DNA of 45,766 nucleotides. Origin: Gracilinema caldarium. Its GTDB lineage: Bacteria > Spirochaetota > Spirochaetia > Treponematales > Breznakiellaceae. Positions 1 through 45,766 of the stretch are shown piece by piece (position 1 is the stretch's first letter; every line of letters begins with the position of its first letter). A program made the translations under genes and the position numbers. The stretch lies in contig NZ_JAJUHW010000022.1 of the NCBI RefSeq assembly GCF_029265695.1, forward strand, positions 1 through 45,766, given 5' to 3'. Under the pieces are notes generated by a model, which did no database searches, was not told where the DNA came from, and saw only the letters and a list, made by a program, of their open reading frames with translations.

Positions 1-282
1 ACCCTGCCCAAGCGGCTCGATTCGGTTGCCATTTTAGGTTCCTGCCTCATCGATTTGCGGCAGGCGGACATTCCGCCCCAGGGGGGCCGCATCGAAGCGG
101 TCGGCATCTTCGGCTCAGTTCAAATCCTTGTGCCGCCGGGCTTAAATGTCAGGGTAAATGGGGTATCAATTTTAGGGTCCACCAGCGGTAATGGGGATAT
201 TGTTGGCGACCCTGCGGCTCCCTGGGTAGAAATAGAAGCGGTCGCCATTTTCGGCAGCGTGGAAGTGAAAGTGAGCAAGTAA
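1..282 (+). CDS. LiaF-like cell-envelope protein, C-terminal part (5' truncated)
   Basis: The frame is open from the first base, so the gene begins before the window. The visible part has three repeats of the type 'LDSVAILGS', 'IEAVGIFGSVQILVP' and 'IEAVAIFGSVEVKV', the beta-rich repeat of the LiaF/YvqF C-terminal domain (DUF2154-like). Family members usually have N-terminal membrane helices and act at the membrane in envelope-stress signalling; that part is not visible here. The internal TTG at 55 is not a credible start because the domain already runs upstream of it. It ends 13 bases before the RidA gene, with that gene's SD in the gap, so the two may be co-transcribed. The domain is fairly sure, the role is not. 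Confidence 0.65.
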   Translation, partial: TLPKRLDSVAILGSCLIDLRQADIPPQGGRIEAVGIFGSVQILVPPGLNVRVNGVSILGSTSGNGDIVGDPAAPWVEIEAVAIFGSVEVKVSK

Positions 283-295
283 AAAGGAGGCATAG

Positions 296-682
296 ATGCA
301 GAAAAATGTTATTAAAACCAACGGCGCGCCTGCCGCAATCGGGCCCTATTCTCAAGGGATTGCTGCAGCGGGGGGCACATTGATTTTTATCTCCGGCCAG
401 CTGCCGGCGGACCCGGAAACGGGGACCTTTGCGGCGGGCGGCATCGGCGGCATGACCCGCCGCTGTCTGGAAAATATCCGTTCTATCCTGGAAGCCTCCG
501 GCGCGAGCCTTTCCAACGTGGTAAAAACCACGGTCTTCCTTACCTCTATGGATGACTTCGCCGAAATGAACAGGGTGTACAGCGAGTTCTTTCCCGCCGA
601 GCCGCCCGCCCGGTCGACCATAGCCGTGGCAGCCCTGCCCAAAGGGGCCCCCATCGAAATTGAGGCAATCGCTGTTTTGTAG
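296..682 (+). CDS. ridA: RidA family enamine/imine deaminase
   Basis: A 128-residue protein of normal RidA (YjgF/YER057c/UK114) length. Family members hydrolyse reactive 2-aminoacrylate and related enamines/imines made by PLP enzymes, as cytosolic trimers. Visible signatures are 'GPYSQG' near residue 16, 'FISGQLP' near 31 and the C-terminal 'PPARSTIAVAALPKGAPIEIE'-type segment; Arg106 matches the substrate-carboxylate-binding arginine of the family and Glu residues at about 121-123 the acidic site. The ATG has a strong SD (AAAGGAGG) at normal distance. The upstream neighbour is an envelope protein and gives no clue to a special role. Confidence 0.93.
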   Translation: MQKNVIKTNGAPAAIGPYSQGIAAAGGTLIFISGQLPADPETGTFAAGGIGGMTRRCLENIRSILEASGASLSNVVKTTVFLTSMDDFAEMNRVYSEFFPAEPPARSTIAVAALPKGAPIEIEAIAVL

Positions 683-685
683 TAA

Positions 686-714
686 TTGACAAGCCAAGTC
701 CATTGGCATATACC
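686..714 (+). promoter_or_regulatory. Promoter for the mgtA leader transcript
   Basis: TTGACA (686-691), 17-base spacer, TATACC (709-714). Start of transcription is expected near 721, giving a leader of about 277 bases before mgtA that contains the 52-codon ORF. The match and spacing are near ideal for the main sigma factor. Confidence 0.75.
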
Positions 715-748
715 TGTACCGATTAAACCAGCATAAGGAGGGATGGAT

Positions 749-907
749 ATGAATGACTCGGATGGCAGTCATAGATGCACACCGATTGTACATGATCTGA
801 ATCCAGACAATTCCGAAGATCCATTGCCGCGACGGTGCGCTCCGATGGCTGGTCATGAATTAAAGAGACATAAGCAGCTTTTGCGCCATTCTGCTGGCAA
901 ATTCTGA
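749..907 (+). CDS. 52-codon leader ORF upstream of mgtA (MgtL-like candidate)
   Basis: A short ORF with a strong SD (AAGGAGGG, 735-742) six bases before its ATG, lying in the 5' leader of the mgtA transcript, 90 bases before the mgtA start. The peptide has an acidic N-terminal half, then 'SEDPLPRRCAP', then a basic tail rich in Lys/Arg/His. Enteric mgtA and mgtCBR transcripts carry short proline-rich leader peptides, and the enteric MgtL peptide as I recall it contains a very similar acidic-Pro-Leu-Pro-Arg-Arg stretch; translation difficulty at such acidic/proline codons in low Mg2+ switches on the transporter. That this ORF works in the same way is inference from position and motif. It could instead encode an unrelated small protein. 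Confidence 0.55.
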   Translation: MNDSDGSHRCTPIVHDLNPDNSEDPLPRRCAPMAGHELKRHKQLLRHSAGKF

Positions 908-997
908 ATCTAAAACGGGTGGGCCAACCGGATTCCCAAAGACTCCTGTCCCTTTTTCACCTCCCGGCCATCACGAACGCCGCATAAGAGGTGGAAA

Positions 998-3597
998 ATG
1001 GCAAAACAAGCACCAACAGAAAATTCGCGTTTCATCAAACTGTGCACTGGCTCGGCCGCAGAATGCTTTGCCGAGCTCGATGCTCTTCCAACAGGCTTAT
1101 CAGAAAAGGAAGCGGAAAAACGGCTCGCCGAATTTGGCAAAAACGAAATCGCTTCAGGCAAGAAAAAGAACTTTTGGGCGGACATGCTGGAACGGTTTTC
1201 GAGTCCCTTGGTTGTTCAGCTCCTCGTTATCGCTCTTGTTTCTGCAATTATTGGTGAAAGCCTTTCATCAATTATTGTAGGGGTTATGATTCTCTTGAGC
1301 GTAGGGCTTTCCTATATACTGGACCAGCGGTCAAACCAGGAAGTGGAAGCCCTGGGGAAACGGGTACAGTCCCGTACTTATGTGCTGCGGGACGGAGCAG
1401 AGACGGAAATAAAAATGTCCGAAGTAGTCCCCGGCGACATTGTCCTTTTACAGGCTGGCGCCATCGTTCCTGCGGATGTACGGATTATCTCTTGCAAAGA
1501 CTTTTTTGTCAGTGAGTCGGCCCTCACCAGGGAATCCATGCCGGTAGAAAAGTCTGCCGCTGTACCCGCGGGAAAGAATATGACCACCCTGGAGCTTCCC
1601 AACGCTTGCTTTATGGGATCCAGTGTCACGAGCGGCACCGCCAAAGCCCTGGTCATCCATACGGGGACAAAAACAGTCTTTGGAAGTCTTTCCCAAAAGT
1701 TGGGAGAAAAACGGGAAGAAACCAGTTTTGATAAGGGCATCCGTTCTTTTACCTGGCTTATGATCCGTTCATGCTCGTGCTTGTCAGCGTGGTATTTGCC
1801 ATTGTAGGCCTTACTAAGGGGAACTGGCTTGAGGCCCTGCTCTTTTCGCTTTCCGTGGCAGTGGGGCTCACTCCGGAAATGCTTCCCATGATGGTTACGG
1901 TGAACCTCGCCAAGGGTGCCCTGGCCATGGCAAAGAAAAAGGTCATTGTAAAAAAGCTCCCAGCCATACAGAATCTGGGGGCCATCAATATCCTTTGTAC
2001 AGATAAAACCGGGACCCTGACCCAGGACCGGGTGTTTCTGGAACACCATGTAGATATCATTGGCAATACCAGCGAAGAGGTCCTTAACTACGCATATCTT
2101 AATAGCTATTTTCAGACGGGATTAAAGAACCTCTTGGACCGGGCGGTTCTAGAGCATGTGGATCTAAATGTTGATGAATGTCGTTTGGTGGATGAGCTCC
2201 CTTTCGATTTCCAGCGGCGCCGTATGTCGGTGATTGTTGAGTACGAAGGAGACAACGTGCTTATCTGCAAGGGGGCCGTGGAAGAAATCTACAGCTGCTG
2301 CACCCATTATCAGATAGATGAAGAAATCTACCCCCTCATCGATATGATCCGGGCCGACCTTTTTGAAGAGGTAGAAAAACTAAACCGTGAAGGCTTCCGC
2401 GTCCTTGGTCTTGCCTACCGGGAATTCACTACGGAGAAAAAGGTCTTTACCACCGCCGACGAAAGCAAATTAATTTTACTTGGTTACATAGCGTTTATGG
2501 ATCCGCCCAAGGAATCGGCCAGGGAAGCGGTCGAGCTCCTTACCAGAGCTGGTGTCCAGGTAAAGGTTCTGACTGGAGATAATGGCCTCGTAACCGGAAA
2601 AGTGTGTGCCGATGTGGGCATAGTATTTGACCGGATTGTAAGCGGCCCCGAACTGGCCCGGATGGACGAAGGTCAGTTCTCCCGGAGCGTTGCGGAGCAT
2701 CAGGTCTTTGTAAAACTGACCCCTGCACAAAAAGAACAGATAGTAAAGGAACTGCGCCGCCAGGGCAATGTGGTCGGCTTTATGGGAGACGGCATTAACG
2801 ACGCGACGGCCCTGAAAGCTGCCGATGTGGGTATCTCTGTAGATTCCGCGGTGGATGTGGCCAAAGAAGCGGCGGATATCGTGCTCCTAGAAAAGAGCCT
2901 GCTTGTATTGGAAGAAGGAATTATTGAAGGCCGGAAAATTTTTGCCAATATCATTAAATACATACGGATGGGCGCAAGTTCCAACTTTGGCAACATGTTC
3001 AGCGTACTCGGTGCAAGCTACCTGCTGTGGTTCCTGCCTATGCAGCCCTTGCAGATATTGACCAACAACCTGTTGTACGATTTTTCCCAAACCGGCATTC
3101 CCTTAGACCGGGTAGATACCGAACAGGTGGCAAAACCGGTCTCCTGGAACATCGGGAACATTAAACGATTTATGATGTTCATCGGGCCTATCTCCTCTCT
3201 CTTTGATTATGCCACCTTCGCTCTCATGTGGTTCTTTTTCAGGACCAGAGAGTTTTTAAATCCCGCCCTTTCTGCGGGTCAACAGGATCAGCTTGCTAAA
3301 CTATTCCAGACGGGCTGGTTTGTAGAATCTCTTTTAACCCAGACGTTAATAGTACATATCATCCGAACCCGGAAAATTCCCTTTATTCAGAGCCGGGCCT
3401 CAGCCCCTATGCTGTTTACCACCCTGCTTGTTATGGCTATCGGCGCCTGGCTCCCATATTCGCCTTTGGCCCCGCTGCTCGGTTTTGTTCCGCTTCCTCC
3501 GGTGTATTTTGTCTGGATTGGACTCTTCCTTGTAAGCTACAGCATTTTGACCCATAAGGTAAAAAGCTGGTTTATCCGCAGATTTGAAGGAGTATAA
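998..3597 (+). pseudogene. mgtA: Mg2+-importing P-type ATPase, frameshifted
   Basis: Two ORFs (998-1807 and 1771-3597) together give a normal MgtA-length P3B-type ATPase of about 866 residues, which imports Mg2+ across the inner membrane. Part one has the N-terminal cytosolic region, the first transmembrane pair and the actuator domain ('PGDIV', 'PADVR'). Part two has the phosphorylation motif 'DKTGTLT', the nucleotide-domain 'KGA', 'TGDN', 'GDGIND' and the C-terminal helices with 'LLYDFSQ'. The frame changes at about 1766-1770: one base is missing where the family reads 'IRFMLV'. In the actuator domain the TGES motif reads Thr-Arg-Glu-Ser (codon 178, AGG). Either the gene is decaying or the base loss is a sequencing error; the Arg change is independent of the frame. 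The start has an SD (AAGAGGTGG). Confidence 0.85.
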
Positions 3598-3599
3598 CC

Positions 3600-4379
3600 A
3601 TGGATACCCTGCTCGATGCCCTCCAGGAGGGGCGGCTTTTTGAATTGCCGGAAAACGACAAGAATCATGCGCTGCAGTTTCTTGCCCATATTATAGAAGC
3701 ATTTCCCCAAATACCCACTGGCACCGATATTGTGGGAAACGTTATGGCCCGGGAAGAGGCCATGAACACCGCTCTTGGTAAAGGCTGGGCCTGCCCCCAT
3801 GCAAGGCTGGAATTCGAAGAAGACCTTATGTGTGTTATTGGCTGGAGCCCCACCGGTATCGATTACGGCGCCCCCGATGGCAAGCCTATTTCGCTCATTA
3901 CCATGTACCTGGTGCCTTCTAACCAGCGGAACCACTATCTGCGGGAAGTGTCCCTCCTTGCGAAGGTTATCAGTTCTTCTCCCGGAATAGATAAACTCGC
4001 TTCTCTTAAAGAACTGAACGATGTCCGTAACTATCTACTGGACCTCATTGCGGCCAGCAAGGAAACGACAGGGCCTGATGCACGGGCAAGGATGATACGG
4101 CTCCAGGCTAAGACGGCGGCGGTGCCCCAGCCTGTGCAGGATCTCTCTCATTTGGTAGTGGAAGCCCTTTCTATTGTTACAGGACCCGGTCTTAAGCCTC
4201 TGGTGTTAACACAGAACCAGGAATTGCTTTCCTATGCCGAAAGTATTGCCGCATTACCCGAACGGCTCGAAACAGATGGCTTTTACCAGAATGGCCGCTG
4301 GCGTATTGTGCGCCGCAACACCGCAGTGTATCAGGGTAACCGGATGGTCTATGATTGCCTGGCCATATCAACGAAATAG
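3600..4379 (+). CDS. PTS EIIA-type (PtsN/Fru-like) domain protein coupled to mgtA
   Basis: A 259-residue cytosolic protein whose first ~150 residues match the PTS EIIA type 2 fold (fructose/mannitol/PtsN family). 'ALGKGWACPHARL' holds the phosphoacceptor His at residue 67, and 'YLREVSLLAKVI' is the usual C-terminal helix. The last ~100 residues ('LKPLVLTQNQELL', 'NGRWRIVRRNTAVYQGNRMVYDCLA') are not a family I recognise. The ATG lies two bases after the mgtA stop, with GGAG in the mgtA tail, so it is translationally linked to the Mg2+ ATPase. PtsN-type EIIA proteins are known to bind and regulate ion-transport components such as TrkA and KdpD in E. coli; a regulatory role on MgtA is inferred from the coupling. 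No EIIB/EIIC lies nearby, which argues against sugar transport. Confidence 0.75.
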   Translation: MDTLLDALQEGRLFELPENDKNHALQFLAHIIEAFPQIPTGTDIVGNVMAREEAMNTALGKGWACPHARLEFEEDLMCVIGWSPTGIDYGAPDGKPISLITMYLVPSNQRNHYLREVSLLAKVISSSPGIDKLASLKELNDVRNYLLDLIAASKETTGPDARARMIRLQAKTAAVPQPVQDLSHLVVEALSIVTGPGLKPLVLTQNQELLSYAESIAALPERLETDGFYQNGRWRIVRRNTAVYQGNRMVYDCLAISTK

Positions 4380-4391
4380 GTCTATAACCAT

Positions 4392-4419
4392 TTGACTGCC
4401 CGCAGGCTCATGCTATACT
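4392..4419 (+). promoter_or_regulatory. Promoter of the MFS gene, leaderless type
   Basis: TTGACT (4392-4397), 16-base spacer, extended -10 TGC-TATACT (4414-4419). Seven bases after the -10 is the A of the ATG at 4426, so the mRNA should begin at or next to the start codon. No properly spaced SD is present. Confidence 0.7.
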
Positions 4420-4425
4420 GGAGAT

Positions 4426-5718
4426 ATGGAACAGTCTAAAAAGCTCGTATTATTAGTGTTGATGGCCCTAATGCTCGTGGTGCTCAATTCCGACGGGCAG
4501 GTTATGGCGCCAACCTTGGCCATTATTGAACAGGAGTTTGGTGTTTCCGACGCTGCGGTCGGTACGATGATGGCCCTCTTTACGGTGTTGGGCGCGGTGG
4601 TTTCATTGCTCTGGGGCTATTTTGCGGACAAGGCAAGCAGAAAATTGCTTTTTGTCTTTTCGGTCCTGATTGGAGAGCTTCCATGTGCTCTTACCGCCTT
4701 TGCACCGAATTGGACGGTGTTCTTTTTCCTCAGGATACTCACCGGTATCGGTATGGGAGCCGCTTTTCCCTTGGTGTTTTCCATACTGGGGGACATCTAT
4801 GACGAAAAGGAACGGCCCTGGGCTTCAGCGATACTCACCGTTTCTTTTGGTATGGGGAACATAGTAGGGGGAGTTCTCGGCGGATTTGTCGGAGCAAGCG
4901 GTAACTGGCGCTTACCCTTCCTCCTCGCGGCCCTTCCCAACATTCCTTTGGTGCTGATCTTCTGGTTCCTCGTGCCGGAGCCTAAGGCTGCCGCAAGCGA
5001 AGAGGCCACAAAAGCACTGGTAGAAGCGGGACTTGTGTATCCCCGGCGTATTAGGCTGGCAGATTATACAGGGCTTTTTAAAATTAAAACCAACGTGTAC
5101 CTGCTTATCCAGGGAATCGCAGGAACCATCCCCTGGGGGTCTTTTTTCTTTCTGAATAAATTCCTTAACGAATACAAGGGGCTTTCTATCGCCGAGGCCA
5201 CCACGGTGTACCTTGTTTTTGGTATCGGTATGGTTATCGGTACCATAGTCGGCGGTATCTGGGGCGGTGCAATATTTAGGAAAAGCGATAAGCAGCTTCC
5301 TGTTTTTTGCGCCCTTACCACCTTTGTAGGCACCGCCCTTACGCTGGGTGTAGTTTTACTGACCCTGCCGCTCCCGATCATCATTCCCCTTGGCTTTTTC
5401 GCAGCCTTCTTTGCTGCCATGACAGGGCCCAATATGCGGACCATGCTGCTCGACGTGAACGTCCCGGAAAACCGCGGCCCCGTATTCTCTATTTTTAACC
5501 TGACCGATAGTCTGGGCACCGGTTTTGGCCGTGCGGTGGCAGGCTATCTCTCGGTAGCCTTTGGTCTCATGGCGAGTCTCGGCATTTCAGTGTCCTTCTG
5601 GATTTTCTGCGGCATTGTGCTTTGGATTACCGCGGCTATTTTCCCGCCGGACAGGCAAGTCTTAAAAGCCACCATGGCCAAAATCGCCGAAGAAATGAAA
5701 CAAAAAAACGCCTACTAA
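4426..5718 (+). CDS. Major facilitator superfamily transporter
   Basis: A 430-residue protein with about twelve hydrophobic segments. The MFS loop 2-3 signature appears as 'GYFADKASRK' near residue 65, and 'RILTGIGMGAAFP' fits helix 4. The fold is close to the spinster/sugar-phosphate-like antiporters often annotated as generic MFS; the substrate cannot be read. It has its own promoter directly before the start codon and is followed by a strong hairpin, so it is probably monocistronic rather than part of the mgtA operon. The ATG at 4426 is chosen because it coincides with the predicted transcript start and puts helix 1 right after a short charged N-terminus. Confidence 0.85.
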   Translation: MEQSKKLVLLVLMALMLVVLNSDGQVMAPTLAIIEQEFGVSDAAVGTMMALFTVLGAVVSLLWGYFADKASRKLLFVFSVLIGELPCALTAFAPNWTVFFFLRILTGIGMGAAFPLVFSILGDIYDEKERPWASAILTVSFGMGNIVGGVLGGFVGASGNWRLPFLLAALPNIPLVLIFWFLVPEPKAAASEEATKALVEAGLVYPRRIRLADYTGLFKIKTNVYLLIQGIAGTIPWGSFFFLNKFLNEYKGLSIAEATTVYLVFGIGMVIGTIVGGIWGGAIFRKSDKQLPVFCALTTFVGTALTLGVVLLTLPLPIIIPLGFFAAFFAAMTGPNMRTMLLDVNVPENRGPVFSIFNLTDSLGTGFGRAVAGYLSVAFGLMASLGISVSFWIFCGIVLWITAAIFPPDRQVLKATMAKIAEEMKQKNAY

Positions 5719-5728
5719 TCTATACATG

Positions 5729-5752
5729 GGGCCATGCGGTGCAGCATGGCCC
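5729..5752. terminator. Bidirectional hairpin between convergent genes
   Basis: A 9-bp perfect stem (GGGCCATGC / GCATGGCCC) with a 6-base loop lies between the convergent MFS and DUF434 genes. A short T-containing stretch (TTCTT) follows on the plus strand. It probably terminates transcription of the MFS gene and perhaps of the opposite one. Confidence 0.65.
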
Positions 5753-5755
5753 TTC

Positions 5756-6427
5756 TTATACATATAAACCTATATCGATAAACTGAGCCTGATACTCGCT
5801 TTCCAGAATATGTCGAGCTAAGTCAAAGATTGGGCTTGAGCTCTTTGTCGCTACGGTAGAATCGGAACTGGCTATGGCGGTTCCCGAAAAATCCTGCAGG
5901 CATAGGTCCGCGTTTGGTACCGTCTCTGTAATTAAAACAAGACTTGTTCGGGAACCGATTTCCTCTAGGACCTCCCTGTGTTTTCCGCTGTGGGATACCG
6001 GCGCATCCAGGTATATAGTGCAGTTTGCTGTTTGCAGCAACAAAAGATATTTGTACAGCAGTTCTGCCGCAAAAATAAAATCCGCTTCGGCTTCGAATCT
6101 GCCGTGGGCGCCCCCTGCATCACGGATCAGGCCGTCGGTGCCAATAAAGAGGGCATGGCCGCGCTTATAGTTAATAAGGGTAAAAAGGACGTTGTATCCA
6201 TCAATCCCAAGACACGAACCGGGCGGCAGATCTGCAAGCAGTTTGCGGTGTATATAATGGGAGCTGTTAATATCCAGCACACCCCGGAACAGGATAAGCC
6301 GTTCAGTCCGGTCAAGCCGGTACCGGTCGCCTACCAGTTTAATGGTGGCATGAACAGGATATCCCTTATCCAGGAGAAGCCGGTAGTCTCCTATGGCCTC
6401 TTGCAGGGCTTCAGAGAGAGCTGTCAT
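5756..6427 (-). CDS. DUF434 domain protein with PIN/NYN-like segment
   Basis: A 223-residue protein. The first ~55 residues match DUF434 ('DYRLLLDKGYPVHATIKLVG', then 'DRYRLDRTERL'). The rest contains 'LGIDGYNVLFTL' (residues ~70-85), a run typical of NYN/PIN-like nuclease folds, and later acidic/serine-rich motifs ('LDAPVS', 'SSDSTV') that fit the companion domain seen in DUF434 proteins. A nuclease role is inference from that motif. The start overlaps the stop of the thioredoxin-like gene by four bases (ATGA), so it is the last gene of a three-gene minus-strand operon. Function unknown. Confidence 0.7.
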   Translation of the reverse strand: MTALSEALQEAIGDYRLLLDKGYPVHATIKLVGDRYRLDRTERLILFRGVLDINSSHYIHRKLLADLPPGSCLGIDGYNVLFTLINYKRGHALFIGTDGLIRDAGGAHGRFEAEADFIFAAELLYKYLLLLQTANCTIYLDAPVSHSGKHREVLEEIGSRTSLVLITETVPNADLCLQDFSGTAIASSDSTVATKSSSPIFDLARHILESEYQAQFIDIGLYV

Positions 6428-6819
6428 GACCCTACGAGACGGCTCATAAAGCCCTGGGCGGCGATAAAATTGCTTGCACTGATGCAGGTGCCATTGCGAT
6501 AGTACCGAACGTAGGGTACATCCCAGTTCTGGAAGGTGTTTTCTTTGAAGGGCAGAAACTCTTCGTACCAGTCTTCTAAGTCATACTCTAAATAGTAGAT
6601 GTGTGCCTTTGCCGCAGCATTGAGGCGGGCATCGACCTCTTCTAAGTAGGATTTCATAAAGCGCCACTGGGGACACCAGCTCTGGGTAAGAATGATGGCC
6701 ACAAAAGGCGCGCTGTTCCGTATCTCCTCTGCAAAATCGCCGTGTGCCATGGCAAAGCGGGCTTCAGCTTCAGTTAGTTTTCGTATCAATTTCCTTATTG
6801 CTCCCGTCTTCTTCAGCAT
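6424..6819 (-). CDS. Thioredoxin-fold protein with CPQW motif
   Basis: About 131 residues. 'VAIILTQSWCPQWRFMKSYLE' gives the beta-strand/active-site helix of a thioredoxin fold, but only one cysteine is present (Cys-Pro-Gln-Trp), so a classical dithiol oxidoreductase reaction is unlikely. 'NWDVPYVRYYRNG' supplies the cis-proline loop. The start is uncertain: the ATG at 6819 is inside the 3' end of the upstream sensor gene; a TTG at 6789 and an ATG at 6750 are alternatives, none with a good SD. The longest frame (to 6897) overlaps the sensor by 128 bases and is unlikely. It sits between the sensor and the DUF434 gene, which it overlaps by four bases. Confidence 0.65.
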   Translation of the reverse strand: MLKKTGAIRKLIRKLTEAEARFAMAHGDFAEEIRNSAPFVAIILTQSWCPQWRFMKSYLEEVDARLNAAAKAHIYYLEYDLEDWYEEFLPFKENTFQNWDVPYVRYYRNGTCISASNFIAAQGFMSRLVGS

Positions 6820-8091
6820 GTTCGTATTTTTCCCGGTAATTATCGGGGAACAGTTTCTTAAAACATTCAGGACAGAGTCCGTGGCTAAAGTCAGCATCGG
6901 TTCTGCTTCCTATATATTGCTCTACTTCCTGCCAGTATCCCTGATCGTCCCGGATTTTTTTACATGAAGCGCAAATCGGCAGGAGGCCGTTCAGGGTTTT
7001 TACCTCCGCCAGGGCCCGCTGCAACTTGCTGATAAGCTGTTCCCGTTCCCGTTCATACTGTTTTTTTTCTGTTATATCATGGAGCAAAAGTATTTTGCCG
7101 TCCTGGGTATCCTCTCCCGAAGTAAGGGGCAAGAGCCGGGTATTATAGGTTTTTATGTCTCCCTGGACAGTCAATTCTATTTCCCCTTCGCGGGCTGTAT
7201 TGGATGTCCATGAAAAACCAGCCCTGTCCATGGCAGACACCAGGGATGAAAAGAATTGTATAGATTTACCGATACTCCGGGATGCGGATACCTGAACAAG
7301 TTTTTCCGCCGCGGGATTCAGGCTTAATACCTGGTTTGTCTTGTCCAGAACAAAAATCGCATCCTCCATGTTATCTATGATCGAAGTCTGAGCGACTGGG
7401 ATAATTTTGAATAAATTAAAATACAAAAAGCTCAGGGAAATAAAGAGGCTTGCTATGGAAAGGGCAAACGGTGTCGGTTCCAGGCCTGGAATGGGAAAGC
7501 GGTCAAAAAGATACAGAAGGTTGGAAGATACGGGGATGAGAGACCCTATCAGAACCATAAGGGCCTGGATTTTAAACATGGATGTAAAATTAAAATATGC
7601 AATCGCAAAGAGCACCACAGCGCCGAGAATGTTTATATAATGATATCCCATAATGAGATACCATGCCCATAGTCTCCAATGTTTGTTTCAGGATCTATGG
7701 CAACCTCGGTCCAGATCTGCCAATGCAGTTCGTTCGTCCATGCAAGTCCTATAGTAAGGATGGGTATTACAAAAACCCAAAACATCCAAGGAAGGGAAAG
7801 TTTAATCCGTTTTTGTAGGCCAAATTCATAGGCAAAAAGGAAGAAAAGAGGAGAAGTAAAAAGAATGCCAAAATAGGAAATCTTGCTCCACAGGTATTTA
7901 AGCTCAACCGTTGCCGCAGCACCTTCAAAAAAGGCGATAAAGGACCAGAACGCGATGGCAATTTCGAGAAAAATTGCCCAATGGGCTGCCAGCGCTTTTC
8001 GGTAACCCCAGAGGAGCAGTATCGAAATAAGAGCCAGCACAGTTGCGCCCATGAGAATCCATAAATAAGGGGGAAATATATATGCTGCCAT
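6770..8091 (-). pseudogene. 7TM-PAS sensor with C-terminal Cys4 module, frameshifted
   Basis: Two overlapping ORFs (to 7633 and from 7651) join into one ~440-residue protein: an N-terminal 7TM sensor of the histidine-kinase-7TM type, a PAS domain ('DAIFVLDKTNQVLSLNPAAEKL' region), a short coiled coil, and a C-terminal module with 'PICASCKKIRDDQGYW' and 'SHGLCPECF', whose two CxxC pairs look like a zinc site. No kinase or cyclase domain is visible. The frame breaks at 7647-7649, where GGGG is expected on the coding strand but GGG is present; restoring one G reads '...ISLWGYHYINILG'. This may be a real lesion or a homopolymer sequencing error. The start at 8091 has a strong SD (GAGGAGG, 5-base spacing). 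It heads the operon with the thioredoxin-like and DUF434 genes. Confidence 0.75.
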
Positions 8092-8197
8092 AGACGCCTC
8101 CTCTGCCGGGCTAAGCACTGCACTCTAGATATAAGGTAGATTATTTACATCAACAAGACAAGATCCGTATTTATGACTATCAGCCTGCTTTTGAGCA

Positions 8198-8226
8198 TTG
8201 ACTTCCATAATAGAAAAGCCTATCTT
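8198..8226 (+). promoter_or_regulatory. Promoter of yjfB-like gene, leaderless type
   Basis: TTGACT (8198-8203), 17-base spacer, TATCTT (8221-8226). The A of the ATG at 8233 is seven bases after the -10, the expected transcription start. There is no purine-rich SD before the ATG. Confidence 0.55.
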
Positions 8227-8232
8227 TGATAC

Positions 8233-8424
8233 ATGGATATTCAGCGGCTTTCTATGGATATGGCCCAGACAAGATTACAGGACCAGGTTGGAACCAAGGT
8301 GATGAGCATAGCTTTAGGGCAGGCTAAAGAACAGTCCGCCGCATTGCTCAAATTGATGGACAGTGCTAACCTGCCTGCCGTAACAGACCCCGCTCTGGGG
8401 AACCAGGTAAATCTTTTAGTCTGA
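8233..8424 (+). CDS. YjfB-like putative motility protein
   Basis: A 63-residue protein matching the YjfB family in length and pattern: 'MDIQRLSMDMAQTRLQDQVGTK' at the N-terminus, a central 'VMSIALGQAKEQSAALLKLMD' helix, and a short C-terminus ending 'GNQVNLLV' (family: 'G..iDi.V'). YjfB-like proteins are found in motile bacteria, where some are expressed with late flagellar genes; the molecular function is not known. No flagellar gene is nearby. Start choice is supported by the -10 box placing the transcript start at this ATG. Confidence 0.75.
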   Translation: MDIQRLSMDMAQTRLQDQVGTKVMSIALGQAKEQSAALLKLMDSANLPAVTDPALGNQVNLLV

Positions 8425-8445
8425 GTTATTAAGATCCGCCTATCG

Positions 8446-8474
8446 TAGACTTTTTATTTTCTCTCCGGTATTCT
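8446..8474 (+). promoter_or_regulatory. Promoter of the EamA gene
   Basis: TAGACT (8446-8451), 17-base spacer, TATTCT (8469-8474). Predicted transcript start is near 8481, only about four bases before the ATG at 8485, and no SD is present. Confidence 0.5.
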
Positions 8475-8484
8475 GTGCCCACCT

Positions 8485-9441
8485 ATGAATAAAACCGCAC
8501 TAAAAGCTGATATTCTGCTTGTCATTACATCCATTATTTGGGGTTTTGCCTTTGTGGCCCAGCGCCTTGGCATGGATTATATTGGACCCTTTACCTACAA
8601 TGGTGTCCGTTTTGCCCTGGGAAGTCTTTCCCTGCTCCCGCTCATCGCCTTTTTTGCCTCCCAGAATAAAAACAAGCCTCTCGTTTATCACGGGGAGCCT
8701 CTCCCTGAAAACCAGGCCGCAAAACCCCTGCGGCGGACCGATCATATTCTGTTTCTCCTGGGATCTTTTGCGGCGGGAACCGTTCTTTTTGCAGGAGCTT
8801 CTCTCCAGCAAATGGGTATGCAGTACACTACAGCAGGAAAGGCAGGCTTCCTTACCGGCCTATATGTCGTGCTGGTCCCCATTGTAGGCATAGTCCTGGG
8901 GCAAACTACTAAGCTCCCTACCTGGCTGGGGGCCATCCTCGCGGTGCTTGGCATGTATATTCTCAGCGCACCGGATCATCTGGGGCAGATAAATCCCGGA
9001 GATGTGTTGGTTATCATCAGTGCATTCTTTTGGACCTTTCATGTACTCTTGATTGATAAACTTTCCAAGCGGATAGACCCTATTCGGCTTTCCGCGGCCC
9101 AGTTTGCCTGGTGTGCCTTGTATTCTATTATTGCGGCTTTTATGTTTGAACATCCCGACCTGAATGCGATCCTTAAGGCCGCAATTCCCATTCTCTACGG
9201 CGGCCTTGGCTCCGTAGGTATCGCCTATACCCTGCAGGTCGTTGCCCAGCGGGACGCCCCGCCGGCCCATTCTTCTATCATCATGTGTCTCGAAGGCGTC
9301 TTTGCTACCCTGGGAGGTATCCTTATACTGGCGGAGCCGGCGGGGCTGCGCAACATTGGCGGATCGGCCCTCATGCTTTTGGGAATGCTGGCCACCCAGT
9401 GGGATGTGATTTTTGGAGGCAGCAACGAAAAAAAATCCTAA
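8485..9441 (+). CDS. DMT superfamily (EamA) exporter
   Basis: A 318-residue inner-membrane protein with about ten hydrophobic helices in two EamA repeats. 'ILLVITSIIWGFAFVAQRLG' starts the first repeat and 'FWTFHVLLIDKLSKR' lies in the second. These drug/metabolite transporters usually export amino acids or metabolites; the substrate is not readable. A charged insertion ('SQNKNKPLVYHGEPLPENQA') sits between helices 2 and 3. The 3' end overlaps the following SfsA frame by up to 29 bases, so both are probably translated from one transcript. Confidence 0.85.
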   Translation: MNKTALKADILLVITSIIWGFAFVAQRLGMDYIGPFTYNGVRFALGSLSLLPLIAFFASQNKNKPLVYHGEPLPENQAAKPLRRTDHILFLLGSFAAGTVLFAGASLQQMGMQYTTAGKAGFLTGLYVVLVPIVGIVLGQTTKLPTWLGAILAVLGMYILSAPDHLGQINPGDVLVIISAFFWTFHVLLIDKLSKRIDPIRLSAAQFAWCALYSIIAAFMFEHPDLNAILKAAIPILYGGLGSVGIAYTLQVVAQRDAPPAHSSIIMCLEGVFATLGGILILAEPAGLRNIGGSALMLLGMLATQWDVIFGGSNEKKS

Positions 9442-10786
9442 AGCACCGGTTCTTCCGGCTAATCATTTTAAGCTTGATGATGACCCGCTCCACATTGATA
9501 TGGGCCTTAAACTGTTTTCCGCCGACGCGCGGGCCCTGTTTGTCCGCCGGCCCAACCGCTTTCTTATCATCGCCCGCATCACAGAATACCTGAACGCTGC
9601 CGGCGGACCCGCCCCAGCGATCCACAACGCCGCCGGCGGACCCGCTGACTTGGCTGCTCTGGAGGAGCAAAACAGTTCCGAAGTGGCCTGCCACTGTCCC
9701 AATCCGGGGCGGCTCCTTGAGTTTGTAATCCCCGGCACCGAGTTGATTCTTGAACGGCGGGAGGCTCCGAAATCCAGAAGCTCATCAACCCGCAGCGGCA
9801 TAGCAAAAACTGGCTGGACCGCCGTGGCGGTTCGCTACCGTGACCGCATTGTGCCGCTCTTTTCTGCCAGGGCAAATGCGGTGGTCCAGCAGGCAGTTTT
9901 ACCAGTTCTTTTCCCTGCATCCCGGCACATCCAGGCCGAATACCCCTTGGGGGACTCCCGTTTTGACTTTATGGTGGAAGATATAGACGGGATTATACAC
10001 CTTATCGAAGTAAAAGCCTGTTCCCTCGTGGAAGAAGGTATTGCCATGTTTCCCGATGCTCCCAGCGAACGGGCGGTAAAGCATATCCAGGAGCTTTCTG
10101 AGTTATCCCAGAAGGGCTATCGGTGCCATATCCTCTTTGTCATCGTTCATGGTAATCCCGAACTGTTTGTGCCTAATCTGCATACCGACCCTGCGTTTGC
10201 CTCCGCGCTACACCATGCCGCAGGTGCCATTTCGGTCCACGCGGTGACCCTGGAAGCCGACGATCAGGGCCGGGGCCGCATCATCAATTTGAATGTCCCG
10301 GTGGATCTTTCCTACGGGGTTCTGGCGGAGCAAAACCGGGGCTCATATCTTGTGGCCCTTGAACTCATCGCCCCAGCCCAGATCGAAGTAGGATCACTAG
10401 GCATCCTCAGTTTTAAGGCAGGCTGGTATGTGTACGCCGGGTCGGCTCAAAAAAACTTAAGCCAGCGGGTCGCCCGGCACCTGCGGCACGGCAGAAAAGG
10501 GCTCCACTGGCATATCGATTACCTGACAGCCCAGGCCGGTAAGATAATCGGCCTTCCTATTGCATCGCTGGATAACTTGGAATGCGAACTTGCGGCGGGC
10601 TTGCGGAGTATTGGCGGTGAAGCAGTTCTGCGTTTTGGTTCCTCGGACTGCGGCTGCGAAAGCCACCTGTATTATTTCCCCAATCCGCCGCTTAAAAACC
10701 GTGCGTTTCTAGACCTGTTGTTTTATTTCCGGCACCGGCGGGCTCTGAACCTGCATGGGACCGGCAATTCCGGCACAGCCCCGTAA
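9413..10786 (+). CDS. sfsA: SfsA-DUF123 fusion protein (predicted nuclease)
   Basis: Residues ~30-290 match SfsA: 'HCPNPGRLLEFVIPGTEL' and 'SRFDFMVEDIDGIIHLIEVKAC', the latter with the Asp...Glu-x-Lys pattern of PD-(D/E)xK nuclease folds to which SfsA is related. Residues ~305-440 match DUF123 ('GILSFKAGWYVYAGSAQKNL', 'HWHIDYL', 'CGCESHLYYFP'), a GIY-YIG-like domain often attached to archaeal endonuclease III. The N-terminal part carries an insertion with a short duplicated Ala-Ala-Gly-Gly-Pro motif (9598-9646). The start is uncertain: TTG at 9413 inside the EamA gene has no SD, and an ATG at 9500 is possible. Its 3' end overlaps the zur gene on the other strand by 95 bases. A DNA-repair role is inference. 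Confidence 0.85.
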   Translation: MEAATKKNPKAPVLPANHFKLDDDPLHIDMGLKLFSADARALFVRRPNRFLIIARITEYLNAAGGPAPAIHNAAGGPADLAALEEQNSSEVACHCPNPGRLLEFVIPGTELILERREAPKSRSSSTRSGIAKTGWTAVAVRYRDRIVPLFSARANAVVQQAVLPVLFPASRHIQAEYPLGDSRFDFMVEDIDGIIHLIEVKACSLVEEGIAMFPDAPSERAVKHIQELSELSQKGYRCHILFVIVHGNPELFVPNLHTDPAFASALHHAAGAISVHAVTLEADDQGRGRIINLNVPVDLSYGVLAEQNRGSYLVALELIAPAQIEVGSLGILSFKAGWYVYAGSAQKNLSQRVARHLRHGRKGLHWHIDYLTAQAGKIIGLPIASLDNLECELAAGLRSIGGEAVLRFGSSDCGCESHLYYFPNPPLKNRAFLDLLFYFRHRRALNLHGTGNSGTAP

Positions 10787-11147
10787 GGTACAGCACATGG
10801 TGCTGCACCGTAACCTGCTGCTGTTCCTCAAAAGCGCGGACCATGCTGGATACGGCGCAGGCGCCCAGCTCGATAAAGGCATGACAGTGTACGCAATGGA
10901 ACCAGTGCCGGTGGGGAAGATTAACGCCTTCAGCATTTTTTATCGCCGTATAGTACCGTTCGGTGCCATGTTCTGTGCAGTGGAGTACAAAGGATTCTGC
11001 GAGCCCCTGTTCTTCTAGATAGTGCAGAGTCCGGTATACCGTAGCCTGGTCACAGCAGAGCCCCAGTTCCTGGTGTACCGCCGTTGCTGAAAGGGGTTGG
11101 GCCGATTGCTGCAATACGGCCAAGACTTCTTTGCGGGACTTTGTCAT
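10692..11147 (-). CDS. zur: Fur-family zinc regulator
   Basis: A 151-residue Fur-family repressor. An N-terminal winged helix ('TKSRKEVLAVLQQSAQPLSA', 'DQATVYRTLHYLEEQGLA') is followed by a metal-binding dimerisation part with 'HRHWFHCVHCHAFIEL' and a second CxxC in 'GLCRNC'. It is the last gene of znuA-znuC-znuB-zur; its ATG overlaps the znuB stop by four bases (ATGA). Location in a zinc-uptake operon with two palindromes at the operon promoter makes Zur the natural assignment, with autoregulation. The last ~30 codons, including the second CxxC, overlap the 3' end of sfsA on the opposite strand. Confidence 0.85.
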   Translation of the reverse strand: MTKSRKEVLAVLQQSAQPLSATAVHQELGLCCDQATVYRTLHYLEEQGLAESFVLHCTEHGTERYYTAIKNAEGVNLPHRHWFHCVHCHAFIELGACAVSSMVRAFEEQQQVTVQHHVLYLTGLCRNCRSHAGSEPAGAGNKTTGLETHGF

Positions 11148-12013
11148 GATGCGTAGCCCCTGCGTCTTTTGATCCGTACAATAAGCATACGGACCGCCGT
11201 TGCGCTCAAAAACATCGCTCCAGAAAGGACCACCACCACGGCTCCCGAAGGTAGATCATAATGCCAGCTCAGCGCAAGACCGGCAAACGAAAAGATTGAT
11301 GAAAATATCCAGGAAAATACCATCATCCCCGCCAGGTTCCGGGCAAGATAGCCCGCAGTTCCCGCTGGGAGTGTCAGCATGGCAATAACCATGACAAGGC
11401 CTACAAAGGTTTGGAGTAGCACGACCGCAATAGCGGTAATACCAAGGATGACAAGAAACACCGTATCTGTCGGTATCCCCCGGACGCGGGCGAATTCTTC
11501 GTCAAAGGCTGAGGCTTCGATCTGGGGATAAAAACGCCAGACGAGCAGCAGTACTATCGCGTCGAGCGCCGCAAGCAGAAATAGATCACTGCGGGACACA
11601 AGCAGGATGTTCCCAAAGAGGTAGCTGGTAGGGTCCGTATATCCTGGAGTCTTTGAAAGAAAGAGAACTCCGAGGCTCATGCCGATGGCCCAAATGGCAT
11701 TGATAACCGTATCTTCCCGCTGTTTAGCCTTGAGTGAAACAAGTCCGATTATAAAGGCAGAGAGGACTGCAAAAATAATAGCCCCTGCCATGGGGGTGAT
11801 AAAAGAGACGAGCCGTGTGCTGGACAAGTACAGGGCCATACCGATTCCCCCAAGCACGGCGTGGGAAATGGCTCCCGCAAGGCCCGCAATCCGTTTTACC
11901 GTGACCACAGAGCCGAGAATGCCGAACAAAATTGATGCAAGGAGGCTCGCCATAAGGGCATTTTGCAGAAATGGCAGGGCTGGATTGGTGAGGGCGGAAA
12001 AAAAACTATTCAT
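11144..12013 (-). CDS. znuB: Zinc ABC transporter permease
   Basis: About 289 residues, the ABC-3 family permease of a zinc/manganese importer: 'PFLQNALMASLLASILFGI' at the N-terminus, 'GGIGMALYL' and multiple helices with 'KQREDTVINAIWAIGMSLG'. The true ATG is at 12013, overlapping the znuC stop by eight bases; the longer frame to 12193 runs through the znuC tail and is not real. It forms the membrane channel for ZnuC and receives metal from ZnuA. Confidence 0.9.
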   Translation of the reverse strand: MNSFFSALTNPALPFLQNALMASLLASILFGILGSVVTVKRIAGLAGAISHAVLGGIGMALYLSSTRLVSFITPMAGAIIFAVLSAFIIGLVSLKAKQREDTVINAIWAIGMSLGVLFLSKTPGYTDPTSYLFGNILLVSRSDLFLLAALDAIVLLLVWRFYPQIEASAFDEEFARVRGIPTDTVFLVILGITAIAVVLLQTFVGLVMVIAMLTLPAGTAGYLARNLAGMMVFSWIFSSIFSFAGLALSWHYDLPSGAVVVVLSGAMFLSATAVRMLIVRIKRRRGYAS

Positions 12014-12812
12014 TGCTCGCTTCCTTTGTATCGATACAGCAGCGGTTCTCCGGTTCGACCTCATCGTGGAGTACCTGCAGGGCCGCGCCGCCAAAAAGCT
12101 CAGGAGGTGCGTGTTCCGCCGGCGCTGCCCGGTGCTGGACCAAATGATGGGCCCGCCGTTCGCTGCCGGTCCGTTCACCGATACACAAAACACGGTCGGT
12201 CAGGGCGGAAACAAATTCAGTGTCGTGGGTTACGATAAGAATTGTGGTCTTTCCTTTCAGCTGTCCCAGGGTCTTAAAAAGCCGTTCTTCGCTTTCCGCG
12301 TCCATATTTGCAGTTGGCTCATCTAAAACCAGTATTTCCGGTTCCGCTGCAAGGGCTCGAGCGACAAGCACCCTGCGGCGCTGTCCCCCGGATAAGGCCC
12401 CGTAGGGCCGGCGGGCCAGGTCAAGAATTTCTACCTGTTCCATGGCCTTTTGCACAGCCTGTTCATCATCCTTATTCCAGGCCCGCCCTATGGGCTTGAG
12501 GCGGCCCATGCGGATCACCTCATACACCGAGATGGGAAAACTTTTATCAAAGTCCGCGTGCTGGGGAACATAGCCAATATGGGAACGGCTTTCCTTTGGT
12601 TCTTTTCCAAGGACTTCAATATTCCCTTTCCCAGCCTGTTCAAGTCCCAAAAGCAGTTTAAGTATGGTAGACTTCCCCGCACCATTCGGACCCACAAGGG
12701 CAATAAATTCTCCCCGGTGCACATGAAAATTGACATTTTCCAGCACCGGAACAGTGCTGTAGGAAAAAGCTACCTGACTAAACTGAATGACTACCGGTTC
12801 TTTGTTTTGCAC
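12006..12812 (-). CDS. znuC: Zinc ABC transporter ATPase
   Basis: A 268-residue ABC ATPase: Walker A 'GPNGAGKST' near residue 41, signature 'LSGGQRRRV', Walker B 'ILVLDEPTANMD', and H-loop 'IVTHD'. The C-terminal ~55 residues are an unusual His/Cys-containing tail ('HHLVQHRAAPAEHAPPELF', 'NRCCID') beyond the ATPase core. The start is a GTG with SD GAGGG about nine bases upstream, in the short gap after znuA. Partner of ZnuB. Confidence 0.92.
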   Translation of the reverse strand: MQNKEPVVIQFSQVAFSYSTVPVLENVNFHVHRGEFIALVGPNGAGKSTILKLLLGLEQAGKGNIEVLGKEPKESRSHIGYVPQHADFDKSFPISVYEVIRMGRLKPIGRAWNKDDEQAVQKAMEQVEILDLARRPYGALSGGQRRRVLVARALAAEPEILVLDEPTANMDAESEERLFKTLGQLKGKTTILIVTHDTEFVSALTDRVLCIGERTGSERRAHHLVQHRAAPAEHAPPELFGGAALQVLHDEVEPENRCCIDTKEASNE

Positions 12813-12824
12813 AATGTTTGTCCC

Positions 12825-13769
12825 TCATTTTACGGTCTTTTTAAGAGCTTCGCCCATCAATTTTATATTATTCATCCAGTCTGATGCCAAAGGATCCAGG
12901 GGAACAACCTGGGCATTTAAGCTTTCGGCTATGGTTTTTGCCGCTGTTGTCGGGAACTGGGCCTGTACAAAGATTACTTTAATTTGTTCTGCCTGTGCTT
13001 CTTGAATAATCTGAGCCAGGGTCTGGGCGCTGGGTTCCTTACCGCCCGTTTCTATTGCCTCCTGCTGGATCCCGAACTCGTCAAAGAAATAGCCGAATGC
13101 GGGGTGGAACACGAACACCTTGGTGCCCCGTAAAGGCGCTAAATCCGCATCAAGCTGATTAAAAAGGCTGTCTATTTCGCCTGCCAAGGCATTATACCGG
13201 CTTTCATAGAGGGCTGCATTGTCTGGGAGCAGTTTTGCTAAAGTTACCTTGATATGCCGTGTCATGATTTTCGCGTTTTCCCTGCCCAGCCAGGTATGCC
13301 GGTCAATTTCCGTTGATTCAGCCGAACTGTCAGGTGCGACCGTTTCCGTATTGTGCTCTTCCTCATGGTTATGGGCTTCCAGCATTCGGAATTGTACCCC
13401 TTCGGTTCCATCTACTATGAGGAGCGAAGGATAGAGCGCAGCAATCTTGGGTTTAAGGCCTATCTCAAAGTCGGTGTTGGAAAGAATCCATGCGGAAGCA
13501 CGGGAGAGCTCTTCCATTTGTTTGGGACTTGGTTCATAGCTGTGGGGGCTTTGTCCGGGGCCGACAAGGACCAGGGCTTGCACCGAATCGCCGCCGATAC
13601 GTTCCACGAAGTAGCTTTGGGGGAGGATGCTCACCGCAATAATCGGCTTAGCTCTTCCGGCTTCTGTCGTTCCGTTGGTTTTCGGTGCGCAGCCAGAGAA
13701 AGAAAGAGCAATAAGCGATGCTATGCTTATCAATTGAATGATAGATTGATGACCCTTAATGTATTTCAT
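12825..13769 (-). CDS. znuA: Zinc-binding lipoprotein of ABC importer
   Basis: About 314 residues, cluster A-I metal-binding protein. A lipoprotein signal ends at 'ALSFSGC', so it should be membrane-anchored in the periplasm. The 'PHSYEPSPKQMEEL' segment and 'IDRHTWLGRENAKIMTRHI', 'FVFHPAFGYF' contain the usual metal-ligand His residues; between them is a His/Glu-rich loop ('HNHEEEHNTE') typical of zinc-specific members. The start at 13769 is chosen because SD GGAG lies seven bases upstream; an earlier in-frame ATG is too close to it. First gene of the operon, behind two palindromic operator candidates. Confidence 0.92.
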   Translation of the reverse strand: MKYIKGHQSIIQLISIASLIALSFSGCAPKTNGTTEAGRAKPIIAVSILPQSYFVERIGGDSVQALVLVGPGQSPHSYEPSPKQMEELSRASAWILSNTDFEIGLKPKIAALYPSLLIVDGTEGVQFRMLEAHNHEEEHNTETVAPDSSAESTEIDRHTWLGRENAKIMTRHIKVTLAKLLPDNAALYESRYNALAGEIDSLFNQLDADLAPLRGTKVFVFHPAFGYFFDEFGIQQEAIETGGKEPSAQTLAQIIQEAQAEQIKVIFVQAQFPTTAAKTIAESLNAQVVPLDPLASDWMNNIKLMGEALKKTVK

Positions 13770-13780
13770 GCACATACTCC

Positions 13781-13795
13781 TGCAAATGATTTGCA
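13781..13795. promoter_or_regulatory. Zur-box candidate 1 (perfect 7-1-7 palindrome)
   Basis: TGCAAATGATTTGCA is a perfect 7-1-7 dyad in the znuA 5' leader, just downstream of the predicted transcript start (about 13802 on the minus strand). The form matches Zur boxes of other phyla (7-1-7, ATGAT-like centre). Binding by the Fur-family protein of the same operon is inferred. Confidence 0.7.
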
Positions 13796-13808
13796 AATTT
13801 ATGGGTTA

Positions 13809-13837
13809 AATATACTGACCAAAATTATAAAATGCAA
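13809..13837 (-). promoter_or_regulatory. znuA operon promoter
   Basis: On the minus strand TTGCAT (13837-13832), 17-base spacer, TATATT (13814-13809). The -35 lies inside the second palindrome and the first palindrome lies just downstream of the start site, so a bound repressor would block it. Confidence 0.6.
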
Positions 13838-13847
13838 GTGATTTGCA
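13833..13847. promoter_or_regulatory. Zur-box candidate 2 (7-1-7, one mismatch)
   Basis: TGCAAGTGATTTGCA repeats the first palindrome with one changed base; centre-to-centre spacing is 52 bases, close to five helical turns. It covers the -35 of the znuA promoter. Confidence 0.65.
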
Positions 13848-13945
13848 AAAATTATGAGACTTTTTAAAAATTGACAGACTTTTGAAAGCGGCTCAAGTGA
13901 TCGATGATTAAATTCGGTTCGTTTATATGACGTAATTAACGCATC

Positions 13946-13974
13946 TTGATGTTATAAAAATTACAATATATGAT
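13946..13974 (+). promoter_or_regulatory. Promoter of the VapBC-type pair, leaderless type
   Basis: TTGATG (13946-13951), 17-base spacer, TATGAT (13969-13974). The A of the ATG at 13981 is seven bases after the -10. No SD is present before the ATG. Confidence 0.6.
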
Positions 13975-13980
13975 GTATAT

Positions 13981-14238
13981 ATGCGTACAACAATAACTTT
14001 GCCAGATGATATTATGCATTCTATCTACTCGATAGCAGATGAAGAAAAAAAATCAGTCAAAGAAGTTTTCACTGAGCTATTAACAATTGCTTTGCATAAA
14101 AAAAATCCTGAGCGCGGGACCTGGAACTGTCCGGCGTATGATATGGGAGGTGCCGCTTTTGATTACACAAAGGCCTGGCAGCTTATTGATAATCTGGAGT
14201 CTGATGCCGTTGCAGAAAAAAGGGATATGAGAAAATGA
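13981..14238 (+). CDS. Antitoxin with ribbon-helix-helix N-terminus (VapB-like)
   Basis: An 85-residue protein beginning 'MRTTITLPDDIMHSIYSIAD', the beta strand and first helix of a CopG/RHH DNA-binding domain. The C-terminal part ('NPERGTWNCPAYDMGGAAFD') would be the toxin-neutralising tail. Its stop overlaps the toxin start by four bases (ATGA), the usual arrangement for co-translated antitoxin and PIN toxin. RHH antitoxins normally repress their own promoter. The predicted transcript starts at the ATG. Confidence 0.8.
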   Translation: MRTTITLPDDIMHSIYSIADEEKKSVKEVFTELLTIALHKKNPERGTWNCPAYDMGGAAFDYTKAWQLIDNLESDAVAEKRDMRK

Positions 14239-14663
14239 TAATCCCAGATTTAAATATTCTTTTGTATGCTGTTGATTCTTCTTCTATACGTCATCAAGAA
14301 GCAAAAAATTGGCTAGAAAAGACAATCAATTCTGGCAAAGAAATAATTGGAATCCCTTGGATAGTCCATTTAGGGTTCTTAAGATTAACCACCTCGCCAA
14401 AAATATTCCCCCGGCCGTTAAGTATTGATACCGCCTGTATGTGGATGGATTCCCTAAAAAGTAATCCGTCAGTTGTCTCAGTAGAACCAGGGAAAGCACA
14501 TGCGTCGCTTTTAAGACATCTCTTGCTTGTGGTTGGAACCGCTGGAAACCTGGTGAGCGATGCTCATCTCGCAGCCCTTGCGTTGGAAAAGGATGCCACC
14601 ATAGTAACTGGAGACCGAGATTTTCTTCGTTTTCAGGGATTAAAAGTTACGTTTCTATTTTAA
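14235..14663 (+). CDS. PIN-domain toxin (VapC-like)
   Basis: A 142-residue PIN-domain ribonuclease. The acidic active site is visible as 'IPDLNILLYAVD' (Asp5), 'SDAHLAALALE' (Asp ~107) and 'TGDRDFLRF' (Asp ~125, ~127). VapC toxins cut tRNA or rRNA when released from the antitoxin; the target here is unknown. It pairs with the RHH antitoxin just upstream. A hairpin follows. Confidence 0.85.
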   Translation: MIIPDLNILLYAVDSSSIRHQEAKNWLEKTINSGKEIIGIPWIVHLGFLRLTTSPKIFPRPLSIDTACMWMDSLKSNPSVVSVEPGKAHASLLRHLLLVVGTAGNLVSDAHLAALALEKDATIVTGDRDFLRFQGLKVTFLF

Positions 14664-14712
14664 TGATTGGATGCATAGTTGTTATATCTGCAACTTTAAA
14701 TGAATAAATAAT

Positions 14713-14745
14713 AAAGGGATGTCCTAAACGATTGGACACCCCTTT
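14713..14745. terminator. Hairpin shared by vapC-like and rbsB-like genes
   Basis: A 12-base arm AAAGGGATGTCC pairs with GGACACCCCTTT (one mismatch), loop of nine bases. T-rich sequence follows on the plus strand (TTTGTTTA) and A/T-rich sequence on the minus strand, so it can act for both convergent operons. Confidence 0.65.
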
Positions 14746-14776
14746 GTTTAGCTTTATTAACCCTTATACTAGAGCT

Positions 14777-15739
14777 TTATTCGTAAATAACCGCTTTTAC
14801 TTCTGGAGAGTCCAGGTTGGATTTGTCAGCCCATACATAGCCAGAGTCTACCCGTTTGGGTGGGGTCTCACCTTTAAGAGCCCGAACTGCCCATTCTACG
14901 GTCTTATAGCCCATGAGGACTGGGTTCTGCTGGACTGCACCGAGCATAAGGCCGCTGCGGATAGCATCGAGCTGGAGCTTACCAGAATCGTAACCAACAA
15001 CTACCAGCTTGCCTTCCATTTTAAGTTCTTTAACGGCATTCACAATTCCAATAGCTGAACCTTCGTTGGCGCCGAAATATCCTTTAAGATCCGGATTTCC
15101 GTTGATGACCGCCTTAGCGATTTCTGTGGATTTCAGATGGTCTCCGCCGCCGTACTGGGGTTCCAAAACCTGAATATTAGGATATTTTTCTTTCATTCGT
15201 TTCAAGAAACCATCTCGCCGATCAATACCGGTTCGGCTGGTCTGGTCGTGTACAAGAATGGCTACCTTGCCTTTAAAGCCAATTGCTTCGGCCAGTTTGT
15301 CCGCTGCTACACCAGCAGCAACGATATTGTCAGTCGAAACTGTGGTAAGAGGAATGTCTGAATCAACTCCGGAGTCAAAGGCAATGATAGGAATCTTCTT
15401 TGCCTGGGCTTGCTGCAGAAGAGGAATGGCTGCCTTGCTGTCCAGGGCTGCAATGCCAAGTGCTTTGGGGTTTTTGCCAAGGGCTGCCTGAAGCATTTCT
15501 ATCTGTTTATCAACCTGAGCTTCTGATTCGGGGCCTTCGAAGGTGATGTCCACATTAAGATCCTTAGCAGCATTTTCTGCACCTTTCTTTACCGCCTGCC
15601 AGAATTGATGTTGGAATCCTTTGGAAATGAGCGGTATGTAGGTCTTTCCGCTCCCCGCTGCTTTGTCGCCCTGTCCGGAAGCAAAGGCTCCCAGACCTAC
15701 CATGCTGATGCAGAGTACTAGTAACAAGAGCTTTTTCAT
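14777..15739 (-). CDS. Periplasmic sugar-binding protein (RbsB family)
   Basis: About 320 residues, type 1 periplasmic binding protein. A signal peptide ends at 'GAFASGQG', the spirochaete-style processing context. 'ISKGFQHQFWQAVKKGAENA', 'IPIIAFDSGVDS' and 'GYFGANEGSAIGIVNAVKEL' are standard for ribose/galactose/inositol-type binding proteins; the sugar cannot be named. The ATG at 15739 has SD GGAGGAGAG just upstream; the longer frame is not credible. It is the last gene of the ABC operon and follows the permease after a 137-base gap. Confidence 0.9.
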   Translation of the reverse strand: MKKLLLLVLCISMVGLGAFASGQGDKAAGSGKTYIPLISKGFQHQFWQAVKKGAENAAKDLNVDITFEGPESEAQVDKQIEMLQAALGKNPKALGIAALDSKAAIPLLQQAQAKKIPIIAFDSGVDSDIPLTTVSTDNIVAAGVAADKLAEAIGFKGKVAILVHDQTSRTGIDRRDGFLKRMKEKYPNIQVLEPQYGGGDHLKSTEIAKAVINGNPDLKGYFGANEGSAIGIVNAVKELKMEGKLVVVGYDSGKLQLDAIRSGLMLGAVQQNPVLMGYKTVEWAVRALKGETPPKRVDSGYVWADKSNLDSPEVKAVIYE

Positions 15740-15876
15740 TTGTCTCTCCTCCCTTTTTCGGTTTGGTCTTTGCAGGAAGCCCATCAACGAAGGACTTGTA
15801 ACCTGTCTGGACCTGTTTCTGTATGTGTTGGCCATTGCTATTTATGCTCTGGCCATAGAAACCTAGCAATCAAAAA

Positions 15877-16842
15877 CTATTTCACTTTCCGGCGTAGGAT
15901 ATCCAAATACACAGCACCAATAACGATAAGTCCTGTAACTACCATCTGCCATTCCTGAGGAACTGACAGGATTCTAAGCCCATTGGTAAGAACCGTGATA
16001 ATGAAGGCCCCAATAACGGTTCCCAAAATACCTCCTTCGCCGCCAGAAAGGGATGTACCACCGATGACTGCCGCTGCGATGGCATCCAGTTCATATCCTG
16101 CGCCAAGGGCTGGCTGGGCTGACTGGAGCCGACTTGCCATAACAATACCTGCTACTCCAGCGAAAGCACCTCCTAAGGCGTAAATGGCGATTTTCCAAGC
16201 ATCAGTATTAATACCTGAAAGTCGTGTTGCTTCTTCGTTACTGCCTATAGCATAGGTATAGCGACCAAGAATTGTCTTAGAAAGGATAAAAGCTGCGATT
16301 AAAGCCATGGCAAAGAAAATGATAACCCCCAGAGGAATCCCCACAATTGGCTTTGCAGCGATAAGACCGAACACAGGTTTATCAACAAAATAGATAGGCT
16401 TTGTTCCTGAGAGAACAAGGTTAAGACCTTTGGTAATCATCATCATACCAAGTGTTGCAATAAAAGGCGGAATTTTTAGTTTAGCGATGGAGAGCCCATT
16501 TATAAATCCACAAAGCGCTCCTGCTAAGATCCCTGCAAGAATTCCTAATGGAATCGGTAGTCCCCACATAGTGATGAAAACCCCTGCCATGACCGAACCA
16601 AAGGTCATGACTGTTCCAACCGAAAGATCTATACCGCCGGTGATAATGATAAAAGTAATACCAACCGCGAGTATTCCATTCACTGATGTGGCAAGTAAAA
16701 TACCGATTAAATTGTTGAATTCAAAGAAATATGGTGATGCCAGACTAAAAAGCAATATAAGAAGAATGAGGCTTGCAAAAGCAAGCAAGGTCTGGGTTGT
16801 CTTTGAGTTCAGTCGTTTTTTTGTTAGTTCTTTTGTTGCCAT
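15877..16842 (-). CDS. Sugar ABC transporter permease (RbsC family)
   Basis: About 321 residues, BPD_transp_2 family with 8-10 helices. Diagnostic runs are 'ITGGIDLSVGTVMTFGSVMA', 'GRYTYAIGSNEEATRLSGI' and 'AVIGGTSLSGGEGGILGTVI'. It forms the channel for the RbsA-type ATPase encoded just upstream (17-base gap). SD GGAGG lies 11 bases before the ATG at 16842; the longer frame enters the ATPase gene. Confidence 0.92.
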   Translation of the reverse strand: MATKELTKKRLNSKTTQTLLAFASLILLILLFSLASPYFFEFNNLIGILLATSVNGILAVGITFIIITGGIDLSVGTVMTFGSVMAGVFITMWGLPIPLGILAGILAGALCGFINGLSIAKLKIPPFIATLGMMMITKGLNLVLSGTKPIYFVDKPVFGLIAAKPIVGIPLGVIIFFAMALIAAFILSKTILGRYTYAIGSNEEATRLSGINTDAWKIAIYALGGAFAGVAGIVMASRLQSAQPALGAGYELDAIAAAVIGGTSLSGGEGGILGTVIGAFIITVLTNGLRILSVPQEWQMVVTGLIVIGAVYLDILRRKVK

Positions 16843-16859
16843 GTTATTTCTATCCTCCC

Positions 16860-18359
16860 TTAGTTTCTCATCGTTGCGTAATACATAATCTTTTCTTGAC
16901 TGCATTCAGAAGCTGGGAGCACTCCAGTTACTTTTCCTTCGCACATTACCAAAACTCGGTGACTCATTCTGAGTATCTCAGGAAGCTCAGAGGAAATCAT
17001 GATAATCGACTTACCTTCATCGGCTAGTTCGTTTAGTAATTTGTAGATTTCACTTTTTGCGCCTACATCAATACCACGGGTAGGTTCATCAAATATGAGA
17101 ATGTCACAGTCCCGGACGAGCCATTTGCTTATGACAACTTTCTGTTGGTTGCCACCAGAAAGATTTTTTGTAATCTGGTTAATGCTTGGTGTTTTTGTTT
17201 TAAGACGTTCTACAAATTCCTGGGAAATCTTTCTGGTTTTTTTAACATCCACGGTTCCGATAGGAGTAATAAACTGTTCAAGGGCAGCCATAACAGTATT
17301 GCTTTCTACGCTTAAGTTTAGTGCGAGCCCATACTGCTTACGGTCCTCAGACAAATATCCCAAGCCATGCCGTACCGCATCCTTTGGGTGCTTGATATCT
17401 ACCTTTTTGCCCTTAATATAAATTTCGCCGCTATCCTTTGGGTCTGCGCCAAAGATCGCCCGGGCTGTTTCAGTTCTCCCCGCTCCTAATAGGCCGGCAA
17501 ATCCGAGTATTTCCCCTTTATGGAGCTTAAATGAAACATTTCTAACTTTGTTTCCCTGGTTTAGATTCTTTACTTCCAGAACAACTTCGTTTTTAGTTGT
17601 GTCTCCATGAGCATGAGCTGTATCGTACACTTCACGGCCAACCATTTGGGCGATTATCTGGTCAATAGTGATTTCCTTTATTGGTGTGGTGGCGATGTAA
17701 TGACCGTCCCTCATTACTGTTACTCGGTCACAGATCTGCTTTATTTCTTCCATACGGTGGGTAATGTAAACTATCCCCTTACCTTGTTCTTTTAAGTGAC
17801 GGATAACCTTAAAAAGATCTTCAATTTCAGAGTCGCTCAGAGCAGATGTGGGTTCATCCATAATAAGCACATCCATGTTGTAGGAAAGAGCTTTAGCGAT
17901 TTCCACCATCTGCTGTTTTGCCACCGTAAGTTCAGCTATTTTGACTTTGGGATCCAGTTCAAGATGGATCAATTCAAAGAGCTGCCGGGTTTTTTCATTA
18001 ATAGTTTTGTCGTCTACGAGAAAGGGTATTTTTTGTGAATGTTCTCGGCCAATAAATATGTTTTGGGCTGCCGAGAGATGCTTCATAAGGTTAAGTTCCT
18101 GGTGAATGATACTAATGCCATGAAGCTGAGCTTGTTTGGTATTATGAAATTCTACCAACTCTCCACGAATTTTGATGGTACCGCTATCTTTTTTATATAC
18201 TCCGGAAAGAATTTTCATCAATGTGGACTTACCCGCACCATTTTCTCCCACTAATGCGTGTATTTCTCCACGTTTTAGTTCAAACTGACAGGAAGAAAGG
18301 GCATGGACACCGGGGAAGCTTTTTTCAATCCCTTCCATACGAACCAGTATTGTATCCAT
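16860..18359 (-). CDS. Sugar ABC transporter ATPase (RbsA family, two ABC domains)
   Basis: A 499-residue tandem ABC ATPase of ribose/xylose/galactoside importers. Domain 1 has Walker A 'GENGAGKST' (~residue 37), 'ELTVAKQQMVEIAKAL' as the degenerate signature and 'LIMDEPTSAL'. Domain 2 has the degenerate Walker A 'GLLGAGRTETA', 'LSGGNQQKVVISKWL' and 'LIFDEPTRGIDVGAK'. It powers the adjacent permease. There is a 79-base gap after the upstream sensor SBP, AT-rich, which may hold a weak internal promoter. Confidence 0.93.
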   Translation of the reverse strand: MDTILVRMEGIEKSFPGVHALSSCQFELKRGEIHALVGENGAGKSTLMKILSGVYKKDSGTIKIRGELVEFHNTKQAQLHGISIIHQELNLMKHLSAAQNIFIGREHSQKIPFLVDDKTINEKTRQLFELIHLELDPKVKIAELTVAKQQMVEIAKALSYNMDVLIMDEPTSALSDSEIEDLFKVIRHLKEQGKGIVYITHRMEEIKQICDRVTVMRDGHYIATTPIKEITIDQIIAQMVGREVYDTAHAHGDTTKNEVVLEVKNLNQGNKVRNVSFKLHKGEILGFAGLLGAGRTETARAIFGADPKDSGEIYIKGKKVDIKHPKDAVRHGLGYLSEDRKQYGLALNLSVESNTVMAALEQFITPIGTVDVKKTRKISQEFVERLKTKTPSINQITKNLSGGNQQKVVISKWLVRDCDILIFDEPTRGIDVGAKSEIYKLLNELADEGKSIIMISSELPEILRMSHRVLVMCEGKVTGVLPASECSQEKIMYYATMRN

Positions 18360-18438
18360 TACTGTTACACCTCATATTGATTATTGAAGGGAGTTACAGT
18401 ATCGTACATTCATGATTCTATGAAGAATGGTTAAAATT

Positions 18439-19425
18439 CTATTCAATGAAAGGAAACAGGAGTTTCTGGTTTTCCGGAAGGTACATATTGTTCGGGGTAA
18501 TAAGAACAGACCCCGTATCGATAAATCGATCTTGCTTTATTTTATTAACCGCCGCAATGGCTGCTTTAACCGCGAGGTAACCCATATTAAATGGTTTTTG
18601 AATAACCGTAGCTTGTAGAACCCCTCGCTCCATAAATTGTATTTCCGAAAGAGAGTTATCGAAACCGAAAAGTTTGACCTGTCCCGCCATTCCTGCTTGT
18701 TCGATTGCCTGAGCTGCTCCAATGACGGAGATTTCATTCATTGCCAGAATAGCTGCTAAATCTTTGTGCTTTGTTATAAGATCTGTGGTGATAGCAAAAG
18801 CCCGTTCTTGGAAATTATCGGTAAACCAGGTTCCGAGAATTGGGTTCTTGTTCTCCTTTTCAAATACCATTCGTACACCTTGTTCTCGCTCCATTGCTGT
18901 CGTTGCCCCAGGAACATGGTTGATAATGGCAACTGGTTTTCCCGGTTTAAGAATCCCACTTGCATAGGAAGCTAGTTTTTCTGCTGCCTCTATACTATTG
19001 GTCGCTACAAAGGTAACCGGGATATCGCTGTTAACCCCCGAATCCAAGGTAACTACCGGAATTCCCATGTCATGGGCGTCCTGCACTAAGGGTACTAGTT
19101 TGTTATAATCGGTGGCGGAAAGTATAATCACCTTTGGCTTATTTTTAAGTACCTGGCGCATTATTGTTATTTGACCTTCTATATCGCTTTCGACCCAAGG
19201 ACCGGTTATTTCGAGCTCTACCCCGTTCTCTGTAGCAGCAACTTGCATGCCGCTTTTAACGACCTGCCAAAATTCCATGTTTGTGTCTATGGTCTTTAGA
19301 ATCACCGATATGGTTAACTTTTTGGACGGGGTAGGGTTCCCGGTTACGAATAAAATAAGAAGACTGCCAAAGATCAGAATGAAAACCAAAATCGCTGGTA
19401 CTATAAGGGCTGTCATGTGTTTCAT
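18439..19425 (-). CDS. Membrane-anchored sugar-binding sensor protein (XylFII-like)
   Basis: A 328-residue type 1 sugar-binding protein with an N-terminal helix ('ALIVPAILVFILIFGSLLIL') that lacks a clear cleavage site, so it is likely anchored in the membrane. 'TIDTNMEFWQVVKSGMQVAA', 'IPVVTLDSGVNSDIPVTFVA' and 'GFDNSLSEIQFMERGVLQAT' show the family. Its ATG overlaps the stop of the histidine kinase gene by four bases. A second, secreted binding protein is encoded at the operon end for uptake, so this copy most likely presents sugar to the kinase, as XylFII does with LytS in Clostridium beijerinckii. That role is inferred. Confidence 0.82.
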   Translation of the reverse strand: MKHMTALIVPAILVFILIFGSLLILFVTGNPTPSKKLTISVILKTIDTNMEFWQVVKSGMQVAATENGVELEITGPWVESDIEGQITIMRQVLKNKPKVIILSATDYNKLVPLVQDAHDMGIPVVTLDSGVNSDIPVTFVATNSIEAAEKLASYASGILKPGKPVAIINHVPGATTAMEREQGVRMVFEKENKNPILGTWFTDNFQERAFAITTDLITKHKDLAAILAMNEISVIGAAQAIEQAGMAGQVKLFGFDNSLSEIQFMERGVLQATVIQKPFNMGYLAVKAAIAAVNKIKQDRFIDTGSVLITPNNMYLPENQKLLFPFIE

Positions 19426-21212
19426 TCTTCTATATCTCCTTGAATAGCCGGAAGTCGTATTTTAACCGTCGTTCCTACATCCTCAGCGCTTTCGAAAGAA
19501 AGTCCGAAGGATTGGCCAAAGTACAGCTTTATACGTTCATCAACATTATGGACTCCAAGACCGCTATGTAGCAGGTTCGGATCCTGTGGTATATCTGTTT
19601 TTGTCCCAGCAAGTCGTCCCTGAAGTGTTCGAAGGGTTGCCTCACTCATACCTACTCCATCATCTTGGACAAAAAGTTCTAAACCACCTTCGTGTTGGCG
19701 GCCACCGATAATAACAAGACCCGGACCTTCCTTGTTTTTTATACCGTGATAAATAGCGTTTTCTACCAAGGGCTGCAAAATTATTTTTACGGTTTTATAA
19801 GATTTAAGATTTTCGGGAACCTCAATCCGGTAATCCAGCCGATCTTTGTACCGGATCTTTTGAATGGTTAGATAGTTTCGGACATGTTCAATTTCGGACC
19901 CAATGTCAATGATTTCTTTGCCCTTGCTAATGCTGAGCCTAAATAGACGGGCAAGGGATGAACTCATGGAGATTACTTCCTGTTGTTTTCCACCCTCGGC
20001 CATCCAGATTATTGAGTCTAGTGTATTGTACAAAAAATGGGGGTTTATCTGCATTTGGAGAGCCTTAAGTTCACTTTTACGTTTCAGTTCTTGTTGTTCC
20101 GTAATTCGGCGCAGAAGTTTTTCTATTTCTGAAACCATAATGTTAAAATCCCGACCAAGTTCTCCAATTTCGTTTGAACTTTTGATTTCGGATCGGACAC
20201 TGAAATTCCCCTGTTCAACCTGCCGCATGGAATTTCTAAGCTCCCGTATTGGTTTTGCGATTCGTTGGGCCAGAATAATTGACAAGAGTATAGAAATAGA
20301 AAAAAATGCTAAACCCCAAGATGCATAGGTTTGTCTGATTTTATCCCTATTTTCCACCAGTTCGTCACGATAGTTTACACCAATTACTTTCCAGCCAATG
20401 ACCGGCATTGTTTCGACACTATAAAATTTATCAGCTTCCACGTTGTCGGCGGCAAAATAGTTTTGCGAACTTTTAACTATCTGTTGAATGTTCTCTTTTT
20501 TTAAATTCCCGTACACTAGCTGCTGCTGCGGGTGGTATACGATTTCGCCGTTTTTATCAATAATAAACACATATCCTCGTTTCCCTAATTTAATGGAGCT
20601 GCAAATACGATTGATTACATCATAGTTCAAGTCAACAAGAAGTACTCCAATAGTTTCGTTTGTGTTAATTTTGTAAATAAGTCGGGATAGAGAAATGACC
20701 CAGCGGTACCGATCCTGAACAATATTCTGTACATGACTTGATGAAATAATGCTCCCACCCTGAGCTTGTACGGCAGCAGTAAACCAGGGCTGATCCTGTG
20801 GAAGTCTATAGGGATTTTGTTTAAAACTACTGTCGTGGAACAAAGATTGATTCGAAAAATCAAAGACCGCAACAAGAGAAATATCTTTTCTGCTACGTAT
20901 AAAAGTTTTCATGACCTCCTGTGCCCGCTTCCCGAGATGGTGTCTTGTTTTTGTTTGATTAGCTTGAAGGAATTCCTGTATGTCTTTGTCGGACTGAACA
21001 AAGGTTGAAATTCCGTTCATATAATCAATATAAGCAGAAATATTATTGGATATCTGGCGGATAAGTTGTTGGGTGTACTGCTGGGAAGAAAGGCGAGCTG
21101 TTTCTTCAGTAACTGAAAACGAAATGACAATTGCAGCCACGATGATGGAAACAGAGACCATTGAAAAGGCAATAGCCATGGTAACTTGAATGCTGTGATG
21201 TCTTTTAGTCAT
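19422..21212 (-). CDS. Sensor histidine kinase, dCache-HAMP (YesM type)
   Basis: About 596 residues. TM1 at ~10-32, a large extracytoplasmic dCache-type domain (~35-290) with 'GYVFIIDKNGEIVYHP', TM2 at ~300-318, HAMP (~320-370), coiled coil, then the His_kinase family phosphoacceptor in 'LQMQINPHFLYNTLDSIIW' and an HATPase domain with 'LQPLVENAIYHGI', 'DDGVGM' and 'GLGVHN'. The ATG at 21212 is chosen for its SD (CCGGAG, 5-base spacing); it overlaps the response regulator gene by eight bases. It should phosphorylate that regulator and sense sugar through the membrane-anchored binding protein. Confidence 0.9.
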   Translation of the reverse strand: MTKRHHSIQVTMAIAFSMVSVSIIVAAIVISFSVTEETARLSSQQYTQQLIRQISNNISAYIDYMNGISTFVQSDKDIQEFLQANQTKTRHHLGKRAQEVMKTFIRSRKDISLVAVFDFSNQSLFHDSSFKQNPYRLPQDQPWFTAAVQAQGGSIISSSHVQNIVQDRYRWVISLSRLIYKINTNETIGVLLVDLNYDVINRICSSIKLGKRGYVFIIDKNGEIVYHPQQQLVYGNLKKENIQQIVKSSQNYFAADNVEADKFYSVETMPVIGWKVIGVNYRDELVENRDKIRQTYASWGLAFFSISILLSIILAQRIAKPIRELRNSMRQVEQGNFSVRSEIKSSNEIGELGRDFNIMVSEIEKLLRRITEQQELKRKSELKALQMQINPHFLYNTLDSIIWMAEGGKQQEVISMSSSLARLFRLSISKGKEIIDIGSEIEHVRNYLTIQKIRYKDRLDYRIEVPENLKSYKTVKIILQPLVENAIYHGIKNKEGPGLVIIGGRQHEGGLELFVQDDGVGMSEATLRTLQGRLAGTKTDIPQDPNLLHSGLGVHNVDERIKLYFGQSFGLSFESAEDVGTTVKIRLPAIQGDIEE

Positions 21213-22836
21213 ATTCACTCCGGTACTCACTTGGACTTTTGCCGGTTAATTTCTTAAAAATTATACTAAAATAATGAGCGTCCAGGTAACCGACCCGTTC
21301 AGCAATCTCATATGTTTTCATTGTTGTAGTTCGCAGGAGGTTCTTTGCCTTGTCAATTCGAATTTCTGTAAGCAATTCCAGAAAGGTTTTGCCCGTATAG
21401 GTTTTAATAATTGCGCTGAAATAACTGGTGCTAATGAAAAGATCTTTGCAGAGGGTTTGGATTGAAAGGTTACTCTCTGGATAATTTTTTTTGATGTAAG
21501 CAAGGGCTTCCCGAACTTTTTGTTCCGCAAAATTAATTTGGCGGGCTTTTACAATAGCAATACAGCTCTCTGCTACGGCGCCGCACCAGTTTCGCAATTC
21601 GTCCAATGTTTTTAGCCGGGAAAGCTCTATAAATGGGTTTGAAACCCTATCAAAAAGTTCTTTTTCATTAATTTCAAGTTCATCTAGGGTAATGACTATG
21701 ATCGCCGCAATACGTTCAATAAGTGCTTCATACTGTTCAAGGGAAATGTGTTTTTGTTTAATATCAGCAATCATACAGTCAATAGTTTCATACACCTTTG
21801 GCATCTGTGCGGTTTTAATCGCGTTACCGATAGCTTTTGGCCAATCTTGTAGTGTTTCTCCATTATTATCGATTCGTTTACCAAGTTCTCGGTAGGTAAT
21901 GATCCCCTGTTTCCCCTGTAAGCGACCAATCTGCAGGGCTTCAAGAGTGTCCCGGTAGGACTTGGGGAGTAAATGCAGGTCTGCTACTGGTTCCCCAATG
22001 CCAATTCCTAAAGGTGGAAGGTCTAGGCCTCCTATCTGTCGCTGGATGTCTTCTGCAATTCTTAGATTTTCTTGAAATAAAATTTGTTTTTCAGGTGCCC
22101 ATGACAGAAGCACAAGACGGTTTTCTTCGTCGCTAAAAACTTCCCAACCCTCCGTGGGTGTAGCTTCAGGTCGATGTATTGTAAGATTATGAATAATAAT
22201 ATTTCTAATCCTCAGTATGTCTATATCAAAACCTTCGCCGCCATGATGCCTAATAAAATCAAAGACCATACAATGAAGCGCCATGGGTGGGACCTGTAGT
22301 GAAACCCCAAAATACTTGAAGCGCTCTTGGGTTTCCTCCTCGCTTGCAGAACCGCTCAAGAGCCGATTAAAAAAGCGTTCTTTTATAAGGGGGAGATTTT
22401 CAGCAAGTTGTTTTTTAATCCGTTCAAGATCTTGTTCAGCTTCTCGTTCATGATCCAAAACAGTTTTTAATTTAGCAAGGGTGGCCTTAAATTCTGTAGG
22501 TGTAATTGGTTTTACAATATAATCGTGTACCTGAAGCTGCAGGGCTTTGCGGGCATATTCAAAATCGTCATAACCTGAAATGATAAGAACTTTGGTACGT
22601 GGGGAACGATCAAGAACGAGCTCGCTCAGTACGAGCCCGTCCATAAAGGGCATATTGATATCTGTTATCAGCACATCCGGGGAATTCTGTTCCACCCATT
22701 CAAGGGCTTCCTTCCCATTTGTGAAGGCTCCTGCGAAAGTAAAGCCAAGGCTTTCCCATGGTATGGTATCACGAATTCCTTCGCGAATTTCCGGTTCATC
22801 ATCGACTATAACGAATGAATATAGGTGGCCGCTCAT
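21205..22836 (-). CDS. AraC-type response regulator (YesN family)
   Basis: A 543-residue regulator. The N-terminal receiver domain has 'VDDEP' and the phosphoacceptor Asp59 in 'VLITDINMPFMDG', plus 'ISGYDDFEYARKAL' and 'DYIVKPI'. A long middle region of unknown fold follows, then a C-terminal AraC DNA-binding domain ('LCKDLFISTSYFSAIIKTYT' and 'EIAERVGYLDAHYFSIIFKK'). It is first of the sensor set and probably activates the downstream sugar ABC genes. It starts only 22 bases after the ArsB/NhaD-type gene with a weak SD, so it could be reached by read-through from there. Confidence 0.9.
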   Translation of the reverse strand: MSGHLYSFVIVDDEPEIREGIRDTIPWESLGFTFAGAFTNGKEALEWVEQNSPDVLITDINMPFMDGLVLSELVLDRSPRTKVLIISGYDDFEYARKALQLQVHDYIVKPITPTEFKATLAKLKTVLDHEREAEQDLERIKKQLAENLPLIKERFFNRLLSGSASEEETQERFKYFGVSLQVPPMALHCMVFDFIRHHGGEGFDIDILRIRNIIIHNLTIHRPEATPTEGWEVFSDEENRLVLLSWAPEKQILFQENLRIAEDIQRQIGGLDLPPLGIGIGEPVADLHLLPKSYRDTLEALQIGRLQGKQGIITYRELGKRIDNNGETLQDWPKAIGNAIKTAQMPKVYETIDCMIADIKQKHISLEQYEALIERIAAIIVITLDELEINEKELFDRVSNPFIELSRLKTLDELRNWCGAVAESCIAIVKARQINFAEQKVREALAYIKKNYPESNLSIQTLCKDLFISTSYFSAIIKTYTGKTFLELLTEIRIDKAKNLLRTTTMKTYEIAERVGYLDAHYFSIIFKKLTGKSPSEYRSEYD

Positions 22837-22858
22837 TACCCTTATTGTACGTTATCTT

Positions 22859-24133
22859 TTATCTCCAGACAAACCAAATAAAGAGACTTGCAGCGCCGGT
22901 TGTGAGGAGCGTGAACGGAAGGCCTATCTTGAGCCAGTCGCTGAATTTCATGGGGTATCCTTCCTTTTTAAGGATTCCCACTGACACCACGTTCGCGGAA
23001 GCTCCAAAGGGGGTAAGGTTGCCTCCCAAACAGGAGCCGATGAGTAAAGCAAACATGTACAGTTCTGGCTTGAGCGAAAGGGCTGCAGCTAAAGATTTTG
23101 CGACCGGAAGCATGACCACGATATAGGGCACATTGTCTACAAAGCCGGAAATAACGATAGAAACTACAACAATAACGAAAAAGCCAAGGAGCACATTGGA
23201 CCCAATAAATTGTTGGAGTACCGCGGCGAAGGCTTCCAGGAGTCCAACCTTAGCTACCGCACCAACGACAATGAAGATACCGATGAGGAACAGCACCGTA
23301 TCCCAGTCAAGTTCTTTGACCATAGAAAGGGTAACTTCTCGGCTTTCATGGCGAACGAGCCGATACCACAGGATTCCGACCAGTGCAAGGACCATAACAA
23401 TGAGCCCTGCGGTAAGGGATACTCCCGAATGGAGCCAAGATGCCAGCGCGAGGCCTGCAATCATAAGGATAAGTAATATGGTGGGAAAGTAAGACTTTAT
23501 TTCTTCTCGTTCAATCTCTACTTTTCCGGTTCCAGCTTTTTTAAAGAATGCATAGAAGAAGACCGCACCTGCTAACATTCCGACCTGTACGGCAAAGAAT
23601 ATAGAAAGCTTACCCTGGTAAATAAAGAAATCGTTAAAGCCATATTTAGCAAAGTCTGCGAAGATCATAGAAGGCGGATCCCCTACAAGCGTAGCGGTTC
23701 CCTGAAGATTTGCCATGACGGCAAGACCCACCATGAACATAGTAGGATTCATTTTTAGTTTTTTGCTCAGTGCAAGGGCTATCGGTGTCATTACAAGAAC
23801 GGTTGCAACATTTTCCACGAAAGCGGAAATAAAGCCGGTCATCATGAGAATTGCTACGATTGCTAAGCCAACACTGGGAGAGCTATCGATAATGTTATCG
23901 GCAATACGGGCGGGCATTCGGGAATAAATAAAAAGTTCAGCAATGATGAGACTGCCGATAAAAATCATAAGAATATTCCAGTTCACCATGGTGGTCATAG
24001 CTTCCTGGAAACCAACAACTCCTAAAAGCATCATGACGATTGCGGTCCCAAGGGTAATGTATGATTTAACGTTGGGAAACAGAATAATGCCCACATACAT
24101 GAGCACCGTTAAGGCAAGAACGATCCACTGCAT
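22859..24133 (-). CDS. ArsB/NhaD-type permease, candidate Mn2+ exporter
   Basis: A 424-residue ion-transporter-superfamily protein with 10-12 helices. 'SAFVENVATVLVMTPIALAL' and 'NLQGTATLVGDPPSMIF' in the first half, mirrored by 'SGFVDNVPYIVVMLPVAKSL' and 'GGNLTPFGASANVV' in the second, are the paired re-entrant motifs of ArsB/NhaD/CitM permeases. Family members export arsenite or exchange Na+/H+, or move dicarboxylates. The 5' leader contains a yybP-ykoY Mn2+ riboswitch, so expression should rise with Mn2+, which makes Mn2+ export the best guess. No arsR/arsC lies nearby. SD AGGAGG is nine bases before the ATG. Confidence 0.85.
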   Translation of the reverse strand: MQWIVLALTVLMYVGIILFPNVKSYITLGTAIVMMLLGVVGFQEAMTTMVNWNILMIFIGSLIIAELFIYSRMPARIADNIIDSSPSVGLAIVAILMMTGFISAFVENVATVLVMTPIALALSKKLKMNPTMFMVGLAVMANLQGTATLVGDPPSMIFADFAKYGFNDFFIYQGKLSIFFAVQVGMLAGAVFFYAFFKKAGTGKVEIEREEIKSYFPTILLILMIAGLALASWLHSGVSLTAGLIVMVLALVGILWYRLVRHESREVTLSMVKELDWDTVLFLIGIFIVVGAVAKVGLLEAFAAVLQQFIGSNVLLGFFVIVVVSIVISGFVDNVPYIVVMLPVAKSLAAALSLKPELYMFALLIGSCLGGNLTPFGASANVVSVGILKKEGYPMKFSDWLKIGLPFTLLTTGAASLFIWFVWR

Positions 24134-24163
24134 CTAATTTTTCCTCCTCGTTGTTTTGGGACA

Positions 24164-24229
24164 TAAAAAAAGACCTTTCGCGTCAAACCTTGCGGCATAA
24201 ACAGGCAAGGGTCCTACGCGAAAGGTCTT
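24164..24229 (-). terminator. Riboswitch-controlled intrinsic terminator
   Basis: On the minus strand AAGACCTTTCGCGT pairs perfectly over 14 bp with ACGCGAAAGGTCTT, with a second inner stem (CCTTGC/GCAAGG), and is followed by seven T. The 5' arm of the hairpin is also the 3' strand of the riboswitch P1 helix, so the two structures exclude each other. The ArsB/NhaD-type ATG is 30 bases further on. Confidence 0.9.
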
Positions 24230-24338
24230 GTTTCCCCGGTGGCCCGGAGCCGCGGTACCAGGCGGGTCGAAGGATCCCTCTCGAATCCTACACGCCGCCG
24301 GCTGTTGGTTGCCGCGAGTGCAACTACTCCCCTTTCAA
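24221..24338 (-). ncRNA. yybP-ykoY manganese riboswitch aptamer
   Basis: Read on the minus strand, the element opens with GAAAGGGGAGTAG and closes with CAAGACCTTTC, the conserved 5' and 3' ends of the yybP-ykoY (Mn2+) riboswitch. In between, GTTGC/GCAAC forms the next helix and a GC-rich arm holds 'ACCGCGG'. P1 pairs GAAAGG with CCTTTC. In this class Mn2+ (with Mg2+) docks the two arms, stabilises P1 and turns the gene on; here that would prevent the overlapping terminator. It starts just after a predicted transcription start. Confidence 0.9.
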
Positions 24339-24346
24339 CAAAATGA

Positions 24347-24375
24347 ACGATACTCCGCTGAATATGTTTCGTCAA
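24347..24375 (-). promoter_or_regulatory. Promoter of the Mn2+ riboswitch transcript
   Basis: On the minus strand TTGACG (24375-24370), 17-base spacer, TATCGT (24352-24347), so transcription should begin at about 24340, one or two bases before the aptamer. It lies in the gap after sua5. Confidence 0.7.
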
Positions 24376-24391
24376 GCAGGGCCGCGGCATT

Positions 24392-25087
24392 TCACACCGG
24401 CCATGGCCCGGCTCCGGGCCGCAGCAGTATAATGTCACCCTGGGTAAAATCGAGCACCGTAGAATAGAGGCGGGGCAATTCCTCGCCGGAATCAAGCACC
24501 AGATCCAGACCGGGAATGTCTTCCAGTTCCCAGCCCCCTTCGAACAAATCTTCTTCCGGAATAGGCGGAAGCTCCGCGGTGTTCGAGCCTGTTTCATCGG
24601 GTAAAGGCTCTGTAAAACCAAGATTATCTGATTCCGATCCTGCGGCGAGCATAGATCTTTTAGCGGTAATGGAGTAGAGCGGTTCATTGAGTACCCGAAT
24701 AACCGCAGGTGCTACCGGATGGGCGGGTATACGGACTCCTACCTCATTGCGCCGTATTTCCAGGGCTTTTTCGGTTCCCAGGAGTGCTTTTAATATAAAG
24801 ACATAGGGTCCGGGGGTAAGTTTTTTGATGAGCCTGAATTGGCTGTTATTAAGGGAGCAGTAGTCTCCGATTTGAGATATGCTGTTGCAAAGCAGGGTAA
24901 AATGCCGTTCGTCCCGTTCGCCGGAAAGGCGGCGCAGTTTTTTTAAGCCCTGCCGGGAGGAAAGGGCGCAGGTAATGACCCAGCTCGTATCGGTTGGAAA
25001 GGCAACAAGGCCCCCCTCCGAAAGCAGCCGGGCGCTCCGTTCCAGGATACGGTCATCAATATTTTCTGGTACAATGTAGGAAATCAT
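24392..25087 (-). CDS. Sua5/YciO/YrdC family protein (threonylcarbamoyl-AMP synthase-like)
   Basis: A 231-residue protein with 'SEGGLVAFPTDTSWVITCAL' (~27-46), 'RRLSGERDERHFTLLC' and 'LTPGPYVFIL', which follow the YrdC fold that makes threonylcarbamoyl-AMP for tRNA t6A. The usual 'PTDTVYGL' and 'KxR' elements are altered, so this may be the YciO-like branch of unproven activity rather than the essential enzyme. An acidic insertion (~155-200) precedes a 'STVLDF' end. A -10 TATACT nine bases before the ATG and no SD suggest a near-leaderless start. It lies between potD and the Mn2+ riboswitch. Confidence 0.75.
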   Translation of the reverse strand: MISYIVPENIDDRILERSARLLSEGGLVAFPTDTSWVITCALSSRQGLKKLRRLSGERDERHFTLLCNSISQIGDYCSLNNSQFRLIKKLTPGPYVFILKALLGTEKALEIRRNEVGVRIPAHPVAPAVIRVLNEPLYSITAKRSMLAAGSESDNLGFTEPLPDETGSNTAELPPIPEEDLFEGGWELEDIPGLDLVLDSGEELPRLYSTVLDFTQGDIILLRPGAGPWPV

Positions 25088-25096
25088 ATTGATGAG

Positions 25097-25102
25097 AGTA
25101 TA
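25097..25102 (-). promoter_or_regulatory. -10 box of sua5-like gene
   Basis: TATACT on the minus strand, nine bases before the ATG at 25087; the transcript would have a leader of only two or three bases. The -35 is poor. No SD precedes the ATG. Confidence 0.4.
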
Positions 25103-25129
25103 TCCTGAAACGGCAAAAAACGTTAGGGC

Positions 25130-26194
25130 CTATTCGCCGACCCGGATGTCCTGCCAAGCCTGGTTGTATAACTCAAGCTTGTCTCCCAGGTCTTCCTTAA
25201 GTTCTGTGTTGGCCAGGTCTTCCGCCTTATAGTAGGGGGTAACCTTCTGCAGCGCCCGGGCAGGAATGTTAGCGGTGGCAGGGAAACCAAAGGTATCGCA
25301 GAATTCGGCATAAATCTCCGGCCGGTGGATAAAGTCGATAAACTTAAGGGCTAAATCGTAGTTTTTCGAGTCCTTCAGGATACACATACTGTCGATATAG
25401 GCTGGGCCCCCTTCTTTAGGAATAAAGAAAGCCACATCTTTCTTCTGGTCTTCCTGAAGCTCTGCGTATACTACTTCTGCGTAGCCCTGGACGACCCAGA
25501 ATTCACCGGCAGCAAAGCCCTTACCAAAAGCTTCGGCGTCAAACTTAACGAGATTAGGTTTCCACTGGTTGTTTATAAGATCCCGGGCTTTCTGAACCTG
25601 GGCAGGATCGGTGGTATTGACTGAATAGCCCAGGTATACCAGGGCGTCTCCCATTACTTCCCTCATATCGTCCAGCATGGTCATCTTGCCCTTTAAGTCC
25701 TTGCGGCCGAAAATGGACCAGCTCTTTTCAAACTGGGGGACCTTGGCGGTGTTCACCGCAATGCCAGCGGCGCCAAAATAATAGGGAACACTATATTCCA
25801 TGTCACTGTCGTAGGTCGCTTTTTTTAGAACCAGCGGATCAATGTTGCCAAGGTTCTTCAGTTTGGATTTATCAATCTTAGCCAGCATTCCCTCTTTTTT
25901 CATTATAGAAACATAGTCTCCAGAGGGGAACACAATGTCGTAGCCCGTGCCGCCAGCCTTGAGTTTAGCGAACATTTCTTCGTTGGAGGCGAAAGAGTCA
26001 TAGACAACCTTTACATTATATTCTTTTTCAAATTTCTGGATGACCGAATCGGGGGTGTAATAGGTCCAGTTGTAGATATAGAGCTTTTTGCTCCCATCAG
26101 CTTCGGCAGCGCCGGAAGACTTTGAACAGCCAGCAATCATCAGACCCCCAGCCACCAGGGCTGCCGCTAAAACAGACCAGAGAAGTTTCTTCAT
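25130..26194 (-). CDS. potD: Spermidine/putrescine-binding lipoprotein
   Basis: About 354 residues. The lipobox 'LMIAGC' gives a lipoprotein. 'KLYIYNWTYYTPDSVIQKFE', 'YDIVFPSGDYVSIMKKEGML' and 'MCILKDSKNYDLALKFIDF' are typical of PotD/PotF. It binds polyamines in the periplasm for the PotABC importer encoded upstream. The ATG at 26194 has SD GGAGAG seven bases before it; the longer frame (to 26305) is through the intercistronic hairpin region. Fourth gene of potABCD. Confidence 0.9.
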   Translation of the reverse strand: MKKLLWSVLAAALVAGGLMIAGCSKSSGAAEADGSKKLYIYNWTYYTPDSVIQKFEKEYNVKVVYDSFASNEEMFAKLKAGGTGYDIVFPSGDYVSIMKKEGMLAKIDKSKLKNLGNIDPLVLKKATYDSDMEYSVPYYFGAAGIAVNTAKVPQFEKSWSIFGRKDLKGKMTMLDDMREVMGDALVYLGYSVNTTDPAQVQKARDLINNQWKPNLVKFDAEAFGKGFAAGEFWVVQGYAEVVYAELQEDQKKDVAFFIPKEGGPAYIDSMCILKDSKNYDLALKFIDFIHRPEIYAEFCDTFGFPATANIPARALQKVTPYYKAEDLANTELKEDLGDKLELYNQAWQDIRVGE

Positions 26195-26356
26195 CTTATT
26201 ACTCTCCTGCAGAAATATTGATTTTTTGCTGGAAACGTAGAATCCATTCATCCCTTCCAGCCGCAGGATGTATGGATCCCGGTTTTGGGTGCCCACCGGA
26301 TACACGGCGCCCGTGCCCCCTACGTTTTCACGCCGGGGAGGGTGCCCCTGATAAGG

Positions 26357-26394
26357 GCCCTGCTGATTTTATACAAAGTCTGGTTCAGCAGGGC
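26357..26394. repeat. Inverted repeat between potC and potD
   Basis: A perfect 10-bp stem (GCCCTGCTGA / TCAGCAGGGC) with an 18-base loop lies in the 225-base gap between potC and potD. There is no T-run on either side, so it is more likely an RNA-stability or processing hairpin that raises potD relative to potABC than a terminator. The rest of the gap is GC-rich with no gene seen. Confidence 0.5.
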
Positions 26395-26419
26395 AGCGGA
26401 CAGCTACTTTTAAATTGGC

Positions 26420-27268
26420 TCATTTTGCAGCTATATATTTTAAGAAATTACGAAGTGAAAATGCCAGCACAACGGTTCCCAAAATCATGATAACCGAAAG
26501 GGCGTTGATAACCGGAGACACTCCAAAGCGGATTGCCGAATAGACATAGAGGGGCAGGGTTGTGGACCCGGGCCCGGACACGAAGAAGGTTATAACAAAG
26601 TCTTCCAGCGAAAGGGTTACCGCGGTGAGGAATCCGGAAACAATGCCTGGCATGCTCATGGGAATGATTACTTTAAGCAGGGTCTGCCGTTCATTGGCTC
26701 CAAGATCATGGGCGGCTTCGATAATTGAATAGTCAAATTCATCGAGCCGGGCCATAACCATGAGATACACAAAGGGCAGGTTAAAGGTTGTATGGGCAAT
26801 GTAAATGGTAAAGAGTCCAAGCTTAAGTCCCACTCCGGCAAAGAAGATAAGGAGCGACACACCGATGATAATTTCGGGAAGTATCATCGGCAGAAAGGTT
26901 ATGCCCTGAATGTATTTTTTAAGCTTGAAATCGTACCAGTTTACCCCGATAGCCCCAAGGGTTCCAATAACCGTGGCGGTGGCTGCTGACGCAAGAGCAA
27001 TGAGCGCACTGTTGCCGAAGGCTCGCCATAGATCCTGGGAGCTAAAGAAGAGTTTTTCGTACCAGACCAGGGAAAAGCCGGTCCAGCCCATTCCCTTTGA
27101 TGCATTAAATGAATACAGAATAAGCACAAACAGGGGAAGAAAGAGAAACACAGTTGTGGCGATGAACATTGTTTGGGAAAAGGAAAACCGTTTCCGGTAA
27201 GCCCTGCGGGCATGCCGGGAAGCTTCTCCGGTGGGTGTTCCCTTCCTAAAAGCAATAATACCGCTCAT
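26420..27268 (-). CDS. potC: Spermidine/putrescine ABC permease
   Basis: A 282-residue permease with six helices. The EAA loop reads 'EAAHDLGANERQTLLKVIIP', and 'FVITFFVSGPGSTTLPLYVY' matches PotC. It pairs with PotB. Start overlaps the potB stop by four bases (ATGA), with SD GGGAGG. Confidence 0.92.
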   Translation of the reverse strand: MSGIIAFRKGTPTGEASRHARRAYRKRFSFSQTMFIATTVFLFLPLFVLILYSFNASKGMGWTGFSLVWYEKLFFSSQDLWRAFGNSALIALASAATATVIGTLGAIGVNWYDFKLKKYIQGITFLPMILPEIIIGVSLLIFFAGVGLKLGLFTIYIAHTTFNLPFVYLMVMARLDEFDYSIIEAAHDLGANERQTLLKVIIPMSMPGIVSGFLTAVTLSLEDFVITFFVSGPGSTTLPLYVYSAIRFGVSPVINALSVIMILGTVVLAFSLRNFLKYIAAK

Positions 27269-28215
27269 TGTGCACCTCCCGTGGCAGATCCCGTTCCTGC
27301 GGGGATCTCGGCAGCTGAATCAATTTCTTCCAGGGTGGTAATACTGCCAGACAGTTCGCTTTCTTTTTGCCGCTGGGCTTCCCGCTTTTGCAGGGCCATC
27401 ATAATCATTACACCGGCGGTGGTAACCACGGTAATGACCATGGATATAGACGATGCCAGAGGCCAGTTCCGGGTTTTTGTGAGCTGGTCTGCAATAACGT
27501 TGCCGAGCATATAGGAGTCCTTTCCGCCGATAAGGAGGGGAACTGCATAGGCTCCAAAAATGGGAATGAAGGTAAAGAGTACGGCCGTAAAGATACCGCT
27601 GCGAATATTGGGCAGCAGTACCTTGGTCATGGACTGGAATTTGGTCGCGCCCAAGTCTCGAGCAGCTTCCAGCAGGGAGAAGTCAAACTTATCTATAGTA
27701 GAAAAGAGGGGCAGTATGGCATAGGGCAGGTACATGTATACAAGGACAAGGATGACCGCTTCCTGGTTATACAGGAACTGGATATAGTCCCGTACCAAGC
27801 CGAGCCGTTTAAGAATCTCATTCAAAAAGCCGTTGTTGCCAAGAATGGCGATCCAGGCGTATACCCGAATAAGAAAATTGGTCCAGAAAGGAATGATGAC
27901 CAACAACAACAGGATAGTCTGGTTCTTGCTTTTTGCCATAAAGTAGCCGCAGGGAAGGGCCAGCAATATGGTAAAAACTGTTGCCACGATTGATGTAAGC
28001 AGCGTCCTGATGGTTATGGTAACAAAGTTCGGATTTGCCAGGGCGTGGTAGGCGGCAAGGGAAAATTCGTACTCCACACCGCCATAGAGCCCCTTTTTCA
28101 TGAAACTGTAGGCTACGATAATAACCAGCGGAGCTGCAAAAAACAGGGTGAACCAGAGGGCTATCGGCCCCGCATAGAGGGGGCCGTAATTCCGTTTGGA
28201 AAGGGCCGGTTTCAC
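27265..28215 (-). CDS. potB: Spermidine/putrescine ABC permease
   Basis: A 316-residue permease with six helices and the EAA loop 'EAARDLGATKFQSMTKVLLP'. 'PFWTNFLIRVYAWIAILGNN' is the usual PotB loop. The start is GTG, overlapping the potA stop (GTGA). The C-terminal ~35 residues after the last helix are polar and not conserved in the family. Confidence 0.92.
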   Translation of the reverse strand: MKPALSKRNYGPLYAGPIALWFTLFFAAPLVIIVAYSFMKKGLYGGVEYEFSLAAYHALANPNFVTITIRTLLTSIVATVFTILLALPCGYFMAKSKNQTILLLLVIIPFWTNFLIRVYAWIAILGNNGFLNEILKRLGLVRDYIQFLYNQEAVILVLVYMYLPYAILPLFSTIDKFDFSLLEAARDLGATKFQSMTKVLLPNIRSGIFTAVLFTFIPIFGAYAVPLLIGGKDSYMLGNVIADQLTKTRNWPLASSISMVITVVTTAGVMIMMALQKREAQRQKESELSGSITTLEEIDSAAEIPAGTGSATGGAQ

Positions 28216-29351
28216 GATTGCTTGACCTCAACGATATAGCCGTCGTCGGCGCTCCAGGAAATATACACCGAATCCTTCCATACTATATCAGGCCCTTCAT
28301 CGGAATAATTTGAGTGCTGTTTCATGACCTTAAGCACCGTTTGTTCGGAGAGCCGGACATAGAATTTGGTCTGGAAGCCTGAATAAATCGGTTCATCCAC
28401 AATGCCTTCGAAAAGGTTAATGTCGTTCCGTTTCAGGGTGGGCTTTTCGGTAGAAATGGCAATCTTTTCAGGCCTAATGGTAAAACTGACCTTCATCCCC
28501 GGCGCGACATTGTCTACCGTGGTGACCTTAATGCGTCCCAGTTCAGGAATATCCAGGGTAACCATGGTTTCCTGTTCAGATGCTTTGGGTTTTTCGACCG
28601 GTTCAACGGCAACAACCGTACCATCAAACAGGTTGGTTTCGCCGATAAAGCGGGCAACAAAGTCAGTCGCGGGGCTTTCGTAAATCTCGTGGGGGGTTCC
28701 CACCTGAAGCACATCACCCTGGCACATAACTGCGAGCCGATCCGATACTGAAAGGGCCTCCTGCTGGTCATGGGTTACATAAATAAAGGTAATGCCGATT
28801 TTGTCGTGAATTTTATCAAGCTCTATGAGCATGTGCTGACGGAGCTTCGCATCCAGAGCAGACAGGGGTTCGTCCAAAAGCAGCACTGAAGGTTCGTTAA
28901 TCAGTGCGCGGGCTATGGCAACCCGTTGTTTCTGACCGCCGGAAAGCTGGCTCGGTTTCTTGTGGGCATGGTTCTCAAGCTCCACAAGCTTAAGGTAATC
29001 CATAACCTTTAATTTTATTTCCCTGTTGGGAACTTTTTTTATCCGGAGGGGAAAGGCTACATTTTCGAATATAGATAAATGCGGAAACAGCGCATAATTC
29101 TGAAACACCGTATTCGCATGCCGCATGTTTGGTGGAAGCGGGAGTACATCGACTCCGTCAAAGGTTACCAAACCAGTATCGGGGGTCTCAAATCCCGCGA
29201 TAATCCGTAACAGGGTTGTTTTTCCACAACCCGATGGACCTAAGAGAGAAAAGAATTCTCCCTTTTTTATTTCCAGACATACGTCTTTTAGGGCTTTAAA
29301 GTCCCCGAAGGACTTGGAAACCCCCTCAATGATGACATCGCTCCCTTTCAA
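28212..29351 (-). CDS. potA: Spermidine/putrescine ABC ATPase
   Basis: A 379-residue ATPase: Walker A 'GPSGCGKTT' (~residue 38), signature 'LSGGQKQRVAIARAL', Walker B 'LLLDEPLSALD', H-loop 'YVTHD', and a C-terminal TOBE domain (~290-375). The start is TTG at 29351 with SD GAAGGA six bases upstream; no in-frame ATG fits better. First gene of potABCD; a palindrome covers the -35 of its predicted promoter. Confidence 0.92.
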   Translation of the reverse strand: MKGSDVIIEGVSKSFGDFKALKDVCLEIKKGEFFSLLGPSGCGKTTLLRIIAGFETPDTGLVTFDGVDVLPLPPNMRHANTVFQNYALFPHLSIFENVAFPLRIKKVPNREIKLKVMDYLKLVELENHAHKKPSQLSGGQKQRVAIARALINEPSVLLLDEPLSALDAKLRQHMLIELDKIHDKIGITFIYVTHDQQEALSVSDRLAVMCQGDVLQVGTPHEIYESPATDFVARFIGETNLFDGTVVAVEPVEKPKASEQETMVTLDIPELGRIKVTTVDNVAPGMKVSFTIRPEKIAISTEKPTLKRNDINLFEGIVDEPIYSGFQTKFYVRLSEQTVLKVMKQHSNYSDEGPDIVWKDSVYISWSADDGYIVEVKQS

Positions 29352-29462
29352 TTACGGTCCTTCAACCTCCTCTGACCCTTACTTGAGTCTACAAAACCGA
29401 TTTGCCCGCGGAACCCCGGATTCGCTTCGGTCGAATGAAAATACAAGCAAACAATGCGGTTT

Positions 29463-29479
29463 TTGACAGATATTGTCAA
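29463..29479. promoter_or_regulatory. Palindrome over the potA -35
   Basis: TTGACA-GATAT-TGTCAA is a perfect 6-5-6 dyad. On the minus strand its TTGACA is the -35 of a potA promoter (17-base spacer to CATTGT), so a protein bound here would control pot expression. The regulator is not evident; it could also serve the divergent HD-GYP gene, whose start is about 100 bases away. Confidence 0.5.
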
Positions 29480-29542
29480 TCCTTTTACGTCGATATGTAA
29501 CTGGAATTTTATTGGATATAATGGAGATTTTTAAAAAATAAC

Positions 29543-29571
29543 TCGACGATTTTCCAGATGTTTGGTATAAT
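29543..29571 (+). promoter_or_regulatory. Promoter of the HD-GYP gene
   Basis: TCGACG (29543-29548), 17-base spacer, TATAAT (29566-29571). The start of transcription falls about five bases before the ATG at 29583; no SD is present. Confidence 0.6.
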
Positions 29572-29582
29572 GGGCTTACCAC

Positions 29583-31838
29583 ATGATGATGCTCAACCTG
29601 ATTCCTGCGCCCGCGTATGTAAAAAACCGTGAAGGTACATATATAGGCTGCAATAACGCATTTTTAAAACTCCTCGGCCGAACGCAAGATGAAGTGATCG
29701 ATCACACCGATTATGATTTGTTCCCCCGGTCGGTAGCAGACAAGCTTTTGTATTTAGATAGCGATCTATTAAAAAACGGCGAGATGCAGCAGGTTGATGC
29801 AAAAATGGTGCATGCCGACGGCAGCTTCTTGTTTGTTAAGCTGCAACGGAATCTCCAGCCTGTAGAAAGTCAGGAAGATCTCTGTATTTCCGCTATTGTC
29901 ATCGATATTACCCAGGAAATGATGCAGGAGCATCAGCGGTCCGCTTCCCTGGTAACCGCCGCGGCAGCGGAAATGGCGATTCAGACCATCGAAGGTATGC
30001 TCGATCCGGTCATTATTCTGAACGAACAGGGGATCGTTGAACGGGTTAACAAGGGATATATTGATGTGGTTAGCCCGGCAAAGAAAATTATTGGTAAAAA
30101 TGTGGCCTGCCTTTTCCACGAAACCGATGAAGCGACCATAGTCCATCTTTTAGCCCGCTGCAACGAAGAGGGCCGTATCCGAAATTTAGAAACAAGATTA
30201 ACCGACCACCAGGGAAAGGTACTGCCTGTTCTGGTTAATATATCCAAACTGCGGGATTCCCAGCGTGCAATAAACGGCTTTGTTGTTGCAATCCGGGACG
30301 TGTCTTCCTTAGTTGCCGCAAGCGAACAGCTCAGGGAAAAACAGCGTAAGCTGGATGCCCTGCTTAATGCATCAGACGATGCAATTATACTGCTGGACCG
30401 GCAGGGAACTATTAAGTCCTGCAACCGAGCCCTTTCTGAACGTTATAATGACTCTCTTGAATCGATAATCGGCAGGCGTTATACGGAGATTGCCCAGCCT
30501 ACAGTCCAGGAGACTCAGCGGCACTTTATCAGCGAAATTTGCGAGAACCGCGAACCAAAACGGCTCGAATTTGAGCAGGATGGACGGGTCTATTATAACT
30601 CTGGCTACCCCATTTTTGATGATTCAGGCGAAGTAGAAGAGATTGCTGTTTTTTCATATGATATCACAGAACGGAAGCGGGGCGAACAGCTGCAGCGGGC
30701 CCTGTACAGCATTTCGGAAGCCGCATATTTTGCCAAGGATGTAAACAATCTTTTTACCATTGTTCATCGGATCTTAAGCAAATTGGTTGCGGTGGATAAC
30801 CTTATTATTATCCTTAAAGATGCAGATTCGGGCTATCTTGAATGTCCCTATTTTCGCCTTGCTTCCTCGGATATGCTGGCTGATGAGACGAATGAACGGG
30901 CTTTTCATTCGGCCCTGGTTGAATATTTGTTGGAAAGAGGGCAAGCCCTATTGCTGAATCGGCAGGAATTGCAGCAGGTGGTTGCAGAAAAAGATCTCCC
31001 CTGTCCAGACCGGCTCCCTCGGCAATGGCTGGGTGTTCCCCTCCTGAACGGAGAGGGTACTAAGATCGGTGCTCTCGTTACTTACCGTTACCAGGATACC
31101 CATCTGTACGGCGAAGAGGACCGGAAAATTCTTAATTTTGTTTCATCCCAGATAGCCATGGCGATTGAACGGCGCCTCAACGAAGATGCCCTGCGGTCCA
31201 AAAACAGGCAGCTGCAGCTGCTTACCGATGGCATTATACTCTCCCTGGTAAGGTCCGTAGAAATTCGGGACCCCTATACCGCAGGGCATCAGCAGCGGGT
31301 ATCCCTGTTGGCCCGCGAAATCGGGCGTAAATTGGGCTTAAGGGAAGAACGAATAGAGGCGGTGAGGATCGCTGCCCTGCTGCACGATGTGGGTAAAATC
31401 TCTGTGCCTACCGAGCTCCTCTCTAAACCGGGAAAACTTACCGAAATTGAACTTATGCTGATCCGCCAGCATCCGGTAGAGTCCTACAATATTTTACGGA
31501 ATATCCAATTCCCCTATCCTATAGCTCAATATGTGCTGGAGCACCATGAAAAATATGATGGCTCAGGGTATCCTGCGGGCCTCAGGCAGGATGCTATCAG
31601 TCTAGAAGGACGCATTATCTGCGTTGCCGACGTGGTGGATGCCATTGCGTCCCACCGGCCCTATCGGCCGTCCCGCGGTATTGAGCAAGCCCTCTTTGAA
31701 ATTAAAGAACATACCGGCTCTCTTTATGACCCAGATGTGGTTGCCGCATGCCTTGAACTTTTTAAGGAAGGATTTTCCTTTATCGAGTCCGAAAGCCTCC
31801 AGGTAAATCAGGTTACTCATCCCGTGCAGTCAAATTAG
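29583..31838 (+). CDS. PAS-PAS-PAS-GAF-HD-GYP c-di-GMP phosphodiesterase
   Basis: A 751-residue cytosolic protein. Three PAS domains (~5-115, ~130-245, ~255-365), a GAF domain (~375-535) and an HD-GYP domain (~545-740). The catalytic HD is in 'ALLHDVGKISVPTELL', the GYP motif in 'HHEKYDGSGYPAGL', and 'RIICVADVVDAIASHRPYRP' completes the domain. Such proteins degrade cyclic di-GMP to GMP/pGpG in response to ligand or redox sensing. There are no transmembrane helices. The start is one of three successive ATG codons; the first is right behind the promoter. It stands alone, divergent from potA. Confidence 0.92.
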   Translation: MMMLNLIPAPAYVKNREGTYIGCNNAFLKLLGRTQDEVIDHTDYDLFPRSVADKLLYLDSDLLKNGEMQQVDAKMVHADGSFLFVKLQRNLQPVESQEDLCISAIVIDITQEMMQEHQRSASLVTAAAAEMAIQTIEGMLDPVIILNEQGIVERVNKGYIDVVSPAKKIIGKNVACLFHETDEATIVHLLARCNEEGRIRNLETRLTDHQGKVLPVLVNISKLRDSQRAINGFVVAIRDVSSLVAASEQLREKQRKLDALLNASDDAIILLDRQGTIKSCNRALSERYNDSLESIIGRRYTEIAQPTVQETQRHFISEICENREPKRLEFEQDGRVYYNSGYPIFDDSGEVEEIAVFSYDITERKRGEQLQRALYSISEAAYFAKDVNNLFTIVHRILSKLVAVDNLIIILKDADSGYLECPYFRLASSDMLADETNERAFHSALVEYLLERGQALLLNRQELQQVVAEKDLPCPDRLPRQWLGVPLLNGEGTKIGALVTYRYQDTHLYGEEDRKILNFVSSQIAMAIERRLNEDALRSKNRQLQLLTDGIILSLVRSVEIRDPYTAGHQQRVSLLAREIGRKLGLREERIEAVRIAALLHDVGKISVPTELLSKPGKLTEIELMLIRQHPVESYNILRNIQFPYPIAQYVLEHHEKYDGSGYPAGLRQDAISLEGRIICVADVVDAIASHRPYRPSRGIEQALFEIKEHTGSLYDPDVVAACLELFKEGFSFIESESLQVNQVTHPVQSN

Positions 31839-32110
31839 CCCAAGTTGCTCTAGCTTCTTCCTTCTGTAAGCAGCTCTCCCGCTTCATCAGGAATAAAGTG
31901 TATAGGTGATGAATTTGGCTTCTTAGGCAGTATGTCCGGTGGTTTTGGATCAAATGCCAATTTCAATGGGAATAGCTATCCGATATGGTTGCACCAGCAT
32001 TGTGTATCGGGTTTGCTGTTAATTAGTTAAGGCACCCTCAATATGTTAACGAAGAGCAAATTTGACGCGCCAGTCTTTTTATGGTATATTTAAAAGACTG
32101 AAGTTTTAAT
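31839..32110. other. Intergenic region with possible gene remnant
   Basis: No complete gene is visible in these 272 bases. On the minus strand a 38-codon open stretch ends at 31849 with a Pro-rich, plausible-looking C-terminus ('AFDPKPPDILPKKPNSS', 'DEAGELLTEGRS'). It is preceded in another frame by 'LVQPYRIAIPIEIG', so a decayed gene is possible. The right end carries the promoter of the toxin-antitoxin pair. Confidence 0.3.
32062..32090 (+). promoter_or_regulatory. Promoter of the Phd/ParE-type pair
   Basis: TTGACG (32062-32067), 17-base spacer, TATATT (32085-32090); transcript start near 32097, 14 bases before the ATG. Confidence 0.65.
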
Positions 32111-32395
32111 ATGACTATAAATTTTAAGAATGATATTAAACCTATTTCTTATCTAAAGACAAATGCCGCAGAAATGATGAAATATGTCAATGAAAATCGA
32201 AATCCAATTATTATCACACAGAATGGTGAGGCAAAAGCAGTTTTAATGGATATTGATTCTTATCAAAATATGCAAAATGCATTTGCTTTATTAAATATTA
32301 TCAAAATATCTGAAGACGAAATAAAAAAAGGAGATTTTCAAGATTCAGAAGAAGTATTCACAGAGTTAAAAAATAAATATTTTAAGGATCAATAA
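32111..32395 (+). CDS. Antitoxin, Phd/YefM family
   Basis: A 94-residue antitoxin. 'IKPISYLKTNAAEMMKYVNE' and 'NPIIITQNGEAKAVLMDIDS' are the N-terminal Phd/YefM DNA-binding fold; the acidic C-terminus binds the toxin. Its stop overlaps the toxin's ATG (TAATG). Both genes are clearly more AT-rich than their surroundings, pointing to recent transfer. It would neutralise the toxin and repress the shared promoter. Confidence 0.88.
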   Translation: MTINFKNDIKPISYLKTNAAEMMKYVNENRNPIIITQNGEAKAVLMDIDSYQNMQNAFALLNIIKISEDEIKKGDFQDSEEVFTELKNKYFKDQ

Positions 32396-32724
32396 TGGAA
32401 TATACAGTTCATATTCCAAACAGCGTAAAAAAAGATATAGAAGAAATTATCGAATATTATCTTTTAGAAAAACCAGATTATGCAAAAAAGATATTTGAAT
32501 TGATTACTACAAGACTTCATTCATTAAAATATTTCCCACAAAAAAGCAGGATTGTTTCTGAACTTCTAGAGTATAATATAAATGATTATCGTGAACTTAT
32601 AGAATCGTATTGGCGAATTATATATAGAATTGAGAATAATCATGTCGAAGTATTTACTGTTATAGATTCTAGAAGAAATGTACAAGATTTATTAGTTGAA
32701 AAATTAAAAAGAAAAGTCGTCTAA
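32395..32724 (+). CDS. Toxin, ParE/RelE family
   Basis: A 109-residue protein: 'SVKKDIEEIIEYYLLEKPDY', 'SLKYFPQKSRIV' and 'YRELIESYWRIIYRIENNHV' followed by 'VIDSRRNVQDLL' are characteristic of the ParE/RelE fold. The lack of the His/Arg/Tyr set typical of RelE ribonucleases and the 'R...YRI...V..v.d.Rr' pattern favour a ParE-type (gyrase-directed) toxin, but this is not certain. Coupled to the upstream antitoxin by a one-base overlap. Confidence 0.85.
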   Translation: MEYTVHIPNSVKKDIEEIIEYYLLEKPDYAKKIFELITTRLHSLKYFPQKSRIVSELLEYNINDYRELIESYWRIIYRIENNHVEVFTVIDSRRNVQDLLVEKLKRKVV

Positions 32725-32801
32725 TATCTGCTTTAACCGATGCTCCTATTGTCACGGCTCGTGTATCTTGCTTTGATCGTTCATGCATAAACCGTGTCAA
32801 T

Positions 32802-32821
32802 CCCGCGCAAGAATGCGCGGG
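32802..32821. terminator. GC-rich hairpin between convergent genes
   Basis: CCCGCGCA / TGCGCGGG, 8-bp perfect stem with AGAA loop, between the toxin gene and the convergent MFS gene. Only a weak T-stretch (GGTTTT) follows on the plus strand, so termination strength is unclear. Confidence 0.5.
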
Positions 32822-32835
32822 TCAGGTTTTGCAGG

Positions 32836-34080
32836 TTAAGTGTTCGTTGTTTTTTTCAGCGCTTCCTTCCGTAGGATAAGAAAGCTGGGAATGGCGATGA
32901 GTTCCGCCACCAATGCAAGGATGATTACATACTGGATGCCCAGGTCATACAAGAGTCCCATGAGACTGCTGGATGCAAAAAGGGCTAGTCCGTAGGCGGT
33001 GTTAAAAATGCCGTATCCGGTGCCCCGCTTTTTAATTGGTGTAATGTCGGCGATGGCGCTTTTCATAATGGTCTCGTGGGTTCCCATGACTATACCCCAA
33101 AGAATCGCTGCTGCTATGGCAGCCCCTTTGGAAGGCAGGGCAAAGCCGACTAAGGGGATGAGGAGAGAAACAACGGGAATGACCGCCAGGGTGACAAGGC
33201 CGCCGTGTTCTGAATCCTTTCTTTTCTTAAAATGGTCGTACAAGAGGCCGATGGCGATGGCAATTACACCGTCTACAGCCATGGCGATGGCGTAAAAGAG
33301 GGCAATTTCCGCACCGGAAAGGATACCCTTGGCCGCATAGTGATACGAGAGTATGGGCCAGCTTACGAAGCCCAGGGTGGTTATAAAGCTAAAGGTTGTA
33401 TAGAGCCAAAAGGTCTTGCTTAAGACTTCGCCTTCTACCTTTTTGGGAACTATGGCTTCGAGCGTTTCTGGATCCGGGACCCGTAAAAAGGCGTAGAGGA
33501 GGCTCATCATAAGGATGATGAAGGGGATCCAGAGCAAAGCATAACCGGCCTTATAAGAGGCGAGGTCAGTCCCGTGGGCGCCGAATGCAAAGACAGCGGT
33601 AAAGACGAGGGGGCCTAAGAGCGCGCCAAGCTGGTCCATGGCTTCGTGGAGACCAAAGCCAAAGCCGGTACCGATATGTTTGGTTGCGGTAGAGAGGATG
33701 GTATCTTTAGCAGGGGCTCTGAGGGCCTTGCCGAAGCGTTCCATGACCATAAACAGCGCGGCGATCTGCCACACGCCGGTGAGGGACAAGAGGGGTACCG
33801 AAGCAAGGAAGCTGTATCCTAAAATGGCAAAAAACCAATATGCCTTTGTTTTATCCGCAAAGTAGCCTGAGGCAAGACGGACTATATAGCCTAAAAATTC
33901 ACCAAGACCTGCAATAAGGCCTACCAGAGCTGCATTGGCCCCCAGGGTTTTGAGGTACGGGCCGTTAACAGCCCGGGCTCCTTCGTACATGATGTCCCCA
34001 AAAAGACTTACAATGCCAAAAATGATGATTATCTCAATGGCAAGCCGTTTTCCCTTTTCGGGAGATGTAAATCTTCCCAT
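32836..34080 (-). CDS. Major facilitator superfamily transporter
   Basis: About 414 residues with 11-12 hydrophobic helices. 'FGDIMYEGARAVNGPYLKTL' at helix 1 and 'GYFADKTKAYW' as the loop 2-3 motif; 'ERFGKALRAPAKDTIL' matches a group of MFS proteins of unknown substrate found in archaea and bacteria. The ATG at 34080 has SD AAGGAG seven bases upstream; an ATG seven codons earlier has none. It stands alone, convergent with the toxin-antitoxin pair. Confidence 0.85.
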   Translation of the reverse strand: MGRFTSPEKGKRLAIEIIIIFGIVSLFGDIMYEGARAVNGPYLKTLGANAALVGLIAGLGEFLGYIVRLASGYFADKTKAYWFFAILGYSFLASVPLLSLTGVWQIAALFMVMERFGKALRAPAKDTILSTATKHIGTGFGFGLHEAMDQLGALLGPLVFTAVFAFGAHGTDLASYKAGYALLWIPFIILMMSLLYAFLRVPDPETLEAIVPKKVEGEVLSKTFWLYTTFSFITTLGFVSWPILSYHYAAKGILSGAEIALFYAIAMAVDGVIAIAIGLLYDHFKKRKDSEHGGLVTLAVIPVVSLLIPLVGFALPSKGAAIAAAILWGIVMGTHETIMKSAIADITPIKKRGTGYGIFNTAYGLALFASSSLMGLLYDLGIQYVIILALVAELIAIPSFLILRKEALKKTTNT

Positions 34081-34153
34081 GGTTGTACTCCTTGTTTCCA
34101 TATCAGATTACGATAACGGTATTTGATACAAAAATAGGCATTTTTTGTGGCCA

Positions 34154-34174
34154 TGGCAAGCCAGCAGGCTGGGG
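34154..34174. repeat. 21-bp direct repeat, copy 1
   Basis: TGGCAAGCCAGCAGGCTGGG plus one G; 20 of 21 bases match the copy at 34191-34211. Each copy holds a small self-complementary core (AGCC..GGCT). The unit lies in the gap between the MFS gene and the ABC-2 permease gene. Confidence 0.55.
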
Positions 34175-34190
34175 CCCCGAGGGGCTGTCC

Positions 34191-34211
34191 TGGCAAGCCA
34201 GCAAGCTGGGG
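34191..34211. repeat. 21-bp direct repeat, copy 2
   Basis: Second copy of the 34154-34174 unit with one base changed, start-to-start spacing 37 bases. Confidence 0.55.
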
Positions 34212-34237
34212 TACCGCTGCCGTGCACCGCGATAAGT

Positions 34238-35041
34238 TTAGCTCCCGGCGCTTTCGTAGGCACTGAGGCCCCGGTTCCAGATGAGCCTCCCTATAACGAT
34301 GAGGCTTGCGCCGGCAATCACGGTGCCGCCGAGGGAAAACAGGGTCTGCTTCCCCGTGAGGAGCCAGGCGGCGGGATAAAAGGCGGTAAAGGCAAAAGGT
34401 ATGACATAGGTAACCACCGTCTTTACCAGGAGATTATAGATGGTTACTGGATACTTGGCGAAATCGCTGGTCATGTAAACCATGTGTAGGAGGCTTCCCG
34501 ACTGTTTGGTCCACAGGGCGATGGATGCAAAAATGATCTTGATCCCCGTATAGATAAGGGTCCCAAAGATCACTGCCAGGATGCCTCCTGCGATTTTAAG
34601 CGGTGTAAGGGTCAGCGCAAGACGCTGTGCAGCGATACAGATGAGCACAATGCCTGTAAGGAGTTCCCCAAGTGCATCAACCTCAAAGCCTTCCAATAAT
34701 ACATGGTGGAGCGGGTCGATCGGGCGGGTGAGGTATTTATCAAACTCACCCTGGCGGATCAGAAAATAGGCCACCTTCCAGAGGTTGTCCGCATAAAAGT
34801 GATCAATACCCCGGGGGATAAGGGAAAACCCGTAAATGAAGATAATCTGGTCCACCGTCCAGCCTTCCAATTGGGGGATGTTCCCGAAAATGATGGCAAT
34901 GAAGACGAGGTTAAAAAATTGTCCTAAAAAGAAGGCCAGGGCGCCGGTTAAGAAATCTGCCCGGTATTCCATGATCCGTTTTATAAACTGGCCGGTAAAT
35001 ATCCAGTAGAGGCGGAAAAAGCGCTTTATTTTTTGTTTCAT
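34238..35041 (-). CDS. ABC-2 exporter permease (COG3694 type)
   Basis: A 267-residue protein with six helices. 'YRADFLTGALAFFLGQFFNL', 'FIYGFSLIPRGIDHFYADNL' and 'RQGEFDKYLTRPIDPLHHVL' are typical of the ABC2_membrane_6 family. It is the second permease of a three-gene ABC exporter (ATPase, permease, permease) whose substrate is not established. One base separates it from the upstream permease gene. Confidence 0.88.
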   Translation of the reverse strand: MKQKIKRFFRLYWIFTGQFIKRIMEYRADFLTGALAFFLGQFFNLVFIAIIFGNIPQLEGWTVDQIIFIYGFSLIPRGIDHFYADNLWKVAYFLIRQGEFDKYLTRPIDPLHHVLLEGFEVDALGELLTGIVLICIAAQRLALTLTPLKIAGGILAVIFGTLIYTGIKIIFASIALWTKQSGSLLHMVYMTSDFAKYPVTIYNLLVKTVVTYVIPFAFTAFYPAAWLLTGKQTLFSLGGTVIAGASLIVIGRLIWNRGLSAYESAGS

Positions 35042-35042
35042 A

Positions 35043-35855
35043 TCAACCTCCCTGTACGGTCAGGTGTCGTTCGGTGAGCCGCCAGATCAGGGCCGAAAGG
35101 CCGTACAGAAGCGCCGCCCAGAAAATCTGAGTTGCCATGGCCGAAAGTATCATCAATCCTTGATATTTTCCGGTATAAATCATAACCGGTGTGTAGCGCA
35201 TGGACCCAAAGGGCAGGAAGGCTAACACCCGCTGTACTGCCTGGGGAAGAAAGCCTAAGGGTATCATGCCGCCTGAAAGGAAATTCAGGATGCCAAATTT
35301 CAGCATGTTGATGCCCCACAGGTTCTTAAAGATAAAGGCCAGGTATCCGAAACAGACATCGAAAAAGAACATGACCAGGTAACTGAGGCCCACGCTGGTC
35401 AGGTAGAGCACAAAGGTAGAGAGCGAAAACTGCAATACACCTGTTTGGGCATAGCGGAACCATTCGAGACCTGCAAAGACCGGAATGGCTACCAGGAGCA
35501 TAATAATCAGTTTTTGTCCCAGTTCGGTAAAGAGGATGCTCAGGTTAAAGCTTACCGGTTTTATCATCCGCATGGCAATGCTCCCCTGAACTATTTCTTC
35601 GCCCACTATGTAAGAAGCCTCGGTATCCACGAGGAAGCCCGTGATGTTGGCCGCAAAAATGTAGATGGTCATGTCCAAAAAGGTAAAACCGCCGATGCTG
35701 CCTCCGGGGCTGTACCGGAATACGGCACGCCACAGGAAAAACATGACAAAGGTAAAAAACACCTGCCCAAAAAAGAAGCCCAGGAAGTTCCATTTGTAGG
35801 CAATGGCCGACTGGATACCGGCGCTTGTAAAGGGTGTATAGGCCTTTAGTCTCAT
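35043..35855 (-). CDS. ABC-2 exporter permease (COG4587 type)
   Basis: A 270-residue protein with six helices; 'LDMTIYIFAANITGFLVDTE' and 'EIVQGSIAMRMIKPVSFNLS' match the partner family of COG3694. The ATG overlaps the ATPase stop by four bases (ATGA), SD AGGTGG. It should form a heterodimer with the downstream permease. Confidence 0.88.
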   Translation of the reverse strand: MRLKAYTPFTSAGIQSAIAYKWNFLGFFFGQVFFTFVMFFLWRAVFRYSPGGSIGGFTFLDMTIYIFAANITGFLVDTEASYIVGEEIVQGSIAMRMIKPVSFNLSILFTELGQKLIIMLLVAIPVFAGLEWFRYAQTGVLQFSLSTFVLYLTSVGLSYLVMFFFDVCFGYLAFIFKNLWGINMLKFGILNFLSGGMIPLGFLPQAVQRVLAFLPFGSMRYTPVMIYTGKYQGLMILSAMATQIFWAALLYGLSALIWRLTERHLTVQGG

Positions 35856-36853
35856 AGTTCCACCTGCCGCTGGTAAACCCGTCTGAGTATCTCTTCGATA
35901 TCGATGTCCTGAACTGCGATATCTTTGACCTTAACGGTTTGCAGGACCGTGGCAAGCATATCCGGCAATGAACAGACCTCGGTGTTAAAACGGACCCGTA
36001 CTTTTGCTCCTTCCTTCTGGATGTCCAGGTCCTCATGGGGCGGGAAGGGGATCTGTTCTGCATGGTCCGGTTCTTCCAGGACAAAGGTAATGTCCCGGAT
36101 TTTACCGAAATGAGTTCGTATCCGGTCCAAGTCGCCGTCGTAGACGAGTTTCCCCTTGTCGATAAGGATAATCCGCTTGCAGAGCTGTTCGATATCGCTT
36201 AAGTCGTGGGTTGTAAGAATGATGGTTGTTTTTTCTGTCCGGTTTATTTCCTTAATAGCCCTGCGGATGCTGTCCTTGACTACAATATCAAGTCCAATGG
36301 TGGGTTCGTCCAGGAACAGGACCCGGGGATTATGCAGCATGGATGCGGCGATGTCGGCCCGCATTCGCTGTCCCAAGGACAGGGTCCGAACCGGGCTCGA
36401 CATAATGGGGCCCAGCTCCAGGACATGGTCAAGAAATTCCAGCCGTTCTTTGTATACACTGTTGGGAATGTCGTAAATCTCTTTAAGAACCGTATAGGTT
36501 TCGGTCAACGGAAGGTCCCACCAGAGCTGGGTCCGTTGACCAAAAACTACGCCGATTTCCCGGACATAGCGTTTCCGCTCCTTTTGGGGAATGTAGCCGT
36601 TAATCCTGCACCAGCCGTCGGTGGGGGTAAGGATGCCGGTGAGCATTTTTATCACCGTGGATTTTCCCGCCCCATTGGGACCGATAAAGCCGAGAATTTC
36701 CCCCACCGGGACCTGGAAACTCACATCATCCACAGCGCGGACGATTTCCTTTTGGGGCGAAAAGAGGCTTTTTATGCTGCCCCGGACGCCCTTTTCTTTG
36801 ACTATTTTTGTAAAGTGTTTTACCAAATGATGTACTTCGATCATAGAGAGCAA
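35852..36853 (-). CDS. ABC-2 exporter ATPase (COG4586 type)
   Basis: A 333-residue ATPase: Walker A 'GPNGAGKST', 'FGQRTQLWWDLPLTETYTVL' (specific to COG4586), signature 'LSLGQRMRADIAASML', Walker B 'VLFLDEPTIGLD' and 'LTTHD'. The C-terminal ~90 residues form an extra domain common in exporter ATPases. The start is TTG at 36853, with SD AGAGG five bases upstream; the ATG at 36844 is too far from it. The stop of the small ORF at 36864 is 10 bases before it. Confidence 0.9.
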   Translation of the reverse strand: MLSMIEVHHLVKHFTKIVKEKGVRGSIKSLFSPQKEIVRAVDDVSFQVPVGEILGFIGPNGAGKSTVIKMLTGILTPTDGWCRINGYIPQKERKRYVREIGVVFGQRTQLWWDLPLTETYTVLKEIYDIPNSVYKERLEFLDHVLELGPIMSSPVRTLSLGQRMRADIAASMLHNPRVLFLDEPTIGLDIVVKDSIRRAIKEINRTEKTTIILTTHDLSDIEQLCKRIILIDKGKLVYDGDLDRIRTHFGKIRDITFVLEEPDHAEQIPFPPHEDLDIQKEGAKVRVRFNTEVCSLPDMLATVLQTVKVKDIAVQDIDIEEILRRVYQRQVEL

Positions 36854-36863
36854 TAATACCTCT

Positions 36864-37007
36864 TCAGTGATTAAAAAGATACAGTACCATTCGTAGTATT
36901 AATGAATCATGGTTCTGTTCCGATGCCGGTGTTTTCTGCCGGTTTTCCCTTGCCCAGTCTTCGGGCTGTTTCAAGTACATATCGACCGCGGTTTGTATAT
37001 CGAACAT
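36864..37007 (-). CDS. Small ORF (47 aa) heading the ABC-2 exporter operon
   Basis: A 47-residue ORF on the minus strand with a strong SD (AGGGAGGA) about seven bases before its ATG, ending 10 bases before the ATPase start so that its tail contains that gene's SD. The peptide is amphipathic: 'MFDIQTAVDMYLKQPEDWAR', a polar middle, and 'LILRMVLYLF' at the end. No known family is recognised. It may be a leader peptide coupling translation to the ATPase, or a small accessory protein. Confidence 0.6.
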   Translation of the reverse strand: MFDIQTAVDMYLKQPEDWARENRQKTPASEQNHDSLILRMVLYLFNH

Positions 37008-37136
37008 GGAATGTTCCTCCCTTATTATGGATAGTCAAAACATACCAAAATGAGATTGATAAACCTCCAGTCAAAAGACTGGATTTTTGCTGGCCGAATG
37101 TGGAGCCACAAACCTAGCCAGATGGCCAGGTTTGAT

Positions 37137-37165
37137 GAGACAAATAGGCCACATTGGAGTATAGT
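37137..37165 (+). promoter_or_regulatory. Promoter of the GAF kinase gene, leaderless type
   Basis: GAGACA (37137-37142), 17-base spacer, TATAGT (37160-37165). The ATG at 37173 is eight bases after the -10, so the transcript should start at or one base before it. No strong SD. Confidence 0.5.
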
Positions 37166-37172
37166 GGGAAAT

Positions 37173-38987
37173 ATGAAACCGAAACGGGCGAGCCGCAGGG
37201 CTGAAAAACAGGAACAGCCCAGGACGAGCAAAATCTTGCAGCGAAAGATCACTGAACTCGAGCTGCGGATTGGAGCGGCAGAAAGCCTGCAAGAAATTAT
37301 AAGTATGATAAACGCCCAGGTGCCGTTGGACGAGCTCCTTCATCGCGCGGTTCGTCTCGCCGCAATACGCCAGAGGGCCGGCGCCTGTGTATTGCATCAC
37401 TTTGATTTGAAAAATGAAATCGTTGTACAGGTTGCAAGCTGCGGAATGGAGGGTATTTTCCAGGACGGCCTTGTGCGCTCTTTTTCTGAATTGGGCCCCT
37501 CAGGCGGCAGCGGATATCTGGAAGCCCTCGAGCGGAGGTATCCCATCTATCAAAATTATCCTCCCTATCCTGAACGGGTAGAGATAATCCGGCAAGCTCA
37601 AGATATACCTGAGCCGATAAAGGCTGAACGCATCGCCCTGCGCAGCAGGTACGCGGCTTCTTTCGCAGTGCCCATTTACCTGCAGGAAACCCTGTATGGA
37701 GGCATGGTTTTTTATTATTCCGAACCTCAGCAGTTCCGGGAAGAACAGATACAGCTTGGACTTGCTTTCGGTGAACAGATCGCCGTGGCGCTGCAGAATG
37801 CCTATCTGCTTTCGGAAATGCAGCAGCGGAGGAAAATAGCGGAAGGGTTTCGGGAGATTATCAGAAAAATTAATGGCACCGAATCGCTTCAGGAAGTACT
37901 GGATCTCATTGTTGGAAGAACGGAGAATATTCTGGAATGTCAGAGTTCTGCCCTCTATATTTGCGAGGATAGCTGCATCCGGCTGCAGGCCTTGCGGGGA
38001 GAATTCCCGATACCTGTTCCCACTATTGTTGCCAATTGCGGGGAAGGGATTATCGGGAAGGCGGTGGCTGAAAAACAGCGAATCATTATCCCTGATCTTT
38101 CACAGAATGATGCTGACGATCGGGCTGATTCTTTTGGTTTAGAAGCAAGCTTATATATTGACCCGATACATTATCAACTTGATGCAGCTATACATGGCTC
38201 GTTTAAGGCTCTGCTTGTAGAGCCCCTGTTCAGCCAAGAACGCACTTTTGGTGCCTTAGCCTTTTATTACCGGGATATACACCGCTTCGACCAGGATGAA
38301 TTAGATCTCGCCGAAGTGTTTGCAATTCAGGCTTCATTGGCAATAGAAAACACTATGCTCAGAAAACAGGCCATACAGGTCGCCGCCAGTGCAGAACGGG
38401 AACGGCTTGCCCGAGATTTGCATGACTCGGTATCCCAGAGCCTCTTCTCGGCAAATCTTATTGCCCAATCATTGCCCCAACTCTGGCAAACCAGACCGGA
38501 ACGGGCTACGGAAGAATTAAATAATTTGCTTAAGCTGACCCAGGGTGCGCAATCGGAAATGCGGGGGCTCCTTTTTGAATTGCGGCCTAAAGCCTTGGAA
38601 TCTGTAATGCTGCGGGATTTGGCGGAGCACGCAATAAACTCCTTTGCCGGCAAAACCCTGATTCCGGTAGAAGCGGATATTGAGCTTAATGCAGAAATAC
38701 CGTTAACGGTAAAAATCGCGGCCTACCGTATCCTTCAGGAGACACTGAATAACATTGCAAAACATGCAAAGGCCCGTAAGGTAACAATTGAACTAAAAGG
38801 AGACGGGGAGGGATTCTCCCTCATGCTACAGGATGATGGTAAAGGATTTGCCCCGTCTCATGGGTATAATGGCGGTCAGGGCCTTTCAATTATGGAAGAG
38901 CGGGCCCGTCTTGCAGGCGCTCGCCTCACGATAGACAGCGAGCCTGGCAAAGGAACGCGTGTGTTTTTTAAATGGCCGGGGGAATAA
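37173..38987 (+). CDS. GAF-GAF sensor histidine kinase (NarX/LiaS type)
   Basis: About 604 residues, soluble. A basic N-terminus, coiled coil, GAF 1 (~40-210), GAF 2 (~230-395), then HisKA_3 with the phosphoacceptor His in 'ERERLARDLHDSVSQSLFSA', and a HATPase domain ('ILQETLNNIAKHAKARKV', 'DDGKGFAP', 'GLSIMEERARLAGA'). The start at 37173 is preferred over the longer frame (37050) because the promoter overlaps the extra codons and the domain needs none of them. It pairs with the NarL-type regulator right behind. The signal is unknown. Confidence 0.9.
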   Translation: MKPKRASRRAEKQEQPRTSKILQRKITELELRIGAAESLQEIISMINAQVPLDELLHRAVRLAAIRQRAGACVLHHFDLKNEIVVQVASCGMEGIFQDGLVRSFSELGPSGGSGYLEALERRYPIYQNYPPYPERVEIIRQAQDIPEPIKAERIALRSRYAASFAVPIYLQETLYGGMVFYYSEPQQFREEQIQLGLAFGEQIAVALQNAYLLSEMQQRRKIAEGFREIIRKINGTESLQEVLDLIVGRTENILECQSSALYICEDSCIRLQALRGEFPIPVPTIVANCGEGIIGKAVAEKQRIIIPDLSQNDADDRADSFGLEASLYIDPIHYQLDAAIHGSFKALLVEPLFSQERTFGALAFYYRDIHRFDQDELDLAEVFAIQASLAIENTMLRKQAIQVAASAERERLARDLHDSVSQSLFSANLIAQSLPQLWQTRPERATEELNNLLKLTQGAQSEMRGLLFELRPKALESVMLRDLAEHAINSFAGKTLIPVEADIELNAEIPLTVKIAAYRILQETLNNIAKHAKARKVTIELKGDGEGFSLMLQDDGKGFAPSHGYNGGQGLSIMEERARLAGARLTIDSEPGKGTRVFFKWPGE

Positions 38988-38988
38988 G

Positions 38989-39627
38989 ATGCAAAGACCC
39001 GTTCGTATAATGATAGCCGACGATCATCCGGTAGTCAGGAAAGGTCTTGCGACTTTTCTGGAAACCTATGATTCCATTCAGGTGGTGGCCGAGGCGGCCA
39101 ATGGCAGAGAAGCGCTGGAACTGTATAGTGCCGCAAAGCCAGATGTGGTACTCATGGATCTTGATATGCCCGATATGGATGGTGTGACCGCCACTGGCTG
39201 TTTGCGGAACTTGGATCCGGACAGCAAAATAATAATTCTTACGAGCTATAAAAGGGATGAACAGATTCGAGGGGCTCTTAAGGCCGGGGCCATCGGCTAT
39301 CTGTTAAAAGATATTCCCGCAGAAGAGCTTGCCAAGGCTATTGTGGACGCCGCGGAAGGTAAGCCCGTGTTGGCCCCCGAAGTCGCCCGGAGCCTTATCA
39401 ATGCCGCCACGGTGCCCAACGAAGCTGATGCGGAGGTACTCAGCCAGCGGGAGCTGGAGGTCCTTGCCCTTATGGGCAAGGGGCTCAATAACAGCCAGAT
39501 AGCCGAGGCCCTGTGCATTAGCCTTTCTACGGTTAAATTCCATGTAAGCAACATACTTTGGAAACTCGGCGCCTTTACAAGAACCGAGGCGGTAACGCTG
39601 GCAATAAAAAAGGGTCTCATAGAGTAA
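38989..39627 (+). CDS. NarL/FixJ family response regulator
   Basis: A 212-residue regulator: receiver domain with 'IADDHPVVRKGL' and phosphoacceptor Asp in 'DVVLMDLDMPDMDGVTA', Lys in 'GYLLKDIP', and a LuxR-type HTH 'LSQRELEVLALMGKGLNNSQ' to 'STVKFHVSNILWKLGA'. The ATG at 38989 follows the kinase stop by one base, SD GGGGG. Cognate partner of the GAF kinase. A hairpin follows. Confidence 0.93.
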   Translation: MQRPVRIMIADDHPVVRKGLATFLETYDSIQVVAEAANGREALELYSAAKPDVVLMDLDMPDMDGVTATGCLRNLDPDSKIIILTSYKRDEQIRGALKAGAIGYLLKDIPAEELAKAIVDAAEGKPVLAPEVARSLINAATVPNEADAEVLSQRELEVLALMGKGLNNSQIAEALCISLSTVKFHVSNILWKLGAFTRTEAVTLAIKKGLIE

Positions 39628-39628
39628 G

Positions 39629-39653
39629 AATTCCTACATAATTGTAAGGAATT
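39629..39653 (+). terminator. Hairpin after the NarL-type regulator
   Basis: AATTCCTACA pairs with TGT-A-AGGAATT (10 bp with one bulged A), loop TAAT, directly after the stop codon. There is no T-run, so it is a weak terminator or mRNA-end hairpin. The remaining ~250 bases to the next gene hold nothing convincing. Confidence 0.45.
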
Positions 39654-39901
39654 ATTGGAAAATATTCATAAATGTAGGGAATCGTACACGCACATAAGGC
39701 ACGCAGAGCTGCGAAAGGCATACTCTTGCTATTTACAGACCTTACAGGTTAAGTATCTCTATACTGTAAAAGCATATAGATCCGGCGGAAACTTGGTTAT
39801 TGGCCTTTTTTTTAGGAACAGAAAATTGCCGTTCGCAAAGGCAGCCTTGGCATGATAACTGCTAGTAATATGCGAGAACTGCATCTTACTGAGAGGCCAC
39901 C

Positions 39902-41176
39902 ATGGATACATCCTGTGAATCTGCGGAAGAACTGGTTAAACTGATACGCCTATGCAACACAGCCCACAAGCTGGACGATCAGGTCCTTTCACTGGAAACC
40001 CTGGCTGAGCATCAGGCTAAAACGACTGCCCAGATCCATAACGGCCTTGTATCACAGGTAAGATCTCTGGAGCAATCCCTGGCAACCCAGCAAACCAGTT
40101 CGGAAAAACTGCTGGAAAATACAAACACCATCGTAGAATGGCTTGCAAAAGAACAGACCGTAGCGGATTTATTCCAGAAAAACAGCAAAGAAATCCAGTC
40201 CGTGTGGTCCGATGTCAAGGAAATATCTCCCTCTATCGGGAAAATGCTCGAATCCATAGGGGCGATCACCAATATATTTGACCTGCTCCATATACTTTCC
40301 ATAAATACCGCTATCGAAGCTTCCAAATTTGGGGATAAGGGAAGGGCCTTTGCAATTATCGCCAAGGAAATGAGAAAACTGGCGGAGCAATCCCGGTCCT
40401 TTACCAGCGCGGTAACAGAACGGGCCGACAGCATAGAAAAAAGCTTGCAGCAGCTTCTTGCAAACCTTTCTCGTTCCATTCAATCCCACGGGCTGTTGGA
40501 AAACACCATGAAGGATTTCTTATCAGACAGTGTCTTGATAAAAGATAATACCCAGGAGGTGCATGGTTTTGTGGCCCGCTATAAGGCGTTAGCGGAGGAA
40601 CAGATTCAGGAATGGAAAGAATCAATAGTGCAAATAAAATCCCTGGAAGAAATGGCAGGCGTCGTCTTTGATAGGTCCAAGCAGATAGAGTCCATGGCGG
40701 ATTCCCTCTTTACCATGATTAAAGATGAGACTGCCTATGTTACCAAAACGGCTTCCGGCTTTCATCAGGAGGCTGTCCGGGAAGTACAGGATCTGGCAGC
40801 CGATATTCCGCTGGATCGTCTGCATGATAAACAGCGGGTAAATGAAACACTCGAAAAGTGGAGTTCCCGGCATGGGCTTTACGAACTGCTGTATGTGCTG
40901 GATGCCCAGGGAATCCAAATTTCCCATAACGTGTATGCTCCGAACTATCGCAGCCTTCACGATACAACCGAAGGCTATCGGGTCGATCGGTCATCCAAGG
41001 ACTATTATCGTATCCCCAGGCAAACAAAAACTCCCTTTGTTTCAAACGTATACTTATCAGCGGCTACCAAGGCGCTCTGCATGACCGTCGCGGTTCCGCT
41101 TATGGAAGCGGATGCCTTTAAAGGTGTACTGTGTGCCGATGTGGACCTACAATTTCTATCTTCCTTGCCCTGTTGA
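39902..41176 (+). CDS. Soluble MCP-like chemoreceptor with C-terminal Cache-like domain
   Basis: A 424-residue cytosolic protein without transmembrane helices. Residues ~20-300 are coiled coil with an MCP signalling tip, 'LLHILSINTAIEASKFGDKG', then 'RAFAIIAKEMRKLAEQSR', aligning with the 'LLALNAAIEAARAGE..RGFAVVA.EVR.LA' core that binds CheA/CheW. Residues ~315-420 ('YELLYVLDAQGIQIS', 'SSKDYYRI', 'TKALCMTVAVPL', 'FKGVLCADVDLQ') look like a small PDC/Cache-type sensor at the C-terminal end, an unusual place. SD GAGAGG. The EAL gene starts nine bases downstream and ends in a similar domain. Confidence 0.82.
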   Translation: MDTSCESAEELVKLIRLCNTAHKLDDQVLSLETLAEHQAKTTAQIHNGLVSQVRSLEQSLATQQTSSEKLLENTNTIVEWLAKEQTVADLFQKNSKEIQSVWSDVKEISPSIGKMLESIGAITNIFDLLHILSINTAIEASKFGDKGRAFAIIAKEMRKLAEQSRSFTSAVTERADSIEKSLQQLLANLSRSIQSHGLLENTMKDFLSDSVLIKDNTQEVHGFVARYKALAEEQIQEWKESIVQIKSLEEMAGVVFDRSKQIESMADSLFTMIKDETAYVTKTASGFHQEAVREVQDLAADIPLDRLHDKQRVNETLEKWSSRHGLYELLYVLDAQGIQISHNVYAPNYRSLHDTTEGYRVDRSSKDYYRIPRQTKTPFVSNVYLSAATKALCMTVAVPLMEADAFKGVLCADVDLQFLSSLPC

Positions 41177-41185
41177 TGAATCAAA

Positions 41186-42400
41186 ATGAATGATATTATA
41201 CATACTGCCCGATTCTATGGCCTGCAAACAGGATTTCAGCCCATTATTTCGATAAAGCGCAAAACCGTTATAGGCTTTGAAGCCCTTACGAGGGGAATGG
41301 CAGGAAACAGCCAAGCCCCGGTTACTTATGAGGCGCTGCATGAAATGGCCGAAAAACAGGAGCGGCTTGCTTCTTTTGACAGTGCCTGCCAATACAGCGC
41401 GCTCCAAGAGTGGCACGCATACCGAGCTCTATTTCCCGAAGCCCTGTTGTTTATCAATTTTGATGTGGCCCTCATCAATTCAGATTTAAAGGGGTACCGG
41501 AAATTTGTCGCTATGATCGAATCTGCAGGATTATCTCCGGGCAGCATTGTCATTGAATTGGTGGAACAAAAGGCAGAGCAGGAAGAAAACTTGCTTTTTT
41601 TTGTAGAAATTTGCCGGCGGGACGGTTTCCTCCTGGCTATCGATGATTTTGGGGAAGCCTTTTCCAACCTTGAACGATTATTCCTTATCCAGCCTGACAT
41701 TATCAAAATATCAAAAAAGCTGCTTCATGCCCGGCGCTACTCGCAAGAATACGGACAATCGGTGCTCAAGGGCGTTGCGGAGCTCATTTCCAGCATTGGA
41801 GCCATGCCGCTTCTGGAGGGTGTTGAAGATATGCAGCAGCTTTCCGATGCGGTGGATTGCAATATCGATGTAATACAAGGATTTCTCGTATCCCGGCCCA
41901 TCTTTGATCTCACAGACAGTGCCGCAGCGGCGGTGCGTGAGAGCCTGATAAAAACGACCGATGTGGCCGGCATGCACCGGATGCAGCATATCCAGCTTGG
42001 GAAAATTAAGAGCAGCTATTTTATGCAGGAAGCAAAGCACATTTCCATGATTATAGAGATGGAATGTGTCGAGTCAGACCCCGATGTAGTCCTATCATCA
42101 TGGTTGCATATTGATGAACAGATCGAATGTATGTATCTCCTCTCTGAAAAGGGTATACAGATAACCGAGACCCATTTTGGGAAGATTTGTAAGGTCAAAA
42201 ACGCGTTATTTCGGCCGGCACGGAAGGGAGATGACCACAGCGAAAAAGATTATTTTTTGTATATCAAAGCCGGGTCGCCCCATTACTATTCCCCTCCCTA
42301 TATATCCCAGGCAACTGGATCCCTGTGCATCACGATTTCGGTTTATCTGAGCAGGGGCCCCCTGTCGGGGACCATTCTCTGCATCGATTTTAGGTCCTGA
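41186..42400 (+). CDS. EAL-domain c-di-GMP phosphodiesterase with C-terminal Cache-like domain
   Basis: A 404-residue cytosolic protein. The EAL domain (~10-245) keeps the residues needed for c-di-GMP cleavage: Glu in 'FEALTRG', Asn in 'LFINFD', Glu in 'IELVEQ', Asp-Asp in 'AIDDFGEAFSNL', Lys in 'IIKISKKL' (usual IKID becomes IKIS), Glu in 'LEGVED' and Gln in 'IQGFLVS'. It is probably active, though loop 6 is altered. Residues ~305-404 ('ECMYLLSEKGIQITE', 'SEKDYFLY', 'TGSLCITISVYL', 'GTILCIDF') resemble the C-terminal domain of the MCP-like protein upstream. The two genes are nine bases apart and likely one transcript. Confidence 0.85.
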   Translation: MNDIIHTARFYGLQTGFQPIISIKRKTVIGFEALTRGMAGNSQAPVTYEALHEMAEKQERLASFDSACQYSALQEWHAYRALFPEALLFINFDVALINSDLKGYRKFVAMIESAGLSPGSIVIELVEQKAEQEENLLFFVEICRRDGFLLAIDDFGEAFSNLERLFLIQPDIIKISKKLLHARRYSQEYGQSVLKGVAELISSIGAMPLLEGVEDMQQLSDAVDCNIDVIQGFLVSRPIFDLTDSAAAAVRESLIKTTDVAGMHRMQHIQLGKIKSSYFMQEAKHISMIIEMECVESDPDVVLSSWLHIDEQIECMYLLSEKGIQITETHFGKICKVKNALFRPARKGDDHSEKDYFLYIKAGSPHYYSPPYISQATGSLCITISVYLSRGPLSGTILCIDFRS

Positions 42401-42410
42401 AATACTGCCC

Positions 42411-42881
42411 CTATTCGATCAGAGTAAAGCGGACCTGGCTGACGGGGACCTTTTCCTGGGTGCCCCGGCGCACGAGGTAGTAATCGATAATCCATTCCCC
42501 GAGCGGTCCCCCGGCCACATTCAGGAACATGGTGGTAAAGCCCGGGGTATAAAAATAGGAGGGCCCGAATTCCTGGCTTGTTCCGTTCGGATAGGTAAGC
42601 TTTATGCTGTACATCCAGATCGGGAATCCGTTGGCATCGGTAAAGGTTGATACGGGAGGGCCCGCAAGCCAGGTTGCAAAGACCTGGGTGCGGTTTGCCA
42701 GGTAGCCCTGTTCGTAGAGCCATTTTTGGGACCAGCGGTTCCCGCGGTTAAGGACGACCAGTTTGGTATCGTAGTTGGTTTAGTCTAAAAGGTTCAATCC
42801 CATATCTATCAGGTTCCAGGACTGGGCATTGGCCGCAAAATTAACGGTACACGCAAAAAGCACCGTTATACGTTTTTTCAT
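42411..42881 (-). pseudogene. Secreted protein gene with in-frame TAA
   Basis: From an ATG at 42881 with strong SD (GGAGGG, 7-base spacing), a signal-peptide-like start ('MKKRITVLFACTVNFAANAQ') runs into TAA at 42780-42782, then the same frame stays open to 42411. Reading through the stop gives a 156-residue protein with beta-rich text such as 'WMYSIKLTYPNGTSQEF' and 'EWIIDYYLVRRGTQEKV'. The family is not recognised. The stop is a substitution-type lesion, since no frame change is needed. Convergent with the EAL gene, divergent from the AraC/GyrI gene. Confidence 0.65.
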
Positions 42882-42929
42882 CAGTATACCCTCCGCAATT
42901 CTTCCGGGACCTACCGGTCATCTTAAAAG

Positions 42930-42943
42930 TATACTACAGTATA
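42930..42943. promoter_or_regulatory. TATACT dyad between divergent genes
   Basis: TATACT-AC-AGTATA is a 6-2-6 dyad that provides a -10-like TATACT on each strand between the secreted-protein pseudogene and the AraC/GyrI gene. It may be a divergent promoter or an operator. Confidence 0.4.
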
Positions 42944-43050
42944 GCCCAGCCGGTCAGGACTGAGCAAAAAAAGACAGGATCGGGATCTTTTATGGTGATA
43001 TAGTGATGATGAGTTCACCGCTAGAGGGTGTCCACATCGGGGAGGTTTCG

Positions 43051-43944
43051 ATGGATTGGGCAAGCCGTATGAGGCAGGCAATAGAGTACTTAGAGTCCCA
43101 TCTTGAATTTCAGGCGGATATGGAAAAAGCGGCTCGTCTGGCCAACTGTTCGCTCTTTCATTTCTGCAGGATGTTCGAGGTGGTCTTTGGCCTGAGCCCC
43201 GCCGAGTATCTCAGGCGGCGCAGGCTGAGCGCTGCGGCCCTGGACCTAGCCGCAGTGAAGGACAAGGTTATCGATGTAGCACTTCGCTACGGCTGGGAAA
43301 GCCCTGAGTCCTTTGCCAAGGCTTTTAAGCGCCTCTTCGGCATTACGCCCTCCGAGGCCCGCTCCGCATCGGTTCCCCTGGAACTCTGGCCGCCCATAGA
43401 GCTTACAGTGATACTCAAAGGAGACAGATCGATGAAATACCGGATTGAACAGCGGGATGCCATGGAGTTTGCGGGGCTGGTGCTCCATACAACGAGTACC
43501 GGCGGGGTTAACCTAAAGGCTATTCCCCAGTTCTGGCAGGAAAAGGCCAAGGATGGCTCGGTAGAGCGGCTTGCTCAGTACTGCGGTCCCATGGGCATGC
43601 TGGGCATTTGTTATGACTACAAACCGGAGGATAACAGCTTTGCCTACGCTATTGCGGTAGAGCGGGGAAACAAAAGCCTTAAGGACCTTCCGCAGGGGTG
43701 CCAGCTTGTACAGCTGCCGCCCGCAACCTACGCGGTCTTTGAATGCCGGGGACCCATGCCCCAAGCGATTCAGGACCTCTGGAAGCAGATTTATACCGAC
43801 TGGTTCCCTGCCTCTGAATATGAGCATGCGGGTACCCCTGACTTTGAGGTCTATCCGGAGCAGGAGGACCCAGCGGTAACGGATAACAGCCCCAACTACC
43901 GGAGCGAAGTCTGGATCCCTATTAAAAAGAAGACCAAGGGCTAA
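43051..43944 (+). CDS. AraC-family regulator with GyrI-like effector domain
   Basis: About 297 residues. Residues 1-105 are an AraC DNA-binding domain ('RMRQAIEYLESHLEF', 'EKAARLANCSLFHFCRMFEV', 'IDVALRYGWESPESFAKAFK'). Residues ~130-297 are a GyrI-like/effector-binding domain ('MKYRIEQRDAMEFAGLVLHT', 'GICYDYKPED', 'FEVYP', 'YRSEVWIPI'), as in Rob/SoxS-related and multidrug-sensing regulators. The ATG at 43051 has SD GGGGAGG five bases upstream and is preferred to GTG 43003/ATG 43006. A small-molecule-responsive activator; target unknown. Confidence 0.9.
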   Translation: MDWASRMRQAIEYLESHLEFQADMEKAARLANCSLFHFCRMFEVVFGLSPAEYLRRRRLSAAALDLAAVKDKVIDVALRYGWESPESFAKAFKRLFGITPSEARSASVPLELWPPIELTVILKGDRSMKYRIEQRDAMEFAGLVLHTTSTGGVNLKAIPQFWQEKAKDGSVERLAQYCGPMGMLGICYDYKPEDNSFAYAIAVERGNKSLKDLPQGCQLVQLPPATYAVFECRGPMPQAIQDLWKQIYTDWFPASEYEHAGTPDFEVYPEQEDPAVTDNSPNYRSEVWIPIKKKTKG

Positions 43945-44066
43945 AAAGCCTAGACGCCGAGCTCTGCTAGCGGTACAAGGGTGGGGCTCTGTGCGACTAA
44001 TGCCAGGGCCCTCGACTCCCAGAACTCACTTAAAGGGATTGTTTCTTTATAAAATAAATTTTTGGA

Positions 44067-44096
44067 ATGACAAAATTAAACATGAGCCAGTATAAT
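44067..44096 (+). promoter_or_regulatory. Promoter of the lipoprotein gene
   Basis: ATGACA (44067-44072), 18-base spacer, TATAAT (44091-44096). Leader of about 28 bases with a good SD, in contrast to the leaderless genes. The 186 bases between the AraC gene and the lipoprotein gene hold nothing else recognised. Confidence 0.6.
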
Positions 44097-44130
44097 TAAA
44101 AAATTATTTTTTTCCCAATAAGGAGTATTC

Positions 44131-45126
44131 ATGAATAACAAATTGTGTTTGGTTCGGCGAGTCGCAGTAGGATGTATGGCTGCATGTGCAGTATTTCTGC
44201 TCTTTTCTTGTACCAGCGTTTCTGAAACAGCAAAGGACAATGATCCTACTGCAGCAACGGAGCAAACAGAATCACTGCCTCCACCCATAGTGAGGGGAGA
44301 ATCAAAAGATCCCAACAAGCTCGAGCCTCAAGAGCTGCTGAGCGTTACCCTGCCTGTAGAAAATCCACAGTATTTGAATTGCAGCCCATGGAGTAAGATT
44401 AAAATTTTGTCTTCGGTTTTGGATTCCCTGAAACTGCATATGGAATTGTCCCGGGATAAAAAAATTGAACTTTTTTCCCATATCGTAGATAACTTACCGC
44501 TCAATGGTCCTGATGGAGTTGTTCGGCAGGTATATATGGGCCAATTTTTTGAAGACAAGAGTCCCCTTGAAATTCGTATAGCTACTATTACTCCTGGACC
44601 AACTGCAAAAATAAAAAGTGATAAAATCATCATCTTTATGACCAATGCAGTTCTTAGCAAGGATGGGGACATTCTGCGAGGAAAGGGTCAACTCATTGGT
44701 CTCGATGAAAATGCATCCGGGGTATTGCTCTTGCTCGGTGATCAGATTGCAGAAATGCAATTTGTATTAAAAGAATCGGTGCCATCTGCAGAAGAGATTG
44801 AAAAGATGGATTCCTTTGGTAAGGTTATGGTCGCCCAGGACATGATTAATGATTTAGATATTACAAACAACGGCAGGGCAAAGGAAATATTGGAATCCAT
44901 TCTTGCAAAGGGAGATGCTGAAATGCCCCCAGCCAGAATTATAGCCATGCTGATGCTCTACAATGCGAATCTTGCAGAAGGAAACATCCCCCAAGCTGAA
45001 GCGCTTTGGGCACAAATTCTTGAGTTGAGTCCCCAAGTCCCCGGGGATATGACACCAGAAAACCTTGAAGCCATCAACGGGACGGACCTTTATATTATTA
45101 AACAGTTAATGGCAAATAAATCATAA
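44131..45126 (+). CDS. Putative lipoprotein, unknown function
   Basis: A 331-residue protein with a lipoprotein signal ending 'AVFLLFSC' (Cys ~28), so it should be exported and lipidated. After a low-complexity acidic/Pro stretch (~30-65) there is a globular part without a recognised domain; the C-terminal ~90 residues ('AKEILESILAKGDAEMPPAR', 'NANLAEGNIPQAEALWAQIL') look like TPR-like helical hairpins. SD AAGGAG five bases before the ATG. Followed by a hairpin and an XRE-type gene. Confidence 0.8.
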   Translation: MNNKLCLVRRVAVGCMAACAVFLLFSCTSVSETAKDNDPTAATEQTESLPPPIVRGESKDPNKLEPQELLSVTLPVENPQYLNCSPWSKIKILSSVLDSLKLHMELSRDKKIELFSHIVDNLPLNGPDGVVRQVYMGQFFEDKSPLEIRIATITPGPTAKIKSDKIIIFMTNAVLSKDGDILRGKGQLIGLDENASGVLLLLGDQIAEMQFVLKESVPSAEEIEKMDSFGKVMVAQDMINDLDITNNGRAKEILESILAKGDAEMPPARIIAMLMLYNANLAEGNIPQAEALWAQILELSPQVPGDMTPENLEAINGTDLYIIKQLMANKS

Positions 45127-45163
45127 TCTTGCTACTGATGTTTACATAAGCTGCGGTCTGCTG

Positions 45164-45191
45164 CTCCATAAATGAGTGTAAATTTATGGAG
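45164..45191. terminator. Hairpin after the lipoprotein gene
   Basis: CTCCATAAAT / ATTTATGGAG, perfect 10-bp stem, 8-base loop. No T-run follows, so it may be a weak terminator or a protein-binding dyad. Confidence 0.4.
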
Positions 45192-45238
45192 TGGCGTTCC
45201 ATATGTTTGAATACATTTGGGGAGTTAGGGAGGAAATG

Positions 45239-45275
45239 GTTAACAAAATATATAAATGATATATATGTTGTTAAC
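45239..45275. promoter_or_regulatory. Long inverted repeat before the XRE gene (operator candidate)
   Basis: GTTAACAAAATATAT (45239-45253) is repeated in inverted form at 45261-45275 (14 of 15 bases match) around a 7-base centre. It ends 14 bases before the ATG, covering the only region that could hold the promoter, so it is a natural operator for the XRE-type protein encoded next. Confidence 0.6.
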
Positions 45276-45289
45276 AGAGGGTAACAGAA

Positions 45290-45766
45290 ATGAAAACCGA
45301 TTTCGGAGAACGGCTTCGCGCCGCCCGGATCATGGCTGGCCTGTCGATGGATGCGCTGGTGGCAAAACTTAAAAATGAGCTTTCCAAGGCTGCGATTAGC
45401 AAATACGAACAGGGGAAAATGATACCTTCCAGCAATCACCTGATAGCCCTGGCCGAAGCTCTTGGTGTATCGGTAGATTTCTTTTTTTCCAGCCGAAAAA
45501 TAAATATCCAAGAGCTCAATTTCAGAAAGAATCAATCCCTTAAAGGACGAGTTTTAGAATCTGTGCAAGAAAGGATTCGGGACTCCCTTGAACGGTATTT
45601 AGAGTTAGAAGACTTGTTAGGAATTTCCCCTTCTTTTAAAACCCCATTACATGACTTCATTGTTAAAAATGTGGATGATATAGAAGATGCTGCTCATCTG
45701 GTAAGAAAGGGCTGGGCCATTGGGCCCGAAGCCCCTGTATCCTTTTTGCTCAATGTACTCGAACAA
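45290..45766 (+). CDS. XRE-family transcriptional regulator (3' truncated by window)
   Basis: 159 codons are visible to the window end. The first ~65 residues are an XRE/Cro HTH: 'TDFGERLRAARIMAGLSMDA', 'SKAAISKYEQGKMIPSS', 'LIALAEALGVSVDFFF'. The rest ('NIQELNFRKNQSLKGRVLES', 'ISPSFKTPLHDF', 'VRKGWAIGPEAPV') resembles the start of an ImmA/IrrE-type (COG2856) metallopeptidase region, whose HExxH would lie beyond the window. SD GAGGG eight bases before the ATG. Probably autoregulated through the long dyad upstream. Confidence 0.85.
   Translation, partial: MKTDFGERLRAARIMAGLSMDALVAKLKNELSKAAISKYEQGKMIPSSNHLIALAEALGVSVDFFFSSRKINIQELNFRKNQSLKGRVLESVQERIRDSLERYLELEDLLGISPSFKTPLHDFIVKNVDDIEDAAHLVRKGWAIGPEAPVSFLLNVLEQ

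Follow-up and report, generated by a model that had tools for sequence, protein, structure and literature searches.

Leader-ORF control of Mg2+ import has been found described from enteric bacteria, where it governs mgtA, mgtCB and corA. Searches of freely available papers gave no such leaders outside enterics and no leader ORFs before mgtE. MgtL (E. coli b4702) is a 17-codon ORF with a Shine-Dalgarno (SD) sequence in the 5' leader of mgtA. Its acidic and proline codons lie at codons 2-9, with an N-terminal EPDP and prolines at positions 3, 5, 7 and 9, and it acts on transcription. Acidic residues that are adjacent or one apart, and proline, lead within the first 30 codons to pausing or drop-off of the ribosome, which Mg2+ counteracts in the case of MgtL (PMC11282234, PMC11552253). 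MgtQ is an 8-codon ORF inside the Salmonella operon, between mgtC and mgtB. It has a strong SD and early Asp/Glu codons that destabilise ribosomes, and the upstream ORF is combined with an SD-occluding stem (PMC8092293). CorL, in the leader of enteric corA, is likewise an upstream ORF with alternative RNA structures; however, it serves another transporter, works by Rho termination, starts with UUG and has a single proline (PMC11552253). Finally, the mgtE motif of Thioalkalivibrio (SRC-65-1), whose SD lies within a stem (PMC11109978), and the M-box are cis elements before Mg2+ transporters. Unlike the leader considered here, they are described as riboswitches (or candidates), not as leader ORFs, and come from other taxa.

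The window, that is, the whole 45,766-nt stretch of Gracilinema caldarium DNA analysed here, belongs to a genome of 3.04 Mb. The nearest complete relative is Spirochaeta (Treponema) caldaria H1T (G001; 3,239,340 bases). The mgtA gene of the window, encoding a P-type Mg2+ ATPase (TIGR01524), occupies 998-3597; it and the promoter and leader features before it are on the plus strand. The gene is preceded by a promoter with the -35 element TTGACA (686-691), a 17-nt spacer and the -10 element TATACC (709-714), and the same layout is seen again ahead of most mgtA leaders in the window's order. The sequence-only reading had called this promoter a consensus one. Its coordinates, its spacer and its -35 element (6/6) hold, but the -10 element scores 4/6, so the word is generous; a stricter promoter scan of the window does not list 686-714. 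The SD AAGGAGG (735-741), which is kept in relatives, lies 7 nt before the ATG at 749 of a 52-codon ORF (749-907, stop TGA at 905-907) encoding MNDSDGSHRCTPIVHDLNPDNSEDPLPRRCAPMAGHELKRHKQLLRHSAGKF. At its longest the frame opens at 743; we took 749 as the start, since this ATG is the one that relatives share and the SD stands at a more favourable distance from it. From the stop to the mgtA start at 998 there are 90 nt. Thus, the 52-codon ORF with a strong SD, 90 bases before mgtA, was placed correctly from the start. The presence of the ORF in many relatives excludes a chance ORF. This conserved leader ORF ahead of mgtA is very probably translated.

Two parts of the peptide stand out. Codons 3-7 (755-769), close to the N-terminus, read D-S-D-G-S, in which a single residue separates the two acidic ones; they form the best-conserved core. 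Codons 23-27 (815-829) read EDPLP, a putative site of ribosome destabilisation or pausing that can be likened to the EPDP of MgtL (PMC11282234). The leader had been described as MgtL-like. What stands of this is a short SD-bearing ORF with acidic and proline codons in the mgtA leader and a local string, SEDPLPRR at codons 22-29 in the window and EPDDPFPRR in a relative (L036). Also the expected logic, in which complete translation would turn the transporter off and drop-off would turn it on, may be common to both. However, the motif lies at codons 23-27 in the window and at 17-27 over the leader set, the leaders have 23-52 codons, and MgtL has no MNDSDGS. Codons 3 and 5 of the window leader are Asp, with no proline there. 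Alignment with E. coli MgtL gives the short motif alone and no homology along the peptide, and the exact PLPRR stretch is confined to this genus, the relatives having DPFPR. As neither the N-terminal EPDP with alternating prolines nor homology is found, we do not class the leader as MgtL. Its RNA anatomy points instead to Salmonella mgtQ-mgtB as the closest relative in design: a stem over the transporter ribosome-binding site (3:4), which is predicted in the window, and a competing stem (2:3), for which the window has a candidate weaker than its SD hairpin. A strong SD and early acidic codons, here D3 and D5, are common to both as well. MgtQ differs by its 8 codons and its place inside an operon, the window leader being promoter-proximal, and there is no sequence relation. 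Loss of MgtQ translation lowers the transporter (PMC8092293), unlike in the switch proposed below.

As a check, the sequence-only reading had asked whether mgtA leaders of related spirochaetes share an ORF with acidic and proline codons and alternative hairpins. Such an ORF is indeed conserved, and such hairpins are predicted. The mgtA leader of S. caldaria reads MNDSDGSHRCVHLVHDVNTDNSEDPLPRRFTPMAGYETERQPIDRVF, that of Treponema sp. M74 MNDSDGSHRCTPIVHDLNPDNSEDPLPRRFALMAGYELKRQCN (the contig stops short of mgtA) and that of Rectinema subterraneum MNDSDGSHSCCICTEPEDPFPRPSDLTAGNEKAEGSH; about ten more members of the Rectinema family carry the leader too. The N-terminus MNDSDGSH is common to the relatives. 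In the alignment M1 is invariant, D3, D5 and S7 are almost so, and the consensus is MNDSDGSHSC...EDPxPR. The acidic-Pro motif varies among EDPFP, DDPFP, DDPGP and ENPYP; it is missing in two leaders (G888, L132) and has merely a weak likeness in a third (G060). The tail past about codon 40 is variable.

The ORF is selected as a peptide. The reading frame from the ATG to the EDP motif is preserved despite an 18-nt difference in distance between families, and within the motif codons the third positions are the most variable ones. In one genome the shared MNDSDG is encoded by AAT GAC TCG GAT GGC in the mgtA leader and by AAC GAT TCC GAC GGC in the mgtE leader, with synonymous differences at 4 of the 5 codons, which makes the peptide the object of selection. 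These data bear on the idea of a riboswitch-like sensor made of RNA only, with an incidental ORF. The leader is well conserved as nucleotides too (e.g., GACTCGGATGGCAGTCAT), as such a sensor would be. However, the preserved frame and the synonymous differences between paralogous leaders speak against it, and the Rfam covariance models, M-box included, give no match to the window leader. We give this idea hardly any weight.

Selection on the peptide might also mean that the leader product acts in trans, as a small protein partner of the transporter like MgtR or MgtS, and that the position of the ORF is incidental. Conservation of DSDGS as amino acids across phyla and the presence of two copies in one genome would fit. 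Nevertheless, we hold a trans-acting role highly improbable: the C-terminal third is unconserved, lengths range widely, no hydrophobic segment is apparent, the matches lie in cis immediately before the transporter, and the RNA pairing regions described below overlap the ORF.

Linkage to Mg2+ importers is evident from pattern searches, in which many of the surveyed genomes are metagenome assemblies. The GTDB species collection, scanned with an SD followed by M-x-D-S-x-G-S, gave 25 matches. Nine are spirochaete leaders, eight of them directly before mgtA and one at a contig end; one deltaproteobacterial leader lies before mgtA (L132), and that of Desulfococcus sp. 4484_241 lies before mgtE (L129; MNDSDGSHSCQKVTGTSIQTDPDDPGPRLSGHAARG...). 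The remaining matches (Streptomyces, Hymenobacter, Paenibacillus, Verrucomicrobia and others) are without a Mg2+ transporter and were set aside, being the beginnings of long genes or frames of another kind. A looser pattern was run on 394 genomes of the window's order together with a reversed-pattern control. All 20 matches belong to Mg2+ transporter leaders: mgtA accounts for 14 (one truncated by a contig end) and mgtE for six. The reversed pattern has none in these genomes. The six mgtE leaders read MDDPDGST..., with MgtE identified by Pfam. The phylum to which the Desulfococcus leader belongs was covered with 297 genomes; four of nine matches are leaders (three mgtA, one mgtE), and five were rejected. 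A Spirochaetota-wide pattern gave eight matches, two of them rejected; the window's genome and S. caldaria have two each, one before mgtA and one before mgtE. When the search is reversed and starts from mgtE, a clear leader, judged by eye, is found just upstream in about 13 of 25 genes. In the window's own genome and genus the mgtE leader reads MNDSDGPGSSQPPEPHLC...; other versions read MSDSDGGGSC..., MSDSDSGGS... and DTDSDPYGSK..., and a Pro-rich QPPEP occurs in mgtE leaders. A search of plasmids for the leader gave no matches. Hence, by sequence, the same kind of leader stands ahead of two unrelated importers, mgtA and mgtE, in spirochaetes and some deltaproteobacteria, and the mgtE leaders set this family apart from MgtL. 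The sequence-only reading had held that such a leader in a spirochaete would be new, by transfer or convergence. It does lie outside the enterics, but it is no lone oddity, given the mgtE leader of the same genome and the occurrence before both transporters in two phyla.

Behind the leader, the window is predicted to form a hairpin of 11 pairs (z=-3.2). The anti-SD arm TTTTTCACCTC (953-963), the first part of region 3, pairs with region 4, GAGGTGGAAAA (988-998), which holds the mgtA SD and the edge of the start codon as the 3' arm. The anti-SD arm is kept in leader-bearing relatives. A hairpin covering the SD is predicted in all 17 leaders folded beside a start codon, and 17 of 20 leaders have the hairpin directly on a start codon. 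Over the aligned sequences the outer stem is 91% paired, a value reached by none of 500 shuffles, and the covariation score is matched by 1 of 500 shuffles; with the letters of the stem fixed by the SD, covariation counts stay modest. Hairpins over the SD of mgtE are likewise predicted, and one mgtA leader (G060) and the Desulfococcus mgtE leader retain the SD hairpin with different letters.

The hairpin bears on the kind of output. The same leader-ORF sensor could act on transcription, as enteric mgtL and corL do, by terminating it within the leader, either intrinsically or through Rho; the SD hairpin would then be a by-product. MgtL and CorL work in this way (PMC6460261, PMC11552253), and in S. 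caldaria the stretch from the leader to mgtA contains a strong GC hairpin with CTTTTT behind it. Moreover, in three deltaproteobacterial leaders (L132, L170, L171) a conserved CACCTC/GAGGTG hairpin sits well upstream of the mgtA start, off its SD. Nonetheless, the stretch between leader and mgtA has no conserved terminator; what relatives share is the anti-SD:SD hairpin on the start codon, with its predicted counterparts over the mgtE SD. A transcriptional output is therefore unlikely in our view. Of the MgtL-type control model of the sequence-only reading, the alternative hairpins are borne out by prediction; the anatomy suggests an SD that is covered and uncovered, unlike the transcription attenuation of mgtL. 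In the same three leaders no obvious start codon follows the CACCTC/GAGGTG hairpin; in another one (L169) this hairpin lies over the SD of an ORF placed in between, which overlaps the mgtA start.

A switch needs a competitor for the anti-SD side, and region 2, GATGGCTGG at leader codons 32-35 (844-852), is the predicted one. It can pair with the second part of region 3, CCGGCCATC (964-972), which otherwise pairs within the hairpin (CGGC 965-968 with GCCG 979-982). This 2:3 complementarity recurs at the corresponding place in most lineages. In Rectinema CCTGACAGC is predicted to pair with GCTGTCAGG, in G076 GCCGGCTGCCATA with TGTGGCGCCGGC, in G927 GGCGGCCGG with CTGGTCGTC, and before the Desulfococcus mgtE CACGCGG with CCGCGTG. 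In total, 11 leaders have 2:3 helices of differing sequence at corresponding codons, with registers chosen by eye from duplex predictions. In mgtE leaders the pairing found by eye is CGGAAGC with GCTTCCG (S. caldaria) and CGGGAG with CTCCCG (G018). Region 2 lies at codons 31-36, or at codons 25-29 in Rectinema and its kin, whose leaders have six codons fewer before the acidic-Pro motif. Of the 17 leaders with EDPxP or a comparable motif, 15 have region 2 starting 6-14 nt after it; in G473 and G060 region 2 is off the expected place. A ribosome held at the acidic-Pro motif would have its front edge, judged by footprint size, about where region 2 begins.

The duplexes are stronger than those with dinucleotide-shuffled ORFs (Fisher p 6e-8, for related sequences). 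When partners are swapped, the own partner is in the top two of 15 for 8-9 of 15 leaders. With region 2 covered, the predicted accessibility of the SD drops in 12 of 20 leaders, and Rectinema flips fully. In the window, the lowest-energy fold retains the SD hairpin whether region 2 is free or covered, so that the switch would there have to depend on a kinetic choice made during transcription.

We suggest, at a probability of roughly 0.64, that the leader is a cis-acting switch which makes expression of the Mg2+ importer depend on how well ribosomes progress along a short, acidic leader with proline codons. When Mg2+ is plentiful, the ribosome would read the leader to its end and sit on region 2 as the downstream RNA emerges. 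With region 2 occupied, the anti-SD arm of region 3 would fold onto the mgtA SD in region 4, and mgtA would be off. In low Mg2+, the ribosome would drop off or halt at the early D-S-D, at E-D-P-L-P or at both, presumably destabilised by the acidic residues. Region 2, left free, would then pair with region 3, the mgtA SD would stay open, and mgtA would be translated. Timing matters in this scheme, as a ribosome parked at the leader stop codon would already be past region 2. We infer both the direction of the switch and its translational output.

Mg2+ would be the signal of the proposed switch. A leader-ORF attenuator of the same kind might instead sense general translation stress, such as polyamines, EF-P and proline, or charged tRNA. 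For mgtL a response to proline codons and EF-P exists too (PMC6460261), and the QPPEP of the mgtE leaders would suit such a sensor. On the other hand, the genes downstream encode two unrelated kinds of Mg2+ importer and have no part in amino-acid or polyamine supply, and we regard a general stress signal as very improbable. A further, speculative variant is that the nascent D-x-D-G-S peptide has a Mg2+ sensitivity of its own in the ribosome, and that both importers are controlled by this sensitivity and not by a general destabilisation through acidic residues. The leaders would then be a separately evolved sensor family of Spirochaetota and Desulfobacterota, a module shuffled across phyla and across the two importer genes. 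The D-x-D-G-S core is reminiscent of divalent-ion-binding DxDG loops, but we consider this variant quite improbable.

If the proposed switch is real, bacteria would have arrived more than once at the same general solution, gauging cellular Mg2+ by the stability of the ribosome on an acidic nascent chain. The leader family described here, in which no homology to the enteric leaders could be detected, marks mgtA and mgtE across a spirochaete order and extends to the deltaproteobacteria. About 40 natural leaders are thus available for testing which residues make ribosomes sensitive to Mg2+, and the cultured, free-living S. caldaria H1T has two of them in one genome.

In a tree built from the N-terminal parts of MgtA, the MNDSDGS-type leader tracks one clade of 17 rows (support 100/99) with spirochaetes and deltaproteobacteria; one member, G399, belongs to this clade yet has no leader. 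Upstream regions of the sister clade have no recognisable leader. Leaders outside the main clade are those of G060, of an MDDDGGS group that belongs to distant lineages of MgtA, and of mgtE. Hence, the module seems to have been transferred among genes and among phyla.

Other leader types were noted along the way. A second type with a DTDSDPYGSK core precedes mgtA in L115, where the unit is doubled in tandem, and mgtE in L178, L182, L183 and L189; it has the nucleotide core GGYAGT in common with the DSDGS type. Three further candidates (L111, L112, L042) were left uncounted, as their DPYGSK frame overlaps the apparent mgtA start (CCCTATGGCAGTAAA is readable in two frames). In the AT-rich, Brachyspira-like genomes of f30/g128 (L050, L051, L052, L053, L057), mgtA is preceded at a distance of several hundred nt by another, strictly conserved 25-codon ORF, MLNKNFYSRSLLSFKRIVYLICHFN, whose SD is strong. 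It is perhaps another case of leader-ORF control.

Compared with S. caldaria, mgtA of the window lacks one base near 1777 in this assembly, and the deletion splits it into the frames 998-1807 and 1771-3597, which overlap at 1771-1807. Either the assembly is wrong here or the gene is truly damaged. Immediately upstream of the leader-mgtA unit lies a RidA-family gene (TIGR00004, 296-682). In E. coli ridA adjoins mgtA as well, and this shared neighbourhood is probably a coincidence. Two nucleotides after mgtA begins a gene (3600-4379) for a PTS EIIA type 2 domain with an extra C-terminal part, possibly a regulatory partner of the pump. Other spirochaete families (L049, L055) seem to have a similar sequence next to mgtA.
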